Source of the DNA: Saxibacter everestensis
GTDB lineage: Bacteria > Actinomycetota > Actinomycetes > Actinomycetales > Brevibacteriaceae
Direction of reading: 5' to 3'
Assembly: GCF_025787225.1 (NCBI RefSeq)
Contig: NZ_CP090958.1
Coordinates: forward strand, 248,001-312,000
DNA: 64,000 nt
Shown here: positions 1-64,000 of the stretch, one piece after another
How the letters are laid out: every line of letters starts with the position of its first letter
Position numbering within the stretch: position 1 is the stretch's first letter
Notes under the pieces: generated by a model
Database searches by the model: none
Seen by the model: only the letters and a program-made list of their open reading frames with translations
What the model was told of the DNA's origin: nothing
Made by a program: the position numbers and the translations under genes

Positions 1-105
1 GCTGTGGCGCGCCCAGCTGATGCCCTCCTCGGTGCGCAGCAAGGCTTTCGGCTTACCCATCCGACGTCCCGCGCCGGCGGCGAGAATGATCCCGGCGGTC
101 GTCAT
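1..105 (-). CDS. MobA/MocA-like NTP transferase, 5' end only
   Basis: The first 35 codons of a minus-strand gene that runs off the left edge. They contain the nucleotide-binding signature of the MobA/GlmU-type nucleotidyltransferase fold near residues 8-22 (LAAGAGRRMGKPKALL). The family transfers CMP or GMP to molybdopterin or activates sugar phosphates. The PKALL form is common in the MocA (molybdopterin cytidylyltransferase) group, so a role in a molybdenum hydroxylase pathway is an inference. Its ATG overlaps the stop codon of the small upstream reading frame in an ATGA arrangement, which implies translational coupling. Only the N-terminus is visible, so substrate specificity is open. Confidence 0.7.
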   Translation of the reverse strand, partial: MTTAGIILAAGAGRRMGKPKALLRTEEGISWARHS

Positions 106-278
106 CGCGGCACCGAGCCGAACGGCCGTCGGTCGGCTATCACAATCGGCGTGCCGGCTTCGCGGCCTGAGGAACTCTGGCGTGCGGAACTCCGGGCTTT
201 TGTCGTGAGGGGCAGGGCCAGGGCAAGTGCGTGGCCGGGTTCGTACCAGGGCAGGGTCTGGTCGAGGATGTCCCGCAT
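102..278 (-). pseudogene. Possible xdhC remnant, 58 codons
   Basis: A short minus-strand frame with a good ribosome binding site (GAGAGGAC, 5-6 bases before the ATG) and an ATGA overlap with the nucleotidyltransferase gene downstream. Its first ~22 residues (MRDILDQTLPWYEPGHALAL) resemble the start of XdhC/CoxI proteins, which mature and insert the molybdenum cofactor in xanthine and CO dehydrogenases. XdhC proteins are several hundred residues long, and the rest of this frame does not show the family's GSAPR-type motif. The simplest reading is an internal deletion that kept both ends and the coupling to the next gene. It could also be an unrelated small protein. Confidence 0.4.
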
Positions 279-462
279 GACCGTCCTCTCTCTAACGTCA
301 GTTGAGTACAAACTACCTGTCTGCCGGTGCCGTTCCACACGAAGGACACGAAGTCGGCCTGCCGACGCGCCGTCCCGGGCCAGTACGAAGTTGGCCTGTC
401 GCCGTCCCGGGCCCCGGCCATCGGGGTGGCAGCCGGATCGTCGGCGCGACTAGGGTGAGTTC

Positions 463-2580
463 ATGGCTGATCATCTCGCTCCCGTCGCACCCAAGAAGCC
501 CATCGAGCGCACTTTCCACGGCGACACTTTCGTCGACGACTACGAATGGCTCCGGGACAAGGAGAACCCCGAGGTGATCCGACACCTGGAGAACGAGAAC
601 GCCTACACCGACGCCAATCTTGAACATCTCGCCGGTCTCCGGGAGGACATCTTCGGCGAGATCAAGTCGCGCACCCAGGAAACTGATCTATCCACGCCAG
701 TGCGCCGCGGCTCCTGGTGGTACTACTCGCGGACCGTCGAGGGCAAGCAGTATGGAATGCACTGCCGGGCGCCAATCCGGAATGACGACGACTGGACGCC
801 GCCGCGGCTCGAGCCAGGAGTGGCGGTCGAAGGCGAACAGGTTCTGCTCGATTCAAATCAGGAGGCCGAGGGACATGACTTCTTCTCGCTCGGCAGCTTT
901 ACGCTCAATGCCGAGGGCACGCTGCTCGCCTTTGGTGTGGATACAAAGGGCGATGAGCGTTACCGGTTGCGTTTCAAGGACCTGACGACCGGGGCATTGC
1001 TGCCCGACGAGATTCCTAACACCTTCCCCGGTGTGGCGTTCGACGCCGCAGGCGACTACCTGTTCTATTCGACCGTGGACGATGCCTGGCGACCGGACAC
1101 TATCTGGCGGCACCGGATCGGCACGTCCGCCGATGACGACGTGAAGGTCTTCAAGGAACCAGACGATCGGTACTGGATTGGCATTGGGCGCAGTCGCAGC
1201 CGCGAGTACCTGATCCTGACAGCCGGATCGAAGATCACCTCCGAAGTCCACGTCCTGGAAGCCGCCAACCCGAACGGCGATTTCCGCGTGGTCTGGCCGC
1301 GGGTCGACGGCATCGAATACAGCGTCGAGCATGCGAAAGTGGCGGGAGAGGATCGCTTCGTCATCCTGCATAATGCCGACCAAGCAGACTTCAGCCTCAT
1401 TGATGTCCCCGTCGCCGACCCGTCCGGGCCGCGCCGCCCGGTTCTTCGCGATAGCACGGGGATGCGATTGGAGGGTGCCGATGCATTCGACGGTCATCTG
1501 GCGATCAGCTACCGGCAGGATGGGCTCACCAGGCTTGGCGTTGTGCCGCTCGGGGACGAGGGGTACGGCGAGCTGAACCCGATCAGCTTCGATGAAGCGC
1601 TCGGCAGCGTCGGCATCGGCGGCAACCCGGAATGGCGGCAGCGCACGTTGCGCCTCGGGTACACCTCGATGGTGACCCCGATGACGATCTGCGACTACGA
1701 CGTATCGAGCGGCGAGTTGCGCGAACTGAAGCGTCAGCCGGTCCTCGGCGACTTCGATCCGGAGCGGTATGAACAACGCCGCGAGTGGGTGAGCGCGGCG
1801 GATGGCGCTCGGATTCCACTGTCGATCGTGTATCGCAAGGATCTGGTATCGCCAGGGACCCCGGCCCCGTTGCTGCTCTACGGCTACGGCTCCTATGAAG
1901 TCAGCATCGACCCGTATTTCTCGGTGGCCAGGCTGTCGCTGCTCGATCGCGGGATGGTCTTCGTCATCGCGCATGTGCGTGGCGGCGGCGAGATGGGCCG
2001 GGCCTGGTACGACAACGGCAAAACGCTCAGCAAGCGCAACACGTTCACCGACTACATCGCCTGTGCCGACCAGCTGATCGCGAACGGATGGACGACGGCT
2101 GACCGGATGGTGGCGAGCGGTGGCAGCGCCGGTGGTCTCCTGATGGGAGCGGTCGCGAATATGGCGCCGGACCGATTTGCCGGCATCCTGGCGGTCGTGC
2201 CGTTCGTCGATGCCCTGACGTCGATTCTGGACCCCGACCTTCCACTGACAGTTATCGAGTGGGACGAGTGGGGCGACCCGTTGCACGATTCGCAGGTGTA
2301 CGCGTACATGAAGTCCTATACCCCGTACGAGAACGTCACGGAACAGAAATATCCCAGGATTCTCGCGGTGACCAGCCTGAACGACACCCGGGTGCTCTAC
2401 GTCGAGCCTGCCAAATGGGTGGCGAGGCTGCGCGAGGTCGACGCCCCGGTGTTGCTGAAGACCGAGATGAGCGCCGGACATGGCGGTGTCAGCGGCCGGT
2501 ACGAGAGCTGGAAAGAGACCAGTTACGAGTTTGCCTGGGCGCTCGACACGGTTGGACTTGCTGGCGCCGGCAGCCAGTAA
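463..2580 (+). CDS. ptrB: Oligopeptidase B (S9A serine peptidase)
   Basis: Cytoplasmic prolyl-oligopeptidase family enzyme of 705 residues, the normal length. The N-terminal ~400 residues form the beta-propeller domain (early motif DDYEWLRD) and the C-terminal ~270 residues the alpha/beta-hydrolase domain. The catalytic triad is visible: Ser555 in GGSAGG, Asp641 in NDTRV and His673 in SAGHGG. The upstream GGGEMGRAWYDNGK block is typical of oligopeptidase B, which cuts short peptides after basic residues; specificity is inferred from the family. No signal peptide. The ZIP transporter gene begins two bases after the stop codon, so the two are probably co-transcribed. Confidence 0.93.
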   Translation: MADHLAPVAPKKPIERTFHGDTFVDDYEWLRDKENPEVIRHLENENAYTDANLEHLAGLREDIFGEIKSRTQETDLSTPVRRGSWWYYSRTVEGKQYGMHCRAPIRNDDDWTPPRLEPGVAVEGEQVLLDSNQEAEGHDFFSLGSFTLNAEGTLLAFGVDTKGDERYRLRFKDLTTGALLPDEIPNTFPGVAFDAAGDYLFYSTVDDAWRPDTIWRHRIGTSADDDVKVFKEPDDRYWIGIGRSRSREYLILTAGSKITSEVHVLEAANPNGDFRVVWPRVDGIEYSVEHAKVAGEDRFVILHNADQADFSLIDVPVADPSGPRRPVLRDSTGMRLEGADAFDGHLAISYRQDGLTRLGVVPLGDEGYGELNPISFDEALGSVGIGGNPEWRQRTLRLGYTSMVTPMTICDYDVSSGELRELKRQPVLGDFDPERYEQRREWVSAADGARIPLSIVYRKDLVSPGTPAPLLLYGYGSYEVSIDPYFSVARLSLLDRGMVFVIAHVRGGGEMGRAWYDNGKTLSKRNTFTDYIACADQLIANGWTTADRMVASGGSAGGLLMGAVANMAPDRFAGILAVVPFVDALTSILDPDLPLTVIEWDEWGDPLHDSQVYAYMKSYTPYENVTEQKYPRILAVTSLNDTRVLYVEPAKWVARLREVDAPVLLKTEMSAGHGGVSGRYESWKETSYEFAWALDTVGLAGAGSQ

Positions 2581-2582
2581 CC

Positions 2583-3338
2583 ATGTCGCAAGCACTGCTG
2601 GCAGGCCTGTGGGGCCTGGTCGGCGGCGCCGCGCTGCTGATCGGATCGGCGATCGCCTGGTGGTTCAAGGTGCCAACCAAGGTCACCGCGGCGGTGATGG
2701 CATTCGGCGCGGGAGTTCTGATCTCGGCTTTGACCTTCGAACTGGTGGAGAAGGCGGAGGAACAGGGCGGCTTGCTCGCGACCCTCGGCGGCGCCCTGTT
2801 CGGCGCGTTCGCCTACCTCGGCGCAAATATGGTGCTCGCCAGGCATGGCGCGCGGCATCGCAAGCGTTCCGGCAGCCAGCAGCCCTCTGAAGCCGATCAA
2901 CAGGGCTCCGGTACCGCGATCGCGGTGGGCGCGCTTCTGGATGGCGTACCGGAGTCGATTGTGCTGGGTCTCGGCCTGGTCGGCGGCGCAGCGGTCAGCC
3001 CGGCGATGCTGGTGGCGGTGTTCATCTCCAACGTTCCGGAAGGCTTGTCGTCGACGTCGGGAATGAAACGCTCCGGACGCCGGGCCGGATACGTCTTCGG
3101 CGTCTGGGGGGCGATCGCCGTGGTCAGCGGGCTGGCCTCGCTGATCGGCTATCTGGCGCTGCAGAGCGCGCCAGGGGAAGTTATCGCGTTCATTACAGCC
3201 ACGGCTGCCGGCGCGATTTTGACCATGGTCGCCGACACGATGGTGCCGGAAGCCTTCGACGAGGCCGGCCAGTACTCCGGCATCATCACGACAGTCGGTT
3301 TCCTCGCCGCATTTTCCGTGCACGTGGTCGGCGGATAG
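2583..3338 (+). CDS. ZIP family metal transporter
   Basis: Membrane protein of 251 residues. Hydrophobic segments cover most of the chain, with a charged cytoplasmic loop near residues 90-112. The family's metal-site helices are visible as DGVPESIVLG (about residue 120) and SNVPEGLSS (about residue 150), corresponding to the HNxPEG-type motifs of ZIP proteins that import zinc or other divalent metals. The ATG two bases after ptrB was chosen because it gives a membrane-type N-terminus; longer in-frame extensions lie inside ptrB. It ends three bases short of the convergent ABC permease gene, so there is no room for a normal terminator. The metal carried cannot be read from sequence. Confidence 0.88.
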   Translation: MSQALLAGLWGLVGGAALLIGSAIAWWFKVPTKVTAAVMAFGAGVLISALTFELVEKAEEQGGLLATLGGALFGAFAYLGANMVLARHGARHRKRSGSQQPSEADQQGSGTAIAVGALLDGVPESIVLGLGLVGGAAVSPAMLVAVFISNVPEGLSSTSGMKRSGRRAGYVFGVWGAIAVVSGLASLIGYLALQSAPGEVIAFITATAAGAILTMVADTMVPEAFDEAGQYSGIITTVGFLAAFSVHVVGG

Positions 3339-3341
3339 CAG

Positions 3342-4208
3342 CTACCCCTTGTCCGCCCCGGTGGTCAGTCCTTCGGTCAGGGCACGCTCGGCGATGCCGT
3401 ACAACACGATGATCGGCACGGTCAGGATGACGGAACCAGCCATCAACACTGTCTTTGGCACCTCGATGCCGCCTGACAGCTGAGCCAAACCAAGCGAAAC
3501 GGTCCACAGTTCAGGCTCCGCGGCGAGAAACAGCAGGGCGAACAGGAACTCGTTCCAGGCGATCATGAAGACGTAGAGCCCGGTGGACATGATCGACGGC
3601 ATAGCGAGTGGGAGCGTTACCCGGCTCAGGGTCGCCAGGCGACCGGCCCCGTCGATGGACGCCGCCTCCTCGACACTTTGTGGAATCGCCTGGAAGTAGG
3701 TGCGCAGCATGTAGATCGATACCGGGACGGTCTGGGCGATGTAAACGAACATCAGGCCGAGCAGCGATGTCTGCAAACCCATTTTAGCGAAGGCGATGAA
3801 CAACGGCACGGCCAGCACAATGGTGGGGAACAGGTAGACCGCCAGGAACAGCGTGCTGACCGTCGTCCGCCCGGCGAATTTAAGCCGCGCGACGGCGTAG
3901 GCGCCCGGGATCGAGATCAGCAGGGTCAACGCGACGACGACGAGCGATACTATCGCCGAATTGCGCAGGAACCGGGAGAAGCCCTGACCACCGTCGTCGA
4001 CCGAGGCAAGCACGGTCCGGTAAGTGTCTATTGTCAGGTCCTGGGCGCCGACCCAGATTCTGCCCGGCGCCAGCAAAAGCGACTCGATCGGTACGAAACT
4101 GAGCACGGCCATGTAGTAGAACGGGAAGACCGTGGCGATGATGAGGAACGCGATCACCAGCCAGCGCAGGACCGCCAGGACCTTCTGTTCCGCGGTCAGA
4201 CGATTCAC
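3342..4208 (-). CDS. Carbohydrate ABC transporter permease (MalG type)
   Basis: Inner-membrane permease of 288 residues with about six membrane segments. The ABC coupling loop lies two thirds along (EEAASIDGAGRLATLSRVTLP), matching the EAA motif of MalG/LacG-type permeases. The GTG start at 4208 was chosen because an AAGGAGG site stands just before it and because GTGA overlaps the stop of the upstream permease. It is last in a three-gene operon: binding protein, MalF type, MalG type. No ATPase gene accompanies it, so it probably borrows a shared sugar ATPase of the MsiK kind (inference). Confidence 0.92.
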   Translation of the reverse strand: MNRLTAEQKVLAVLRWLVIAFLIIATVFPFYYMAVLSFVPIESLLLAPGRIWVGAQDLTIDTYRTVLASVDDGGQGFSRFLRNSAIVSLVVVALTLLISIPGAYAVARLKFAGRTTVSTLFLAVYLFPTIVLAVPLFIAFAKMGLQTSLLGLMFVYIAQTVPVSIYMLRTYFQAIPQSVEEAASIDGAGRLATLSRVTLPLAMPSIMSTGLYVFMIAWNEFLFALLFLAAEPELWTVSLGLAQLSGGIEVPKTVLMAGSVILTVPIIVLYGIAERALTEGLTTGADKG

Positions 4209-5161
4209 GCTCGGTCCTCCTTCCGAACGAAGAACCTGATGTAGACCAGAAGGCACACAGCGAGGAACACGGCCAGCACGATCGACTGCGCGGCGGCGCC
4301 GCCGACGTCGAAACGCCCGGTGAGCGTGTCGTACACCCGAACGGCGGCGACCTCGGTGCCGGCGCCGCCTCCGGTGAGCAGGTAAACGTCATCGAATTTG
4401 TTGAACGTCATGATCAGGCGCAGAACGGAGAGCAATGCGACCACGGGGAGCAGCTGCGGCAGGATGACGTAGCGGAATCTCTGAAGGGCGCTCGCGCCGT
4501 CCACGATCGCCGCTTCCTCGATGTCCCTCGGGACAGCCACCAGCCGGGCGGTGATGAACATGAAGGCGAAGGGAAAGTAGCGCCAGATTTCGAACGCGAT
4601 CACGGTGATGAGCGCGTATGGTGCGCGGCCGAGGAAGTCGATCGGCCGGTCCCAGCCGAGAAACTGCTGGCCCCAGACATTGACGATGCCATACTGCGGA
4701 TTCAGCATGATCTGCCAGACGAATGCCACCGCGACAACGGGCGCCACATAGGGCAGCAGCATGGCCGCGCGGACCAGGCCACGGCCTGGGAACGGCTGGC
4801 GAAGCGCGAGAGCGGCAACCAGGCCGACCACGATGGATCCCACCGTGGCGGCCACCGAGTAGACGACGGTGTTGGCGATCGACTGCCAGAAACCGGCCGC
4901 AGTGAAAACCCGGACGAAGTTCTCCATGGTGAGGCTCTGGAACGGTCCGGCATCACGGATATCGAGCAGTGAAAGATCCTGGAACGACAGCACGACATTC
5001 CACAGCACCGGCACAATCACGACCGCGATGACGATCACGGTCGTCGGCAGCACCATGACCAGACCGTCACGGTTATCCCGCCGAGCCCTGGTGTTTCGCC
5101 GTTTGGCAGTCGGGGCTCGCTTTGTGGGTGGTGCGGGAGACAGCGGTGTTTGAATGCTCAT
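4205..5161 (-). CDS. Carbohydrate ABC transporter permease (MalF type)
   Basis: 318-residue membrane permease, partner of the MalG-type protein encoded downstream. An N-terminal basic stretch is followed by a first membrane helix near residue 35. The EAA coupling loop is visible as EEAAIVDGASALQRFRYVILP around residue 220. Length and layout match UgpA/MalF/LacF permeases of the CUT1 sugar group. Its ATG overlaps the stop of the binding-protein gene (ATGA) and its stop overlaps the next start (GTGA), so the operon is tightly coupled. The substrate is unknown; no sugar-degrading gene lies next to the operon. Confidence 0.92.
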   Translation of the reverse strand: MSIQTPLSPAPPTKRAPTAKRRNTRARRDNRDGLVMVLPTTVIVIAVVIVPVLWNVVLSFQDLSLLDIRDAGPFQSLTMENFVRVFTAAGFWQSIANTVVYSVAATVGSIVVGLVAALALRQPFPGRGLVRAAMLLPYVAPVVAVAFVWQIMLNPQYGIVNVWGQQFLGWDRPIDFLGRAPYALITVIAFEIWRYFPFAFMFITARLVAVPRDIEEAAIVDGASALQRFRYVILPQLLPVVALLSVLRLIMTFNKFDDVYLLTGGGAGTEVAAVRVYDTLTGRFDVGGAAAQSIVLAVFLAVCLLVYIRFFVRKEDRA

Positions 5162-6546
5162 CTCAGTGACACCTCGATGTCCTTGACGGCGGTGGTGGCG
5201 TCTTCGGCGGCCTGATTCGGATCCTCACCGATCGCCAGCGCGGAGAGCACCCTGGGAATGGCCAGCTCCGCGACTACCGGGCCGAGTAGATCGCCCTGTC
5301 CCTGTGGGATTGCCCAGCGGTCCAGCCTGCTGGTGGCCTGGGTAATCTGATCCATCGTGTCCTGACCGTAGATTTCGGCAAGCGACTTCTCGGTGTTCAC
5401 GCCGGCCGGCATGCCTGCCCACGCGGTCAGAAACTTTTCCGGATCGTCGGGAGTTCCCTGGCGAGCCGGGTACTTCCCTTCCGGCGCAATCGCGAGGGCT
5501 GCCTCATATCCGTCGGACATCATGTAGTTGACGTAGTCGATCGTCCTGGGGCTGGCGTCCTTCATGATTCCCCACGAGGGGATGTCGCCGTAGCCGGCCG
5601 GCCCGCTGCCGTCCGGGCCCTGCACCGCCGTGACGACGCCGGAATTCTTGGCCAGCCATTCGGGGTCCTCCTGGCACTCCTTGCAAGTTGGCCTGGCATC
5701 GTCCCGCAAGCCGCCGAGCTCGTCCAGCAGGAAAGTGGACCAGATGATCATTCCGGCCTGGCCGGCGAAGTACGTCGCGCGGGTCGAGTCGACGGTCTGG
5801 GTTCCTTGCGGGGAGTTCTGCTGCGCGAGCTGGGCGTAGAGACTGAATGCCTCTTTGCAGTTCGGGCTGTCCAGCCGGACGGCACCGGCCTGATCGACCA
5901 TCTGGCAGTCGTTGCCCAGTGCCAGGGATTCAAATGTCTGTTGCGTGAACGGGTCGGCAGGGTCGGTCGCCAGAGTTATCCCGTACTGGTCTCCGGACGT
6001 GAGGGTCTTGGCGGCCTCCCGGATGGCGGCGTATGTGGTCGGCGGCGCCAACCCATGCTTCTCGAAGAGGTCCTTGCGATAGACCAGGATCTGGGTCCAG
6101 AAATCCGACGGCACGGCGAGCTGGGTCGAGCCCTTACGCGTGAGCTCGATCGCTGACGGTTCGAAGGTATCCGGGTCGAGATCGGCCACAACCTGCTGCG
6201 CTGCGCCGGTATCCAGCAATTCCTGCTGGTTCAGCTGCCGGACGTAGGCCAGTGGAAGTCCGGCAATCAGGTCTGGGACGGTTCCGGAAACCGCAGCGGA
6301 CACGATCAGCGACGGGAGTTGATTCTCCTGAACGGCGACTTCCTCGACGGTGATTCCGGTTTCCGCGGTGAACTTTTCATTGATTTTCTTGACCGCGGCG
6401 ATCCGATCTGGCTGGCTATCCAGATTCCACACGGTCAGCTGCTTCGGGTTGCTGGCAGACTCGGCGCTGCGACAGCCGGAAAGGCCGGCGATCAGCAGGC
6501 AACAGGCGATGGCGGCCGCACAACGGCGGGCGGGCGAGATCCTCAT
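5158..6546 (-). CDS. Extracellular solute-binding lipoprotein (sugar ABC importer)
   Basis: 462 residues, with a signal peptide ending in a lipobox (LSGC at about residues 22-25), so the protein should be lipid-anchored outside the membrane. The body matches the family 1 (MalE/UgpB-like) fold: an early TVWNLDSQ strand, long interdomain segments and length near 440-460. It leads a three-gene operon with two permeases and should deliver an oligosaccharide or glycerol-phosphate-type ligand. A pair of cysteines in PTCKECQED (about residues 285-293) may form a disulfide. No regulator is adjacent. Confidence 0.92.
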   Translation of the reverse strand: MRISPARRCAAAIACCLLIAGLSGCRSAESASNPKQLTVWNLDSQPDRIAAVKKINEKFTAETGITVEEVAVQENQLPSLIVSAAVSGTVPDLIAGLPLAYVRQLNQQELLDTGAAQQVVADLDPDTFEPSAIELTRKGSTQLAVPSDFWTQILVYRKDLFEKHGLAPPTTYAAIREAAKTLTSGDQYGITLATDPADPFTQQTFESLALGNDCQMVDQAGAVRLDSPNCKEAFSLYAQLAQQNSPQGTQTVDSTRATYFAGQAGMIIWSTFLLDELGGLRDDARPTCKECQEDPEWLAKNSGVVTAVQGPDGSGPAGYGDIPSWGIMKDASPRTIDYVNYMMSDGYEAALAIAPEGKYPARQGTPDDPEKFLTAWAGMPAGVNTEKSLAEIYGQDTMDQITQATSRLDRWAIPQGQGDLLGPVVAELAIPRVLSALAIGEDPNQAAEDATTAVKDIEVSLR

Positions 6547-6645
6547 GGGCCTCCCTGGGCGTGAGAGCGTTACTGTAGTGAAACACGATTCCGGGCTAGG
6601 GTCTTAGATGACGCGGAAGAATTCACCGATTGGATAACCATTCAG

Positions 6646-7173
6646 ATGAGCCGAAACCCATACGAAGACCTCCCCGAGCTTCCGGAATTCACCCTGACTT
6701 CGGATGACATCGCGGATGGCCAGCCGTTGGACACCAAGCAGGCGAGCGGAATCATGGGTGCCGGCGGCGATGACGTCTCACCCCAACTCAGTTGGAGCGG
6801 ATTTCCAGCCGAGACCAAGAGCTTCGCCGTGACGGTTTACGATCCTGATGCCCCGACCGCTTCGGGCTTCTGGCACTGGGCGGTCGCCGATATTCCGGCG
6901 AACGTTTCCTCGCTGGACCCCGGTGCAGGCGACGAAGGCGGCTCAGGGCTGCCGGCCGGCGCTGTTCAGCTGGCCAATGATGCCGGTGCGAAACGCTACA
7001 TCGGCGCCGCACCGCCCGAGGGGCACGGTTCGCACAGGTATTTTGTTGCGGTGCACGCACTTGACGTCGAGCGGCTTGATCTGCCAGCGGATGCGACGCC
7101 CGCCTTCCTCGGCTTCAACCTGTTCAGCCACGCGATCGCGCGGGCCGTTATTCACGGCACGTTCGAGGCGTAG
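6646..7173 (+). CDS. YbhB/YbcL family PEBP protein
   Basis: 175-residue soluble protein with the phosphatidylethanolamine-binding protein fold. The family signature is present: [19 protein letters not shown] (about residues 66-84), the SPQLSWSG strand before it, and [13 protein letters not shown] further on. Bacterial members are called Raf-kinase-inhibitor-like by homology, but their cellular role is poorly defined. No signal peptide. It stands alone, downstream of the divergent ABC operon and convergent with the HhH-GPD gene. Confidence 0.9.
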
Positions 7174-7281
7174 TAGCGGTTTGCGGCGGGTCGAGGCGTA
7201 GTTCCGGGGTCTTCGGGGGCGCGGGTGGGCCAGGCGGAGGGTCGCGAGCCTCCCGGCCCGGCCGAGGGTCGCGAGCTTCCG

Positions 7282-7315
7282 GCAGGAACGCGCCCTAATA
7301 CGCGCGCGGTCCTGC
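7282..7315. repeat. Intergenic palindromic repeat, family A, copy 1
   Basis: Imperfect inverted repeat: the left arm GCAGGAACGCGC pairs with the right arm GCGCGCGGTCCTGC around a short AT-containing centre. Related copies lie at 40583-40617 and 59062-59097. Copy 1 lies between the convergent PEBP and HhH-GPD genes, where a two-way terminator would be useful. No coding potential is evident. Confidence 0.6.
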
Positions 7316-7405
7316 ACAACGCTCGCGGGCTGGAGAGTGGACGTGCACAGTGTTCGCGGCCCTCGACGTAGGCGGCTGCTTTAGCAGGCTGGCCAGGCTA
7401 GCCGC

Positions 7406-8053
7406 CTAGCCGGCGACCTGCTTAACCTCTTCGACGATGTCCTTGTCGAGCGCGGCGCGCACGCAGGCAGCGGCGAATCTGGGCAGATCATCCTTGCCGA
7501 CCAGGCCGGAAAGTGCCTTGGCCGAATCCGGCAGGCCAAGTCTCTTTGCGCCGTCGAGCACCTTCTTGTCCAGGTACGGCGCAAGTTCCGGCCAGACGCC
7601 CTGCGCCTCGCGGCAGAAGATGCCGGCCCCGGTCGGGCCGATTCCGGGAAACAGCTGCAGCCCCTTTATCAACTGTCCGGTGCCTTCAGATTCCCGCCGC
7701 AGTCGGCGCAGGTCGCCACCGAACTTTTGCTGCAGCAGCTCGGCACCCTCGCCGAGCATGGTTGAGGTGCGCTCGTCATAGCGACGGTAGTGGCCACGGC
7801 CCAGCGCATTGACTCGCTGCTGCCAGCTTGCGGCGGCCATCTTTTCCGGTGTCTTGTAGCCGGCGGAGAACAGCTCACGCGCGGCAGCCACCGCAATGTC
7901 AGCGGAGATGCGCGCCGATAGCAACGTGGACAGTACCAGCAATTGATACAGCGGAGATGGCGTGTCTTTGAGGCCGATTTCCGCCTCTTCCGCGTAAGTT
8001 TTGCCGTGTCGCTGCAACAGCGCCGCGACGGTCTTCTCCAGCGGCTTGGTCAT
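7406..8053 (-). CDS. Endonuclease III-like HhH-GPD protein
   Basis: 215-residue protein with the helix-hairpin-helix-GPD fold of DNA glycosylases. The hairpin is visible as LFPGIGPTGAG near residue 134, with a possible catalytic-type aspartate in PYLDKK about 25 residues later. The lysine that gives endonuclease III its lyase activity (GxGxKT) is replaced by threonine, and no C-terminal four-cysteine iron-sulfur cluster is visible. It may therefore be a monofunctional glycosylase or a divergent member without known substrate. It stands alone and is convergent with the PEBP gene. Confidence 0.7.
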   Translation of the reverse strand: MTKPLEKTVAALLQRHGKTYAEEAEIGLKDTPSPLYQLLVLSTLLSARISADIAVAAARELFSAGYKTPEKMAAASWQQRVNALGRGHYRRYDERTSTMLGEGAELLQQKFGGDLRRLRRESEGTGQLIKGLQLFPGIGPTGAGIFCREAQGVWPELAPYLDKKVLDGAKRLGLPDSAKALSGLVGKDDLPRFAAACVRAALDKDIVEEVKQVAG

Positions 8054-8081
8054 GGAAGTCAGCTTTCGATGGGCAACCCTT

Positions 8082-8199
8082 TAACGCGACCATACGCCGA
8101 CTGTCCACTAACGAGACCATACGCCGACCGTTCACGAAGCAGCGGATTCCAGTCTTCGCGGATTGCCGGAGGCCTGATTGCTCGGAGGCCTAATTGCTC
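8082..8199. repeat. Two short tandem duplications in the 8054-8309 gap
   Basis: A 27-base unit occurs twice in tandem (8082-8108 and 8109-8135; four differences). A 16-base unit starting GGAGGCCT also occurs twice (8168-8183 and 8184-8199; one difference). The gap lies between two minus-strand genes. No gene or RNA is recognised in it. Confidence 0.75.
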
Positions 8200-8309
8200 G
8201 ATCGCTGGGAGGCAGAGCAGTCGTTAGTGCGGCTTTGAGCCTCCCGCTGGGAATCAACCCTCCCGGCCGAGGCAGAATGCCTCCCGCTGGTCCGCTGCCT
8301 GGATCAGCC

Positions 8310-8846
8310 CTACTCGAACTCGGCGAGTTTTGCCTTCCAGAAGTCACGCCAGTGGTCGAGCTGTTCCGCGGATTCCAACCGCTCATGCTGCAGGCTCAGC
8401 GCGGCCTTTCCGGGTGCCTTCTGGTAGATGTTCACGTTGACGCGCGAGCCGTCGGCCAGACCGCACCGCCAGTACCGCCATTTATCGGATTCGCTGAGAT
8501 CGGGACCACGGCTGATCGAGACTCCGGAGAATTCCTCAGCATCGCCCAGCAGCGTAATCCACCTGTTTCTGGCCTCGTCCATGCTTCCGTTCACCGTCTT
8601 GCTCACGGAGGTCTGGAATTCGCCGTCGCAGTCCTGACCGGGCTGACGCCGTCCGATCTGCTGCTCGTAAGCCACTGTGACCGACTGCGCCCACCACCCC
8701 CTGGCTATACCTTCGTCGTTCAGCGCGGTGGCGATGTCCTTGTGGCTGAGCCTGCCGGCATTGATGCCGGCCAGGAACTCCTCGACCTCCGCCCACGGCA
8801 TACCGATTCCGGCCTCAATGGCTTCTATGTTCATCGTGCGGACCAT
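8310..8846 (-). CDS. Conserved hypothetical protein
   Basis: 178 residues, soluble, no signal peptide. I do not assign a function. Visible features are a helical N-terminal third, the segment RGWWAQSVTVAYEQQIGRR (about residues 50-68) followed by GEFQTSVSKTV, and a C-terminal part rich in Trp and charge (DKWRYWRCGLADGSRVNVN). The WWAQ-VTV-YEQ pattern recurs in uncharacterised actinobacterial proteins, some with an added SRPBCC-like domain; that link is from memory. The ATG at 8846 was preferred because GGAGGG stands 5 bases before it. It follows purL on the same strand after 76 bases containing a GGCT microsatellite. Confidence 0.65.
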   Translation of the reverse strand: MVRTMNIEAIEAGIGMPWAEVEEFLAGINAGRLSHKDIATALNDEGIARGWWAQSVTVAYEQQIGRRQPGQDCDGEFQTSVSKTVNGSMDEARNRWITLLGDAEEFSGVSISRGPDLSESDKWRYWRCGLADGSRVNVNIYQKAPGKAALSLQHERLESAEQLDHWRDFWKAKLAEFE

Positions 8847-8922
8847 CTGACCCTCCGGTGCCGTTTCGTTGGCTGGCTGGCTGGCTGCCCGGCTGGCTGC
8901 GTTGTTGCGCAGCCAGCCGCGC

Positions 8923-11244
8923 CTAGGCGAAGTGCTTCGGCAGCGTGCCTTCGTGCGCGATTCGTAGCTCCGACAGCGGGATGTTGAAAAGTCCTTGCAC
9001 ATCGAGCGACGAGGCGTCGGCGTCCGGCAGGCCACCGTCGTCTGCAACTCCGATCCGCAGGAACGGGTATCCGCGCGCCGTGCACATATCGCTGAACCGC
9101 ACTTCTTCGCTGCGTGGCACGGAGACGATGGCACGTGCGGTCGTCTCGGAGAACAGCACCGTGAACGCGTCGATGCCGTCACGCTCGCAGAGCTCGTCGA
9201 GCCAGACCCGCGCTCCCACTCCGAAGCGCAGCGCGCCTTCGACCAGGGCCTGCGCCAGGCCGCCCTCGGAGAGGTCATGAGCTGCGTCGATCATGCCATC
9301 GCGGGAGGCATTGATCAGGATTTCGCCAAGCTCGCGTTCGGCGGTCAGCTTCACGGCGGGCGGCCTCCCGCCGAGGTGCTGGTGTTCGACATCGGCCCAG
9401 GCAGAACCGTCGAGCTCATCTTCGGTGCTGCCCAGCAGATACAGGTTTTGACCCGGTTCGCGCCAGCCCGACGGCGTGCGACGGGCAACATCATCGAACA
9501 CGCCGAGTACGCCGACCACTGGCGTCGGATGGATGGCGACGCCGCCGGTCTGGTTGTACAGCGAGACATTTCCGCCGGTGACCGGGATGCCGAGTTCCTG
9601 GCAGGCGTCGGCCAGACCGCGGACCGCCTCGGAGAACTGCCACATCACTTCGGGATCCTCGGGAGAGCCGAAGTTCAGGCAATCGGTGACTGCCAATGGG
9701 CGCGCCCCGGAGGTGGCGACGTTGCGATAGGACTCGGCCAGCGCGAGCTGTGCGCCAGCATATGGGTCCAAGTAGCAGTAACGGCCATTCGCGTCCGTCG
9801 AGATGGCCACGCCCAGACCGGACTCCTCGTCGATCCGGATCACGCCGGCGTCGTCCGGGGTGGCCAGCGCGGTGTTGCCAAGCACGTAGCGGTCGTACTG
9901 ATCGGTGACCCAGTCGCGCGATGAAAGGTTAGGCGAAGCCGCCAGCCGCAGCACGACGTCGCGCAGCGGACGCGCGTCGCTATGCCGGTCCAGGCCCGCA
10001 ACCCGCACTCCGTTGGCCTGGGTGCCATCCAGCCACTCGGGCCGGTGGTAGGGGCGCTCGTACACCGGGCCGTCGTGGGCCACCGAGCGCGGCGGGACGT
10101 CGACGATCACGTCGCCGTGCCACTCGATCACCAGCCGGCCGGTGTCCGTGACCTCGCCAAGGACGGAGGATTCGACATCCCACTTGTCAGTGATGGCGAG
10201 GAACTCGTCGAGCTTGTCCGGCCGCACCACGGCCATCATCCGCTCCTGCGACTCCGACATCAGAATCTCTTCGGGCGTCAGCGTCGGGTCTCGCAACAGC
10301 ACATCGTCGAGTGCCACGTGCATGCCGCCATCGCCGTTGCTGGCCAGCTCGGATGTCGCGCAGGAAATGCCGGCGGCGCCGAGATCCTGGATCCCTTCGA
10401 CGACCTCGGCATGGAAGAGCTCGAGGCAGCACTCGATAAGTACCTTCTCGGCGAACGGATCGCCAACCTGAACGGCCGGGCGCTTGCTTGGCTTAGCGTC
10501 ATCGAACGACTCGGATGCAAGGATCGAAGCGCCACCGATGCCGTCGCCGCCGGTGCGCGCGCCGAAGAGCACGACCTTGTTGCCCTTGCCGGTGGCGTTG
10601 GCCAGCCGGATATCCTCGTGGCGCATTACGCCAACGGCCAGCGCGTTGACCAGCGGGTTGCCCTGGTAGACGGAATCGAACACGACCTCGCCGCCGATGT
10701 TCGGCAGGCCGAGGCAATTGCCATAACCGCCGACGCCTGCAACCACGCCATGAACGACGCGAGCGGTATCGGGATGGTCGATGGCGCCGAATCGGAGCTG
10801 ATCCATAACGGCCACTGGCCGGGCGCCCATCGAGATGATGTCACGCACGATGCCGCCAACGCCGGTCGCGGCACCCTGATACGGCTCGACGAAGCTTGGA
10901 TGGTTGTGGCTTTCGACCTTGAAGGTGACGGCCCAGCCGCCGCCGATGTCGACTACACCCGCGTTTTCGCCGATGCCGACCAGCAGGTGCTTCTTCATCT
11001 CGTCGGTGACCTTGTCGCCGAACTGTTTCAGGTGCACCTTGGACGACTTGTAGGAGCAGTGCTCGGACCACATGACTGAGTACATTGCCAGTTCGGCTGA
11101 AGTCGGACGGCGGCCGAGGACCTTCTTGATTGCCTGGTACTCGTCTGCCTTCAGGCCTAGCTCGGCGTAGGGCTGTTCAACGTCGGGATTGGCTGTCGCG
11201 AACTCGACGGTTTCGCGCACGCGCTTTTCGTTATCGGCGGTCAT
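8923..11244 (-). CDS. purL: Phosphoribosylformylglycinamidine synthase, large subunit
   Basis: 773 residues, the length of the small-type PurL that works with separate PurQ and PurS. It converts FGAR, ATP and glutamine-derived ammonia to FGAM, step four of purine synthesis. Typical blocks are visible: [12 protein letters not shown] near residue 55, KVESHNHPS near residue 110, and [13 protein letters not shown] near the C-terminus. purQ and purS lie about 10 kb away on the same strand (21534-22503), so the three-part enzyme is encoded at two places. A palindromic repeat lies about 60 bases upstream of its start. Confidence 0.97.
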
Positions 11245-11306
11245 GCCTGCAATTCTGGTGGCCGGGACAAGTCCCCTAGATCCTATCGCGCCAGTCCTGA
11301 CCGGCG

Positions 11307-11372
11307 TGACTCGTAGGTTTGTCGCCGAATCGTGGGATCAAACCTACGAGTCAGCGACAAACGCACGAGTCA
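11307..11372. repeat. Intergenic palindromic repeat, family B, copy 1
   Basis: A 14-base perfect inverted repeat (TGACTCGTAGGTTT at 11307-11320, AAACCTACGAGTCA at 11340-11353) is nested in a wider one (TGACTCGT...TTTGTCGC pairing with GCGACAAA...ACGAGTCA, ending at 11372). A related element is at 30399-30458 and a looser one at 12482-12553. It lies between the divergent purL and DUF2332 genes, so it is not in terminator position here; it may be a regulatory site or a mobile palindrome. Confidence 0.7.
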
Positions 11373-11428
11373 GCCAGGCCACAGCCACGAGCCAGTCAGC
11401 GAACGCAGCCACAGGTTTACTCTGAACT

Positions 11429-12430
11429 ATGGAATCAGAAGTCGCCGATACTGAGACCGCACGCCGATATGAGCAATTTGCCCGCGATGAGGCCCCAGGC
11501 CGCTCGGAGCTCTACGGTGAGTTTGCGGCGGGGGTGGCTCGGGACGAGGACCTGCTCACCAGGATCGACCAGCTGCCGATCGTGAAGCGACAGCCGAATC
11601 TCCTGTTCGCAGCCGTTCGTGCGGTGACAGGCCTGGCGGCGTCGTACGACGATTTCCGCCAGCGCTTCTTTTCCCGGACTGATCAGGTGCTCGACATTAT
11701 GAGGCGTCGGGCGACCCAGACCAATGAGTGCGCCCGCACCGCGGCCATCCTGCCCGTGCTCGGCGAGCTGGACGGTCCGATTGCGCTGATCGAAGTAGGC
11801 GCCTCGGCAGGGCTGTGCCTGAATCCGGACAAGTACCGGATGACGTACCGCGATGTCGAGGGTGCCGCGCTGCAGTCCGTCGGCCCGGAGGGGTCGCCGG
11901 TCCGGCTGGACTGCACCGTTGAGGGACGACCGCCTTTGCCCAAACGGATGCCGAACGTCGTCTGGCGGGCGGGCCTCGACCTGAATCCGCTCGACGTCAC
12001 CGATCCGGACGATGTCGCTTGGCTGCAGGCTCTGGTGTGGCCCGAGCAGACAGAGCGGGCCGAACGACTGAAGGCAGCGATCGAGGTCGCCCGCGCCGAA
12101 CCACCGGACCTTCGACGTGGGGACCTCACCCGCGATCTCAATGCGCTATTGGCCGAGGTTCCGGACGGCGTCCTGCCGGTTGTGTTTCATACCGCAGTTC
12201 TGGCGTATGTTCCGGACGAGGAACGACAGAAATTCGTCGACGAGCGGATGAGTCAGAAGGCGGTGTGGATCAGCCAGGAGGGACAGTCCGTGATGCCGTT
12301 GCCCGGCGGACCGACGGCGTATGACTCCGGCAAAGATCGTTCCCGGTTCCTGTTAGCCGTTAATGGCGAACCGATCGGCCTGACCGAACCACACGGCGGT
12401 TACCTTCGCTGGTTCGCCCACACGCTTTAG
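11429..12430 (+). CDS. DUF2332 family protein
   Basis: 333 residues. The sequence fits the actinobacterial DUF2332 family of unknown function: an N-terminal helical part, then ALIEVGASAGLCLNPDKYR (about residues 116-134), and a later GVLPVVFHTAVLAYV strand. The GASAG turn resembles the glycine-rich loop of SAM-dependent methyltransferases, so a methyltransferase-like fold is possible but unproven. It is a single gene, divergent from purL and convergent with the LysR gene. Confidence 0.8.
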   Translation: MESEVADTETARRYEQFARDEAPGRSELYGEFAAGVARDEDLLTRIDQLPIVKRQPNLLFAAVRAVTGLAASYDDFRQRFFSRTDQVLDIMRRRATQTNECARTAAILPVLGELDGPIALIEVGASAGLCLNPDKYRMTYRDVEGAALQSVGPEGSPVRLDCTVEGRPPLPKRMPNVVWRAGLDLNPLDVTDPDDVAWLQALVWPEQTERAERLKAAIEVARAEPPDLRRGDLTRDLNALLAEVPDGVLPVVFHTAVLAYVPDEERQKFVDERMSQKAVWISQEGQSVMPLPGGPTAYDSGKDRSRFLLAVNGEPIGLTEPHGGYLRWFAHTL

Positions 12431-12481
12431 ATCGCGCGGCTTTGGGCTAGCGGCGCCCTGACGGGAATTCCGGCCGGGCCC

Positions 12482-12553
12482 CTGACTCGTGGCTTCGTGG
12501 CTGAGTCGTCGGTTATTTCCCACGATTCGGCCACTTAGCCACGATTCAGCCAC
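12482..12553. terminator. Inverted repeats between convergent genes (possible bidirectional terminator)
   Basis: The arm GTGGCTGAGTCGT (12497-12509) can pair with ACGATTCGGCCAC (12522-12534) or with the better match ACGATTCAGCCAC (12541-12553). The block separates the DUF2332 gene and the LysR gene, which converge here. No clear T-run follows. Its words (GACTCGTGG, ACGATTC) recall the family B palindromes at 11307 and 30399. Confidence 0.45.
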
Positions 12554-12590
12554 TTCACGACTGTGGCCGACGACCGACGGGAGCTAACCG

Positions 12591-13505
12591 CTACGGCTCG
12601 TCGACCGCCGCCCGTTTGAACGCCTCGGCCACGGCCGTCACGCTGTGCCGTTCCAGGCTTGCCGTCCGGACCACCAACACTATTCGCCGCCTGGTCGACT
12701 TCGGGAACGGCATCAGGGCGGACTTCGTGCTGCGGAGCTGCAGCATTCGCCGGGCTACCGGTGTGATGCCGACCCCGGCCTCGGCGAGGGCTATCGCCAC
12801 GGCGCTATCCGTGACCTGATGGACAACCCGCGGCTCAAAGCCGGAACGGACGCAGGCAACCCGCATCGCCCGGCCCAGGTATGAATCCGGCGGCGCCAGA
12901 ATCCAATCACTTTCCCTGGCAAGTTTGCGTCGCCGGGCTGGCGAGCTTGGAACCTCGAAGGTGTCGGCGGCATAGGGGAGCGCCATCAGCATCTCCTCTT
13001 CCTCCAGCGGGATGATCGTCGTGCCGCGCTGCGGAGTCTCGGGCGCATCCGGGTAGTCGACGCCAAGCGCGAGGTCGACGGCGCCACGCACCACGGCCAT
13101 CGTCATCTGATCGACGCCGATCTCTTGGGTGTGCACCCGGATGTTCGGTGCGGATTCCTGCAGCAGTAACAGCCCCCGGGGCACTAAGGTGACGGCCGCC
13201 GATCCGAACACGCCGAGCCGAAGCTCCGTGGACTGCTGTTGCTCGTCCTCGGACATGGCCGCGCGTGCCTCGGCCTCGGCATTAAGAATGGCCTCTACGT
13301 GCCGGACCAGTACGTGCCCAGCGTCCGTGAGCAACAAGTTCCTTCCGTCGCGCAGGAACAGCTGCCGCGGAACGCTGGCTTCCAGCGCCGCCATCTGCTG
13401 CGAAACTGCGCCAATGCTGTAGCCAAGCGCCTCGGCTGCGGCGGCCATCGTGCCGCGCTGGCTCAACGCCTGAAAGGTCCTCATCTGGTTCAGAGTCCAG
13501 CTCAC
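12591..13505 (-). CDS. LysR family transcriptional regulator
   Basis: 304 residues: an N-terminal winged helix-turn-helix (LNQMRTFQALSQRGTMAAAAEALGYS... and the recognition helix region to about residue 60), then a periplasmic-binding-like effector domain. Starts at GTG 13505. It is divergent from the oxidase/dehydrogenase/permease/reductase genes at 13614-19297, the classic arrangement in which a LysR protein controls the neighbouring operon and itself. The effector is probably an intermediate of that pathway (inference). Confidence 0.93.
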   Translation of the reverse strand: MSWTLNQMRTFQALSQRGTMAAAAEALGYSIGAVSQQMAALEASVPRQLFLRDGRNLLLTDAGHVLVRHVEAILNAEAEARAAMSEDEQQQSTELRLGVFGSAAVTLVPRGLLLLQESAPNIRVHTQEIGVDQMTMAVVRGAVDLALGVDYPDAPETPQRGTTIIPLEEEEMLMALPYAADTFEVPSSPARRRKLARESDWILAPPDSYLGRAMRVACVRSGFEPRVVHQVTDSAVAIALAEAGVGITPVARRMLQLRSTKSALMPFPKSTRRRIVLVVRTASLERHSVTAVAEAFKRAAVDEP

Positions 13506-13520
13506 TTTAGAATTCCTAAA
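13506..13520. promoter_or_regulatory. LysR-box-like palindrome at the divergent promoter
   Basis: TTTAG-AATTC-CTAAA is an interrupted palindrome with the T-N11-A form of LysR boxes. It touches the regulator's own start codon. The surrounding 13506-13560 stretch is markedly AT-rich for this genome, as expected for a divergent promoter. Binding is inferred from position and form only. Confidence 0.5.
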
Positions 13521-13613
13521 CGAAGTCGTATAAGTAATTTCGATTGACCTGAATACTAATCTCTAGCAGCATGAGTGTCACGGCGCGGCCACATGGCGGC
13601 CGGGGAGAAAGCA

Positions 13614-14909
13614 ATGGCGCTGGTCTCTTACTCAATCGAGGTGTTCATGGTTCCTGATCTCGCACCATCCGATGACGAGCGTGCGGCCGCCCAAGGGAGT
13701 GCAGGCGCCCAAGGGAGCGCGGCCGCCCCAGAGCGTGCTGCCGCCCAAGGGAGCGCAGGCGCCCTGCCGACACATGCCGATGTCGTGATCATCGGCGCGG
13801 GCGTCATGGGTACCAGCGCCGCCTACTTCCTGGCTAGCGCCGGCATCCGGAACATCGTCGTCGTCGACAGCGGTGCCGTGGGGCAAGGGTCCTCGGCGAA
13901 GCCGCTTGGCGGCATCAGGGCTACTTTCTCCGACAGCGCGAATATCGAGCTGGGCAAGCACAGCCTCGACGAGTATCTGCGATTCGAACAGGACTTCGGC
14001 GTCGATGTCGGGGTGGATCAGGTCGGCTATTTGTTCCTGGTGCGCAATGAAAGCGACCTGCAGGCCTGCGAGAACGGGGTGAAACTTCAGAATGATCTCG
14101 GCGCCGCCAGCCGAATGGTGACTACTGCCGAAGCCGCCCAGATTTGCCCTTTCATTGACCCGGCGTCGATCTGCGCCGCCTCATACTCGCCAGAGGATGG
14201 CTACGCCGTCCCCGGCCGCGTGGTCAATGCCTACGCCGACGCCGCACGCGCGCTAGGAGTACGCATTCATCCGCACTGCGCGGTCGAGGCGATCGATACC
14301 ACGGCAGGTCAGGTGACCGCAGTCCATACCGCCGGCGGTGAGATAAAGACTCCGGTCGTGGTGTGCGCGGCGGGAGCCTGGTCGGAAAAGATCGGCGCGA
14401 TGGCCGGGGTGGCCCTGCCGGTCACTCCGGTTAAGCGTCAGATCGGCTTCACCCCGCAGCGCTCCACCCCATTTCCACGCGTACCCTTCACCCTTGATCT
14501 GGCCAGCACGCTGTACTTTCACAACAACCGCAACGGAATGCTGTTCGGGATGTCCGACAATCGGCAGCCGGCGGGGTTCGATCTCGAATACAGCACTGAA
14601 TGGCTTGAGCCCTTCCGTGCGGTCGCAGCGAAATGCGCGCCGGAATTGGCGGACCTTGAGGTCGTTTCGGGCTGGGCCGGGCTGTACGAAGTCACCCCGG
14701 ACCACAACGCGCTGATCGGCAGGAGTGACACGGTCGAGGGCTTTATCTACGCCACCGGTTTTTCCGGTCACGGCTTCCTGCAGGCGCCGGGCGTCGGCGA
14801 GCTGGTCCGGGACCTCTACCTGGGCCGCGAGTCATTTATGGACGCTTCTGCTTTCCGCGCCGACCGGTTCCAGCTGCAACAGCTGGTCCACGAGACGCAC
14901 ATCATTTGA
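13614..14909 (+). CDS. FAD-dependent amine/amino-acid oxidase (DAO family)
   Basis: About 431 residues. A Rossmann FAD motif (DVVIIGAGVMGTSAAYFLA) and the C-terminal GFSGHGFLQAPGVGELVRDL block put it in the D-amino-acid/sarcosine oxidase superfamily, which oxidises secondary or primary amines. With an ALDH7 dehydrogenase and a mu-crystallin-like reductase next to it, L-pipecolate oxidation to piperideine-6-carboxylate is a reasonable guess; sarcosine, proline or glycine-type substrates are alternatives. The ATG at 13614 has GGGGAGA before it. The first ~40 residues after that start are an odd repeat rich in Ala, Gly, Gln and Ser, encoded by imperfect tandem DNA repeats, so translation could also begin later. 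Confidence 0.85.
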   Translation: MALVSYSIEVFMVPDLAPSDDERAAAQGSAGAQGSAAAPERAAAQGSAGALPTHADVVIIGAGVMGTSAAYFLASAGIRNIVVVDSGAVGQGSSAKPLGGIRATFSDSANIELGKHSLDEYLRFEQDFGVDVGVDQVGYLFLVRNESDLQACENGVKLQNDLGAASRMVTTAEAAQICPFIDPASICAASYSPEDGYAVPGRVVNAYADAARALGVRIHPHCAVEAIDTTAGQVTAVHTAGGEIKTPVVVCAAGAWSEKIGAMAGVALPVTPVKRQIGFTPQRSTPFPRVPFTLDLASTLYFHNNRNGMLFGMSDNRQPAGFDLEYSTEWLEPFRAVAAKCAPELADLEVVSGWAGLYEVTPDHNALIGRSDTVEGFIYATGFSGHGFLQAPGVGELVRDLYLGRESFMDASAFRADRFQLQQLVHETHII

Positions 14910-15002
14910 ACTCAACCCTTGCCCGCGGCAGAGGTCTGTCGAAGTCAGCCGCCGTCACCGCCACCCACCAGCCATAACCCGCCAGAAACGAAGAGGAAAA
15001 TC

Positions 15003-16535
15003 ATGACCGCACAGAACTTGCCGACCGGCGAAGACATCAACTCGCTGCTGGAGAAGAGCCTGCTCGCCTGCGGCGTCGACCTCGACGCAGTCCGGGGTGA
15101 CTATCCGACGCGCAGCCCGTTAACCGGCTCGCCGTTGCTCTCCGTCCGATCCGACGACCACAGCCAAATCGACGCGATGATCTCCGAAGCGCAGCAGGCC
15201 TTTCTGACCTGGCGTGATGTTCCGGCGCCTGCCCGCGGCGCTCTGGTCAAGCGTTGGGCCGAACTGCTCACCGAGCACAAGGCTGACCTCGCCAACGTGA
15301 TCACCGCGCAGGCCGGGAAAATCACCTCGGAGGCGCTCGGCGAGGTGCAGGAGATGATCGACATCTGTGACCTGGCGGTCGGCCAGTCCCGGCAGCTGTT
15401 CGGTAAGACGATGCCGTCGGAACGCCCCGGTCATCGGTTGATGGAGACCTGGCACCCGCTGGGAGTCGTCGGTGTTATCTCCGCATTCAACTTCCCGGCG
15501 GCGGTCTGGTCCTGGAACACCGCGCTTGCGCTGGTCTGCGGCAATACCGTGGTGTGGAAACCTTCTGAGAACGCCCAGCTGACGGCGCTTGCCGCCGATG
15601 CCCTGCTGGCCCGCGCTGTGCGGGATGTCGGAGCGCCCGCCGGGCTGCATCACGTGGTCTGTGCGGAGCGGGCTGGCGGGGAACAACTTGTCGACGATGA
15701 GCGTGTCGCACTGCTTTCGGCCACCGGGTCGGTCCGGATGGGCAAGGAGGTGGCGCCGCGCGTAGCCGGGCGGTTCGGGCGGCTGCTGCTGGAACTGGGC
15801 GGTAACAACGGGGCAATTGTCGCGCCATCTGCCGATCTCGACCTCACGGTTCGCGGCGTCGTCTTCGCCGCTGCCGGCACGGCGGGGCAGCGCTGCACCT
15901 CCCTGCGCCGGTTGATAGTGCACGAGAGCATTGCCGACCAGCTGGTCGACCGGATCGTCGCGGCGTACCGGACCCTGAGCATCGGTAATCCGCTGGACGA
16001 TGGCACGCTCGTCGGACCGCTGATCAATCAAGCGTCCTTCGAGGGAATGCAGAAGGCGCTGGAGCAGGCGCGCGCGGATGGCGGGGACGTGCTTGTCGGC
16101 GGAAGCCGGGTGCTCGCGGACGCCGCGGAAGAGGCGTACTACGTCGAGCCGGCCGTGGTGCGGATGCCGGCGCAAACAGAGGTGGTCCGGGCTGAAACGT
16201 TCGCACCAATCCTTTATGTCATGACGTATTCGGACTTCGACGAGGCAATCGAGCTGCACAACGGAGTCCCGCAGGGATTGTCATCCGCTGTTTTCACCAA
16301 CGATCAGGCCGAGGCGGAACGGTTCCTGTCTTCCGGCGGCTCCGATTGCGGGATCGCGAACGTCAACATCGGCACGTCGGGCGCGGAAATCGGCGGCGGG
16401 TTCGGCGGCGAAAAGGAGACCGGCGGCGGGCGTGAATCCGGCTCGGACTCATGGCGGGCATACATGCGGCCGGCGACGAATACGGTGAACTATTCCGGGG
16501 AGCTTCCGCTGGCCCAGGGAGTAAAGTTCGTGTAG
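15003..16535 (+). CDS. ALDH7-type aldehyde dehydrogenase (piperideine-6-carboxylate dehydrogenase-like)
   Basis: 510 residues, NAD(P)-dependent. It has the antiquitin/AmaB hallmarks: ELGGNNG rather than ELGGK, and GTAGQRCTSLRR around catalytic Cys298. Enzymes with these motifs oxidise alpha-aminoadipate semialdehyde (open form of piperideine-6-carboxylate) to 2-aminoadipate in lysine breakdown. The ATG at 15003 follows a GAGG site 8 bases upstream. It sits 93 bases after the oxidase and 59 bases before the permease on the same strand. Family assignment is firm; the exact substrate is inferred. Confidence 0.88.
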   Translation: MTAQNLPTGEDINSLLEKSLLACGVDLDAVRGDYPTRSPLTGSPLLSVRSDDHSQIDAMISEAQQAFLTWRDVPAPARGALVKRWAELLTEHKADLANVITAQAGKITSEALGEVQEMIDICDLAVGQSRQLFGKTMPSERPGHRLMETWHPLGVVGVISAFNFPAAVWSWNTALALVCGNTVVWKPSENAQLTALAADALLARAVRDVGAPAGLHHVVCAERAGGEQLVDDERVALLSATGSVRMGKEVAPRVAGRFGRLLLELGGNNGAIVAPSADLDLTVRGVVFAAAGTAGQRCTSLRRLIVHESIADQLVDRIVAAYRTLSIGNPLDDGTLVGPLINQASFEGMQKALEQARADGGDVLVGGSRVLADAAEEAYYVEPAVVRMPAQTEVVRAETFAPILYVMTYSDFDEAIELHNGVPQGLSSAVFTNDQAEAERFLSSGGSDCGIANVNIGTSGAEIGGGFGGEKETGGGRESGSDSWRAYMRPATNTVNYSGELPLAQGVKFV

Positions 16536-16594
16536 CGCAGCGTCAGGAAGAAACTCCAACGATGAAGTTTTAGCCTCCAGAGATCGAGGATTCC

Positions 16595-18070
16595 ATGAGC
16601 GTCAACAAGAGTGCGGCAAAAGGCGGCGGACTGTTCAGCACGTCTGAGCGCGGGATATTCCGAAGAACTCTCCCCAATGAGCAGACCGGGGAAGAGAAGA
16701 TGCTGAGGTCTCTCAGTCTGGTCAATCTGACGATGATCGGTGTCGGTGCGATCATCGGGGCCGGAATCTTCACCCTGGCGGGCGTCGTGGCGAAGGGCAC
16801 CGCCGGCCCGGCCGTTGTCATATCGTTCGTGCTGGCCGGGCTGGCTTCGCTCGCGGCGGCGTTCGCCTATGCGGAATTCGCCAGTATGGTGCCGCGGGCG
16901 GGATCGTCATATACGTATGGCGCGGCAACGCTCGGCGAGGTCGTCGGCTGGGCGATCGGTTGGGACCTGCTGCTGGAGTACACCGCAATTGTGGCTGCCG
17001 TGGCGATCAGCGTTTCCGGTTACGTTGGCTACTTTCTGAATGCGATGGGCCTGAGCCTGCCGACCTGGGCGCTCGGCGCACCGGGATCCGGCGAAGGCCA
17101 TGTCCTCGACGTCGGCGCGATTATCGTCTGCCTTCTGGTGGCGTTCATGCTCTCCCGCGGCACCAAGACCTCGGCCAGATTCGAGACAGTGCTGACCATG
17201 ATCAAGATCGCGATCGTGCTGGTCGTCATTATTGTCGGCGTGTTCTTTGTCGACCTCGGAAACCTATCGCCGTTCGCGCCGTTCGGCGTCGCGGGGATCA
17301 TGTCGGGCGCGGCCGTCGTCTTCTTCGCCGTGTTCGGGTACGACGCACTGAGCACTGCGGCTGAAGAGTCGAAGAACGCGCGCAAGATGCTGCCGAAGGC
17401 GATGATGTGGTCGCTCGGCATTTCGATGGTGCTCTATGTCGGCGTCTCGCTCGTGCTCGCAGGCATGGTTCCCTACGCAGAGATCGACGAGCAGAGCGGT
17501 ATCTCCTCGGCATTCGAAGTGCACGGCATGGGCTGGCTGGCTAACGTGATTGCGCTGGGCGCGATCGTCGGCATCGTCACGGTTTGTTTCTCGTTCATGA
17601 TGGCCGGAGCCAGGCTCTGGTACTCACTGAGCCGCGACGGTCTGATGCCGAAGTGGTTTGGCGCGATCCATCACAAGAGCCGGATTCCACACCGGCCCAC
17701 CTGGCTGATCGGCATTCTGGCCGCAGTGCTCGGCGGGCTGCTGCCGATCCAGTACGTCGCCGAGCTGATCAACATCGGCGTGCTGTCCGCGTTCGTGGTG
17801 ATCAGTATCTCGGTAATCGTGCTGCGCTATCGCAAGCCGAACCTGAAGCGCGGCTTCAAGGTGCCGGGAATGCCGGTCGTCCCGGCGCTCGGCGTGCTCT
17901 TCTCGCTGTACCTGATCAGCCTGCTGCCATCGGAGACCTTCTTGCGGTTCTTCGGCTGGATGGTGCTCGGCATGATTGTCTACGCGGTGTATGGGTACCG
18001 GAACACCCGGAAAGTGATGCCCGGCGGCTCGATAAACATCGAGGACGTCAACAAGATGACGGACAACTGA
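16595..18070 (+). CDS. APC family amino acid permease
   Basis: 491 residues with about 12 membrane helices. The first helix carries the APC substrate-binding turn (IGVGAIIGAGIFTLAG, about residues 49-64), followed by EFASMVPRAGSSYTY, both typical of YfnA/CAT-type cationic amino acid permeases. It lies inside the presumed lysine/pipecolate operon and so probably imports its substrate (inference from context). Confidence 0.92.
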   Translation: MSVNKSAAKGGGLFSTSERGIFRRTLPNEQTGEEKMLRSLSLVNLTMIGVGAIIGAGIFTLAGVVAKGTAGPAVVISFVLAGLASLAAAFAYAEFASMVPRAGSSYTYGAATLGEVVGWAIGWDLLLEYTAIVAAVAISVSGYVGYFLNAMGLSLPTWALGAPGSGEGHVLDVGAIIVCLLVAFMLSRGTKTSARFETVLTMIKIAIVLVVIIVGVFFVDLGNLSPFAPFGVAGIMSGAAVVFFAVFGYDALSTAAEESKNARKMLPKAMMWSLGISMVLYVGVSLVLAGMVPYAEIDEQSGISSAFEVHGMGWLANVIALGAIVGIVTVCFSFMMAGARLWYSLSRDGLMPKWFGAIHHKSRIPHRPTWLIGILAAVLGGLLPIQYVAELINIGVLSAFVVISISVIVLRYRKPNLKRGFKVPGMPVVPALGVLFSLYLISLLPSETFLRFFGWMVLGMIVYAVYGYRNTRKVMPGGSINIEDVNKMTDN

Positions 18071-18280
18071 TCGCGCCTGGGTTTCGGCCGCGTCGGCGTT
18101 ACGTCTCGGTTCGTTGCAGTCGGCCTGGGTTCTTCGTGGGCCATCTGCGACAAACTGAGACCTCGCGGGCCGCCATCAACCGACTGGACCGGCTTGTCGC
18201 TGGGCGGCTATCGGCGCACTTCGAGAACGGATGCCGGACGCCATGGCAGCACGACGCGCTCCTCGTGTGAGGATTTCAGA

Positions 18281-19297
18281 ATGGGAAACTCATTGGCTCA
18301 CCAGGTCCGCATCCTGTCCGCGCACGACGTCGAATCGCTTATCGATATGCGCGCGATCATCGATACCCAGCGGGCGGTGTTTGAGGATTACGCCCGCGGC
18401 AATGTGTTGCTCGCGCCACGCGGTCTGTTGAACGGACCGGAGGGAAGCGTCGCGTTCGCCTACGCTGCGCGGAACACCGTCAATGATGGCGCGGTGTGCA
18501 AGTTCGGCAGCGTGAACCCCGCGAACTCGACGCGCCAGCTGCCGGCGATCTCTGCCACGGTGCTGGTCCAGCACGCCGAGACCGGGTATCTGCGCGCCAT
18601 CCTCAATGGAGAACCAATCACCACGGCGCGCACGGCTGGGGCGAGCGCGGTGGCGGCATCCGCGCTCGCGACTCCCGGCAGGCACGAACTGGGCATAATC
18701 GGTTCCGGCGTGCAGGCGCATGCCCACCTGGAAGCGCTTGCGGCGCTGGACCTGGTCGCAAGCGTTAGGGTGTTCTCGCCGTCGGCGGAGCGGCGGGCCG
18801 CGTTCTGCAAGCAGGCGGCGCAGGCCTTCGATTTCGACGTCCTCGAAGGCGAGTCCGCGCAGGACGTTGTATCCACATCGAGCCTGGTCGTCACCGCGAC
18901 GACCAGCGCACAGCCTGTGTGTGAAGGCGCCTGGGTGCGGCCGGGAACCACTGTGATCAGCGTGGGATCCTTCGCGCCCGATCACCGTGAGGTCGACCAG
19001 GCACTGCTGGATTTGGCCGATCTTGTCGTCGTCGATGACGTCGAGACCGCAAGCCAGCAAGCTGGGCCGATAGCCGCCGCCATCGCTCACGCGCAGACAG
19101 GGGCATCCGGTGACGGCGTCCCGACGTTGTACGCGCTCGGCAACGTGCTCAATGGAACGGCGCCGGGACGCAGCAATGACGAGCAGATCATCTTCTATAA
19201 CAGCGTCGGGTTGGGCTTTCAGGACTCGGCGGCCGCGGAACGCATTGTCCAGGTCGCCGAGGAGCGGGGGATGGGCCAGCTCGTCGACCTCGGCTGA
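18281..19297 (+). CDS. Ornithine cyclodeaminase/mu-crystallin family protein
   Basis: 338 residues with an NAD(P)-binding core (HELGIIGSGVQAHAHLEAL, about residues 134-152) and the family's GSVNPANSTRQLP-like substrate loop. Relatives are ornithine cyclodeaminase, ketimine reductase (delta1-piperideine-2-carboxylate reductase), alanine dehydrogenase and EutC of hydroxyectoine use. Beside an ALDH7 enzyme and an amine oxidase, a ketimine reductase making L-pipecolate is the most coherent role, but EutC-like function cannot be excluded because an ectoine locus lies at 61.6 kb. The ATG at 18281 has GTGAGGA 8 bases upstream. 210 bases separate it from the permease, so it may have its own promoter. 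Confidence 0.82.
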   Translation: MGNSLAHQVRILSAHDVESLIDMRAIIDTQRAVFEDYARGNVLLAPRGLLNGPEGSVAFAYAARNTVNDGAVCKFGSVNPANSTRQLPAISATVLVQHAETGYLRAILNGEPITTARTAGASAVAASALATPGRHELGIIGSGVQAHAHLEALAALDLVASVRVFSPSAERRAAFCKQAAQAFDFDVLEGESAQDVVSTSSLVVTATTSAQPVCEGAWVRPGTTVISVGSFAPDHREVDQALLDLADLVVVDDVETASQQAGPIAAAIAHAQTGASGDGVPTLYALGNVLNGTAPGRSNDEQIIFYNSVGLGFQDSAAAERIVQVAEERGMGQLVDLG

Positions 19298-19627
19298 CGG
19301 CGGGTACTTGCACTTTTGCCTCAGCTGATGGCTGTCGGCTGTCAGCTGATGACGGTTGTCGATGGGCTCTCGGGCTCTCCGGCCGCAGTGACAACCTTGG
19401 CTGGTGACTGGGCACCTCGCGCTCGCCGACCGACAAATGCAGGAGCTGGCTACCTGAGAGCCCTCGTTTCCGCTCACATCGTGAGAGCTCAAGGGTTACT
19501 GGTGAGTCAGCCACAGCGAATGTCGGGGAGGCAGCCTGCGAGTTAGCGATTTGGCGTCGCTGACGCTCGGTGGTCGTAGAAAGTGGGCAGTCGGTTCGTC
19601 TTCGCTTTGGTCGGGGATGCGCTGCCT
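19298..19627. other. 330-base gap with a dispersed repeat, no gene seen
   Basis: No convincing gene between the reductase (+) and the membrane protein (-), which converge here. Near 19320-19355 the word CAGCTGATG recurs. From 19432 to 19512 lies a sequence closely related to 45052-45131: shared blocks are GACAAATGC, GGAGCTGG, ATCGTGAGA and GGGTTACTGGT. It is therefore one copy of a dispersed intergenic repeat (family C). Confidence 0.6.
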
Positions 19628-20194
19628 TTACCGGTTTCGGCGCGACCGTTTCCCGATTCTTTTGATCAGGAAGACGATGCCGCCGCCGGCGAAGAAGACA
19701 ACGCCGACGGCGGCCGCGGGTGCGGCGACCAGTGCGTAGCGAGAAACCGGGACGATCTGGCCGGAGCCAATCGCGTACAGCAGCACGCCGCACGCGGCTG
19801 CCAGACCAAAGCAGCAGGGCACCACGAACCACGCGGATGGTTCTGCGCTGGTGAGGAATGAGGTCCGTGCGCCTCCGGCCGTGCGGCGTCGAGAGTCGGC
19901 CGTGCGGCGTCCGGTGCCGCCCGCGGTGCCTGACCCTCGCGAGCTCCCAGCGATGCCTGACCCTCGCGAGCTGCCAGCGATGGCCGACCCAGGCGGGCCC
20001 GACGTCATCCGCCGTTGCGCAATCAGGTTCAGCACGGCAACTGCCAGCCCGACGCCGAAGAACAGCACCGCGGTGAGCCCGAGTAGCCAGCTGGCGGGGT
20101 CGACAATCATGATGACGGCACCGGTGACGACGAAAACGAGGCAGATGACGAGGAACAGGACGGGGTGATCTCCGTTGCGCTTCTTCGCGTTCAT
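19628..20194 (-). CDS. Hypothetical four-helix membrane protein with repeat-rich middle
   Basis: 188 residues, not recognised. Two membrane segments lie near residues 11-30 and 34-58 and two near residues 118-140 and 148-176. The middle (about residues 66-110) is a hydrophilic Gly/Ser/Ala/Arg region containing a duplicated GSxIAGSSR unit, encoded by a near-perfect 27-base tandem repeat around 19950-19980. The C-terminus is basic (KRIGKRSRRNR). It is next to, and on the same strand as, trhO, 50 bases downstream of it. The repeat suggests a tolerant linker that has expanded. Confidence 0.6.
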   Translation of the reverse strand: MNAKKRNGDHPVLFLVICLVFVVTGAVIMIVDPASWLLGLTAVLFFGVGLAVAVLNLIAQRRMTSGPPGSAIAGSSRGSGIAGSSRGSGTAGGTGRRTADSRRRTAGGARTSFLTSAEPSAWFVVPCCFGLAAACGVLLYAIGSGQIVPVSRYALVAAPAAAVGVVFFAGGGIVFLIKRIGKRSRRNR

Positions 20195-20245
20195 TGCGCT
20201 CTCACCCTCCGTCCACTCGTGCGAAAGAGCTACGACCAGCCGCGG

Positions 20246-21355
20246 TTATTGCCCAGTACCGCTGACTCCGGAAAGAGCAGAGATTTCTCGATTCGCGGCT
20301 GCGGAGCTGGCAGACGCCGGACTCACGGCTGTGACCAGCGGAGCCGCCGGACTCACGGCTGTGTCCAGCGGAGCCGCCGGACTCGCGGCGGCAGGCGTCA
20401 GGCCAGTCCGACTCGCGGCTGCCGACGCCAGCGGAGCTGCGCCAGATTCCATTGAATCGGCGTCAGATGAGGTGGCGGACGCACAGTCCGGGCAGATCAT
20501 TGTCGAGGCAAGGGCGGAACAGTCGGCGCAGAATAGGCGCAGCTTACGACACGATGGCTCCGCACAATTCTCGAACTTCGCCGTTGCCGCCTGACACTGG
20601 CAGCACTTGCCCAGCGGAACCGCGTTCTCAGTGAACTCAAGGTGCATGCGCTTGTCGAAAACGTACAGCGAGCCTTCCCAGAGTCCGTCATCGCCGTACT
20701 GCTCGCCGTAGCGCACGATGCCACCATCCAGCTGGTACACCTCTTCGAAGCCACGAGATTTCATCAGCGAGGAGAGCACTTCGCACCGGATACCGCCGGT
20801 GCAGTAGGTGACTACAGGTTTCTGTTTGAGGTGATCGTACTTACCGCTGTCGAGCTCGGCGACGAAGTCCCGCGTGGTCGCCACATCCGGAACGACGGCG
20901 TTCTTGAACCGGCCGATTTCCGCTTCGAACCGGTTGCGGCCGTCGAAGAAGACGACATCGTCTCCGCGCTCGTCCACCAAATCGTGCAGTTGCTCCGGTT
21001 TGAGGTGCTCGCCGCCGCCGACAACGCCCGACTCATCGACTTTGAATTCATTGGGTGCGCCGAAGGCGACCAGCTCATTGCGTACCTTGACGCTGAGCTT
21101 CGGGAAGTCGTTGCCCAGGCCGTCGGACCACTTGATATCTGCTCGTTTGAAGGCCGGGTAGCTCCGAGTGCCCTTGACGTACCGCTTCACATCGTCGATT
21201 TCGCCGCCGAGTGTCGCGTTGATGCCGTGTTCGGAAATCAGCACGCGGCCGGTGAGATTGTTACTCTCTGCCAGCGCCTTTTGCCACAGCCTGATCGCCT
21301 CGGGATCGGGCAGCGGTGTGAAGGCGTAGAACAGTACGATTTTGGGCACGGCCAT
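20246..21355 (-). CDS. trhO: tRNA uridine(34) hydroxylase TrhO (rhodanese-like)
   Basis: 369 residues. N-terminal UPF0176 domain ([20 protein letters not shown]), central rhodanese domain with the active-site loop YCTGGIRCE, then a cysteine-rich segment (GKCCQCQ, FCADC, ICPDC) as in YceA/TrhO. The family hydroxylates U34 of certain tRNAs. After the cysteine cluster come about 75 extra residues of Ala/Ser/Pro repeats ([20 protein letters not shown]), encoded by 30-base tandem units at about 20300-20400. This tail is not part of the normal enzyme and probably arose by repeat expansion. Confidence 0.9.
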
Positions 21356-21417
21356 GCATCAAGGTTACGGGCGTTCAGGCTACGCGCGAAAATCGGCAAT
21401 GACGCGCTGGCTGTTGG

Positions 21418-21493
21418 CGTGGTGGCGGGCAGGCGGTGGTACGGCGGCCCACGCTAATGGTTCGCGTGGTGGCGGGCAGACGGGTACGGCGGC
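21418..21493. repeat. Spaced direct repeat between trhO and purQ
   Basis: A roughly 31-base unit beginning GCGTGGTGGCGGGCAG occurs at 21418-21449 and again at 21464-21493 with small differences. It lies between the trhO start and the purQ stop. No gene is seen there. Confidence 0.6.
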
Positions 21494-21533
21494 GCGCAGC
21501 CCGCTTCGGCCAAACCACACACTGCTATCGGCA

Positions 21534-22241
21534 TTAAACTCCGACGAGTGCTTGCAGCGCCGAGGTGAAGATCCGTTGGCCGTCGATTCCGGTCCGGGTG
21601 CCGCCAGCAGTGTCTGGTCCGTAGCCCATTTCCACCGCGTGCTCCGGGTGCGGCATCAGGCCGACGACATTTCCGGCTTCGTTGGCGATGCCAGCGATGT
21701 CGCGTCGCGAGCCGTTGGGGTTGCCATCCAGGTAGCGGAACACGACGCGCTGTTCGGCTTCGAGTCGGTCCAGCGTCGCCTCGTCGGCAATGTAGCCGCC
21801 TTCGCCGTTCTTCAACGGGATGATGATTTCCTCGCCCTGGCTGAACTGGCGGGTCCACGCGGTTTCGGCATTCTCGATCCGAAGCTTCTGATCCCGGCAG
21901 ATGAACTGCTGGTGGTCATTGCGCACGAGCGCGCCAGGCAGCAGATGGGCCTCGCAGAGCACCTGGAAGCCGTTGCAGATGCCGAGCACCGGAAGCCCAC
22001 CCTTGGCCGCGTCGACGACTGCGTCCATGATCGTGGTGAAACGTGCGATTGCGCCGCAACGCAGGTAGTCGCCGTACGAGAAGCCACCGGGCAGGATAAC
22101 CGCGTCGACATTCTGCAGGTCGTCGTCGGCGTGCCAGAGCCGAACCGGGGTCGCGTCTGAAAGCCGGACGGCGCGCTGTGCGTCGACATCGTCAAGCGAG
22201 CCCGGAAAGGTGACGACTCCGACCCGGGGGGCGTCAGACAT
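21534..22241 (-). CDS. purQ: Phosphoribosylformylglycinamidine synthase, glutaminase subunit
   Basis: 235 residues, class I glutamine amidotransferase that supplies ammonia to PurL. The nucleophile loop is visible ([12 protein letters not shown], Cys near residue 90), and a C-terminal PHPEHAVE motif supplies the His/Glu of the triad. Its ATG overlaps the end of purS by 8 bases, so the two are translationally coupled. purL lies about 10 kb downstream on the same strand, separated by unrelated genes. Confidence 0.96.
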
Positions 22242-22503
22242 TAGTGGCCTCTTCGACGGTGGCGTTGCGAACGCTGACCACGTCCTCGATCACCGGGTTC
22301 GAGAGCAGCTTGATGGCGGCGTCTCGCACTTCGGCAATCACTGCTTCGGTGACATCGCCATCGACTTCGAGCTCGAACCGCTTGCCCTGTCGAACGTTGA
22401 TGAAGTTCTTGAAGCCAAGACGAGGCAGTGCGCCGGCGATTGCCTTGCCCTGCGGATCGAGGATTTCAGGCTTCGGCATGACGTCGACGACGACACGTCC
22501 CAT
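22234..22503 (-). CDS. purS: Phosphoribosylformylglycinamidine synthase subunit PurS
   Basis: 89 residues, the small PurS subunit that bridges PurL and PurQ. Typical features are [21 protein letters not shown] near the start and [13 protein letters not shown] in the middle. Overlaps purQ by 8 bases. The gap upstream (22504-22769) holds its promoter region and the end of the accessory methyltransferase block. Confidence 0.95.
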
Positions 22504-22678
22504 ATGAGGCGCTCCCTGATGAGTGAGTAAACGTGGTGTTGGAAACTGCGTGGCGGAGTCCGCCCTACCCTAAGCCTATCGAATCCCGAAGGTGAGCAGC
22601 GACGGCCGTGTTGAGCCGCACCGCTGTCCAACGAGCGGCATGCCTGACTGCCTGTGTCCCTTCCAAACTGAAACGGGC

Positions 22679-22810
22679 TCACCAGAACTGCTGTTCGTCC
22701 TCTTCCTCCTGGGCGGAGCGCAGCCGATTGAGCAGGAGAGTCTGCGACGCGGTGGACCCGGCGGGATCTTCACCCCCGTCGACGACGCTGTCCTTTTGCG
22801 ATAGCCGTTG
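22679..22810 (-). other. Coding-like +1 frame after the methyltransferase
   Basis: In the +1 frame relative to the methyltransferase, an open stretch crosses its stop codon and ends at a TGA at 22679. It reads as an acidic tail (…LLLNRLRSAQEEEDEQQFW). It has no ATG, GTG or TTG start of its own. It would be reached only by a +1 shift, perhaps at the CAAAAGG run near 22795, or if a base had been gained there. It may equally be chance. Confidence 0.25.
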
Positions 22811-25547
22811 TCAGCGGACTGGTCAGCTCCTCATATCGGGTGAAGAGGACTTCCTGACGATCTAGCTCTGTGGAGAGTCTCCGGTCTCCGGCGAATGCCT
22901 GGTCCACTAGCTGATCAAGCGCGTCGTGCGCCTCTATGAGCTCAGGAGCCATCGCGTCCGGCCGGTAGTGCTCCGCAAGCGACTTTTCGGGCTGCATTTC
23001 CCGGGCATTGATCACGCCGAGGCCCGCGTCGATGATCTTCTCGCGAAGGGCAGCGTCAACTGCGGGCATCGGGAAGTTGTTCCACACGATTGTGTTGGAG
23101 AACCGTAGATCAGACTTGATCCGACCGCCGATCATTCGTTGCCAGGTGATGAACATTGTCGAGGAGATGATCGCGAATAGGTAGCCGTCGGGGTCTTCAG
23201 CCGTGAAATTGGCGTCCCCACAGATCACCGATTCGGCAAACCTGCTGGCGGTGAAGTACAAACGGTTTTCCGAGACATGCCGAGGGATCGCGAGGTAAGC
23301 GACGCGTGGCTGTCGATCATACTGGAAACGGTGAGACCATTTTGCTGCCTTGTTCGTGGCCACATCTGAACTTGCCTCCCGCATTGCTTGCACGCGAAGT
23401 ACTCGTTCCCGCACTTTGAACTGATCTAGAACGGTTTCCGGGGCGTCTGGGAGCCAAAGACACCACCTCTCCGACCCTTCGATGAGTTCAGTGGCCCCAA
23501 CGTATGGCCTGACATACGGTGCAACTGTCGCATCCGAACTCAAATCCCGAGCCTCGTTGCGCCCAAACAGCAAGTTGCCGCCGTCGGTCGGCTTACTTCC
23601 GTAGACAACAGTAGGCAGCCCGGGAAGGGGCTTCATTCGTTTCCCCACGAGCTGGTTCGAGCCGTCGAGCAAGTAGGCGTTGATATTGGTGACGAGCTCT
23701 TCCCGAGGTGGGAGCCCAGGCGAGTCATAGTTAAACAGCCGCCGTTTGCCACCAGTGTCCCGTGAAAAGCCCACGATCACGCAGTGCACAGCTGCCTTGC
23801 CTGAGGCCTCCGAGGTCCAGGCAAAGGTCCGATGTGCAAACTTGATACGCCAGCCATCGCGAAAAATCGGCCGGAAGAGCGCCGGTACTGCTTGTCCCTG
23901 CGTGATCGAGTTGGTTGTCACGAAGGCCCACCGTGCGTCCGTGTCCCTTAAGAGGTCTAACGTCTTCGCGTGCCACGAGGTCACGTAGTCCAGGTAACCG
24001 TCGTAGTCGGCTCCCCACGCCTGCCTGGCGTCGGCGGCCTGCTCGTCCGTCTTGGTGTACTGGCCGATGAACGGCGGGTTGCCCGCGATCACTAGGCCGT
24101 CGGACGCCGGAACGATGCGACTCCAATCCAACCTGGTTGCATTTCCTACCACAATGGTTGCTTGCTGCTGGATCGGTAACCGGTCTGGAGCCCAGCCGAG
24201 CCGCTCGGTGAGCTTGAGATCGCACTGCCGGTCGATCAGGAACATGGCGGTCTCGGCGATACGAGCAGGCCATTCGTCGATTTCGATGCCGTAGAAGTGG
24301 TCGAGAGTAACTTTGAGGCCGACATTTGCCAACAGCATTGGGCTGTCCCGGGTGATCTCCTGCAGACGCTCCATGATTGCCAGTTCGATATCACGAAGTT
24401 CTCGGTAGGCCACGATGATGAAGTTGCCGCAGCCGCAGGCAGGATCCATAAAACGAATCTCGCCTAGCTTGTCTCGCAGTTTGCGAAGCCGGTCTGCCTC
24501 GTGCTTGCCGAGGGTCTTGATGTGTTCGAACTCTGCCCGCAACTCGTCCAGGAAGAGCGGGTTCAGAGTCTTGAGGATATTTTCTTCGGATGTGTAGTGC
24601 TCGCCTAGCTCGCGCCGGGTCTTGGCATCACGGACAGACTGAAACATCGATCCGAAGACGGCGGGGCTGATGGTGCTCCAGTCCCCCGCGCATGCTTCGA
24701 GGATGACGGTTCGAAACTCAGCGTTGATGGCCGGCAGGGAGATTCGCTCGCGAAAGATGCCGCCATTAACGTAGCGGAAGCCGTTGAACGCCGACTGCTT
24801 CGCCTCACGCTCGTCCGGCGGTGTATCGAGATAGACAAATAGATCGGACAAGTGTTCGCCGAGGTCAGAACCATCGGGCGCTGTGTACTCGTCAACGAAG
24901 TCGCGGAACGTATCCCGCTCCCACATCCCGGTGTCGTCACCAAACATTAGGAACAAGATCCGGGCGAGGGTCACCGAGATCTGGTGATCACGGATCTTAA
25001 GGTCAAAACTCTTCGGATAGGCCTTCTCAATGGCGGCATACATGCGTGCCATCAGTTTCGAGGCATGCCGGGTTTCGTTTTGGGCTTCGACATCGAACGC
25101 AGTCCGAACTTTCGTCAGAACGGAGTTAGCGTCAAGCGTTACATCGGTCGGCAGCGCGATTGCGTCGAGTCGCGCGGCGAACTTCGGGTTCGTCGTGCCA
25201 CGACGATGGCGGTGACTGGTCAGCCGTGTGGCCGTTGAGTTGTTCCTGGTGTGGCGAGCTGGCCAGCGCCATACCTGGTCGTCGCCGTTGTGGAAAATGA
25301 CCAGCCGGTCGGTGGAGGTCTTGGAAATCAGCCGATCCAGTGCCGCTTCGATCTTCGAGCCGGGCTTGTCGTCACATACCCACACCCGGAGGCCCTTGTA
25401 GGAGGAGACATTGGTGGCGATGAAGGTGCTCCCGTCATCGTCGGTGTACGTGATCGGAGGATGATCGGGTGCACTCCAGTTCAAGTCATGCAGGAAGAGC
25501 TGCTGGTATAGGTGCTGCTCGACGAGGGACATTTGACTGTCAGTCAT
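22770..25547 (-). CDS. MmeI-like class I DNA methyltransferase (adenine-N6 type)
   Basis: 925 residues. An N-terminal ~150-residue region (DRLVIFHNGDDQVWRWP) and a helical region precede the methyltransferase core: SAM-binding motif I DPACGCGNF near residue 400 (usual form DPACGSGNF) and catalytic motif IV GNPPFIG near residue 520. A long C-terminal target-recognition-like region follows. Size and layout match MmeI/type IIG-like enzymes. I see no certain PD-(D/E)xK nuclease motif at the N-terminus. Its ATG overlaps the stop of the PLD-SNF2 helicase gene (ATGA), so the two are one operon. It probably methylates host DNA to mark self while the helicase protein acts on unmarked DNA (inference). 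The region looks less GC-rich than its neighbours. Confidence 0.88.
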   Translation of the reverse strand: MTDSQMSLVEQHLYQQLFLHDLNWSAPDHPPITYTDDDGSTFIATNVSSYKGLRVWVCDDKPGSKIEAALDRLISKTSTDRLVIFHNGDDQVWRWPARHTRNNSTATRLTSHRHRRGTTNPKFAARLDAIALPTDVTLDANSVLTKVRTAFDVEAQNETRHASKLMARMYAAIEKAYPKSFDLKIRDHQISVTLARILFLMFGDDTGMWERDTFRDFVDEYTAPDGSDLGEHLSDLFVYLDTPPDEREAKQSAFNGFRYVNGGIFRERISLPAINAEFRTVILEACAGDWSTISPAVFGSMFQSVRDAKTRRELGEHYTSEENILKTLNPLFLDELRAEFEHIKTLGKHEADRLRKLRDKLGEIRFMDPACGCGNFIIVAYRELRDIELAIMERLQEITRDSPMLLANVGLKVTLDHFYGIEIDEWPARIAETAMFLIDRQCDLKLTERLGWAPDRLPIQQQATIVVGNATRLDWSRIVPASDGLVIAGNPPFIGQYTKTDEQAADARQAWGADYDGYLDYVTSWHAKTLDLLRDTDARWAFVTTNSITQGQAVPALFRPIFRDGWRIKFAHRTFAWTSEASGKAAVHCVIVGFSRDTGGKRRLFNYDSPGLPPREELVTNINAYLLDGSNQLVGKRMKPLPGLPTVVYGSKPTDGGNLLFGRNEARDLSSDATVAPYVRPYVGATELIEGSERWCLWLPDAPETVLDQFKVRERVLRVQAMREASSDVATNKAAKWSHRFQYDRQPRVAYLAIPRHVSENRLYFTASRFAESVICGDANFTAEDPDGYLFAIISSTMFITWQRMIGGRIKSDLRFSNTIVWNNFPMPAVDAALREKIIDAGLGVINAREMQPEKSLAEHYRPDAMAPELIEAHDALDQLVDQAFAGDRRLSTELDRQEVLFTRYEELTSPLTTAIAKGQRRRRG

Positions 25548-28500
25548 GCGTCACGGACTCCAATCGAGCAAACGATCTTGATGTTGTCGGATTCTGAAAA
25601 TTTGATGACAAGCCGGTCTTCCTCGTGAAGCTGGTTAAGTAAGACGGCAAGATCATCGGGGCTGTAGCGGTTGCGTCGGGCCTGGCTCAAACGCATTGTG
25701 GCGTGCTCAGTAAGCGGGCGCTCATGCAGAGCGTTGATGGCGTCCGGTGCCTTGTCCGAGAAAAGCGTGTCGCCGCCTAGCCGCTCCCACGCCCACTTGC
25801 GTACGCCCTTAAGGTTGCCGTCGGCGAGAGCCTCGACCGTCAGGGGACCGTGAATCAGTGAACGTTGTCGTTCGAAGTGATCATGTCGCTGCTCGGCGGT
25901 TGGAGTGTCGACCTGTGCTTCGAAGACGCGCATGGCTTCGAGTGGGGTGAGCAACTTTTCCTTGGCGATTCCATCGGCGTCGTCGGCGGCCGCCGAGGTG
26001 GCGAAGGCGTCGACCCCCGAGTCGGTAGAGACGTAGCAAGTGACGCCACCATGGCTTTCGGCAACATATGGCTCGCGGCTGCTGTGGATCATGTCCTGCA
26101 TCCCGAGCACGCGATTGACGATCTGCGGGTATTTCGTTTGCGCGTTGGACCAGACGAGCCAAGCTTCGCTGACCGCGTCGGCCTCGCCGTCGGCGTCTTC
26201 GGCGTCGTCGCCGACCCTGCCCTTGTAGAAGTCGTCGAGAATCTTGACCTCTTGATCACCGCCAAAGAACTGCTCGTCAGAGCCGAACGCTTCAGCCGAG
26301 GTGCCCAGACGGGCTCGGATTCGCTGGCGGAGGTTGATCTGCTCTTCGACCTTGTCATGGCTGATCAAGTAGACAAAGACAGTGTCAGACTTTTGGCCGA
26401 TTCTGTCGACGCGCCCGGCGCGTTGAATGATACGGATGATTGCCCACGGTAGGTCGTAGTTAACGACGATGTGTGCGTCCTGCAGGTTCTGGCCTTCCGA
26501 GAGCACATCCGTTGCGATGAGCACGTTGATCGGATCGGCCACGTGGATCTCGGGTTCGTTTTGCCCAGGGATCGTGTTCGAGTGAGGAGAAAACCGCCGG
26601 GCGACCTCGGCGGGGTTTTCGGTGTTGCCGGAGACCAGGCCGACACCTGCGATGCCAGCATCTTGGAGGGCTTGGGCGACGTACTCGGCGGTGTCGACGT
26701 ACTCGGTGAAGACAATTACCTTTTCGCCGGGATGTTCATTTCGTAGCAGGTCGACAAGAGCATTGACCTTCGAGTCGCGAGTCGGGTCCCAGCTCCCAAA
26801 CCGCTCAAGTAAAGCTGTCAGCTGTTCGTTGTCTTTCTGCAGGTCTTTGCGGAGGGCAGTCTTAAATACGGTTGAGTTGATCCATTTCGTCTTGCCAGGC
26901 AGCGTCTTCTGTAGCTCGGCATAGCGGCTCGCCAGTGAACCATGGGTTGTGGCACCGTCTTCGACGTCCTCGTCGTTGATGTTGATCTGCTTATCGCTGA
27001 AGCTCCCTAGAGGGATCGGGAGCCTATTGGCGATGGCATGGAGGAATAGCTCGTTACGGGCGCGCTGGCGTTGCAGGGACAGGATGAACGAGTGACCCGA
27101 CGACGACAGACGCTTGAATAGGCCGGTTCGAACGAATCCGCTGACGTTCCCACGACCCGAGCGAATGTCGTCGATGATCTTGCTGTCCGCATTGGTATGG
27201 GCAGCGCGGGGGTCGTCGTAGTCTGCGAGGCGGTACCTCGGCAAGATCAATGCATGCACCGCGTTGAGGGTGGTGTCGTCTTCCATCAGGCGTGCCGGAT
27301 CGTCGTCCGCAAAGTCGTGGCTGAGCGGGCGGGCGATCCGGGTCGGGAAAAAGAATTTCTGCCCGTTGGCAAATTGCAGGAACTGTCGCTCATCAGTCGT
27401 CCCGTCAGGCAGCGTGACTTGCTCTGTCCTGGCTGTGCGTTTGACGAAGCTGCGGGTGCGCCGGACCAGATGATCGCTCATCAGGCGTCGCCAGTCCTCG
27501 GTATGTTCGGATCGTCGGAACGCTGCGAGGGTGTTGATCTTGCCGTCGACCTTGTCGCGCAAGCCGGGGTCGCTGGTCAGCGCGGCGATCGGAACGATGC
27601 CGAGGTCCTCGTCCTCGTCGATGTATAGCGCAATCTGGTTGGCCACATCCAGGAAAGCGAGGTTGTACGGGGTAGCGGTCAGCAGCAGAACCTTCGAGCT
27701 GTTACGGCGGATGTATTCGTGAATGGCTTGGTAAGCAACGGTCCCGTTATTGCGAAGATTGTGGGACTCATCGCAAATCACCAGGTTGAATCGCTTGAGT
27801 TCCGGCAGCACCTTGTCGGCCATCGAGTACGGAACAACGCGGCCGTTGATGTCGTATTCATCGAGGTGCTTCGTCCACATCTGCTCAAGGTTCTTCGGAC
27901 ACAACACCAGCGTGGAGTAGTCCTCGGCGGCTTGGAGCATCAGGGCGGTGGCGATGGCCGTCAGCGTCTTGCCGAGGCCGACGACATCGCCGAGCATCGT
28001 GCCGCCTCGCCGAACGATGCGCCTGGCGAGAGTGCGCACGGCGCTTTCCTGATAGTCGAGCAGCAGGGTGTGCATGGAGGCCGGCAGTACATAGCCCAAG
28101 CCATCGCGTGCGTCCTGCGACAGCGCGTGACAGACCTTTAGGTAAACCTCGAACGGCGTCGGCTGCTCGCCGGACGCCCAGGATTCGGCAATCAGCTCGA
28201 TTATCTCGGCAGTGATCGTCAGGGAGAAACGATCGGTCCAGCGGGCCTCGAACCAATCGGCAACCTTCGCGTTTGCGTCGGAATCCTGCACGTCAATGTT
28301 GAGCTCGAGGTTGGACGTCATTCCAGCCCGTGTGAGGTTGGATGAGCCCACGTACGCCCACCGTGACCCGTGCTTCTTGTCGGGGGCGTGGAATAGGTAG
28401 GTCTTGCCATGCAGCGGCTTCTCCGTGAACACCTTCATCTGCACGCTGCCGTCTTCGAGCTGGCGTTTGAGCGTTTGCAGTGTGGCTTGTCCATCGGCTG

Positions 28501-28861
28501 TGGCCAGACCCCGCATCAGCTGATTGCGTAGATGCTTGACGAGCTGGTCGCGTCGGGTACGAGCCTTTTCGAGGTCATGGATGTCCGAACCATAGGCGGC
28601 CGGTTGGACGTCGTGTTGAAGAGAATCGAGAATCTGCTGTGAGTCGGATGGTGCGACCATCCCCACGAGCACTCGTGCGATTGGTCGTCCGGACAGTGCG
28701 GTCGGCGCTGGTTTAGTGTCGATGATGTCCGCCAGAGCGGACCAACCGCGCAGATCGAGGTAGCCAGTCGCGATGTCGACCGTGTCGAAGTCTTTGAGGG
28801 ATTCGCGTAGGGCAGGGCGGAGTCGGGTGTCGTCGGCGATGTTGTCGAAGATGTTGGGCAT
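25544..28861 (-). CDS. PLD nuclease-SNF2 helicase fusion protein
   Basis: 1105 residues. Residues ~1-240 contain a phospholipase-D-type nuclease domain: the HxK motif in PLHGKTYLF, followed by YVGSSNLTRAG and NLELNI. From ~265 comes an SNF2-type helicase: Walker A GDVVGLGKT, DESH box ICDESHN, motif III LLTATP, motif V IATDVLSEGQNLQ and motif VI QRAGRVDRIGQ. A ~250-residue C-terminal region is unassigned. The fusion recalls DISARM components (DrmC PLD, DrmD SNF2), but no drmA or drmB genes are present. First gene of a two-gene operon with the methyltransferase. Likely role: ATP-dependent translocation and cleavage of foreign DNA (inference). Confidence 0.88.
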   Translation of the reverse strand: MPNIFDNIADDTRLRPALRESLKDFDTVDIATGYLDLRGWSALADIIDTKPAPTALSGRPIARVLVGMVAPSDSQQILDSLQHDVQPAAYGSDIHDLEKARTRRDQLVKHLRNQLMRGLATADGQATLQTLKRQLEDGSVQMKVFTEKPLHGKTYLFHAPDKKHGSRWAYVGSSNLTRAGMTSNLELNIDVQDSDANAKVADWFEARWTDRFSLTITAEIIELIAESWASGEQPTPFEVYLKVCHALSQDARDGLGYVLPASMHTLLLDYQESAVRTLARRIVRRGGTMLGDVVGLGKTLTAIATALMLQAAEDYSTLVLCPKNLEQMWTKHLDEYDINGRVVPYSMADKVLPELKRFNLVICDESHNLRNNGTVAYQAIHEYIRRNSSKVLLLTATPYNLAFLDVANQIALYIDEDEDLGIVPIAALTSDPGLRDKVDGKINTLAAFRRSEHTEDWRRLMSDHLVRRTRSFVKRTARTEQVTLPDGTTDERQFLQFANGQKFFFPTRIARPLSHDFADDDPARLMEDDTTLNAVHALILPRYRLADYDDPRAAHTNADSKIIDDIRSGRGNVSGFVRTGLFKRLSSSGHSFILSLQRQRARNELFLHAIANRLPIPLGSFSDKQININDEDVEDGATTHGSLASRYAELQKTLPGKTKWINSTVFKTALRKDLQKDNEQLTALLERFGSWDPTRDSKVNALVDLLRNEHPGEKVIVFTEYVDTAEYVAQALQDAGIAGVGLVSGNTENPAEVARRFSPHSNTIPGQNEPEIHVADPINVLIATDVLSEGQNLQDAHIVVNYDLPWAIIRIIQRAGRVDRIGQKSDTVFVYLISHDKVEEQINLRQRIRARLGTSAEAFGSDEQFFGGDQEVKILDDFYKGRVGDDAEDADGEADAVSEAWLVWSNAQTKYPQIVNRVLGMQDMIHSSREPYVAESHGGVTCYVSTDSGVDAFATSAAADDADGIAKEKLLTPLEAMRVFEAQVDTPTAEQRHDHFERQRSLIHGPLTVEALADGNLKGVRKWAWERLGGDTLFSDKAPDAINALHERPLTEHATMRLSQARRNRYSPDDLAVLLNQLHEEDRLVIKFSESDNIKIVCSIGVRDA

Positions 28862-29192
28862 CTAGCTTTTCCCCGAACTGTGTGCGGCGCTAGCCCGCAT
28901 GGCACTCGTCGCATCGATCGGGGAACCCGGAGTGCCAATCTCGAGGAACAGGGTTCTCGACCACGCCACAATCTCCGGAAGCTCTTCGATGAGAGTTTTT
29001 GCCACGCCATTGCTCCTAGCTGTTCACCCGTGTGGCATGGCTGAACTGTCCGGCCCCGTGGTAGATCGTTGGAGCGCTCGGCTGGATATCCGATGGGAAA
29101 AGCCGCGTCGATCCGAGGGGAGGAGGTCAAGTCTCGTTAATGCCACATATATGTGGCTGACTCTATCGTGATTGCCGCTTGAAGTTGTAACA
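28862..29192. promoter_or_regulatory. Divergent control region of the helicase/methyltransferase block
   Basis: 331 bases between the helicase gene (-) and the XRE gene (+). No convincing gene is seen, though a minus-strand frame overlaps the helicase start. A perfect 16-base palindrome, GCCACATATATGTGGC, lies at 29142-29157, 35 bases before the XRE start codon. Its central TATATA-like core could also serve as promoter sequence, so a bound regulator would block transcription. It is the obvious candidate operator for the XRE protein. Confidence 0.6.
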
Positions 29193-29513
29193 GTGAGCGA
29201 CGTGTCGGCAGGTGAAGCAGCAGTTGCCGTACGACTGGCGGAGATACTGCGGGGCTTTCGGGATCAGGGTGGCCCATCCGGGAAGCGCTACACCCAGGAA
29301 CAGGCCGCCGAGATCATTGGAATTACCCGCACGCATCTGCAGCGCCTGGAGCGCTCCGGCGGCAGCGTTGCCCGTGACCGATATGAGAATCCGACCTACA
29401 CCACGCTGGTGGCCATCTCGGGCTTTCTGCAGCGCCCGGTAGCCGATCTGGTCGACGAACTGGAATCGGCGCGAGCGGACACAGAGAAACGCTCAAACCC
29501 GGACGAAAGGTAG
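29193..29513 (+). CDS. XRE family regulator, controller-like
   Basis: 106 residues. An N-terminal/central helix-turn-helix (YTQEQAAEIIGITRTHLQRLER, about residues 33-54) followed by a helical segment (TTLVAISGFLQRPVADLVDEL), the usual Cro/C1 fold. Short XRE proteins beside modification genes often act as controllers that delay restriction until DNA is methylated. It is divergent from the PLD-SNF2/methyltransferase operon and has a palindrome just upstream, so control of itself and of that operon is likely (inference). The GTG at 29193 is the most plausible start; a TTG at 29172 is possible. Confidence 0.75.
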   Translation: MSDVSAGEAAVAVRLAEILRGFRDQGGPSGKRYTQEQAAEIIGITRTHLQRLERSGGSVARDRYENPTYTTLVAISGFLQRPVADLVDELESARADTEKRSNPDER

Positions 29514-29685
29514 CCAGCGCGGGTGTTGCGCGGTCGGCATCAGACCGGAGCGGGGCGCGGCAAGGCTGCCATCGTCATCCGGAGGTAACTACACCCAGCG
29601 ACGGCCGCCAGTCGAACCGATTGTGAAGCCGCTGGAACCCGCGCTGCCCTAGCCGGTGCGACAAATCTGGGTGCATAGTAAAAAT

Positions 29686-30372
29686 ATGGAACTTACGCGA
29701 TTCGGGCATGCCGCATTGCTCGTCGAAGCTGCCGGCGTCCGTGTCCTGATCGACCCGGGCAACTTCAGTGCGGACGAAACCTTCGATCTCGATCGGCTCG
29801 ACGCCATCGCGGTCACCCATCAGCATCCCGACCATATCGATACCGAGCGGCTGCCTCGCCTGCTCGAGGCAAATCCACGGGCACGCCTGCTCGCCGAACC
29901 GCAGATAGCCGAGCAGTTGCGTGGTTCGGGGGAGCTGGAGACGGCGGGCGATTGGGAAGTGCTGAAGCCGGGGGATGCCGTCACGCTGCACAATCTGACC
30001 CTGACCGGGGTCGGCGGCACTCACGCCGTGATTCACCCCGATATCCCGCGAGTCGGCAACGTTGGCGTGCTGCTCACGGCGGATGGCGAACCGACGCTCT
30101 TCCATCCGGGAGACAGTTATGAGTTCTGTCCTGCGGGCGTCGACATCCTTGCCTGCCCGCTCGGTGCGCCGTGGGCAAAGGTCGGCGAAACTATGGACTT
30201 CGTGGCCGCGATTGCGCCTCGCTCGCTGATCCCGATCCATGACCGGACGATCGCCGATGTCGCATACGGAATGTACTGGGATCGTGCTTCAACCCGACCG
30301 GGCCGGAATGGCGCCAGCATCGATGCGCGGAAACTCGGCCAGACCGAGTCCGCGAGCTTCGTGCTCGATTAG
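29686..30372 (+). CDS. MBL-fold metal-dependent hydrolase (UPF0173-like)
   Basis: 228 residues. The metallo-beta-lactamase fold is shown by THQHPDHID (metal-binding HxHxDH, about residues 44-52), GGTHAVIH in the middle, LFHPGDSYEF (metal-bridging Asp) and a late PIHD. No signal peptide. The family (beta-lactamase_2/UPF0173 group) has mostly unknown substrates. The ATG at 29686 begins the first beta strand (MELTRFGHAALLVE). It is separate from the defence block and probably belongs to the resident chromosome. Confidence 0.88.
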   Translation: MELTRFGHAALLVEAAGVRVLIDPGNFSADETFDLDRLDAIAVTHQHPDHIDTERLPRLLEANPRARLLAEPQIAEQLRGSGELETAGDWEVLKPGDAVTLHNLTLTGVGGTHAVIHPDIPRVGNVGVLLTADGEPTLFHPGDSYEFCPAGVDILACPLGAPWAKVGETMDFVAAIAPRSLIPIHDRTIADVAYGMYWDRASTRPGRNGASIDARKLGQTESASFVLD

Positions 30373-30398
30373 CTCCGGCAGGCCCTCGCTGAGCGTCG

Positions 30399-30458
30399 CT
30401 CGTGGGTTTGTCGCCAAGAAGTCGGTTAGAACGCACGAATCGATGACAAAGCCACGAG
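30399..30458. repeat. Intergenic palindromic repeat, family B, copy 2
   Basis: CTCGTGGGTTTGTC at the left pairs with GACAAAGCCACGAG at the right (CTCGT and TTTGTC arms separated by three bases on each side). It has the same structure as the element at 11307-11372. It lies between the convergent MBL gene and metB, where it could end transcription in both directions. Confidence 0.6.
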
Positions 30459-30487
30459 TGAATCGGGCCGAGACCGGGCCGAGACGC

Positions 30488-31648
30488 CTAAACCTGCCGC
30501 AGCGCCTGGTCCAGGTCGGCGATCTGGTCCTCGGAGTCCTCGATCCCGACTGAAAGCCGCAACAGATTATCCGGCACGGCCAGTTCGGTGCCCTTAACCG
30601 ATGCGTGGGTCATCTCTGACGGGTAGTTCATCAGCGACTCGATGCCGCCAAGCGATTCTGCCAGGGTGAAAACCTGGGTGGATTCCGCGACCTTGCGCGC
30701 CGCCGCGGCTCCGCCCTTGAACGAGACCGAGACCATGCCGCCGAAGTTCTTCATCTGCCTGGCTGCCAGATCGTGCCCGGGGTGGTCAGGGAGGCCAGGG
30801 TAGAAGACCCGCTCAACCGCAGGCTGCTCCTGCAGCCACAGCGCAACTGCCGAGGCGTTGACACTGTGCCGATCCATCCGCACGGCGAGCGTTTTCAGCC
30901 CACGCGTGGTCAGGAAAGCGTCCATCGGCCCCGAGATCGCGCCGACGGCGAACTGGACGAATTCGACCTTCTCCGCCAAGTCGGAATCATTGAGCACAAC
31001 CGCTCCACCGATCACGTCGGAGTGGCCGCCGATGTACTTGGTTGTGGAGTGCACGACGATATCGGCGCCGAGACCGAGCGGAGTCTGCAGGTACGGCGAG
31101 GCGAAGGTATTGTCCACCACCAACAACGCACCGGCATCGTGCGCGACCTGCGCCAGGGCCGCGATATCGGTGATCTTCATCATCGGGTTCGACGGCGTTT
31201 CCACCCAGACAAACCTGGTCTTGTTGGCCCCCACCTCGGCGACAACGGCTTCGGCATCGGACATGTCCACGACCGAGTGTCCGATTCCCCAGCTGCCGAG
31301 CACCCGGCTGATCAGCCGGTAAGTGCCGCCGTAGACGTCATTGCCCAGCACAATGTGATCGCCGGGCTGCAGCAGGCCACGGATCAACGCGTCCTCGGCT
31401 GCCAACCCGGATGAAAAGCTCAGCGCGTGGCTTCCGCCTTCGAGAGCGGCGAGTTGCTGCTGCAACGCAGTGCGCGTCGGATTGCCGCCGCGTCCGTACT
31501 CATAACCGCCACGCAGCTGCCCGATGCCGTCCTGGGCGAAAGTCGAGGTCAGATACATCGGCGGGACGACGGCGCCCGTCGTTGGGTCCGGCGCCTGCCC
31601 GGCGTGGATGGCGCGGGTGCTGAATCCGGAATTCTGCTGATCAATCAT
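30488..31648 (-). CDS. metB: Cystathionine gamma-synthase/lyase
   Basis: 386 residues, PLP enzyme of the Cys/Met metabolism family. Visible: FSTRAIHAGQ at the N-terminus, the PLP lysine in HSTTKYIGGHSD, and PSNPMMKITD. With the adjacent cystathionine beta-synthase gene upstream on the same strand (72-base gap), it may act mainly as a lyase in reverse transsulfuration (cystathionine to cysteine), although MetB enzymes in actinomycetes can do both. The ATG at 31648 follows a GAGGGGAC site. Confidence 0.93.
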   Translation of the reverse strand: MIDQQNSGFSTRAIHAGQAPDPTTGAVVPPMYLTSTFAQDGIGQLRGGYEYGRGGNPTRTALQQQLAALEGGSHALSFSSGLAAEDALIRGLLQPGDHIVLGNDVYGGTYRLISRVLGSWGIGHSVVDMSDAEAVVAEVGANKTRFVWVETPSNPMMKITDIAALAQVAHDAGALLVVDNTFASPYLQTPLGLGADIVVHSTTKYIGGHSDVIGGAVVLNDSDLAEKVEFVQFAVGAISGPMDAFLTTRGLKTLAVRMDRHSVNASAVALWLQEQPAVERVFYPGLPDHPGHDLAARQMKNFGGMVSVSFKGGAAAARKVAESTQVFTLAESLGGIESLMNYPSEMTHASVKGTELAVPDNLLRLSVGIEDSEDQIADLDQALRQV

Positions 31649-31720
31649 CGTGTCCCCTCGGTACGGATGGCCGCGGCAGATAAGCCGCATTGTCGAGCGA
31701 ATTGCTGGCTGGTTCCAAGA

Positions 31721-33097
31721 TCAGATGCTGAAATACGACAGCAGGTCGTGCCGGGTAAGGATGCCGACCGGCGCCCCGGTGAACGTCACCATCACGGCGT
31801 CGCTATCGGTGAGCTTCGCCCGCACATCTGTGAGCGACTCAAGCGATCCGATCACGGGCAGCAAATCGCCCATATGCTCGGAGATCTTGTCGGTGAGACT
31901 GGCCTCGCCGCGGAATAGCTTTCCGGTCAGCGACCGTTCGTCGACAGCGCCAAGCACCTCGCCCATTACGACCGGCGGCTCCTGCGACAGCACCGGAAGG
32001 TGTGACACGCCGTATTCGTTCATGATGCCGATGACGTCGCGGACTGTTTCGTTCGGATGCGTGTGCACCAGGTCGGGCAACGACCCGGTCTTCGACTTCA
32101 GCACCTCGCCCGCCGTGGTCTCATCGCCGCTGCTGAGGAAGCCATAGGACTTCATCCACTCGTCGTTGAAGATCTTGCCGAGGTAGCCCCGGCCGCTGTC
32201 CGGCAGCAGAACCACCATGATGTCGTCGGAGCCCAGCGACTTGGCCGCCTTCAGCGCCGCGGCCACCGCCATACCGGACGAACCGCCGACAAGCAGTCCC
32301 TCTTCGCGGGCGAGCCTACGGGTCAATTCGAAGGATTCGGCATCCGTTATGGCGATAACCTCGTCCGGGACCGTCGGGTCGTAGGCTTCCGGCCACATGT
32401 CTTCGCCGACACCTTCGACGAAGTAGGGCCGGCCCGTGCCGCCGGAGTACACCGACCCTTCCGGATCTGCGCCGATAACCCGTACCGGCCCGGACGCGCG
32501 GCCTGCCGAAATATCCTTCAGGTATCGGCCGGTGCCGCTGATGGTCCCGCCGGTGCCGATGCCGGCCACGAAATGCGTTACCCGCTGGTCGGTATCGGAC
32601 CAGATCTCGGGTCCGGTGCTTTCATAGTGGCTCAAGGGCCCGTTCGGATTTGAGAACTGATCGGGCTTGAACGCGCCGGGAATCTCCCTGGTCAGCCGGT
32701 CAGAGACGCCGTAGTAGGACTGCGGGCTGTCCGGTGCGACGGCCGTCGGCGTGACGACCACTTCGGCTCCGTATGCCTCGAGCACGTTGCGCTTGTCCAC
32801 GCCGACCTTGTCGGGCACCACGAAGATGCACTTGTAACCGCGCTGCTGGGCGACGAGCGCCAGGCCGACGCCGGTGTTACCGGAGGTCGGCTCGACGATG
32901 GTGCCGCCGGGCAACAACTGCCCGGACTGCTCGGCGGCATCGACGATCCTGGCCGCGATGCGGTCCTTCACGGACCCACCCGGGTTGAAGTACTCGACCT
33001 TGACGAAGATGGTCGGTGCGACATCCGCGGCGACCGTGTTGAGCTTGATCAACGGGGTATTGCCGATCAGGTCGACTACCGAATTGGCGTACTTCAT
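31721..33097 (-). CDS. cbs: Cystathionine beta-synthase
   Basis: 458 residues: an N-terminal PLP domain (PLP lysine in GGSVKDRIAARI, TSGNTGVGLA phosphate loop) and two C-terminal CBS domains from about residue 330 (TVRDVIGIMNEYGVSHLPVL; GILTRHDLLSYF at the end). It condenses serine and homocysteine to cystathionine. The CBS pair distinguishes it from cysteine synthase. It precedes metB in what looks like a reverse transsulfuration operon and starts 16 bases after purC in the reading direction, so linkage to purCD transcription is possible. Confidence 0.94.
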   Translation of the reverse strand: MKYANSVVDLIGNTPLIKLNTVAADVAPTIFVKVEYFNPGGSVKDRIAARIVDAAEQSGQLLPGGTIVEPTSGNTGVGLALVAQQRGYKCIFVVPDKVGVDKRNVLEAYGAEVVVTPTAVAPDSPQSYYGVSDRLTREIPGAFKPDQFSNPNGPLSHYESTGPEIWSDTDQRVTHFVAGIGTGGTISGTGRYLKDISAGRASGPVRVIGADPEGSVYSGGTGRPYFVEGVGEDMWPEAYDPTVPDEVIAITDAESFELTRRLAREEGLLVGGSSGMAVAAALKAAKSLGSDDIMVVLLPDSGRGYLGKIFNDEWMKSYGFLSSGDETTAGEVLKSKTGSLPDLVHTHPNETVRDVIGIMNEYGVSHLPVLSQEPPVVMGEVLGAVDERSLTGKLFRGEASLTDKISEHMGDLLPVIGSLESLTDVRAKLTDSDAVMVTFTGAPVGILTRHDLLSYFSI

Positions 33098-33112
33098 TTC
33101 GGCGCGTACTCC

Positions 33113-34075
33113 TTAGAACTTCGTGCCGGTGAGGAGCTCATAGGCCTCAATGTAACGGGAACGCGTCTTCTCGACGACGTCTTCAGGCAGCGCTGGCGGT
33201 GGGGCATCTGATCCGCGGTCCCAACCGGAATCCTGGCCGGTGAGCCAGTCGCGGACGAACTGCTTGTCGAAACTCGGCTGCACGGTTCCGGGCGACCAGG
33301 ACGCAGCGTCCCAGAACCGTGAGGAGTCCGGGGTCAGGACTTCGTCGCCGAGGATGATGTCGCGGCCTTCCGGCGTGCGGCCGAACTCGAATTTGGTGTC
33401 GGCCAGGATGATGCCGCGTTCGCGGGCGATCTGCTCGGCCCGGGCATAGACGGCTAGCGTCAGCTGGCGAAGCTCGGCGGCGTCCTCCGGCCCGATCTGC
33501 TCGGCGACGGCATCGAAGGAAACGTTTTGATCGTGCTCGCCGACATCGGCCTTGGTCGCCGGAGTGAAGATCGGCTGCGGCAACCGGTCGGCCTCGCCGA
33601 GGTCTTCCGGCAGCTCGACGCCGCAAATTGCCCCGGTCTTCTGGTAGTCGGCCAGCCCGGACCCGGTGAGGTAACCGCGGGCGACGCACTCCACCGGAAA
33701 CATGTCGAGCTTCCGGCAGATCATCGCCCTGCCGGCGACGGCATCAGGCACCCGGGCGCTGACCACGTGATTCGGCACCACATCGGCCAGCTGCTCGAAC
33801 CACCACTGGCTCAGCCGGGTCAGCACAGCGCCCTTATCCGGAATCGTGGACTCGAGCACGAAGTCGTAGGCGGAGATCCGGTCGCTGGCGACGACCAGCA
33901 CCTGGTCGGACGCTGAGCCAGCCGAGCCGCCGGGCGCCGCAGCCGAACCGCCGGACGCCGACGCCGGGCCACCCTGCCCAGCATCGATCGGCACGTACAG
34001 GTCCCGCACCTTGCCGGAATAGATATGTTTCCAGCCGGGTACCTCGATGAAGGCGGCTGATTCCAAACCGCTCAC
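33113..34075 (-). CDS. purC: SAICAR synthetase
   Basis: 320 residues. Catalyses CAIR + aspartate + ATP to SAICAR. Typical blocks: [11 protein letters not shown] near the N-terminus, [25 protein letters not shown] and [10 protein letters not shown]. Between the first two lies an insertion of about 20-25 residues rich in Gly, Ala and Ser (residues ~34-56) encoded by short GC-rich repeats near 33905-33965; it is not part of the usual enzyme. The GTG/ATG start overlaps the purD end by 4 bases. Confidence 0.96.
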
Positions 34076-35481
34076 AGAATTTCCTCCGTCGCCGGATCGA
34101 CATCCGGGGTGCGGTCCGCGTCAACGTCCAGGACGCGGCCGTTACCGCCTGCGGAGCGGTCCGAGGCGGATGCTGCGCCTGCGTTGACACTGAAGAGCCG
34201 GCTTCCTTCCGGCACCACGATCTCATCGTTGGCTGCCTTGAGCGCAATATCGGTCCTGAGCTGAACGCCTGGCCAGTCGATCAGTCCTGCAGCGCCGTAC
34301 GCGGCGTCCCGGGCGGCCGCCAGGTCGGCTCCGCAGCCGACAACGGAGAGCACCCGGCCGCCGGAGGTCACAACTTCCCGGTTCCCATCGAAGCGGGTGC
34401 CAGCATGCAGCACGTAGGCGTCGGGCAGGTCGGCGGCCTCTTCCAGACCGCTGATCGGGTCGCCGGAGCGCGGTGAGTCCGGATAGTTCTCGGCGGCCAG
34501 GACGACGCTCACCGCGGTGTCGTCGTGCCAGCGCAGCGGCTCCTGCTGGTCCAGCCTGCCCTCGGCGGCGGCGAGCAGCAGCTGGGCCAGCGGCGTTTCG
34601 AGCCGGGCCAGGACCGCCTGGGTCTCCGGATCACCGAAGCGAACATTGAACTCGACAACGCGGAGCCCGCGTGAGGCCAGCGCCAACCCGCAGTAGAGCA
34701 CCCCGACGAATGGGATGCCACGGCGATGCATTTCATTCAGTGCCGGCTGGGCAACGCGTTCGACGATCTCCTCGACGAGCCCTTCTGGTGCCCACGGCAG
34801 CGGCGAGTAGGCTCCCATGCCCCCGGTATTCGGACCCTCGTCGTCATTGAAAATCCGTTTGAAGTCCTGTGCGGGTGCCAGCGGAACGGCAGTGGAGCCG
34901 TCACAAATCACGAACAGGGATACCTCGGGGCCGTCGAGGTAATCCTCGATCACCACCCGATCGCTTACCTCGAGGCAGGCCTTGGCATGCGCCAACGCGG
35001 CGGCCCGGTCGTCGGTGACGACGACACCCTTGCCGGCGGCCAGGCCGTCGGCCTTGACCACGTGTGGCGCGCCGAACGCATCGAGCGCGTCGGCTGCCTC
35101 GTCGATCGTGGTTGCGACATGGGCCATCGCGGTCGGGATTTCGGCGGCAGACATGACCTCCTTGGCGAAGGCCTTGCTGCCCTCGAGCTGGGCGGCATCC
35201 GCCCCGGGTCCGAAGACGGCGAAGCTTGCCTCGCGCAGGTCGTCCGCCTCCCCCGTGACGAGCGGCGCCTCGGGCCCGATAACGACGAGGTCGATGTCGA
35301 GTTCCTCGGCCAGGGCGACGACGGCCGGCCCATCATTCGGGTCGATCGACCGTACCGCGGCGATCTGCTCGATCCCGGGGTTGCCGGGCGCCGCGATCAC
35401 CGCCGAAACGGCAGGGTCAGCGGAGAGTGCTTTGACCAGGGCGTGCTCACGTGCGCCGGAACCTAGAACCAATACCTTCAC
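34072..35481 (-). CDS. purD: Phosphoribosylamine-glycine ligase
   Basis: 469 residues, ATP-grasp GAR synthetase. Visible: [13 protein letters not shown] at the N-terminus, the [14 protein letters not shown] block, [16 protein letters not shown] and [10 protein letters not shown]. After the usual end (RTDIALKA, about residue 417) there is an extension of about 50 residues rich in Asp, Ala and Thr, absent from typical PurD proteins. Its stop overlaps the purC start, so purD and purC are coupled. Confidence 0.96.
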
Positions 35482-35493
35482 AACTGCTCAGCC

Positions 35494-35576
35494 TAGTCCA
35501 GAGTGGGGCATCGACCCCAGCGAAGCTGGAAACCTTAGTCCAGAGTGGGGCATCGACCCCAGCGAAGCTGGAAACC
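35494..35576. repeat. Exact 41-base tandem repeat upstream of purD
   Basis: Two identical 41-base units (35494-35534 and 35536-35576) separated by one T. Each unit is a small hairpin: TCCAG/CTGGA outside and TGGGG/CCCCA inside, with a CATCGA loop. The pair starts 13 bases from the purD start codon on the upstream side, between divergent purD and the asparaginase gene. Exact identity means a recent duplication. It may affect purD expression or be passive. Confidence 0.85.
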
Positions 35577-35701
35577 GGGAGGAGCGCGGACGAAGAGGCG
35601 ACCCCGCAGTATGCATACCTGCCCACACCGCCGGGCCGCAGCCGGGCGGCCCGTCAGCGACCAGTCGCTCACCGGGGTATCCGCACGGCGCTTAGGCTGG
35701 T

Positions 35702-36742
35702 GTGGTGAGTTCTACATTTCTGGCAGGCGACGCCGTCGAAATAGCCGTCGTCGAGCGGTCCGGTTTCATCGAATCCCGTCACCTCGGCTCTGCTGTCGTC
35801 GTGGCTTCGGACGGCGAACCACTCCTGAGCGTCGGTGACCCCGCTGCCCCCGTTTTCACCAGGTCCTGCCTGAAGCCGCTCCAGGCGCTGGCAATACTCC
35901 GGGCCGGAGTGCCGCTCGCGGGTGCGCAGGTTGTGCTGGCTTCGGCCTCACACAGCGGCCAGCAGCAGCACACCGACGTTGTGCGCAGCATGCTGGACGG
36001 AGCAGGGCTGAGCGAAGACGACCTGCGCTGCCCTGCGGACCTGCCAGGAAACAAGGCGGCCCGCCGCGAAGTCCTCGCTGCCGGAGGCGGTCCGCGCAAG
36101 CTCTACTTCAACTGTTCGGGCAAGCATGCCGGCTTCCTGTGGGCGTGCCGCCTCAACGGCTGGGACATCGAGACCTACCTTGAGCCCGAGCACCCTATGC
36201 AGCGTCTGGTCGCCGAAGTGGTCGAGGAGTACACCGGTGAACCACCGGCGGCGATCGGTGTCGATGGCTGTGGCGCCCCAGTGTTCGCCACGTCGCTGAC
36301 CGCTTTGGCACGCGGAATCTCGAAGATCGCCGCCGCCCCGCTTTTTCTGCGGTCGCGGGAAACCAAGAACATGGCGGCCGATGCACGTGCGGCGACCATT
36401 GCCCAGGCCATCGACGACTACCCGTGGGCGATAGCCGGCGATGGTGAGCCCAACACCATCGTGATCGAAGATCTCGGCATCCTGGCAAAACTCGGCGCCG
36501 AAGGCATGCTCGTACTGGCCACGCCCGCGGGCATTGCGGTCGCGGTGAAATGCCTGGATGGCGCCCACCGGGCCACGACTCTCGCCGGACTTACCCTGCT
36601 TGCGGAGGCGGGCGGCATCGATCGGGACAAAGCTGCGGCCGTGCTGGAGAAGCTGGAGATCCCCGTTCTCGGCGGCGGCGAGAAGGTCGGTCGCGTGCGA
36701 GTAGGCGAGGGAATCAGCGCCTTGGCGCTCGCAGGACGGTAG
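35702..36742 (+). CDS. Asparaginase II family protein
   Basis: 346 residues. Similar to the L-asparaginase II (Rhizobium AnsA-type, thermolabile) family: SASHSGQQQHTDVVRSML, YFNCSGKHAGFLWAC and DGCGAPVFATSL are the typical blocks, with Cys and Lys of the CSGKH motif in the active site. It would hydrolyse asparagine to aspartate and ammonia. Starts at adjacent GTG codons (35702 or 35705). The sterol-carrier-like gene follows after 5 bases, so they form an operon. Confidence 0.88.
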   Translation: MVSSTFLAGDAVEIAVVERSGFIESRHLGSAVVVASDGEPLLSVGDPAAPVFTRSCLKPLQALAILRAGVPLAGAQVVLASASHSGQQQHTDVVRSMLDGAGLSEDDLRCPADLPGNKAARREVLAAGGGPRKLYFNCSGKHAGFLWACRLNGWDIETYLEPEHPMQRLVAEVVEEYTGEPPAAIGVDGCGAPVFATSLTALARGISKIAAAPLFLRSRETKNMAADARAATIAQAIDDYPWAIAGDGEPNTIVIEDLGILAKLGAEGMLVLATPAGIAVAVKCLDGAHRATTLAGLTLLAEAGGIDRDKAAAVLEKLEIPVLGGGEKVGRVRVGEGISALALAGR

Positions 36743-36747
36743 CGACG

Positions 36748-37143
36748 ATGGCTCGACGTCGTATCGATGAAGTCGCCGGCCGGGCCGCGCTCGACGCCTG
36801 GTGCAGGCATCGAGAGCCGGATGCCGATGCAGGCTCCGTGCCGGATCGCAGAATCATTGCCACGGCGGTCCGGTTCACGCTGGAGGAAATAGCCGAGCGG
36901 GCGCCGGGGAACAGCGTCGAGGTCCGGGTGCCGCCGTTCGGCGTGACGCAGTGCGTCGAAGGCCCGCGGCACACCCGCGGCACCCCGCCGAACGTAATTG
37001 AGACCGACGCCGAGACCTGGCTGTCCCTGGTGACCGGGATGCTCGACTGGGACCAGGCGAAATCCGAGGCACGGCTGATCGCGTCCGGCCTGCGCGCGGA
37101 TGTCGGCGACTGGCTGCCGCTCTTCGCTGCGGGCACGCGCTAG
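36748..37143 (+). CDS. Sterol carrier family protein
   Basis: 131 residues. A compact protein of the SCP-like family found in actinomycetes near purine genes: IIATAVRFTLEEIAERAPGNSVEVRVPPFGVTQ… and ETWLSLVTGMLDW are visible. The second half resembles the lipid-binding core of SCP-2 proteins; a ligand is not known. Its coding end (GCGGGCACGCGC then TAG) is part of a short tandem repeat that continues past the stop. Confidence 0.8.
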   Translation: MARRRIDEVAGRAALDAWCRHREPDADAGSVPDRRIIATAVRFTLEEIAERAPGNSVEVRVPPFGVTQCVEGPRHTRGTPPNVIETDAETWLSLVTGMLDWDQAKSEARLIASGLRADVGDWLPLFAAGTR

Positions 37144-37202
37144 AAGATGCGGGCACCCGCCAGAAGATGCGGGCACGCGCTAGGCGGCGTGTGCGTCCGG
37201 CA

Positions 37203-37320
37203 CCCCGCTTGGTCTGGGAACTCTCCCCGCTACCGTCCGGCGCCCCGCTGGTCTGGGAACTCTCCCCGCTACCGTCCGGCGCCCCGCTGGCCTGGGAACT
37301 CTCCCCGATGCCGTCCGTGA
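37203..37320. repeat. Three tandem units of about 39 bases
   Basis: A unit beginning CCCCGCTGGTCTGGGAACTC is repeated three times (37203-37242, 37243-37281, 37282-37320) with few differences. Just upstream (37130-37185) a ~20-base unit (AGAAGATGCGGGCAC) is also repeated. The 37144-37440 gap holds no gene; the sequence after 37345 is more AT-rich and probably contains the promoter of the dehydrogenase gene. Confidence 0.85.
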
Positions 37321-37440
37321 TGTGGTCCCCGCTGTCGATTCCAGACCGGACCTGAGATATTGAAATCACAACCGACTGACCGACCGCCTCGCATTGCCGA
37401 GCGTAGTCGCGGTAACAGCTGAAGCCTGGAGGAGAAATCG

Positions 37441-38577
37441 ATGAAGATTACCGGCGCTGTACTAGAAGAAATGTCCCGGCCGAGGCCGTACGCCGAGTCG
37501 AAGCCGATCAGCATCTCCGAGCTTGAGCTCGCCGAACCAGGCCCGCACGAGATCCTGGTCCGGATCGAAGCCGCAGGGGTATGCCACTCTGATTTGTCCG
37601 TCGTGGATGGCAACCGGCCACGGCCGCTGCCGATGCTACTCGGCCACGAAGCAGCCGGGATCGTGGAGCAGGTTGGCAGCGACGTTTCGGACATCGAGGT
37701 CGGGCAACGGGTGGTTATGACGTTCCTGCCGCGCTGCGGCGAGTGTGACGCCTGCGCCACCAACGGCAGGATGCCGTGCACGCCGGGCTCGGCCACCAAC
37801 GGTGCCGGAACCTTGCTCGACGGCGAACGCAGGCTCTCCCGTGACGGCGATCCGATCGAACACCATGTCGGCGTCTCAGGGTTCGCGACGCACGCCGTTG
37901 TGGACCGCCGCTCCGTGGTTCCGGTCGACAATGACGTGCCGCCAGAGGTCGCCGCAGTGCTCGGCTGCGCTGTGCTCACCGGGGGAGGGGCGATTATTAA
38001 TGCGGCGAAGCCGGAGCCAGGCGAGGCCATCATGGTTGTCGGCCTGGGTGGCGTAGGCATGGCGGCGCTGCTGACCGCGCTCTCGCTTGATGGGGAGGAC
38101 GCCGAGCCTCGCCGCGAGGTGATCGCAGTCGACGGCGTCGCCGACAAACTTCGGCAGGCTCGCGACCTGGGCGCAACCCAGGTCTACAGCCCACAACAGT
38201 TGGCGGAGCGAGCCGAGGCCGGGGACCCGGTCAAGGCACCGATCGTGATCGAGGCTGCCGGCAATGCCCGGGCCTTCGAATCCGCTGTTGCCGCAACGGC
38301 GCCGGGCGGGCGCACGGTATCGGTGGGCCTACCCTCCCCGAAGGCAACATCCACGATCTCCCCGCTTGGTATCGTGGCAGAAGCTCGGACGATCGTTGGT
38401 TCATATCTCGGCTCGGCTGTCCCATCCCGGGATATCCCGCGCTTCGCCGAGCTGTGGCGAAGCGGCCGTCTGCCGGTCGAAAAGCTGGTGTCGTCCCGGG
38501 TCCCGCTCGCCGAGATCAACACGGCGATGGATGAACTCGCCGACGGCCACGCTGTCCGGCAGATCATCACGTTCTGA
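37441..38577 (+). CDS. Zinc-dependent alcohol dehydrogenase (MDR family)
   Basis: 378 residues. Catalytic zinc ligands in AAGVCHSDLSV and GHEAAGIVE; structural zinc loop RCGECDACATNGRMPC with four cysteines; NAD-binding turn VVGLGGVGMAAL. The layout is that of class III/aryl-alcohol-type MDR dehydrogenases. GGAGG stands 8 bases before the ATG. An aldehyde dehydrogenase follows after 135 bases on the same strand, so the pair may turn an alcohol into an acid in two steps (inference); the substrate is unknown. Confidence 0.92.
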   Translation: MKITGAVLEEMSRPRPYAESKPISISELELAEPGPHEILVRIEAAGVCHSDLSVVDGNRPRPLPMLLGHEAAGIVEQVGSDVSDIEVGQRVVMTFLPRCGECDACATNGRMPCTPGSATNGAGTLLDGERRLSRDGDPIEHHVGVSGFATHAVVDRRSVVPVDNDVPPEVAAVLGCAVLTGGGAIINAAKPEPGEAIMVVGLGGVGMAALLTALSLDGEDAEPRREVIAVDGVADKLRQARDLGATQVYSPQQLAERAEAGDPVKAPIVIEAAGNARAFESAVAATAPGGRTVSVGLPSPKATSTISPLGIVAEARTIVGSYLGSAVPSRDIPRFAELWRSGRLPVEKLVSSRVPLAEINTAMDELADGHAVRQIITF

Positions 38578-38712
38578 CGTCGGTCGATCCGTATCGGGCT
38601 GGATCCGCCCAACCGCGTCTCGCTGCCAACGAAGCTGCCATTGAAACCGTCATGAAACCTGTCAAACCGCCGCGCGTTCGCAACGTCGGCACCAACGAGA
38701 GATACTGTAGCC

Positions 38713-40131
38713 ATGCCAGTCACTCAGTCCTTTATCGGCGGCCGTTCGATCCCCTCGACGGAGACTTTTCCCAACATTGATCCCGCCACCGGCAAGAGCA
38801 TCGGCGATGTCGCGCGGTCCGGCGCCGATGAGGTCGATCTTGCCGTGGCTGCGGCCCGCACAATCCAGCCCGAATGGGCGAAGACATCGCCCGAACAGCG
38901 ATCGATCCTGCTGACGAAGATGGCGGACGCCGTCACGGCTCACCGCGACGAGCTGGCCCGCCTGGAGTGCGAGGACACCGGCAAGCCGCTGACCCAGGCC
39001 TATGCCGACGTCGACGTTTGCGCGCGGTACTTCCGCTATTACGGGCACTGCATCGAGACGTACTACGGCATCACGATTCCGATGCGCGATGACATGCACG
39101 TCTACACCCGGCGCGAACCCTTCGGCGTCACTGGGCACATCGTCGCGTGGAACTACCCGCTACAGCTCATTTCGCGTGCCGCGGCAACCTCGCTGGCCGC
39201 CGGCAACGCGGCGGTGGTGAAGCCGGCGGATGAGACCCCGCGGACCGCCGTCCGGCTGGCCGAACTGATCGTCGAGGTTGGTTTCCCGGCAGGGGTGTTC
39301 AACGTAGTCACGGGGCTCGGCGCCGAAGCGGGCGCGGCGTTGACCGCGCATCCGGGCGTCGACCACCTCGGTTTTGTCGGATCGACCGAGGTCGGCTCGC
39401 TGATCGCGCACGCCGCCGCCGACCGGGTTGTGCCGACCGTGCTTGAGCTTGGCGGCAAGTCGGCCAATGTCGTATTTGCGGATGCCGACGTCGACGCAGC
39501 GGTGCCGTTCCTGGTGAAGTCGATTCTGCAGAACGCCGGGCAGACCTGCTCGGCCGGTTCCCGGCTGATCGTACATCGGGATGTGCACGACGAGGTTATT
39601 TCGAAGATGGCGGCAGCTTTCCGGAAGACCACGATCGGCGTCGGAGTGGACGATCCGGACCTGGGTCCACTGATTTCGAAGAAGCAGCAGGGCCGGGTGC
39701 GGGACCTGGTCGCTGGCATCAGCCGAGGCACAGTGGTAACCGGGGGAACGATTCCTGAGGGACTCGGCGATGGATCATTCTTCGCTCCGACGCTGATCGA
39801 TGGCGTCGACCCGTCCGACGAGATTGCTCAGCAGGAAGTCTTCGGGCCGGTCGTGGTCGCAACCCAGTTCAGCGACGATGACGAGGCGGTCGCGATCGCG
39901 AACGGCACGGACTACGCCCTGCTCGCCGCTGCCTGGACCCAGAATCTGAGCCGTGGGCACCGGATGGCGCAGCAGCTGCAGGCCGGACAGGTATACGTCA
40001 ACACTTATGGCGCCGGCGGTGGTGTCGAGCTTCCGTTCGGCGGCTTCAGGAAGTCGGGTTACGGTCGTGAGAAGGGATTCGAGGCGCTTGACGCTTACAC
40101 CCAGACCAAGACCGTGGTAATGAAGCTGTAA
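38713..40131 (+). CDS. NAD-dependent aldehyde dehydrogenase (betaine-aldehyde type)
   Basis: 472 residues. ELGGKSANVVF with the catalytic glutamate and NAGQTCSAGSR with catalytic Cys279; PFGGFRKSGYGREKG near the C-terminus as in betaine/aminobutyraldehyde and aromatic aldehyde dehydrogenases. It follows the alcohol dehydrogenase. No choline oxidase or transporter is adjacent, so betaine synthesis is not supported by context. Confidence 0.92.
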   Translation: MPVTQSFIGGRSIPSTETFPNIDPATGKSIGDVARSGADEVDLAVAAARTIQPEWAKTSPEQRSILLTKMADAVTAHRDELARLECEDTGKPLTQAYADVDVCARYFRYYGHCIETYYGITIPMRDDMHVYTRREPFGVTGHIVAWNYPLQLISRAAATSLAAGNAAVVKPADETPRTAVRLAELIVEVGFPAGVFNVVTGLGAEAGAALTAHPGVDHLGFVGSTEVGSLIAHAAADRVVPTVLELGGKSANVVFADADVDAAVPFLVKSILQNAGQTCSAGSRLIVHRDVHDEVISKMAAAFRKTTIGVGVDDPDLGPLISKKQQGRVRDLVAGISRGTVVTGGTIPEGLGDGSFFAPTLIDGVDPSDEIAQQEVFGPVVVATQFSDDDEAVAIANGTDYALLAAAWTQNLSRGHRMAQQLQAGQVYVNTYGAGGGVELPFGGFRKSGYGREKGFEALDAYTQTKTVVMKL

Positions 40132-40152
40132 TGCAAAGAGACGCTTAGGACT

Positions 40153-40551
40153 ATGAAAGACAACATCGAGGTTCGCGTCCGGCGCGCACCCAAGTACGGG
40201 GTATTCGTCGGAGCAGGTGTGCTGCTCGGCGTGGTCGCTGCGCTGCTCGTCGTCGGCCTGGGCCCGGACGTCTCGCTGCAAAATGACGAGTACTCTCCGA
40301 CCAGCATGTTCGCCCTGCTCGGCCTCGGCTTCGGCATCGCCGGAGCGTTGCTGGGCGGGCTCGTCGCCATCGTCCTCGATCGCCTGTCCGGCCGCCGGAC
40401 GCACACCACTGAAGTGACCGGCGTCTTCGAGGAGACGGACGCCGGATCAGGCGTCAATCCCGGCACCCTTCCCGACGTTCCTGACGCCGGCTCCGATGAC
40501 CCTGACGCCGTACCCGATGACCCTGACGCCCGACCCGGCGGGCCGCGCTAG
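40153..40551 (+). CDS. Small two-helix membrane protein
   Basis: 132 residues, not characterised. Two membrane helices (about residues 17-37 and 54-76) are separated by a short outside loop (SLQNDEYSP). Similar small proteins often lie upstream of purF in actinomycetes. The C-terminal 40 residues are acidic, with a repeated DDPDA unit encoded by a 21-24-base tandem repeat at 40480-40540, so the tail length is probably variable. Confidence 0.7.
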   Translation: MKDNIEVRVRRAPKYGVFVGAGVLLGVVAALLVVGLGPDVSLQNDEYSPTSMFALLGLGFGIAGALLGGLVAIVLDRLSGRRTHTTEVTGVFEETDAGSGVNPGTLPDVPDAGSDDPDAVPDDPDARPGGPR

Positions 40552-40582
40552 CCGAGTTGGCGGCAAGGATCGCGAGCGGCGC

Positions 40583-40617
40583 GTAAGAACGGGTCTGAAT
40601 GCGCGCGCGGTCTTGCA
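40583..40617. repeat. Intergenic palindromic repeat, family A, copy 2
   Basis: Contains GCGCGCGGTCTTGCA as its right arm and a degenerate left arm (TAAGAACGGG). Same family as 7282-7315 and 59062-59097, and also preceded by an AAGGATCGCG word as in copy 3 read in reverse. Lies in the gap between the membrane protein and purF, which run the same way. Confidence 0.55.
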
Positions 40618-40718
40618 TGCCGTTCGCGTTCTATGCCGGGCGAACACCTGACCAGCCGGCGGATCCAGCGAGGGTGACGAATGCGACATCGGGCGCGATG
40701 GTGTGGGAAGATTAACCC

Positions 40719-42221
40719 GTGGCCCGCTCAGATGGACGTTTATCCCACGAACTCGACCCCCATGACAAAGGCCCGCAGGATGCCTGTGGCGTATTTGGCG
40801 TTTGGGCGCCTGGCGAGGATGTCGCCAAGCTCGCCTACTACGGCCTTTATGCCCTGCAGCACCGCGGACAGGAGTCAGCGGGAATCGCCGCCTCGAATGG
40901 CCGGCAGATCCTGGTGTACCGCGATATGGGGCTGGTCTCGCAGGTCTTCGATGAGACTGCGCTGGAAACGTTGCAGGGGCATATAGCCGTCGGGCATTGC
41001 CGATACTCCACTACCGGCGGCTCAACCTGGGAGAACGCTCAGCCAACGCTCGGCCCCACCGCGGGTGGCACCGTCGCGCTGGCGCACAACGGAAACCTGA
41101 CCAACACCGCGGACCTGCGGGACATGGTCGTAGACGACCAGCTGCTGCGTGAGGAACGGAACATCGCTCACGGGCGTCGCTCCCGCACCCGTGCCACGTT
41201 GAAGTCGACCTCGACGAACGACACGTCGCTCGTCACCGCTCTGCTGGCCGGGGATCCGGATCACACTCTGACCGCGACGGCTCTTGAACTATTCCCGAAG
41301 CTCAAGGGAGCATTCAGCTTCGTCTTCATGGACGAAAACACACTTTACGCGGCACGTGACCCGCAGGGGGTTCGTCCGCTGGTCCTCGGCAGGCTGGAGC
41401 GCGGCTGGGTCGTGGCCAGTGAATCGGCGGGCCTGGACATCGTCGGTGCGTCGATGGTGCGCGAGGTCGAGCCGGGTGAGCTGATCGCCATCGATGAAGA
41501 TGGCCTGCGAAGCTATCGGTTCGCCGAGACGAAGCGCGCCGGCTGCGTCTTCGAGTACGTCTACCTGGCCCGGCCAGACACCACGATCAACGGCAAGGTC
41601 GTTCACACCGCCCGAGTTCAGATGGGCCGGGTACTGGCTCAGGAACATCCGGTCGAAGCAGACCTGGTGATACCCACCCCGGAATCGGGTACGCCGGCCG
41701 CGGTCGGATATGCCGAGGAGTCCGGTATCCCGTTCGGTCAGGGACTGGTCAAGAACTCATACGTCGGCCGGACCTTCATCCAGCCCAGCGACACCATCCG
41801 CCAGCTGGGCATCCGGCTCAAGCTCAATCCGCTGCGGGACGTCATCCGCGGCAAGCGCCTGATCGTGGTCGACGACTCGATTGTGCGCGGTAACACGCAG
41901 CGTTCACTCGTTCGGATGCTGCGCGAAGCCGGCGCCGCCGAGATCCACGTCCGGATTTCCTCACCCCCGGTCAAATGGCCCTGCTTCTACGGGATCGATT
42001 TCGCCTCACGGGCCGAGCTGATCGCCAACGGACTCGACACCGCCGACATCTGTGCCTCACTTGGCGCGGATTCGCTCGGTTACATCTCGGTCGACGGGAT
42101 GATCGGCGCTACCGAACAGCCGCGAAACCAGCTGTGCACTGCCTGTTTCACCGGGGAGTACCCCATCGAACTCCCCTCCGAAGACAGGCTGGGGAAGAAC
42201 CTTCTGGAGTTGCCCCTGTGA
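40719..42221 (+). CDS. purF: Amidophosphoribosyltransferase
   Basis: 500 residues. First enzyme of purine synthesis: PRPP + glutamine to phosphoribosylamine. The N-terminal nucleophile is Cys23 in DACGVFG, so the first 22 residues form a propeptide that should be removed. [13 protein letters not shown] follows. The PRPP loop is [12 protein letters not shown]. Cysteines in [10 protein letters not shown] near the C-terminus fit the iron-sulfur form of the enzyme. Starts at GTG 40719; its stop overlaps purM's start (GTGA). Confidence 0.97.
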
Positions 42222-43381
42222 GCGCCGCGCAATCAGCCGGAACCGATCAACAGCACGCCGGCCCTCAGACCACACAGGGCACGACGTACGCGTCGGCCGG
42301 CGTGGATGTCGAGGCAGGGGACCGGGCCGTCGAGCTGATGAAGGCCGCGGTATCCGCTACGCACACCCGGCAGGTAGTCGGCGGCGTGGGCGGTTTCGCC
42401 GGGCTGTTCGATGTATCCGTGCTGAAGGACTACCGCAGGCCGCTGCTTGCGACCTCGACGGATGGCGTCGGCACCAAGGTCGCGATAGCGCAGGCGATGG
42501 ACATCCACCACACGATCGGTTTCGACCTGGTCGGCATGGTCGTCGACGACATCGTGGTTTGCGGCGCGAAGCCGCTCGTGATGACGGACTACATCGCCTG
42601 CGGGCATGTTGTGCCCGAGCGGATTGCGGACATTGTTAGAGGAATTGCCGAAGCCTGCCAGCAGGCGCGAGTCGCGCTGGTGGGCGGCGAAACCGCGGAG
42701 CATCCGGGCCTGCTCGGGGTAGACGATTATGACGTCGCGGGAGCGGCTACCGGCGTCGTCGAGGCCGACAGGCTGCTGGGTCCGGATCGGGTTCAGCCCG
42801 GCGATGTCGTGCTGGGTATCGAATCTTCCGGGCTGCACTCCAACGGCTTCTCGCTGGTCCGCCGGATTATCGCCGATGCCGGCTGGGCGCTGGATCGCGA
42901 AGTCGCCGAGTTCGGCCGAACCCTCGGCGAGGAGCTGCTCGAGCCGACCCGGGTGTACAGTGCCGACCTGCTGGATCTGATCGAGGACCACGAAATGGTC
43001 GTCGGCGGTATTAGCGGGGTGCATTCGATCTCGCACATCACCGGCGGTGGTCTTTCTGCGAACGTTGCCCGGGTGCTTCCACAGGGAGTGGTTGCGAAGC
43101 TGGACCGCTCCTCATGGACGGTGCCCGGCGTCTTCCAGGTTCTGGCCGAACTCGGCGGAGTGCCGCAGCAGGATCAGGATCGCACCTGGAACCTCGGCGT
43201 GGGCATGGTTGCCGTCCTGCATCCGGACGTCGTCGATATCGCTCGCCGGTTGTTGACCAGCCGCAACCTAGGGTCATGGGTGCTTGGCGAGATCGTCCCC
43301 GACGACGGATCGCTGCAAACTGCCTCAGGGTACGTTCAGGGCAGTAAGGGAGTCGACGGGGGAGCCGCACTTCTGGCTTAG
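42218..43381 (+). CDS. purM: Phosphoribosylformylglycinamidine cyclo-ligase
   Basis: 387 residues. AIR synthetase: TYASAGVDVEAGDRAVELMK at the N-terminus, then GGFAGLFDV, DGVGTKVAIAQ, GLHSNGFSLVR and GISGVHSISHITGGGL. The GTG at 42218, overlapping the purF stop, was chosen because it gives the normal N-terminus. It has about 28 residues of variable Gln/Ala/Thr-rich sequence before the conserved core. Co-transcribed with purF. Confidence 0.97.
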   Translation: MSAAQSAGTDQQHAGPQTTQGTTYASAGVDVEAGDRAVELMKAAVSATHTRQVVGGVGGFAGLFDVSVLKDYRRPLLATSTDGVGTKVAIAQAMDIHHTIGFDLVGMVVDDIVVCGAKPLVMTDYIACGHVVPERIADIVRGIAEACQQARVALVGGETAEHPGLLGVDDYDVAGAATGVVEADRLLGPDRVQPGDVVLGIESSGLHSNGFSLVRRIIADAGWALDREVAEFGRTLGEELLEPTRVYSADLLDLIEDHEMVVGGISGVHSISHITGGGLSANVARVLPQGVVAKLDRSSWTVPGVFQVLAELGGVPQQDQDRTWNLGVGMVAVLHPDVVDIARRLLTSRNLGSWVLGEIVPDDGSLQTASGYVQGSKGVDGGAALLA

Positions 43382-43503
43382 CCCGGCAGTCGGTGCCGCA
43401 GCTACTGTGCCGTCGCCCGCTGCGATATCGGGTGCTCAAGAATATGGCGTCGAGTTGTGACGTCGGCTGATGCGGCCGATGGCCTGCGGCTGATGGATAC
43501 AAG

Positions 43504-43537
43504 TTTGCCCGCTGAGGATGTATCTCCAGCGGGCAAA
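43504..43537. terminator. Strong hairpin between purM and DUF3073
   Basis: A perfect 11-base stem, TTTGCCCGCTG and CAGCGGGCAAA, with a 12-base loop. It lies between the convergent purM (+) and DUF3073 (-) genes. It could end transcription from both sides; the flanks contain only short T or A runs. Confidence 0.65.
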
Positions 43538-43554
43538 CAGGGGTAATGCCTGGC

Positions 43555-43773
43555 TTAGCGTCCTCCGGACGCCCACTTGTGATCGTCGTCATCGGTGTAC
43601 TTCGACGCGTAAGCGTCGTAGTCCGAATATTCTTCGTCACCAGCAGTGTCGGGTGGATGCGAATCGGTACCGCCGAGTTCACGTTCCAGGGCGGTGTAAT
43701 CGGTATCCGGACTGTAGTACTTCAGTTTCCGGGCAACCTTGGTCTGTTTTGCCTTCGCGCGGCCGCGGCCCAC
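43555..43773 (-). CDS. DUF3073 family protein
   Basis: 72 residues. Starts with the family hallmark GRGRAKAKQTKVARKLKYYS, basic at the N-terminus and strongly acidic later (DDDDHKW). DUF3073 proteins are conserved in actinomycetes, commonly next to purM; function unknown. The GTG at 43773 was chosen because it matches the family start. The C-terminal KWASGGR ends just before the terminator hairpin. Confidence 0.9.
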   Translation of the reverse strand: MGRGRAKAKQTKVARKLKYYSPDTDYTALERELGGTDSHPPDTAGDEEYSDYDAYASKYTDDDDHKWASGGR

Positions 43774-44084
43774 AGGCGTCGACCCCCTCACGCGTCTAAC
43801 CGGGCAGGCACCGTGTGCGGCCCGGAATCCATACATATCTCGTCGTCCAAAGATTACATGGTTATTTGCGATTGAGCCATTTGAGTCTAGTATCTGGCGG
43901 CTGAGCCCGACCTCGGTCGGCGGTCCAGCCTCGTTCGGGGGCTGGTTGTCGCGTGAATCAGCTGGCAGCTGTCGACCAGGAGCCGCCGCGGCACCCGACT
44001 ACCGGACTGCCGGAGGAGTTGACTCAGCCAACTCACATGCCGCGTTGACGTGTCTTCCGCTATTGCCAGTGAGATGATGGACGC

Positions 44085-44891
44085 ATGGGAGCTATTCGAC
44101 GCCCGTACGAGACGTACCTGCGAGTATTCGAGCCGATCAGCGCTCATCCGGAGCTCGACGTGTCGAGCTTGTCGGTCGCGCGTGATGAGCTCGAATTGGA
44201 GTCAGTGAAGGCCGCGAATCGCCGCCTGCTGACGATTCCGGTAAACCCGATGCCATCCGAAGACCTCCGGGCTGTATTGACGATCCCGGTTGGCGTCGTG
44301 GGGGACGAGGTGCTGCGGGTGTGCCCGCTTCAGGAACAGGTGCGCAGCTGGCACGCTCTTGATGCGTTGGAAGAAGTTTGGCCCGAATCGGTTGTCGACC
44401 TGGTCGCGCCACGGGCCGTGCGGAAGCGGGCCGCTAGCGAACGTGCCAGCTGGGTGCTCGGCGAGCAGGAAACCCGGGTCTTCACCCGAATGGCTACCTG
44501 GGAGATTCCGCTGTCGTGGTTTGTTGCCGTGCACAGCGAGGATGACCAGGTTGATGAAACGGATGACCGGGTGCGGGTGCGCACTCCCTTGCTGACCGCG
44601 CAGGCCCGTGCCGAGTGGGCTCTGGAGATTCTCAGCGACAAGCTGCCTGACCAGGAAGTCACCGCCGAGGTCGGCGAGTTGGTCGAGTGGCTGGAAAGCT
44701 TCGACCTGGATTCATTTGTTGAACTCGACTACGGCGGCCTGGCGGAACAGGTCTGGCCCGATCCGAGCAGCGTTGACGTGCACGACGGGATCGAGGCCCT
44801 GGGCGAGGAAGACATGTCCGTTGCGGCCGCAAGCTATCACCGGTTCGTAAAGCGCTGGCAGCAAGTCGCTGCCTTGGCGCGGGCTTCCTGA
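44085..44891 (+). CDS. Conserved actinobacterial hypothetical protein
   Basis: 268 residues, soluble, no signal peptide. I do not recognise a catalytic motif. The sequence is regular and well conserved-looking (start GAIRRPYETYLRVFEP; middle ASWVLGEQETRVFTRMATWEIPLSWF split by acidic loops; helical C-terminus), of a kind often seen close to purM/bldC in actinomycetes. Abundant Trp, Glu and Val suggest a compact fold rather than disorder. It is followed by a 454-base gap, so it is probably a single-gene unit. Confidence 0.75.
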   Translation: MGAIRRPYETYLRVFEPISAHPELDVSSLSVARDELELESVKAANRRLLTIPVNPMPSEDLRAVLTIPVGVVGDEVLRVCPLQEQVRSWHALDALEEVWPESVVDLVAPRAVRKRAASERASWVLGEQETRVFTRMATWEIPLSWFVAVHSEDDQVDETDDRVRVRTPLLTAQARAEWALEILSDKLPDQEVTAEVGELVEWLESFDLDSFVELDYGGLAEQVWPDPSSVDVHDGIEALGEEDMSVAAASYHRFVKRWQQVAALARAS

Positions 44892-45345
44892 CGCCGGCTG
44901 GCCGATTCCCCGCTGAGATTGCGGCCGGCGTCGCAATCTCTGCCGTCCGAAACGCGGTCCGCGATCGCTGCCGCCCGAAACGCGGTCCGCGATGGCTGCT
45001 GTCCGCAACCGCCAGCGTGCCCACAACGGGAAAGCAGTGGGGAATTCAGCGGACAAATGCTGGAGCTGGTGGCTCCGTGATCGGAATTTCGCTCGGATCG
45101 TGAGACCCCGGGGGTTACTGGTCGGTTAGCCGCTGCAAATCTCCGCGAAGTGAACGAGGAGCGGACGTCCCTGCTGTGCTCCTGCCCGACGGCCGCAAGT
45201 CCCCTGAATCGTCAAAACCAACGGGGCGACCGGTATGTTATACCCACTTGGGTACAAATTCGCCGATTTTGTCCCACATGTCGATATTTAGTGCTCTACT
45301 ATCTTTCAACCCGGATAGTTTCCAGTCCCCAATGGAGAGGGCGCT
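44892..45345. other. 454-base gap: tandem repeat, dispersed repeat, bldC promoter
   Basis: No gene seen. A 28-base unit (CTGCCGTCCGAAACGCGGTC...) occurs twice in full plus a partial copy at 44940-45010. The stretch 45052-45131 is the second copy of the dispersed repeat family C found at 19432-19512. The last 110 bases are AT-rich and should hold the bldC promoter and leader, ending with a GGAGAGG site just before the GTG. Confidence 0.6.
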
Positions 45346-45600
45346 GTGGCACTGAGGCACAACAACATCCCCGACGTATTGCTGACCCCTGCGGAAGTCG
45401 CAAAGTTGTTCAAGGTCAATCCCAAGACGGTGGCCAGATGGGCGGCATCTGGCAAGCTGGACAGCCTGAAGACCATGGGCGGCCACCGAAGGTTCTGGAA
45501 GTCTGACATCGACAGAATTCTGGGCATTAAGCCTGCCGAGACGAGGATCGGTCAGCTGCGAAACCTGAGCATCTTCGAGCCCGAGGACAAGCGGCGATGA
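45346..45600 (+). CDS. bldC: BldC family DNA-binding regulator
   Basis: 84 residues. A MerR-like winged helix: LLTPAEVAKLFKVNPKTVARWAASGKL then TMGGHRRFWKSDID, nearly all of the protein. BldC binds DNA as head-to-tail oligomers and controls development genes in Streptomyces; in non-sporulating relatives it has wider, less known roles. GTG start with GGAGAGG upstream. The long AT-rich leader suggests careful control. Confidence 0.93.
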   Translation: MALRHNNIPDVLLTPAEVAKLFKVNPKTVARWAASGKLDSLKTMGGHRRFWKSDIDRILGIKPAETRIGQLRNLSIFEPEDKRR

Positions 45601-45676
45601 TTTAGCTTGCCGGGATGGCTCGGGCGGACGGATAATCGGCCACAACGGAACTTACCGTAAGGGAGATGATCACGCG

Positions 45677-45874
45677 ATGCATGCAGCAGTAGGCGAGCGG
45701 CTTCTGATCCGCGGCAAGGCGGTTGACAGCCCCGATCGGCATGGCGAAATTGTTGAAGTTCATGGGCCAAATGGCGAGCCGCCGTACCTGGTCCGATTTG
45801 ACGACGGTCACGAGACGCTGGTGTTTCCAGGCACCGACTCCAGCGTCGAGCATTCGGAGCAGCCGCCAGGTTGA
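45677..45874 (+). CDS. DUF1918 protein
   Basis: 65 residues. Small SH3-like beta-barrel family: GERLLIRGKAVDSPDRHGEIVEV then PYLVRFDDGHETLVFPG. Widespread in actinomycetes, often in stress-related or divergent contexts; function unknown. Single gene between bldC and the broken hydrolase. Confidence 0.87.
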   Translation: MHAAVGERLLIRGKAVDSPDRHGEIVEVHGPNGEPPYLVRFDDGHETLVFPGTDSSVEHSEQPPG

Positions 45875-46066
45875 GCGAGGATTGCCCGACTGGGGCGTGG
45901 GCGCCGGTATCGAAGCGTGGCACCCGGTGCAACGCGTGATCACCGGCTACTAACCGGATGGCTGCCGGCTGCGGTTTATCGGAGGCGGGGTCACCGGCAA
46001 GCAGGGCGACGGCACTCGAACCTCGGATGTCCCGAGCGGTTTCGCCGATGCCGGAAAGCCCCGCGG

Positions 46067-46718
46067 TTACCGATGTCCGAGTGTCGTCTCCGATTCGAGG
46101 CCGCGGTGTTCGTGAGCGTCATCCACGGCTGCGAGCCCGTCCGCGACGAACGCCGTGACGGCATCGAGCGCGCCGTGCGTCCGTGTCGGGATGCGGGTGT
46201 GACCGAAGCCCGAGGTGTTCAGCATCCGCGATCTGCCGGGATGCGCATCGAGCGCGCCGTGCGTCCGTGTCGGGCATTCGCCGGTCGCCGCGGCCGTGCA
46301 CGATGAGGAGTTCGGTCTCTGCGGGCAGCGGGTGCGCCACGGCGTCGCAGCGTAGCGCCGCTGATGCTTCGTCCTCGCCCAGTCGGGCGTGGAATCGCGC
46401 CTTGACCTGCGCCGCAGTGCGGGCGTTCAGGTGGAAGTCCTTCGCGAACTCGGTGATGAACGGGTCCGGGCCTCCGACTGCGGAAACGACGGCGACGAGA
46501 CCGACCGGCACCGACGAGCGGGCCACGGTCAGCGCGGTCAGGCCGCCGAGGGAGTGCCCGACAATAGCGTGGAATGGAAGGTCCGCGCCGCTTCGGTCTG
46601 CTAGATGGCCGGCGGCGACGAGCATGCGAGTGCTGATGACGTCCTCGATGCTCGCGCCGGCTTCGCGGAGCGCGATGTCCATGTTCTCGACCCACTCCAA
46701 AGAAGGCGTATCCAGCAA
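46067..46718 (-). pseudogene. Broken alpha/beta-hydrolase gene
   Basis: The remaining frame has the nucleophile elbow GHSLGGLTAL and a late catalytic-type LLIVHGRGDRRMP, so it was an alpha/beta hydrolase. The N-terminal ~60-80 residues of the fold are missing: the gene stops abruptly at 46718, next to a hairpin and a tRNA fragment. Near 46215 the frame shifts; the other frame reads GFGHTRIPTRTHGALDAVTAFV down to a stop at 46067, the expected His-containing C-terminus. A 30-base exact direct repeat (46161-46190 and 46245-46274) lies around the shift. The gene is very probably dead. Confidence 0.8.
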
Positions 46719-46726
46719 GCAGAAGA

Positions 46727-46750
46727 GCCCCTGAAAAATTCCAGGGGCTT
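46727..46750 (-). terminator. Hairpin beside the tRNA-Phe fragment
   Basis: Perfect 8-base stem AGCCCCTG/CAGGGGCT with loop AAAAATTC. It stands just downstream, in the tRNA reading direction, of the partial tRNA-Phe copy at 46758-46794. This matches the arrangement at the intact tRNA-Phe (terminator hairpin at 55236-55267) and suggests it was once the terminator of that tRNA operon, left behind when the island went in. Confidence 0.6.
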
Positions 46751-46757
46751 CAACTGG

Positions 46758-46794
46758 TGGCCACGATCGGCGTCGATCCGGTGACCCTTCGATT
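46758..46794 (-). repeat. Partial tRNA-Phe 3' copy (possible attachment site)
   Basis: Aligned with the 3' part of tRNA-Phe (55271-55307), 33 of 37 positions agree, including a 19-base exact run (CGGCGTCGATCCGGTGACC) and TTCGATT after one mismatch. It covers the T arm and 3' acceptor strand only; the 5' half and the anticodon loop are absent. Same orientation as the intact gene. This is the footprint expected at the far end of an element integrated at the tRNA 3' end. Confidence 0.75.
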
Positions 46795-46826
46795 CAGAGG
46801 GCTCGTACCTTTGGGCGGTCCGTAAG

Positions 46827-48326
46827 CTATGCGACGGGTATAGGCAGGAGCGCCTTCACCGCGTCGTATGCGTGTTGCTCGACGTGGGAGGGAGCATCGA
46901 ATATCTTTGCCGTCTCAGTGGACCGGTCGAAGCGCGGCCATCCCGGGTCACCGTCGCGGATGAATGCGACCACGTCGCCGTGCACATTGTCGGCGAGAAC
47001 TTGCGGCGGCTCGGATCCCGCAATAGCTTCGACACGGTCCAACGCCAGACAGTCGAAGATGAATGGCATGTCCAGGCAGTGCACTGCCGCTCCGAACACG
47101 GGCGACTGCCAGGAGAATCGGTAGAGCCATGTCGCCGCGTCGCCGCGGGCTTCCGCGATCAGCAGGGCGGCTGACCGGAACATTTTGTCGGTGACGAATC
47201 GGCCCACGACATCAGCGGTATGGCGATTCGCTTCGTTGGCGGCGAGGTATGCGTTGAGCCCGTCGCCGATGAGTCCGAGTTGATCGAGGATAGCCTCGGG
47301 CGGCACGTGCTCGAGTGAGTCTCGGGCACCGGCGAGCATCATCGAGAACTCGTCGTCTGTCGCGCCCAGGATGAAACCCTTGTCGTGGCCGATTCCGGCT
47401 CGCAAGGAGTCCAGCGCCGGTCCGGGGATCAGTTCGCCGTCAACAACAGGGGCGAGTGTAAGTCCTTCGCCTACGAGGGCGCGCAGTCCTGCGATCGGGA
47501 CGGCGAGTGGGCCATCCGGTGTCGGCTCAGCTGCCGGGCCGACGGATGCGAGCCGTTCCTGCACAGCGATGATCTGCTCGTCGGTGAGCGACGAGAGGCC
47601 GGCGCGGGTCGGCGGGACTCCCGCCTCCTGGGCGAATCGGCGCCCGAAGTCCTCCGCCTGGTCGAGGCTGATATCGGCCATGGGCCCGGAGATGGAGTAA
47701 GCCTGCGAGAACAATCCCTGGGCGCGCGGCATCCCGAGCAGCGTCGTGACGGCCGCGCCGCCGGCGGACTGGCCGGAAATCGTCACGCGCGTCGGGTCTC
47801 CGCCGAACGCGGCGATGTTGTCGCGCACCCATTCCAGGGCGAGAAGCCAGTCCAGCACCCCGCGATTGTGCGGGGCATCCTCGATCCAGCCGAAGCCGTC
47901 GAATCCAAGCCGATATGACACGCTCACCGTCACGACGCCGTCGCGATTGAACGCGGCGCCGTCGTACCACGGGCTGGCAGGAGAACCTGCGACGAAGCCG
48001 CCGCCGTGGATGTACACGAGCACCGGAAGTGCTGCGTCCGTCGCCGGGGCTGGCGTGAACACGTTGACGTTTAGCGTGGACTCGCCAGGGTACGACGGCT
48101 CGGGGATGAGCGTGACCTCCATCAGCGCTTTGCGCTGGGGAGTCGCGCCGAACGCGGTCGCTTCGCGCACACCTTCCCATGGCGCGTGCGGGACTGGGGC
48201 GGCGAAGCGCAGGTCACCGACGGGCGCTTCGGCGAAAGGGATGCCGAGGAAAGCGGCCGACCCTTCGCGTTGGATGCCGCGGACCGTGCCCGCAGTGGTG
48301 CTGACATCGACTGTCTCTGTGTTCAT
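46827..48326 (-). CDS. Type B carboxylesterase
   Basis: 499 residues, carboxylesterase/lipase family (para-nitrobenzyl-esterase group). Oxyanion loop YIHGGGFVAGS, nucleophile Ser187 in ISGQSAGGAAV, preceded by the typical NRGVLDWLLALEWVRDNIAAFGGDP. No signal peptide, so it acts inside the cell. It is in the island, 73 bases after the MFS transporter gene on the same strand. It may remove acyl groups from an imported glycoside (inference). Confidence 0.92.
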   Translation of the reverse strand: MNTETVDVSTTAGTVRGIQREGSAAFLGIPFAEAPVGDLRFAAPVPHAPWEGVREATAFGATPQRKALMEVTLIPEPSYPGESTLNVNVFTPAPATDAALPVLVYIHGGGFVAGSPASPWYDGAAFNRDGVVTVSVSYRLGFDGFGWIEDAPHNRGVLDWLLALEWVRDNIAAFGGDPTRVTISGQSAGGAAVTTLLGMPRAQGLFSQAYSISGPMADISLDQAEDFGRRFAQEAGVPPTRAGLSSLTDEQIIAVQERLASVGPAAEPTPDGPLAVPIAGLRALVGEGLTLAPVVDGELIPGPALDSLRAGIGHDKGFILGATDDEFSMMLAGARDSLEHVPPEAILDQLGLIGDGLNAYLAANEANRHTADVVGRFVTDKMFRSAALLIAEARGDAATWLYRFSWQSPVFGAAVHCLDMPFIFDCLALDRVEAIAGSEPPQVLADNVHGDVVAFIRDGDPGWPRFDRSTETAKIFDAPSHVEQHAYDAVKALLPIPVA

Positions 48327-48399
48327 GGTGTCTCCTTGATCTGGATTTCATCAGCTGCGCTCACCCGGCGCGGCGCGGAAGCCTACGGGCAGTGGTCTG

Positions 48400-49755
48400 T
48401 TAGCGCACACTCTTGATCGGGATGATCACGAACGCAGCCGCGGCGACGCAGATCATTGCAAAGACGAACAGTGCCGGGTATCCGCCGAAGAAGGTGATGA
48501 TCAGGGCGGCGAGAGCGGCGCTCATCGACTGTGGAATATTGGTTGCCACGTTGAGGATGCCAAGGTCTTTGCCGGCACCGGTTCCGCCGCCGGGAAGTAC
48601 CTCGGTCATCAAGGCGGTATCACAAGACATGTAGAGACCGAAGCCGAAACCGTTGATCGCCGACATGGCAAGCATGCCGGTGACGTTCGGCATCAACAGC
48701 GGCATCAGCAAGCCGACGATCATTAGCACCGACGCGACGTAGATGAACACCTTGCGCCGACCCAGCTTGTCGCTCAGCCAGCCTGCCAGCGGCACCGAGA
48801 TGACCGTCGTGATGAGCGATGCGATGCTGATCAGTCCGATGGTCGAGTTCGCTGCGTTCAGGCTCAGGCCGATGTAGTCGGTCAGGATGAACAGCTGATA
48901 GGTGAAAGCGACAAAGTAGCCCAGGATGAACAGGAATCGTGCCGCGAAAGCCCAGGCGAAGTCCGGGTGCTTGCGGGGGCTGATCCAGAAACCCGCGAAG
49001 AAGTTCTTCCAGTTGAAGGGTGGATGTACGACGCCCTTGCTGGAGAAGTCGCGGTTTAATAGCACGAAAATCAGGGTGACAACCAGTACTGCGATGCCGA
49101 ATGCGGTGTAGCCGACGCCGACGTTGTTGGCGAGCTGGCCGGCGGCGATCACACCGACAGTGCCGCCGATTCCGCTGCCGAGGCCGAGCATTGCCGAAGC
49201 GACGCCACGTCGGCTTCGTGGGAATCGGTCGGGGGTGATTGCGGTCAACGGTCCCTGCATCGCATTCAGTGCGACCTGGATGATCACCCAGAACACGGTG
49301 ATCCAGAGGATCGACTGCAGGCTGCCGAGGCCGATTAGGAACACGGCTGCGACGGCGACTCCGATGATCATCCACGGCGCGCGTCGGCCGTGTCGTGAAC
49401 GGGTACGGTCGCTGAATGCGCCGACGATGGGTTGCGCGAACAGCGTAAACACGAACGAAACCGTGGTGACGATCGCGAGGTTTCCCACCTTGTGAGTCGC
49501 ATCGATCGCTGTCACCTGGTTGGGCAGTAGTACCGCGATCAGGCCGGCGTAGGCGGCAAACAATATCAGGGTCGTGATCCCGATTGAAGGCAGGAGGCGG
49601 CTATTGGCCGTCGGGCTGAGCGTGCCGCTCTGGTCTGTCGTGTCGGGCGGAATCACCTGCGGGGCTTCGGTCGTGTTTGGCGGAATCAGACTCTCGACGG
49701 GGGCCGAGGTGCCGCGGGGCTCCGAAGTGCCGGGCGGGGTAAGCGGGGTGGACAT
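48400..49755 (-). CDS. MFS transporter
   Basis: 451 residues, 12 membrane helices after a hydrophilic N-terminus of about 50 residues rich in Pro and Thr. The loop 2-3 motif DRTRSRHGRRAPWM is typical of sugar-transporting GPH/SLC45-like MFS members, and loop 8-9 has DKLGRRKVF. Uptake of a glycoside or sugar is thus more likely than drug export. The ATG at 49755 has GAGGAGAG before it. Lies between the ROK regulator and the esterase gene, same strand. Confidence 0.87.
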   Translation of the reverse strand: MSTPLTPPGTSEPRGTSAPVESLIPPNTTEAPQVIPPDTTDQSGTLSPTANSRLLPSIGITTLILFAAYAGLIAVLLPNQVTAIDATHKVGNLAIVTTVSFVFTLFAQPIVGAFSDRTRSRHGRRAPWMIIGVAVAAVFLIGLGSLQSILWITVFWVIIQVALNAMQGPLTAITPDRFPRSRRGVASAMLGLGSGIGGTVGVIAAGQLANNVGVGYTAFGIAVLVVTLIFVLLNRDFSSKGVVHPPFNWKNFFAGFWISPRKHPDFAWAFAARFLFILGYFVAFTYQLFILTDYIGLSLNAANSTIGLISIASLITTVISVPLAGWLSDKLGRRKVFIYVASVLMIVGLLMPLLMPNVTGMLAMSAINGFGFGLYMSCDTALMTEVLPGGGTGAGKDLGILNVATNIPQSMSAALAALIITFFGGYPALFVFAMICVAAAAFVIIPIKSVR

Positions 49756-49863
49756 GGCTCTCCTCTTCGTTGAGCAGATCTGGTGCATGCGCACGCTGCA
49801 CGAAAACCGAACAACGCTTGGGATTGATTATGCGTCGCGCTCCCCTAAAATTCAAGGGTTGAA

Positions 49864-51099
49864 TTAAATGGCGATGTTGAGCGGATCCTCCAGGAGCCGG
49901 TCACGCGCGATCCACACCGTGCCCAGTAATGCCGCATCATCGCCGAGCTGCCCAGGCATCACCTGCGGGTCGGTCCAGAGCCTGGCACCTGCGATCGTCG
50001 GGTGGTTCCGGACAAAGGCACGTCTAACTGGCTCGACCAAATCGGCCCAATACCCGCCGAGGACGATGACCTCGGGGTCGAAGGAAATGGTGAGGATCTG
50101 CAGGGCGCGAGCGACCCACACCGCCGCATCATCCCAGGCCGCCGTGGCGCGCTTCTCGCCGGCTCGGATGCGACGGGTCAGCTCGGTGAGAGCCGCGGTC
50201 AGGCCGTCGCGCTCCAGGTTCTCGCCCAGCCCTGCCGCGGCGAGCACCACGTCGGGACCTGCGACGGTGACGAGGCATCCGTGTTGGCCGCACAGGCACA
50301 GCGCGCCGTCGTGGTCGATCGGAAGGTGGCCGAGTGCGCCGGCGAAACCGTGTGCGCCTTCGACGAGTCGCCCGGCGACGATCAGCGCGCCGCCAATGCC
50401 CGAGTTGCTCTTGAGGTAAAGCATGTCGCGTACCCCGGTGAGCTTGCTGTGTTCGGCAAGTGCCGCGACCGAGGCATCGGGGCTAAGCCGGACAGTGGGC
50501 GGCAGATCGGGATTGCGCGCGCGAAGGCCACCGATGACGTCCACGGTGTCCCAGCCGAGATCGGTATCCGCGAGTACCTGCGCCGGTTCGCCGCCGACGG
50601 GCGCGAACACGACAACGGTCAGATCGGCGATCCGACGCTGGAGTGCGGCTGTCGCATCTAATCCGGCCTTGAGTACCCGGGCAGCGACATCGAGTACGAC
50701 ATCAGGTCTGCCCATCGGCCGGCCGTGCTGTTCAGTATGTCGAAACAGCGTTTCACCGGCCAGGGAAACGACAAGGGCGGTGGCCTGGTCGGCATCCAAC
50801 TGCAGCGCGAGGAGTGCCATATCGTCTGCTGCCAGCTTGAGTAGGGTGAGCGGCCGCCCTTTAGTGCCGTTCACGATCGGCCCTGACTCGCGGACAATGC
50901 CAGCGTCCGTCAGTGCTGCAGCGAGCGCGGTGACGGTTCCGCGTGTCAATCCCGTGCCGTCCGAGATCTGACTGCGCGAACTCGGCCCATTTGAGACCAG
51001 GAAGCGGGTGACGATGGCGAGATTGTGGCGACGCACATCACCGCTGACAAGGGTGGTCGCGGCTCCGCGATTCACCGGGTCAGTTGCCGCCGTGCTCAT
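49864..51099 (-). CDS. ROK family transcriptional repressor
   Basis: About 411 residues: an N-terminal winged helix (SRSQISDGTGLTRGTVTALAAAL) and a ROK sugar-binding domain with the zinc motif CLCGQHGCL and GALGHLPID. Such proteins (NagC/XylR type) release DNA when they bind a sugar. With MFS and esterase genes downstream on the same strand, it probably controls the island's catabolic genes. The ATG at 51099 gives the normal N-terminus. Confidence 0.92.
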   Translation of the reverse strand: MSTAATDPVNRGAATTLVSGDVRRHNLAIVTRFLVSNGPSSRSQISDGTGLTRGTVTALAAALTDAGIVRESGPIVNGTKGRPLTLLKLAADDMALLALQLDADQATALVVSLAGETLFRHTEQHGRPMGRPDVVLDVAARVLKAGLDATAALQRRIADLTVVVFAPVGGEPAQVLADTDLGWDTVDVIGGLRARNPDLPPTVRLSPDASVAALAEHSKLTGVRDMLYLKSNSGIGGALIVAGRLVEGAHGFAGALGHLPIDHDGALCLCGQHGCLVTVAGPDVVLAAAGLGENLERDGLTAALTELTRRIRAGEKRATAAWDDAAVWVARALQILTISFDPEVIVLGGYWADLVEPVRRAFVRNHPTIAGARLWTDPQVMPGQLGDDAALLGTVWIARDRLLEDPLNIAI

Positions 51100-51183
51100 G
51101 AGTCCAGCTTCGCACACGGCACCGATCCTTCATCGGGCGCTTCAGCGCAGTCGGTCCGAGAATGGCTGCTGGGCCCGCCGCAA

Positions 51184-51774
51184 CTATCGGGTGATGAGTT
51201 TTTCGACGCCAGTGAGCACGGACCACAAGTACTCGACGTGGTCGGCCATGCCGTGACGCGAGTCGAATTGCCATTGCAGTTGCATGCCGTCGGCGACCGC
51301 GAGCATGATGGCCGCAAGTTTTTCCGCGTCGAGCTTTGTATCGAGTTCGCCGGATTCTTGCTTCGTGCGAATACTCTCGGCCAGAATCTGCCGCATTTCC
51401 TCGTATCGACGGACAAAGAAGGGGTGTGCCGGATGGTCCGGCTCGGTCGCCGCGGCGGAAATGGTTGTATAGAGTTTCACCAGCCCGGGCACCTCTGCGT
51501 TGTGTCGCATTACGGCCACCATCGTCCCCAGGGCGTCGCCCGGAGCCGTGTATGCCTCGTCGTCGAGTTCATCGCGCTTGCGCAGAATCTCGGCGAAGAG
51601 CTCCTCTTTGGAGTCGAAATAGTGCAGGAGTCCGGCTTGGCTCAGGTTCACCGCGGCGGCAAGTTCACGGAGTGAGCTCCCGCGATAACCCTGGCGGGAG
51701 AATACCTCAAGTGCCGTGCGCAGAATCTCCTCGCGCTTGGCCACCCCCTTTGCGTAACGTCCCCTGCCTGTCAT
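51184..51774 (-). CDS. TetR family regulator
   Basis: 196 residues. N-terminal helix-turn-helix: REEILRTALEVFSRQGYRGSSLRELAAAVNLSQAGLLHYF as in TetR/AcrR. The C-terminal ligand domain is helical. Divergent from the GH3 gene (the start codons are about 120 bases apart), so it likely represses that gene and itself. Two regulators of different families in one small cassette suggest separate signals for uptake and hydrolysis. Confidence 0.93.
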   Translation of the reverse strand: MTGRGRYAKGVAKREEILRTALEVFSRQGYRGSSLRELAAAVNLSQAGLLHYFDSKEELFAEILRKRDELDDEAYTAPGDALGTMVAVMRHNAEVPGLVKLYTTISAAATEPDHPAHPFFVRRYEEMRQILAESIRTKQESGELDTKLDAEKLAAIMLAVADGMQLQWQFDSRHGMADHVEYLWSVLTGVEKLITR

Positions 51775-51892
51775 GAATTCGATGTTAGGCCATCTGGGTC
51801 ACTCAATCGGAAAACCTAGTGTTAGTCGGGATTGGGTGTTAGCATCACGACGGGTCGCCAGAGCCGGCGGCCGTCATTCCGTGGAGGCTTCC

Positions 51893-54373
51893 GTGGCGCA
51901 ACCGTACGACGATCGCTTGACCGAACTGCTTGACCGGCTGACCCTGGAAGAAAAGGTGCAATTGCTGACCGGGCGGGACTTCTGGACAACCTGGCCGATG
52001 GAGAAGATCGGATTGCGGCGCATCCTCGTCTCGGACGGGCCGAGCGGTGTGCGCGGCGAGGCTTGGGACGAGCGTGACCCCTCACTCAACCTGCCGTCCG
52101 CGACCGCGTTGTCCTCGGCGTGGGACCCTGCTATCGCCTACCGCTACGGATCTGTGTCCGCTTCCGAAGCGCACCGCAAGGGTGTGGACGTTGTGCTCGG
52201 CCCGACCATCAACCTGCACCGCTCGCCGTATGGTGGCCGTCATTTCGAGGCCTTCAGCGAGGACCCGCTGCTGACCGCCGAACTTGCCGCAGCCTATGTC
52301 TCCGGCGTGCAGGACAACGGCGTCGGCGCTACCCCCAAACATTATGTGGCCAACGACTTCGAGACCGACCGTTTCACGGTCGACGTGCAGGTGAGCGACC
52401 GCGCCCTGCGCGAGCTGTATCTGCTTGCCTTCGAGAAAGCGATCACAGAGGCCAAAGCGTGGCTTGTCATGAGCTCGTACAATTCGATCAACGGGACGAC
52501 GGCGACCGAAAACCATCTGCTCGAGACCCCTTTGAACACCGAATGGGGTTTCGACGGCGTGGTCATCAGCGACTGGACCGGGGTGCGCTCGGTGGAGAGC
52601 GCGAAGCATTCCCAGGACCTTGCGATGCCTGGCCCCGCCGGTGCGTGGGGCGGCGCCCTCGTTACTGCGGTGCGTATGGGAGAAGTACAGGAATCTGCCA
52701 TTGATCGCAAAGTTTTGCGTCTACTGGCGCTGGCTGCTCGCGTTGGCGCCCTCGACGGCTTCGAATCGGTGCAGGCGAATCCGGTGCCCATCGAGGACGG
52801 TCTCGCTTTCGCACGAGAGGCGGCCGCAGCCGGCACCGTGCTGGTGCGCAATCAGAGCGAACTGCCGTGGTCGGCCGAAACGCTTTCATCTGTCGCCGTG
52901 GTCGGCCACAACGCGAAGTTCGCGCGCAGCCAGGGTGGTGGAAGCGCCACCGTGCTGCCGGTGAGAGTGATCTCGCCGCTCGACGGCGTCCGCGAGGCGC
53001 TGCCAGGCGTGGACGTCTCCTATTCCATCGGCGCGATCGTACAGGAAGGCGTAGTCGAGCTACCGCTTGAACAGATCATGAACCCGCGCACCGGCGAAGC
53101 AGGGGTGTTGACGCGCTTCCTTCACGCAGATGGGACCGAACTTTTCGCTGAGGACCGCCGCTCCACCGCCCTGGTCTGGTTCGGCGGCGATGCCCCGATC
53201 GCCGACGCGAACCTGCTCGAACTGACCACCCGCTACACGCCGGAGGAGAGCGGCGAGATACTGCTCGGCTTCGCCTCGATCGGCCATGCCCGCATATATG
53301 TCGACGACGAGCTCGTGCTCGATCGCATTCTCCTGCCGGAGGGCGACGATCTTGGCGCCGCCTTCCTGGCCCCGCCCTCGGTATCCGCATCGGTCGCGGT
53401 CACTGCCGGCATGCCGCTCGCCGTACGTGTCGAGGTTGAGCTGGAGGACCGGGTCGGGGCCCTTGCGAACGCGATGGCTTTCACCTTCGGGCTGGAACCA
53501 GACGACTCCGACCCAGATGAACTGATGGCCCAGGCGGTTACTGCAGCGCGGGACGCGGATGTCGCGCTCGTCGTCGTCGGCACCAACTCACGGGTGGAAT
53601 CTGAGGGCTACGACCGCGACTCGCTGGCACTCCCGGGGCGACAGGACGAACTTGTGCGTGCCGTCGCGGCAGCGAACCCGCGAACCGTCGTCGTTGTGAA
53701 TTCCGGATCACCCGTGCTGCTGCCGTGGCGTAACGATGTCGCGGCGGTTCTGTTCAGCTACTTCGGCGGCCAGGAGTTCGGCCACGCCCTCGCCGACGTG
53801 CTCCTCGGCCTGCGAGAACCCGGCGGACGCCTGCCGACGACGTGGCCAAAGACCGAGGGTGACCTTCCGGTGAGCGACGTGACACCCGCCAACGGGGTTG
53901 TGCGCTATGACGAAGGCATTCACATCGGTTACCGCGCCTGGCTCAAAGCCGGTACGGCACCGGCATACCCATTCGGGCATGGAATGGGTTACACGAACTG
54001 GGAGCTGACGGACGCCACTTGCGGTAGCGCGGTCGAGCCCGGTGGGATAGTCGAAGTTGCCGCGACCGTCACGAACACGGGTACACGCGCGGGCAAACAG
54101 GTCGTTCAGGTGTACGCCGAGCGCCCCGAGTCGACGGTGGATCGACCCGTGCGTTGGCTGGTCGGCTTCGCACCCGTGTGGGCCGAGGCCTCCCGCTCGG
54201 CCAGGGTGACGATTCAGGTGCCGGCGCGGGCTTTCGCCTACTGGGACAACGGTTGGCAGTACGAGCCCGGCGGCTACACGCTCCGCGTGGGCACGAGCGC
54301 CGTAGAGTTGCCGCACACATTATCTGTGGAACTCAACACGGCCAAGCTGTTATCGACGGCGCAGGTTCGCTAA
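51893..54373 (+). CDS. GH3 beta-glucosidase with PA14 insert
   Basis: 826 residues. GH3 N-terminal barrel (DGPSGVRGE, GVGATPKHYVANDFETDR) with nucleophile Asp227 in GVVISDW; a PA14 domain inserted in the second domain (about residues 390-530: LVWFGGDAPIADANLLELTTRYTPEESGEI); GH3 C-terminal domain, and a fibronectin-III-like end (ATVTNTGTRAGKQVVQVY). The architecture matches KmBglI and DesR-type glucosidases. No signal peptide: intracellular. The GTG at 51893 has GGAGG 5 bases upstream. Likely cleaves glucosides imported by the MFS protein; activity on glycosylated macrolides (DesR-like) is an alternative. Confidence 0.93.
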   Translation: MAQPYDDRLTELLDRLTLEEKVQLLTGRDFWTTWPMEKIGLRRILVSDGPSGVRGEAWDERDPSLNLPSATALSSAWDPAIAYRYGSVSASEAHRKGVDVVLGPTINLHRSPYGGRHFEAFSEDPLLTAELAAAYVSGVQDNGVGATPKHYVANDFETDRFTVDVQVSDRALRELYLLAFEKAITEAKAWLVMSSYNSINGTTATENHLLETPLNTEWGFDGVVISDWTGVRSVESAKHSQDLAMPGPAGAWGGALVTAVRMGEVQESAIDRKVLRLLALAARVGALDGFESVQANPVPIEDGLAFAREAAAAGTVLVRNQSELPWSAETLSSVAVVGHNAKFARSQGGGSATVLPVRVISPLDGVREALPGVDVSYSIGAIVQEGVVELPLEQIMNPRTGEAGVLTRFLHADGTELFAEDRRSTALVWFGGDAPIADANLLELTTRYTPEESGEILLGFASIGHARIYVDDELVLDRILLPEGDDLGAAFLAPPSVSASVAVTAGMPLAVRVEVELEDRVGALANAMAFTFGLEPDDSDPDELMAQAVTAARDADVALVVVGTNSRVESEGYDRDSLALPGRQDELVRAVAAANPRTVVVVNSGSPVLLPWRNDVAAVLFSYFGGQEFGHALADVLLGLREPGGRLPTTWPKTEGDLPVSDVTPANGVVRYDEGIHIGYRAWLKAGTAPAYPFGHGMGYTNWELTDATCGSAVEPGGIVEVAATVTNTGTRAGKQVVQVYAERPESTVDRPVRWLVGFAPVWAEASRSARVTIQVPARAFAYWDNGWQYEPGGYTLRVGTSAVELPHTLSVELNTAKLLSTAQVR

Positions 54374-54498
54374 CGCGCCGATGAGGACATTCGTGGCCAA
54401 GGTGGACGGTGTTCAGTGCTGGCCCGTGCCGTACGCTTGGGTCGAAAGTCTGCGCGTCGAAGGAGATGCCCGCTCAATCCAGCACAGAAGGGGCCATC

Positions 54499-55146
54499 TT
54501 GATCTCGCTTGCAGCTGCCTCAGGCATGGCCCTTGTTGAGTTGGGAATGGCGCTCACGCCCGGGCCCAACATGGTCTACTTGGTCTCCCGCAGTATCAGC
54601 CAGGGATGGCGCGCCGGCATGATGTCTCTGGCCGGCACCGCAGTCGGGTTCGTTGTGTATATGACGATGGCGAACCTCGGGCTTGCGGCAGTGTTCATCG
54701 TGGTTCCCTGGCTCTACACCGCGCTCAAGGTGGCCGGTGCGGTCTACTTGCTCTGGCTGGCTTACAAGACCCTCCGCCCGGGCGGTATGTCTCTGTTCGA
54801 GACCCAAGACCTTCCCCGCGATACCGCCGGCAAGCTCTTCCGGATGGGGCTCGTGACGAACCTGCTGAATCCGAAAGCGGCGATCATGTACCTAGCGCTG
54901 ATTCCTCAGTTCGTCGATCAAGGTGCCGGAAACGTGGTAGCCCAGGGGTTCCAGCTGGGAGCCATCCAGATCGCAGTGGCCATGGCCGTGAATGGGGTAA
55001 TCATCCTCGCGGCGGGGTCGATCGCAGTGTTTCTTCAGCGCAAGCCCATGTGGATGCGCTGGCAGCGGTGGGCCACAGGGACCCTTCTTGGCGCGGTGGG
55101 CGTGAAGCTGGCACTTGATGCGCCAGTCCCGGCGGGGTCCGGGTAG
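54499..55146 (+). CDS. LysE/RhtB family exporter
   Basis: 215 residues, about six membrane helices. N-terminal signature MALTPGPNMVYLVSRS and the later GLVTNLLNPKAAIMYLALIPQF are those of the LysE/RhtB family that exports amino acids or related compounds. TTG 54499 was chosen because GAAGGGG lies 6 bases upstream and it gives the usual length; an ATG at 54466 has no space for a binding site. It is the last gene of the island, next to the tRNA terminator. Confidence 0.88.
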   Translation: MISLAAASGMALVELGMALTPGPNMVYLVSRSISQGWRAGMMSLAGTAVGFVVYMTMANLGLAAVFIVVPWLYTALKVAGAVYLLWLAYKTLRPGGMSLFETQDLPRDTAGKLFRMGLVTNLLNPKAAIMYLALIPQFVDQGAGNVVAQGFQLGAIQIAVAMAVNGVIILAAGSIAVFLQRKPMWMRWQRWATGTLLGAVGVKLALDAPVPAGSG

Positions 55147-55220
55147 AGGGCTGCCTGGATACCGAGAGCGGCCGGTTCGACGGCGTACGGGCGGGGGTCT
55201 CGCTCGATAAGTCAGAGAGC

Positions 55221-55267
55221 GGAAGACAAAGAAAGAAACCCCGCGATGTAGAAGCTACGCGGGGTTT
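55221..55267 (-). terminator. Rho-independent terminator of the tRNA operon
   Basis: Perfect 10-base stem AAACCCCGCG/CGCGGGGTTT (55236-55245 and 55258-55267), 12-base loop, followed on the minus strand by TTTCTTTCTTTG. It lies 4 bases past the tRNA-Phe 3' end. Confidence 0.85.
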
Positions 55268-55270
55268 CAG

Positions 55271-55343
55271 TGGCTCCGACCGGCGTCGATCCGGTGACCT
55301 TTCGATTTTCAGTCGAACGCTCTACCAACTGAGCTACAGAGCC
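55271..55343 (-). tRNA. tRNA-Phe (GAA)
   Basis: 73 bases on the minus strand, no encoded CCA. Acceptor stem GGCTCTG/CGGAGCC with A discriminator, D arm GCTC...GAGC, anticodon loop CTGAAAA giving GAA, T stem ACCGG/CCGGT with loop ATCGACG. Last of three tandem tRNA genes. Its 3' part is repeated at 46758-46794. Confidence 0.95.
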
Positions 55344-55410
55344 AAAAGGTCGTAGCCATGGCTACGACCAATCACTAGCCTAAAGCCTTCGGGAGAAAAC
55401 TTCATGCTCG

Positions 55411-55484
55411 CGACCCTGACGGGACTCGAACCCGCGACCTCCGCCGTGACAGGGCGGCGCGCTAACCAACTGCGCTACAGGGCC
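55411..55484 (-). tRNA. tRNA-Asp (GTC)
   Basis: 74 bases on the minus strand, no encoded CCA. Acceptor GGCCCTG pairs with CAGGGTC, discriminator G; anticodon loop CTGTCAC gives GTC; T arm CGGGTTCGAGTCCCG. Between tRNA-Glu and tRNA-Phe. Confidence 0.95.
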
Positions 55485-55516
55485 TTGCTGGATGCAAGGG
55501 TCTTGCTTACTATCCG

Positions 55517-55589
55517 TACCCCCAACGGGATTCGAACCCGTGTTACCGGCGTGAAAGGCCAGCGTCCTAGGCCCCTAGACGATGGGGGC
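55517..55589 (-). tRNA. tRNA-Glu (TTC)
   Basis: 73 bases on the minus strand, no encoded CCA. Acceptor GCCCCCA pairs with TGGGGGT (one G-U), discriminator A; anticodon loop CTTTCAC gives TTC; T arm CGGGTTCGAATCCCG. First gene of the Glu-Asp-Phe tRNA operon. Confidence 0.95.
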
Positions 55590-55877
55590 CAGGGGAATTC
55601 AGTTCTCATTTACGGCGACTTTCTCCGTGCGTTTGAACCTTGAATAGCATAGATGGAAACCGGGCCAAAGTGCAAAACGTAACTCGTAGCTGCACAGCGC
55701 TCCCGATGCCGTTGTTGGTCGAGGTTCAGTTGTCCCGCAAGCCTACGCCGCATTGCCGCCTCGGGCCACGCTGTTTGACCGTCCTGCGGCGCAGCCGGGT
55801 GGACGGCAGCCTGCCCGGGCGGTGGGCTGTCCCGCGGTGCAGTCGTCCGGACCATCGTGCGGGACAATGGCAGAACC

Positions 55878-56231
55878 ATGGTTGAGATGACGCGTGAAGA
55901 GTTCGAGGCGGCGGTATCGGATGCGCTCGACCTGATACCTGAGGATCTGGCCCGCGAAATGAATAACGTCGTTGTCGTTGTCGAGGACGCGGCCCCCGCG
56001 GATCAGCCTGGGCTTCTCGGGCTCTACGAGGGCACCCCGCTGACCGAGCGAGGCGACTCCTGGGCAATGGGGTCGCTGCCCGATCACATCACCATCTTTC
56101 GTGAACCGACCCTGCAGTTCTGTTCCGGCGCCGATCAGGTTCGCGACGAGGTGGCTGTGACGGTTGTGCACGAGATAGCCCACCACTTCGGCATCGACGA
56201 CGAGCGGCTGCATGAGCTCGGCTGGAGCTAA
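55878..56231 (+). CDS. Zincin-like metallopeptidase family protein
   Basis: 117 residues. Carries HEIAHHFGIDDERLHELGW, the HExxH zinc motif with a third ligand in the HFGI-D region, as in the small zincin-like proteins of actinomycetes. The N-terminal half (EEFEAAVSDALDLIPEDLAREMNNVVVVVED) is typical of that group. No known substrate. The ATG at 55878 begins the conserved sequence. Single gene divergent from the tRNA operon. Confidence 0.88.
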   Translation: MVEMTREEFEAAVSDALDLIPEDLAREMNNVVVVVEDAAPADQPGLLGLYEGTPLTERGDSWAMGSLPDHITIFREPTLQFCSGADQVRDEVAVTVVHEIAHHFGIDDERLHELGWS

Positions 56232-56248
56232 CGTGACGAAGCACACTG

Positions 56249-56272
56249 ACATATAAGTTGTCATGCATATGT
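56249..56272. promoter_or_regulatory. AT-rich inverted repeat before the CDF transporter
   Basis: ACATAT at 56249-56254 and its complement ATATGT at 56267-56272 frame a 12-base centre, in an unusually AT-rich stretch 22 bases before the start codon. Form and position fit a metal-sensor (ArsR/CzrA-type) operator, but half-site symmetry is only about 7 of 12. No such regulator is next to it. Confidence 0.35.
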
Positions 56273-56293
56273 TATTCGCCTAGCGTTATCCGC

Positions 56294-57214
56294 ATGGGAT
56301 CAGGACATTCGCACGGACTACCGACCACATCCGCAGGCAAGCACTGGCGCTCGATGGTAATCGTGCTGTGCGTTGCGCTCACGGTGCTCGTCATCGAGGT
56401 GATCGGCGCCTGGATATCGGGTTCGCTCGCCCTGCTTGCCGACGCGGGACACATGCTGACCGACGCAGCGGGAATCGGCATAGCGCTCATCGCCACTCGG
56501 CTTGCAGCGCGCCCGGCCAGCGCACAGCGCACCTACGGTCTGCAGCGCGCGGAGATTCTCGCGGCGTTGACCAACGCCATCATCCTGCTCGTTATCGCCA
56601 CCTTCATTGTCGCCGAAGCCGTGGGTCGATTCGGTGCGGAGGCAGAGGTGGCGCCGGTGCCAATGCTGATCTTCGGCGGCATCGGCCTGGTCGCGAATGC
56701 GGTTTCGATGCTGATCCTGGCGAAGGGGCAGAAAGAGAGCCTCAATGTGCGCGGCGCGTACCTCGAGGTTCTTGGCGATCTGCTGGGCTCGGTCGCCGTC
56801 ATAGTGGCCGCCATCGTCATCGCACTGACCGGCTTCGTTGCGGCGGATTCGATAGCCTCGCTGCTTATCGCGGCGATGATCGTGCCACGGGCGTGGTCGC
56901 TGCTTCGCGATGTCGTGGACGTGCTCCTTGAGTCGACTCCGCGCGGTGTAGATCTGGAAAAGGTGCGGGAACACATGCTGTCGGTACCGGGCGTCATCGA
57001 CATGCACGACGTCCATGCCTGGACGATTACCTCAGGCGTGCCCGTGATGTCGGCGCATATCGTCGTCGACGCCGAATGGCTGGATGCCGACGGCATCGAT
57101 CAGGTGCTCGACCACCTGCTGACCTGCCTGAAAGGCCACTTCGAAGTGGATCACTGCACGTTCCAGATTGAGCCGTTGGCCCACGCCGAGCACGAGTCGC
57201 ACGTGCACCACTAA
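56294..57214 (+). CDS. Cation diffusion facilitator (Zn/Cd/Co efflux)
   Basis: 306 residues, six membrane helices in the CzcD/ZitB manner and a cytoplasmic C-terminal domain. HMLTDAAG in helix 2 carries the His/Asp of the metal site; the second site motif (EVLGDLLGS) is in helix 5. Histidines at both ends (GSGHSHG and HAEHESHVHH) are probably metal-binding. The ATG at 56294 was chosen as it begins the His motif. Efflux of zinc or a similar metal is inferred from the family. Confidence 0.93.
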   Translation: MGSGHSHGLPTTSAGKHWRSMVIVLCVALTVLVIEVIGAWISGSLALLADAGHMLTDAAGIGIALIATRLAARPASAQRTYGLQRAEILAALTNAIILLVIATFIVAEAVGRFGAEAEVAPVPMLIFGGIGLVANAVSMLILAKGQKESLNVRGAYLEVLGDLLGSVAVIVAAIVIALTGFVAADSIASLLIAAMIVPRAWSLLRDVVDVLLESTPRGVDLEKVREHMLSVPGVIDMHDVHAWTITSGVPVMSAHIVVDAEWLDADGIDQVLDHLLTCLKGHFEVDHCTFQIEPLAHAEHESHVHH

Positions 57215-57313
57215 CCGAGTGTCAGATATACAGCGGTCCGTTCGGCTGATAACAATAGAGGACCGTGGCCTTCCCCTCGCGGGGGTGGTCAACCCCGAAA
57301 AGGGAGCGAGCAG

Positions 57314-58477
57314 ATGATGGCTGGCAATGCCCCCGATGAGCGGGCGGCCGAACAGGCGCCCATGGTCGGCGAGCCGCACGACCCGCTGCTGTCTCTGCGT
57401 TCCGGACGTTCAGATGAGCCCGAGTTCGACCTTGCCCTGATCGGCACTGTCTTCTTCGACATCGTGTTCACCGGACTGGGCGGAGACCCGCATCCCGGCA
57501 CCGAGGTGCATGCACAGGGAATGGGATCCTGTCCCGGCGGCACCGCCAACCTGGCCGTCGCGGCCGCCCGGCTCGGCCTGCGCACAACTCTCGCGTCGGC
57601 TTTCGGCGAAGATGTATACGGCGATTTCTGCTGGGAAACACTCGAGACCGGCGAGCGGGTGGACCTTTCGGCCTCGTACCGGGTGCCGGACTGGCATTCC
57701 CCTGTGACGGTATCCGCTGCTTACGCCGGCGACCGAAGCATGATGACGCACGAACACGAGGCTCCGGTTCCAGTCGCCGACCTCGCCGCGCGGCTGCCGC
57801 AATCGGCTGCAGTATTCGCACCATTGTCCACGCGCTTTCCGACCTGGGTGCGCGACCGCGCCGCGGCCGGTGCCCTGGTCTTCGCCGACGTCGGCTGGGA
57901 CTCAACGCTCGTCTGGTCCGAAGAGACTCTCGCGGGCCTTGAACACTGTCATGCCTTCATGCCGAATACCCGGGAGGCGATTGCCTACACTCGGCAGGAC
58001 GATCCGCGTGGCGCCTGCAAGGCGTTGGCCGAACGGGTGCCGCTCGCGGTGGTGACCCGCGGGGATCACGGTGCGATCGCCATCGATTCCGGTACCGGAG
58101 AGGAAGCCGAAGTCGACGGGCTTGCGATGGACGCGGTCGATCCGACCGGAGCCGGGGATGTCTTCGGCGCCGCCTTGATGATGGGTACGCTGGCCGGCTG
58201 GCCACTTTCTCAGCGGCTGCGTCTGGCGAACCTCTGCGCGGCGCTTTCCGTCCAGTACATCGGGGGATCGCTGAGCGCTCCGGGCTGGGCTGATATCGCC
58301 ATCTGGTACGCACAGATGCGGGCGGTTGGCGACAAGCGGCTGCGGAGCGAATACGCCTTCCTTGGCGACCTCATTCCGACGCAGTGGCGGCCCACCCTTG
58401 ACCGGCGGTCGGTGGCGACTATCGGGCTGAGGACGAGGGCAGATAGCCTCGAGGGGAACGGAGTCGACAGTGAGTAG
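57314..58477 (+). CDS. PfkB family sugar kinase
   Basis: 387 residues, ribokinase fold. PfkB signature 1 region GGTANLAVAAARLGL (about residue 75) and the ATP/anion-hole motif DAVDPTGAGDVFGAAL with the catalytic aspartate (about residue 275). It has an N-terminal extension of about 35 residues before the first beta strand (FDLALIGTVFFDIVF). The sugar or nucleoside substrate cannot be told. The YbaK gene overlaps its stop by 8 bases. Confidence 0.9.
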   Translation: MMAGNAPDERAAEQAPMVGEPHDPLLSLRSGRSDEPEFDLALIGTVFFDIVFTGLGGDPHPGTEVHAQGMGSCPGGTANLAVAAARLGLRTTLASAFGEDVYGDFCWETLETGERVDLSASYRVPDWHSPVTVSAAYAGDRSMMTHEHEAPVPVADLAARLPQSAAVFAPLSTRFPTWVRDRAAAGALVFADVGWDSTLVWSEETLAGLEHCHAFMPNTREAIAYTRQDDPRGACKALAERVPLAVVTRGDHGAIAIDSGTGEEAEVDGLAMDAVDPTGAGDVFGAALMMGTLAGWPLSQRLRLANLCAALSVQYIGGSLSAPGWADIAIWYAQMRAVGDKRLRSEYAFLGDLIPTQWRPTLDRRSVATIGLRTRADSLEGNGVDSE

Positions 58478-58979
58478 CAGACGGATGACGAAGACGCGGA
58501 GCACGAATGGAACCCCGGCTATCCGGGTTCTGGAGACAGCAGGTATCAGGTTCGAGGTGCGCGCCTATGACCATGATCCTGCCGTCCGGAGTTTCGGAAC
58601 GGAAGCTGCCGCAAAGCTCGGTGTCGATCCCCGGCGCGTCTTCAAAACCCTGCTGATCTCGGTGGACGACGAACTCGTCATGGCCATCATCCCGGTCAGC
58701 GCCCAACTGGACCTGCGGGCGCTTGCGGCTGCGATCGGCGGCAAGAAGGCGGTGCTCGCCGGCGTCGCCGAGGCTGAGCGGCGCACAGGTTACGTCGTCG
58801 GGGGGATGAGTCCGTTCGGCCAGCGCAGGCCGGTGCCCGCCGTGCTGGACAACTCCGCACTGGCCTTCGATCGGATCCTGATCTCCGGTGGCCGTCGCGG
58901 TCTCGACGTCGAGGTGGCGCCGAACGATGTCGTCATGCTCACGGATGCGCGGCTCGCCCGCGTCGCCCGCGGCGACTAG
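58470..58979 (+). CDS. ybaK: Cys-tRNA(Pro)/Cys-tRNA(Cys) deacylase YbaK
   Basis: 169 residues. YbaK/ProX editing domain: VFKTLLISVDDELVMAIIPVSAQLDL with the catalytic lysine of FKT, GGKKA, and YVVGGMSPFGQRRPVP. The family clears Cys from mischarged tRNA-Pro. GTG start at 58470 overlapping the kinase stop, or ATG at 58485. Confidence 0.93.
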   Translation: MSSRRMTKTRSTNGTPAIRVLETAGIRFEVRAYDHDPAVRSFGTEAAAKLGVDPRRVFKTLLISVDDELVMAIIPVSAQLDLRALAAAIGGKKAVLAGVAEAERRTGYVVGGMSPFGQRRPVPAVLDNSALAFDRILISGGRRGLDVEVAPNDVVMLTDARLARVARGD

Positions 58980-59061
58980 CGCTATCCGGGCGACGCAGGA
59001 CGCGAACTTCGTGCAGGCCCGCGGACTTCTCCGCCCTGGCTGCCCAGGACTGCGAGCTTTG

Positions 59062-59097
59062 TGCAGGACCGCGCGCGAATTCGAGCGCGTTCTTGCA
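59062..59097. repeat. Intergenic palindromic repeat, family A, copy 3
   Basis: A 36-base near-palindrome: left arm TGCAGGACCGCGCGCG and right arm CGAGCGCGTTCTTGCA around AATT, 13 of 16 pairs. It is the clearest copy of the family (others at 7282 and 40583). Lies between the convergent ybaK and permease genes. Confidence 0.7.
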
Positions 59098-59163
59098 CCC
59101 GGGCCGCGATCCTTCCCAGGTGGGCCCGGCGACGAGCGCCGGACCCACCGTGGCTCCGGTGCG

Positions 59164-60648
59164 TCAGGTCCGGGCGGCCGCACGCTCCTCGCTCCGGGCC
59201 ACCGAGTGCCGGTATCCGTAGCTGAAATAGATGATCAGGCCGACAGCGAGCCAGATGGCAAAACGCGTCCAGGTGAGCGTTGACAGGTTTGTCATCAGGT
59301 AGAAGCAGAGCACCGCGGAGAGGATCGGCACGAAGGGATTCAGCGGCACGGTGAAGCCGCGCTTTAGGTCCGGACGACGCTTGCGCAGGATCGGCACGGC
59401 GATGGAGACCAGCACGAAGGCAGAAAGCGTGCCGATATTGATCATTTCCTCGAGCGCTTCCACGTTCGTGAAGCCGGCGATTCCGGCCACGATGACGCCG
59501 GCGATGATCTGCAGGCGTACCGGCGTGCCACGCTTCTCCGAGGTTTTGCTCAATGAACGCGGCAGCAGGCCGTCGCGGCTCATCGAGAATACGACCCGGG
59601 ACAGACCAAGTAGCAGCACCATCAGCACGGTGGTCAGACCGATCAGCGAGCCGATCGAGATGATCTGAGCGGCCCAGGTGGCACCGACGATTTCGAATGC
59701 GGTGGAAAGGTCCGGCGTCTCAACGGCGGCCAGCTCCTTGTACGAAACCATTCCGGTCACCACCAGGGTGACGCCGACATAGAGCACCGTGACGATGGCG
59801 AGGCCGCCGAAGATTCCGCGCGGCAGCGTGCGCTGCGGGTTCTTGGTTTCCTCGGCGGTGGTGGCCACGACATCGAAGCCGATGAATGCGAAGAACACCA
59901 GAGCCGCGCCGGCAAGCATGCCGAAGACGCCATAGGTTGTCGGCTCGGCTCCGGAAAGGAAGGAGAACAACGACTGAGTCCATACGTCGCCTTCGCCTTC
60001 GGCGGGCTGCGCCGGCGGGATGAATGGGGTGTAGTTCTTGGCTTTTACGAAGAAGAAACCGACGATGATGATGAAGACGACGATTGCGACCTTGATCAGG
60101 GTCACGACGCTGTTGACCCGGCTGGAGAGCTTTGTTCCCAGGACCAGCAGGATCGTGAAAACTGTGACGATGAAGACCGGCGGCCATTCGAAGGTCACCG
60201 GGCCGAGGTCGACGGAGACAGGAATCTGGAGCCCGAAAAGGTCGAACGTGGTGCCGAGGTAGACCCCCCAGAATTTGGCGATCACCGCCGAAGCAGTCAG
60301 GAGTTCGAGGATCAGGTCCCAGCCGATGATCCAGGCAACGAACTCCCCGAGCGTCGCGTACGAGAAGGTGTAGGCCGATCCGGCAACCGGAACGGTTGAG
60401 GCGAATTCGGCGTAACACATCATCGCCAGGCCACAAACGACTCCGGCAATGATGAATGACAGGATGACGCTGGGGCCGGAGTAGTTGGCGGCTGCAGTGG
60501 CGCCAACCGAGAAGATGCCGGCTCCGACGGCGACGGCAATGCCCATGATCGTGAGGTCGAACACGCCAAGGGAGCGGCGTAGTTTATGCCCCTCTTCCTG
60601 GGTGTCTTCCATTGAACGTTCAATGGACTTAACGCGGAAGATGCTCAT
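59164..60648 (-). CDS. APC family amino acid permease
   Basis: 494 residues, about 12-14 membrane helices. Substrate-site turn IAVAVGAGIFSVG, then EFASTVPVAGSAYTFSYA; related to the permease at 16595 but not a near copy. Typical of cationic amino acid (CAT/YfnA) permeases. Single gene; the ATG at 60648 (MSIFRVK) gives the normal N-terminus. Confidence 0.92.
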   Translation of the reverse strand: MSIFRVKSIERSMEDTQEEGHKLRRSLGVFDLTIMGIAVAVGAGIFSVGATAAANYSGPSVILSFIIAGVVCGLAMMCYAEFASTVPVAGSAYTFSYATLGEFVAWIIGWDLILELLTASAVIAKFWGVYLGTTFDLFGLQIPVSVDLGPVTFEWPPVFIVTVFTILLVLGTKLSSRVNSVVTLIKVAIVVFIIIVGFFFVKAKNYTPFIPPAQPAEGEGDVWTQSLFSFLSGAEPTTYGVFGMLAGAALVFFAFIGFDVVATTAEETKNPQRTLPRGIFGGLAIVTVLYVGVTLVVTGMVSYKELAAVETPDLSTAFEIVGATWAAQIISIGSLIGLTTVLMVLLLGLSRVVFSMSRDGLLPRSLSKTSEKRGTPVRLQIIAGVIVAGIAGFTNVEALEEMINIGTLSAFVLVSIAVPILRKRRPDLKRGFTVPLNPFVPILSAVLCFYLMTNLSTLTWTRFAIWLAVGLIIYFSYGYRHSVARSEERAAART

Positions 60649-60693
60649 TGCGAATCCCAAGGTTGTAGGTGAGGTGTGAAGCGGTTTACGAGT

Positions 60694-61347
60694 CTAGTCA
60701 GATTTCACGTATCTCACAGAACCGATGGTCGGCAGATTGTGCCTGGAACTCACATCCTGCACAGCGAGGCCTGCCGCATCAGCCTCGCCGGGCGGGACGC
60801 CGAAGCTGAGAGTGACCTCCGCGGCGTAGTTGGCCGTCAGCAGGGTCCACCTGCGTTCGTGAATCAGCTTCTCCAGTTGGGCGGCGTTCGAATAGTCGGC
60901 GGTTATCGTCAGGGACTGCACGGGACGCCAGTCGACTATGGCAGCCCGGTCGAGCGCGGCGCTGACCGCGCCGCCATAAGCGCGAATCAGGCCGCCGGTG
61001 CCGAGCAGGGTGCCGCCGAAATAGCGGATGACGACGGCGACGATATTGCTGAGCCCTCGGCCAGTGAGCGTCTCGAGGATGGGAAGTCCCGCGGTGCCCG
61101 ACGGCTCGCCGTCATCATTGGACCGTCGCACCTCGGACCGTTCACCGAGCACGAAGGCCGTGCAATGGTGCCTGGCCTTGGAGTGGACTCGGCGCTGAGC
61201 CGAAATGAACGAGCGAGCGGCCTCTTCGGTTTCAACCGGGGCGAGCTCGGCGATGAAACGAGAACGTTTCACTTCGAGCTCATGTCCGACCGGCACGGCG
61301 ATGGAGTGATAGCCCGCATACGAGGTACCTGCTGCCATTGGTTCCAT
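60694..61347 (-). CDS. YigZ/IMPACT family protein
   Basis: 217 residues. N-terminal UPF0029 domain: VKRSRFIAEL, HHCTAFVLG, SNDDGEPSGTAGLPIL, VVIRYFGGTLLGTGGLIRAYG, then the DUF1949 C-terminal domain. Related to the eukaryotic IMPACT translation regulator; the bacterial role is uncertain, possibly ribosome- or nucleic-acid-linked. Upstream of the permease gene on the same strand. Confidence 0.92.
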   Translation of the reverse strand: MEPMAAGTSYAGYHSIAVPVGHELEVKRSRFIAELAPVETEEAARSFISAQRRVHSKARHHCTAFVLGERSEVRRSNDDGEPSGTAGLPILETLTGRGLSNIVAVVIRYFGGTLLGTGGLIRAYGGAVSAALDRAAIVDWRPVQSLTITADYSNAAQLEKLIHERRWTLLTANYAAEVTLSFGVPPGEADAAGLAVQDVSSRHNLPTIGSVRYVKSD

Positions 61348-61560
61348 AGCACCTGAGCCTAGGCGCTCGCCCGCGGTGGAGCTTCCCTTTGCCGGCCGGA
61401 TGCCGGAGGTACGGCGCTCGCGGGCGCGACGCCTGCCGGCCGGATGCCGGAGCCGGACGCCCGACGGTGCAACGCCCGCCGGCGCGACGCCCGCCGCTGT
61501 TGGCGGCCGGATGCCGGGCGCCGCTACCGGAGCGTCGCTTGCCCACCGGCCTGACGCTTA
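61348..61560. repeat. GC-rich imperfect repeats between YigZ and eutA
   Basis: The word GCCGGCCGGATGCCGG or close forms occurs near 61393, 61436 and 61503, mixed with GACGCC runs. No gene or hairpin-plus-T-run is seen. It lies upstream of YigZ and downstream of eutA. Confidence 0.55.
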
Positions 61561-62280
61561 CTACAGCCGGAACAGCGCTCCCAGCTCGTTGATCCGCATC
61601 GGCATACCGGCGATCCGCAGCCCTTCCCAGACGCTGACCTGGTTGGCGGTCAGCACCGGCTTGCCGAGTTCGCGCTCGATGTCCTCGATCCAATCCAGCG
61701 AGTGCATTGCGGTGTCCGGGATAAGCACTGCGGCGGCGTCCTCGTGATCCGCGGCCTGCGCCATCTCGATCACCTGTTGTCTGCCCAGCTTGCCGACTTC
61801 GCCGGCGGTCGCAATTCCCTGGCTGCGCATCGACAGGACCTGGACTCCGGCGTCGGCTAGGAACTTGGCGAAGTGGCGCGCGACGTCTTCCGGGTAGCTT
61901 GCCGCCACGCTGACCGCCTTGGCGTCGAGTGCATGGCAGGCGGCCGCGAACGCCAGGGATGTCGATGACGCCGGCACGGATACCAGGTCGGTGATCTCCT
62001 GTGCTTGCTGCCTGGCGCCTTCGAGACCGAAGACGAAGCTGCCGGACGTGCAGGTCCAGACGATGGCGTCCGGTGACTCGGCGAGGATTTCCTTTGCGCC
62101 GGCTGCCAGATTGGCAGCCGATCCAACGGCCAGCAACTCGTCGACTTCGTGCGCGACGTCTCCGCCCGCGGTATACGCCACGGGGAGCCGAAGCGTACCG
62201 GCGAGCCGCTGTTCCAGCCGGGGGAAGTCGTCGTCGGCGCCGACGCCGGGGTAGAGCAGACCGATGGTTGGCGTAGTCAC
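61561..62280 (-). CDS. eutA: Ectoine utilisation protein EutA (Asp/Glu racemase superfamily)
   Basis: 239 residues. Starts with TTPTIGLLYPG, as in EutA and arylmalonate decarboxylase/maleate isomerase relatives. The first active-site cysteine is present (Cys77 in WTCTSGSF). At the place of the second cysteine the sequence has Asp189 (LIPDTAMHSL). GTG 62280 was chosen because GAGAGG stands 7 bases upstream. Divergent from ehuB/ehuC, the ectoine ABC importer, which supports the name. EutA's exact step in ectoine or hydroxyectoine breakdown is not settled; isomerisation is assumed from the fold. Confidence 0.82.
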   Translation of the reverse strand: MTTPTIGLLYPGVGADDDFPRLEQRLAGTLRLPVAYTAGGDVAHEVDELLAVGSAANLAAGAKEILAESPDAIVWTCTSGSFVFGLEGARQQAQEITDLVSVPASSTSLAFAAACHALDAKAVSVAASYPEDVARHFAKFLADAGVQVLSMRSQGIATAGEVGKLGRQQVIEMAQAADHEDAAAVLIPDTAMHSLDWIEDIERELGKPVLTANQVSVWEGLRIAGMPMRINELGALFRL

Positions 62281-62341
62281 TTTGACACCTCTCACGTGCT
62301 TGGTCACTGGATGGTAACGAATAACTGCATGATGTCAGTAA

Positions 62342-62373
62342 ATTGTTGACAATCCAATAGGCCGTGATTAAGT
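62342..62373 (+). promoter_or_regulatory. Putative GntR-type operator over the ehuB promoter
   Basis: ATTGT-TG-ACAAT (62342-62353) is a perfect 5-2-5 palindrome with the GT-N-AC core of GntR/FCD operators. It contains TTGACA, a perfect -35 box, and 16 bases later TTAAGT could be the -10. It lies in the shared eutA/ehuB control region. Ectoine loci are often ruled by GntR-type proteins; none is in the window. Confidence 0.5.
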
Positions 62374-62474
62374 TCGGCGAAAAGGACCGGAAACGTAGCT
62401 GAGGATTCCGGGTCTCGCAGGGAGTCAAACATCCGCTGAATCGCACCTTCTTAAACGATCGAACGGAGCTAGTT

Positions 62475-63359
62475 ATGACCGGTGACCTTACACGTCGCAA
62501 TGTTCTTCGCAGCGTCGGAACCGCAGCAGTTGGAATACCGATGGCCGCAATGCTGGCCAGCTGTTCCAAGGTTGAGCCAGGGGGAGGAGCTGCTCCGGAC
62601 ACCCTGGCAAAGGCAAAGGAGCAGGGGTACCTCCGGGTGGCGATCGCCAATGAGCCGCCGTACACCAAGGTCGAGGCGGATGGAACCGTCACCGGCGTCG
62701 AGCCTGACATCCTGGCTGCCGTGGCCAAGAAGCTCGGCATCAAGGAGATCCAGGGCACCACGGTTACCTACGACTCGATGATTCCCGGACTGAACGCGAA
62801 TCGCTGGGACGTGATCGCTGCCGGCCTGTTCATGAAGCAGTCACGCTGTGAGGCCGTCGCGTACGCCGAGCCGGTTATCGTCTCCACCGAGTCTTTCGGG
62901 GTGCCGAAGGGCAATCCGAAGAAGATCACCACGGTTGCCGATGTTCTGGCGAACAAGGATCTGAAAATAGCCGTGCTGACCGGCGGCTTCGAGGAAGGCA
63001 TCCTGAAGACCGCCAAAGTGCCGACCGACCAGCAGGTGGTGGTCAAGGATGCACGGAGCGGCATCGAGGCAGTGAAAGCCAAGCGTGCGGACGCGTTCCT
63101 GCTGCCGACGCTTTCGCTGGAGGATCTGCTCAAGGACGACAAGGACATGGAGATTACCGAGCCGGTCGAAGATGCACCCAAGACCGGATCCAGCGCGGCG
63201 TTCCGGAAGGACGACACCAAGCTGCAGGAGGCATACAACGCGGAGCTGAAGAAGTTCAAGGAAACCGGTGAGTTCGACGAGATCCTGAAGAAGTGGGGCT
63301 TCGACCCGACCGTGGTCAAGGGGGTGACGGCGGAGGAGCTCTGCAAGAACCCAGGCTAG
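62475..63359 (+). CDS. ehuB: Ectoine/hydroxyectoine ABC transporter substrate-binding protein EhuB
   Basis: 294 residues. The N-terminus combines a twin-arginine motif (TRRNVLRS) with a lipobox (LASC, Cys29 or so), so it is probably exported by Tat and lipid-anchored. The body is the polar amino acid-binding (family 3) fold: LRVAIANEPPYTKVEADGTVTGVEPDI. It fits EhuB in length and in keeping the aromatic/acidic residues around the start of each lobe. GGAG stands 9 bases before the ATG. Followed by the permease gene ehuC. Confidence 0.88.
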   Translation: MTGDLTRRNVLRSVGTAAVGIPMAAMLASCSKVEPGGGAAPDTLAKAKEQGYLRVAIANEPPYTKVEADGTVTGVEPDILAAVAKKLGIKEIQGTTVTYDSMIPGLNANRWDVIAAGLFMKQSRCEAVAYAEPVIVSTESFGVPKGNPKKITTVADVLANKDLKIAVLTGGFEEGILKTAKVPTDQQVVVKDARSGIEAVKAKRADAFLLPTLSLEDLLKDDKDMEITEPVEDAPKTGSSAAFRKDDTKLQEAYNAELKKFKETGEFDEILKKWGFDPTVVKGVTAEELCKNPG

Positions 63360-63382
63360 GACTACCAGATTAGGCCCTTCGC

Positions 63383-64000
63383 ATGTCGACCATAATTGAG
63401 TACGCCCCTTTCCTGTTGCAGGGCGTCGGTATAACCATCCTGGTTTCGTTCCTCGGCTGCGTGCTGGCAGTCATCACCGCGTTTGTTGCCGGCCTTATGC
63501 GGCTGTCGTCGCACCGGATCCTGCGCTGGCCGGCCGCCGTCTTCGTTGAGTTCTTCCGCGGTTCGTCGATGCTGGTGCAGATGTTCTGGCTGTTCTATGC
63601 GCTGCCGTTCTTCGGGATCCAGCTTCAACCGATCACCGCCGCCGTAATCGCCCTCGGTTTCAATGAGGGCGCCTACGCGGCAGAAATCGTGCGCGGAACC
63701 ATCCTGTCCCGCGCCAAGGGACAGACCGAGGCCGCCATCGCCCTTGGCATGCGGCCCGGCTTAAGGATGCGGCGGATTCTGATACCGCAGTCGATCCCGG
63801 CGATGCTGCCAAACTTCGGCAACATCTTCGTCGACCTGCTGAAGAACAGCTCGTTGGTCTCGCTGGTCACGGTCTCGGAACTCACCTTCCGGGCACAGCA
63901 GGCCCGCACGACGACCGGAGACACGGTGGAAATCTTCCTCACCATCCTGGTTGTCTACTTCATCCTGTCCTGGCTGTTGTCGCTACTGATGGCCTGGCTG
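63383..64000 (+). CDS. ehuC: Ectoine ABC transporter permease EhuC, 3' end outside window
   Basis: The first 206 codons, open to the window edge. A polar-amino-acid-type (HisM/GlnP) permease: helix at residues ~7-35, EFFRGSSMLVQMFW, and the ABC coupling loop EAAIALGMRPGLRMRRILIPQSI followed by LKNSSLVSLVTVSEL. ATG at 63383, 23 bases after ehuB. Most of the protein is visible; perhaps 10-20 residues are missing. ehuD and ehuA would be expected next. Confidence 0.88.
   Translation, partial: MSTIIEYAPFLLQGVGITILVSFLGCVLAVITAFVAGLMRLSSHRILRWPAAVFVEFFRGSSMLVQMFWLFYALPFFGIQLQPITAAVIALGFNEGAYAAEIVRGTILSRAKGQTEAAIALGMRPGLRMRRILIPQSIPAMLPNFGNIFVDLLKNSSLVSLVTVSELTFRAQQARTTTGDTVEIFLTILVVYFILSWLLSLLMAWL

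What the first reader, a model, noticed from the sequence alone, without database searches (positions are those of the whole stretch)
22770..29513. Compact PLD-SNF2 helicase plus MmeI-like methyltransferase block with an XRE controller
Seen: a 1105-residue protein joining a PLD nuclease domain (HGK...GSSNLT) to a complete SNF2 helicase, overlapping by ATGA with a 925-residue DNA methyltransferase, and a divergent XRE gene. Known: DISARM uses separate DrmD (SNF2), DrmC (PLD) and a methyltransferase, plus DrmA/DrmB. Here nuclease and helicase are fused and drmA/drmB are absent. Inference: a minimal two-gene restriction-modification or DISARM-like defence system. It sits among purine and sulfur genes and looks lower in GC than its surroundings, which suggests horizontal arrival.
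Basis: partly seen in the sequence, partly recalled or inferred. Interest (0 to 1): 0.75.

Follow-up and report, generated by a model that had tools for sequence, protein, structure and literature searches.

The report
Two-gene motor-nuclease restriction-modification system
Two neighbouring bacterial genes encode what looks like a DNA-marking enzyme and a matching DNA-cutting motor that together destroy unmarked foreign DNA, and a small shared domain appears to let the motor be paired with different marking enzymes.

Summary
In detail: a 1105-aa PLD-SNF2 protein overlaps by ATGA a 925-aa MmeI-like adenine methyltransferase, next to a divergent XRE gene, in a lower-GC block not found there in 8 relatives. 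DISARM is the wrong frame; it is best read as an ATP-dependent restriction-modification system. The MTase is MmeI-like from residue ~158 on, but MmeI's nuclease domain is missing and a different ~154-aa domain sits there. That domain was found at 77 of 84 PLD-SNF2 loci from many phyla, on different MTase cores; eight unlinked MmeI-like relatives lack it, and 22 of 23 plasmid records carrying it also carry PLD-SNF2. It co-diverges with PLD-SNF2 more than the rest of the MTase does. One Cryobacterium locus keeps both but has another MTase core. I infer that the domain docks the motor-nuclease onto the site-recognising subunit. MmeI's published code predicts NCGR(m6A)G. The pairing was noted on a Lactococcus plasmid (PMC6098607), and PLD-SNF2 fusions occur in BREX-related systems (PMC12839542): a new variant of a known kind. 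Nuclease action, docking and motif are untested.

The parts
25544..28861 (-). PLD-SNF2 protein, 1105 aa: predicted restriction subunit (nuclease plus dsDNA motor)
   Evidence: ORF; Pfam PLDc_2, RE_NgoFVII, SNF2-rel_dom, Helicase_C; catalytic residues invariant in 56 of 56; AF2 model pLDDT 83; SNF2-type matches over residues ~249-896, RapA 8so8 over 231-1105
28238..28480 (-). PLD nuclease region, aa 128-208 (single HxK ... GSSN ... E motif, so presumably works as a dimer)
   Evidence: PLDc_2 and RE_NgoFVII
26243..28099 (-). SNF2/SF2 motor, aa ~255-873
25547..26242 (-). C-terminal region, aa ~874-1105, possibly RapA-like; role unknown
   Evidence: RapA 8so8 aligned to residue 1105, but rmsd 20.9 A over 503 residues; secondary structure; residues outside 249-896 are barely tested by that list
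22770..25547 (-). MmeI-like N6-adenine methyltransferase with target recognition domain, 925 aa, no MmeI_N nuclease domain
   Evidence: PDLC03598 matched only from residue 152; MmeI 5hr4 Z 45.1, rmsd 6.6 A over 740 residues, 38% identity, residues 158-912
25086..25547 (-). N-terminal ~154-aa domain shared by PLD-SNF2 partners; proposed docking domain
   Evidence: no Pfam hit over it at E<=1
23733..24503 (-). MTase catalytic domain, aa 349-605 (DPACGCG, NPPF)
   Evidence: PF20473; motifs in the sequence
23061..23663 (-). Target recognition domain, aa 629-829; Y649 K652 R756 D778 A779 K811 D813 R815 predict NCGR(m6A)G
   Evidence: PF20466; with the code in PMC4833311
25544..25547 (-). ATGA stop/start overlap of the two genes (translational coupling inferred)
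29172..29513 (+). XRE/HTH_3 gene, 113 aa, divergent; possible local regulator
   Evidence: HTH_3; no match at E<=1e-5 in 8 relatives' purS regions, none at E<=1e-3 in the other loci held
29142..29157 (.). GCCACATATATGTGGC perfect palindrome, candidate operator between the divergent genes
   Evidence: only exact copy in the genome; one other place with 2 mismatches; 0.09 expected in the window at up to 3 mismatches

Best explanation
An ATP-dependent restriction-modification system made of two subunits. The MmeI-like protein (M) recognises a short asymmetric site, predicted NCGRAG, and methylates its adenine on one strand. When the site is unmethylated, the PLD-SNF2 protein (R), held to M by M's N-terminal domain, translocates on the DNA and cuts with its PLD nuclease when two complexes meet. 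M therefore serves both modification and restriction, as in Types I and III. Shown here (computed): domain make-up, intact motifs, absence of M's own nuclease domain, linkage, co-divergence, different MTase cores behind the same N-terminal domain, insertion. Inferred: docking, translocation, two-complex cutting, protection against phages.
For: Linkage: the M N-terminal domain is found in 77 of 84 PLD-SNF2 loci (80 genome loci plus 4 plasmid loci), 63 of 70 if the 14 loci used to build the profile are left out; 73 times on the same strand within 2 kb downstream, 4 times upstream. In the reverse direction, 22 of 23 plasmid records with the domain have PLD-SNF2, 21 within 0.7 kb and one at 3.2 kb with the gene split by an inversion; some records are near-copies. 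Lost nuclease: MmeI_N in 6 of 6 unlinked relatives scanned, D..ExK invariant in 7 of 7 aligned, no MmeI_N in the window protein at E<=1. Core exchange: Cryobacterium L042 has PLD-SNF2 (46-54%) and N-terminal domain (35-51%) closest to the actinobacterial clade (13 best rows each) but an Eco57I-type core, 38% to L082 against 17-20% to 15 MmeI-type cores; its PLD-SNF2 lies beside the MmeI-partner clade (SH-aLRT 95 for that clade, 100 for both; midpoint root). Co-divergence (Spearman) with PLD-SNF2: N-terminal domain 0.95, spacer+MTase 0.80, TRD -0.05 in the MmeI group (15 loci, 105 pairs); 0.46, 0.24, -0.16 in the Eco57I group (38 loci, 528 pairs). In 4 of 4 loci of the L045-L048 clade the MTase gene falls into two frames near a CCGA/CGGA/TC repeat; such switching is tolerable only if R depends on M. 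Site empty in relatives.
Against: No biochemical or phage data exist for this pair. PLD-SNF2 without the M domain occurs: 7 of 84 loci, of which L065, L073 and L092 (Nostocales) had 2-10 kb of downstream sequence and L084 1.4 kb. The domain occurs without PLD-SNF2 in Calothrix AP018277, at a contig end in G270, and weakly (E 7e-6) in G383, whose PLD-SNF2-like hit is on another contig. PMC6560206 says that Synechocystis PCC 6803, which carries a relative pair on pSYSX, does not express an active R-M system, and the passages I saw do not credit that MTase with a motif. No complex was modelled. Co-divergence values come from non-independent pairs, only 54 of 84 tree rows had a complete MTase, and a fast TRD lowers its own value. 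L045-L048 are metagenome bins, so frames at repeats may be assembly error.
Confidence: 0.75

Rival explanations
1. A reduced DISARM system: SNF2 (DrmD-like), PLD (DrmC-like) and MTase, with drmA/drmB lost.
For: Same enzyme classes; DrmD models hit the helicase at 120 bits and 134.5 bits, nearly as well as the best other models; DrmMI hits the MTase at 77 bits.
Against: The DrmD hit is far under the curated 610-bit cut-off. No MZB domain within about 870 kb, only helicase-motif matches to a DrmA model, no PADLOC hit in 9 flanking genes. The 84 related loci show their own PLD-SNF2 plus MTase arrangement; I did not scan them for drmA/drmB.
Confidence: 0.05
2. A BREX-related (Type-2 BR) system or its remnant: HKD-Swi2/Snf2 helicase with N6-MTase, DUF499 ATPase and DUF3780 (PMC12839542).
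For: Same helicase architecture (HKD nuclease at the N-terminus, then SNF2) as described there and seen here.
Against: No DUF499 in the whole genome (1 of 14 control genomes rang). The MTase is MmeI-type, not the BR type with a DUF1156 helical domain. 7 large neighbours of relatives scanned have no DUF499 hit. The DUF3780 search was uninformative.
Confidence: 0.06
3. Two independent enzymes: a protective or regulatory orphan MTase beside a modification-dependent (Type IV, SauUSI-like) PLD-SNF2 nuclease.
For: SauUSI joins PLD and SF2 motor in one chain and cuts modified DNA (PMC7913695, passages); PLD-SNF2 without the M domain exists in Nostocales.
Against: Close linkage, gene overlap, absence of the MTase's own nuclease and co-divergence of its N-terminal domain with PLD-SNF2.
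Confidence: 0.08
4. A stand-alone Type IIG/IIL restriction enzyme, as PADLOC labels it, beside an unrelated helicase.
For: PADLOC PDLC03598 REase_MTase_IIG, 922 bits.
Against: The match begins at residue 152, whereas an unlinked enzyme matches the same model from residue 5; no MmeI_N nuclease domain.
Confidence: 0.03

Closest known systems
PLD-SNF2 plus Type IIG-like methylase operon, orf33-orf34(-orf35) of Lactococcus plasmid pLd8 (PMC6098607)
   Same: Same pairing; the authors found no restriction domain in the methylase and proposed that the PLD-SNF2 protein carries it; they also compared it with DISARM (section 10 read in full).
   Different: Described only as a putative R-M system of one plasmid with similar operons elsewhere; its sequence is not held here, so homology was not tested. 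The section read does not mention a shared N-terminal domain, exchange of MTase cores, or an MmeI core.
Type IIL enzyme MmeI
   Same: Spacer, MTase, TRD and C-terminal domain; 38% identity, Z 45.1, rmsd 6.6 A over 740 residues.
   Different: MmeI has its own N-terminal PD-(D/E)XK nuclease domain, residues 1-155 (PMC4833311); here another domain stands there and a separate PLD-SNF2 gene is linked.
CglI / NgoAVII
   Same: PLD nuclease plus SF2 motor acting in an R-M system at an asymmetric site (PMC5737866, abstract and introduction part 1).
   Different: There R (PLD plus B3 recognition domain) and H (motor with Z1) are separate proteins; here PLD and motor are fused and recognition lies in the MTase.
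SauUSI (Type IV)
   Same: PLD nuclease fused to SF2 motor (PMC7913695, passages).
   Different: SauUSI has its own recognition domain and cuts methylated DNA.
Type-2 BREX-related (BR) systems
   Same: HKD-Swi2/Snf2 fusion as effector with an N6-MTase (PMC12839542).
   Different: BR systems carry DUF499 and DUF3780 and a DUF1156-type MTase; DUF499 is not found here.

Membership tests
DISARM | DrmB (MZB/DUF1998) beside the other genes | tested here: not met
   PF09369 in the genome only at 1145332 and 2771832, the window being 248001-312000; no PADLOC hit in 9 flanking genes
DISARM | DrmA helicase beside the other genes | tested here: not met
   One of several DrmA models finds only short helicase matches, the best being PLD-SNF2 itself; no PADLOC hit in 9 flanking genes
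DISARM | DrmD-type SNF2 helicase above curated cut-off | tested here: not met
   NF038317 134.5 of 610 bits
Type IIL (MmeI) | MTase, TRD and C-terminal domain in one chain | tested here: met
Type IIL (MmeI) | N-terminal PD-(D/E)XK nuclease in the same chain | tested here: not met
   No MmeI_N at E<=1, model match from residue 152, profile comparison with seven nuclease N-termini finds no similarity; a degenerate nuclease fold was not excluded
BREX-related Type-2 (BR) | DUF499 ATPase | tested here: not met
   0 matches in the genome; 1 of 14 control genomes rang
BREX-related Type-2 (BR) | DUF3780 protein | tested here: inconclusive
   0 matches, but no control genome rang
BREX-related Type-2 (BR) | HKD nuclease fused N-terminally to SNF2 helicase | tested here: met
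CglI/NgoAVII | Separate R (PLD-B3) and H (SF2-Z1) subunits | tested here: not met
   PLD and SNF2 in one chain; no B3 or Z1 family among the hits at E<=1
SauUSI (Type IV) | Cuts only modified DNA | not testable with these tools
   A linked MTase argues against it; needs an assay
ATP-dependent R-M system (general) | Cognate modification and restriction at the same site | not testable with these tools
   Needs methylome and cleavage assays
ATP-dependent R-M system (general) | Intact nuclease, motor and MTase motifs in linked genes | tested here: met

The most novel reading that the evidence does not exclude
The ~154-aa N-terminal domain is a portable adaptor: fused to an adenine MTase with a TRD (MmeI-type or Eco57I-type, in one clade a repeat-switched split form), it stands in place of the enzyme's own nuclease and recruits the PLD-SNF2 motor-nuclease. 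This turns a single-chain Type IIL/IIG enzyme into the guide subunit of a two-subunit ATP-dependent restriction machine. MTases of this kind now labelled 'Type IIG restriction enzyme' would then be guides without nuclease, and specificity could be re-targeted by exchanging everything after the adaptor.
Probability: 0.55. Interest if true: 0.65.

Novelty: new variant of a known kind. Interest (0 to 1): 0.55.

Why it matters
It would show how single-chain restriction enzymes and multi-subunit ATP-dependent ones can interconvert by exchange of one N-terminal domain, correct the 'restriction enzyme' label on a group of MTases found in many phyla, and give a modular motor-nuclease whose target is set by an exchangeable, code-readable recognition domain. 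A concrete motif (NCGR-m6A-G) makes it testable with one methylome.

Tried and rejected
DISARM, BREX-related and stand-alone IIG readings were tested and set aside. I first thought that the Synechocystis pSYSX MTase might be the one with a published GA(m6A)GGC motif; the passages seen assign slr6095 to another motif and do not credit the pSYSX gene of L113, so that idea was dropped (the gene name slr6050 is recalled; a search for it found no paper). That the N-terminal domain is a dead PD-(D/E)XK nuclease: its predicted helices and strands could fit, but profile comparison with seven nuclease N-termini gave no similarity and the fold list did not cover it; left open. Searching the domain in another phylum was not possible; plasmids were used instead. 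The XRE gene as a conserved part: no homologue at E<=1e-3 in the loci searched. The DUF3780 search was uninformative. In the phages collection no record covers 80% of PLD-SNF2. Viral contigs was not searched. The Foldseek list for PLD-SNF2 added nothing beyond SNF2 motors and RapA. Literature: 10 searches. Those that joined PLD or phospholipase with SNF2 or helicase and MTase, IIG, DISARM or MmeI returned nothing or, of relevance, PMC6098607, PMC12839542, PMC12458937, PMC11090510/PMC10542128 and PMC7913695; three unrelated papers and PMC12715929 in those lists were not opened. None seen describes the shared domain, but of most only passages were read, and subscription papers are not held.
Full report
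What is there. On the minus strand, 25544-28861 encodes 1105 aa and 22770-25547 encodes 925 aa, overlapping by ATGA; a 113-aa HTH gene runs the other way at 29172-29513. Pfam finds PLDc_2 and RE_NgoFVII at aa ~128-208, SNF2-rel_dom and Helicase_C in the first protein; MmeI_hel, MmeI_Mtase, MmeI_TRD and MmeI_C but not MmeI_N in the second; HTH_3 in the third. In 56 aligned sequences H151, K153, GSSN 172-175, E186, the Walker A stretch G291-K298, D364-E365 and Q813-R814-G816-R817 are invariant.

Surroundings. The block lies between purS and a metallo-beta-lactamase-fold gene among purine and sulfur genes (gene names of the neighbours other than purS and the lactamase-fold gene are from my reading of the sequences). 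In G397, same family, the lactamase-fold gene lies directly beside purS (about 70 bp between the aligned parts); in 8 of 8 relatives' purS regions taken (L165-L172, one of them a short contig; 17 of 19 relatives had the purQ match), no match to the MTase, PLD-SNF2 or HTH gene was found at E<=1e-5. GC is 0.592 against 0.642 for the rest of the window, and 5 of 540 overlapping same-size windows in a 10% sample of the genome are as low. The genome has one copy. This supports horizontal arrival. Between the divergent genes lies GCCACATATATGTGGC, the only exact copy in the genome.

How widespread. In 396 genomes of the phylum 47 have PLD-SNF2 matches at E<=1e-20, but only G074 is a full-length relative above 50% identity; G263 (47 and 45%) is cut by contig ends; the other rows listed are at or below 45%, nearly all at or under 38%, and many partial. 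A scan of genome contigs with A1 found 215 relatives, 80 kept, from Actinomycetota, Cyanobacteriota, Chloroflexota, Pseudomonadota and others. 628 plasmid records have some match, 20 of them over 80% of the query.

The partner. 65 of 84 loci have an MTase-motif ORF of 300 aa or more within 5.5 kb of PLD-SNF2, mostly the next gene in the same direction; 17 of the 19 others have under 3 kb of sequence downstream. In actinobacterial relatives at or above 47% identity the MTase has an MmeI-type core (14 loci, the window and L137), with L042 the exception. Elsewhere it is about 1100 aa long; the three scanned (of L075, L105, L113) are Eco57I-type and match PADLOC PDLC03628, and the others were judged by length, motifs and alignment. 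In L045-L048 the MTase lies upstream.

The N-terminal domain. A profile of the first ~154 residues, built from the window and 14 loci, finds the domain in 77 of 84 loci at E<=1e-3 (63 of the 70 not used in the profile), always on the strand of PLD-SNF2: 73 times within 2 kb downstream (50 within 300 bp), 4 times 3.3-4.8 kb upstream (L045-L048). Two of the 77 (L091, L098) are weak or broken hits of 20-26 bits. The 7 misses are L065, L073, L084, L089, L092, L104, L106; L089, L104 and L106 have under 800 bp downstream. Plasmid searches started from the domain itself (two queries, E<=1e-3) hit 23 records; 22 carry PLD-SNF2, 21 of them within 0.7 kb; some are near-copies (four Synechocystis records identical over the query). 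The exception is Calothrix AP018277, whose upstream gene is a D5-type protein. In NZ_CP063660 PLD-SNF2 is split by an inversion: residues 1-892 are on the minus strand and a plus-strand gene before the MTase is 93% identical to residues 907-1151 of the PCC 6803 protein. In 396 phylum genomes the domain was found in 4: G000 and G074 linked, G270 at a contig end without PLD-SNF2, G383 a weak hit on a short contig without it (its PLD-SNF2-like match is on another contig).

Contrast with unlinked relatives. 11 of 396 phylum genomes have MTase matches at E<=1e-40. Besides G000 and G074, eight of the nine were read around the match (G065 was not fetched) and show no PLD-SNF2 match at E<=1e-8 in 16 kb. 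Their MTases do not carry the domain (best 3.5 bits); MmeI_N is present in 6 of 6 scanned and D..ExK is invariant in 7 of 7 aligned (L135, a broken gene, left out). Their homology to the window protein starts at residue 122-194. PDLC03598 matches an unlinked enzyme from residue 5 and the window protein from 152. So the linked enzymes have another domain where the nuclease would be.

Coupling. The N-terminal domain co-diverges with PLD-SNF2 (Spearman 0.95 in the MmeI group, 15 loci; 0.46 in the Eco57I group, 38 loci) more than the spacer+MTase part of the same chain (0.80, 0.24) or the TRD (-0.05, -0.16); leaving out any one locus keeps the advantage over spacer+MTase (0.10-0.17 and 0.18-0.24). 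Only 54 of 84 tree rows had a complete MTase, and in the Eco57I group 528 of 703 pairs could be scored. Pairs are not independent; over all groups together the N-terminal domain and the core correlate with PLD-SNF2 about equally (0.81 and 0.77), as group membership dominates there. Cryobacterium L042 is a natural chimera: its best-matching N-terminal domains (35-51%) and PLD-SNF2 (46-54%) are actinobacterial, but its core is Eco57I-type (38% to L082; 17-20% to MmeI-type cores). The tree puts it next to the MmeI-partner clade (16 rows, support 95; midpoint root).

Phase variation in relatives. In L045-L048 the MTase gene falls into two frames near (CCGA)12.5, (CGGA)16.2, (TC)12.5 or an imperfect CGGA array. 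Switching M off is safe only if R cannot act without M, which speaks for a shared-specificity machine. These are metagenome bins; the frame state may be an assembly matter. The window has no such repeat.

Structure. The MTase model (pLDDT 86) matches MmeI 5hr4 from residue 158 on with Z 45.1, rmsd 6.6 A over 740 residues; residues 1-153 are barely tested by that list. The PLD-SNF2 model (pLDDT 83) matches SNF2 motors (1z63 Z 19.3, rmsd 19.1 A over 387; 8oo9 Z 18.6, 3.8 A over 386) and RapA 8so8 over 231-1105 (Z 16.9, rmsd 20.9 A over 503).

Predicted site. PMC4833311 (passages read) gives MmeI's code: Y642/K645 position 2, E751/N773 position 3, R810/A774 position 4, E806/R808 position 6, with K/R751+D773 giving G at 3 and K806-D808 giving G at 6. 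By alignment the window has Y649/K652, R756/D778, R815/A779, K811/D813, hence N-C-G-R-A-G with the adenine methylated. Position 2 is less sure, by the paper's own words (similar residues there go with different bases), position 1 is left open, and T752, well conserved in the family, is H757 here. The residues vary among relatives, as expected of changing specificities.

Mechanism. M keeps recognition and methylation but has no recognised nuclease domain; R has nuclease and motor but no recognised target domain; so R is most likely guided by M. MmeI methylates one strand of its asymmetric site (recalled). That leaves one daughter duplex unmodified after replication; Type ISP and III enzymes cut efficiently only between sites in a given orientation (PMC5737866 introduction). 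I infer such a requirement here; a PLD with one HxK per chain needs a dimer for one active site, as discussed for CglI.

Known or new. The pair was noticed on Lactococcus pLd8 and compared with DISARM (PMC6098607, section 10 read in full). HKD-Swi2/Snf2 fusions with MTases, DUF499 and DUF3780 are described as Type-2 BR systems (PMC12839542, sections 29 and 30 and passages). New here, as far as the listed searches show: the shared N-terminal domain where the nuclease would be, its co-divergence with the motor, the core exchange, the repeat-switched relatives, and the predicted site.

Noticed in passing
L045 1249-1340, L046 2183-2232, L047 6805-6829, L048 6437-6501: Partner MTase genes of the L045-L048 clade are split into two frames near tetra- or dinucleotide repeats, suggesting phase-variable versions of the system.
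   Followed up: partly
L198 4307-9529 (NZ_CP063660 116306-121528): In Synechocystis PCC 7339 the PLD-SNF2 gene is split by an inversion: its first part is on the minus strand and its last ~245 residues are on the plus strand before the MTase gene; possibly a switched-off state.
   Followed up: partly
L065, L073, L092 (Nostocales): Open PLD-SNF2 genes without the MTase N-terminal domain within 2-10 kb downstream; orphan restriction subunits or a distant partner.
   Followed up: no
L113 16291-18545 (pSYSX): A ThiF-family, E2/UBC-family and multiubiquitin-domain gene set lies just beyond the Synechocystis PLD-SNF2 and MTase genes, as annotated.
   Followed up: no
L131 6569-9370 (G307): An unlinked MmeI-like enzyme of the same order, 48% identical, is reported with one in-frame TAA in its match, though an open frame of 934 aa was read there.
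   Followed up: no
window 29142-29157: Perfect 16-bp palindrome, the only exact copy in the genome, between the PLD-SNF2 and XRE genes.
   Followed up: yes
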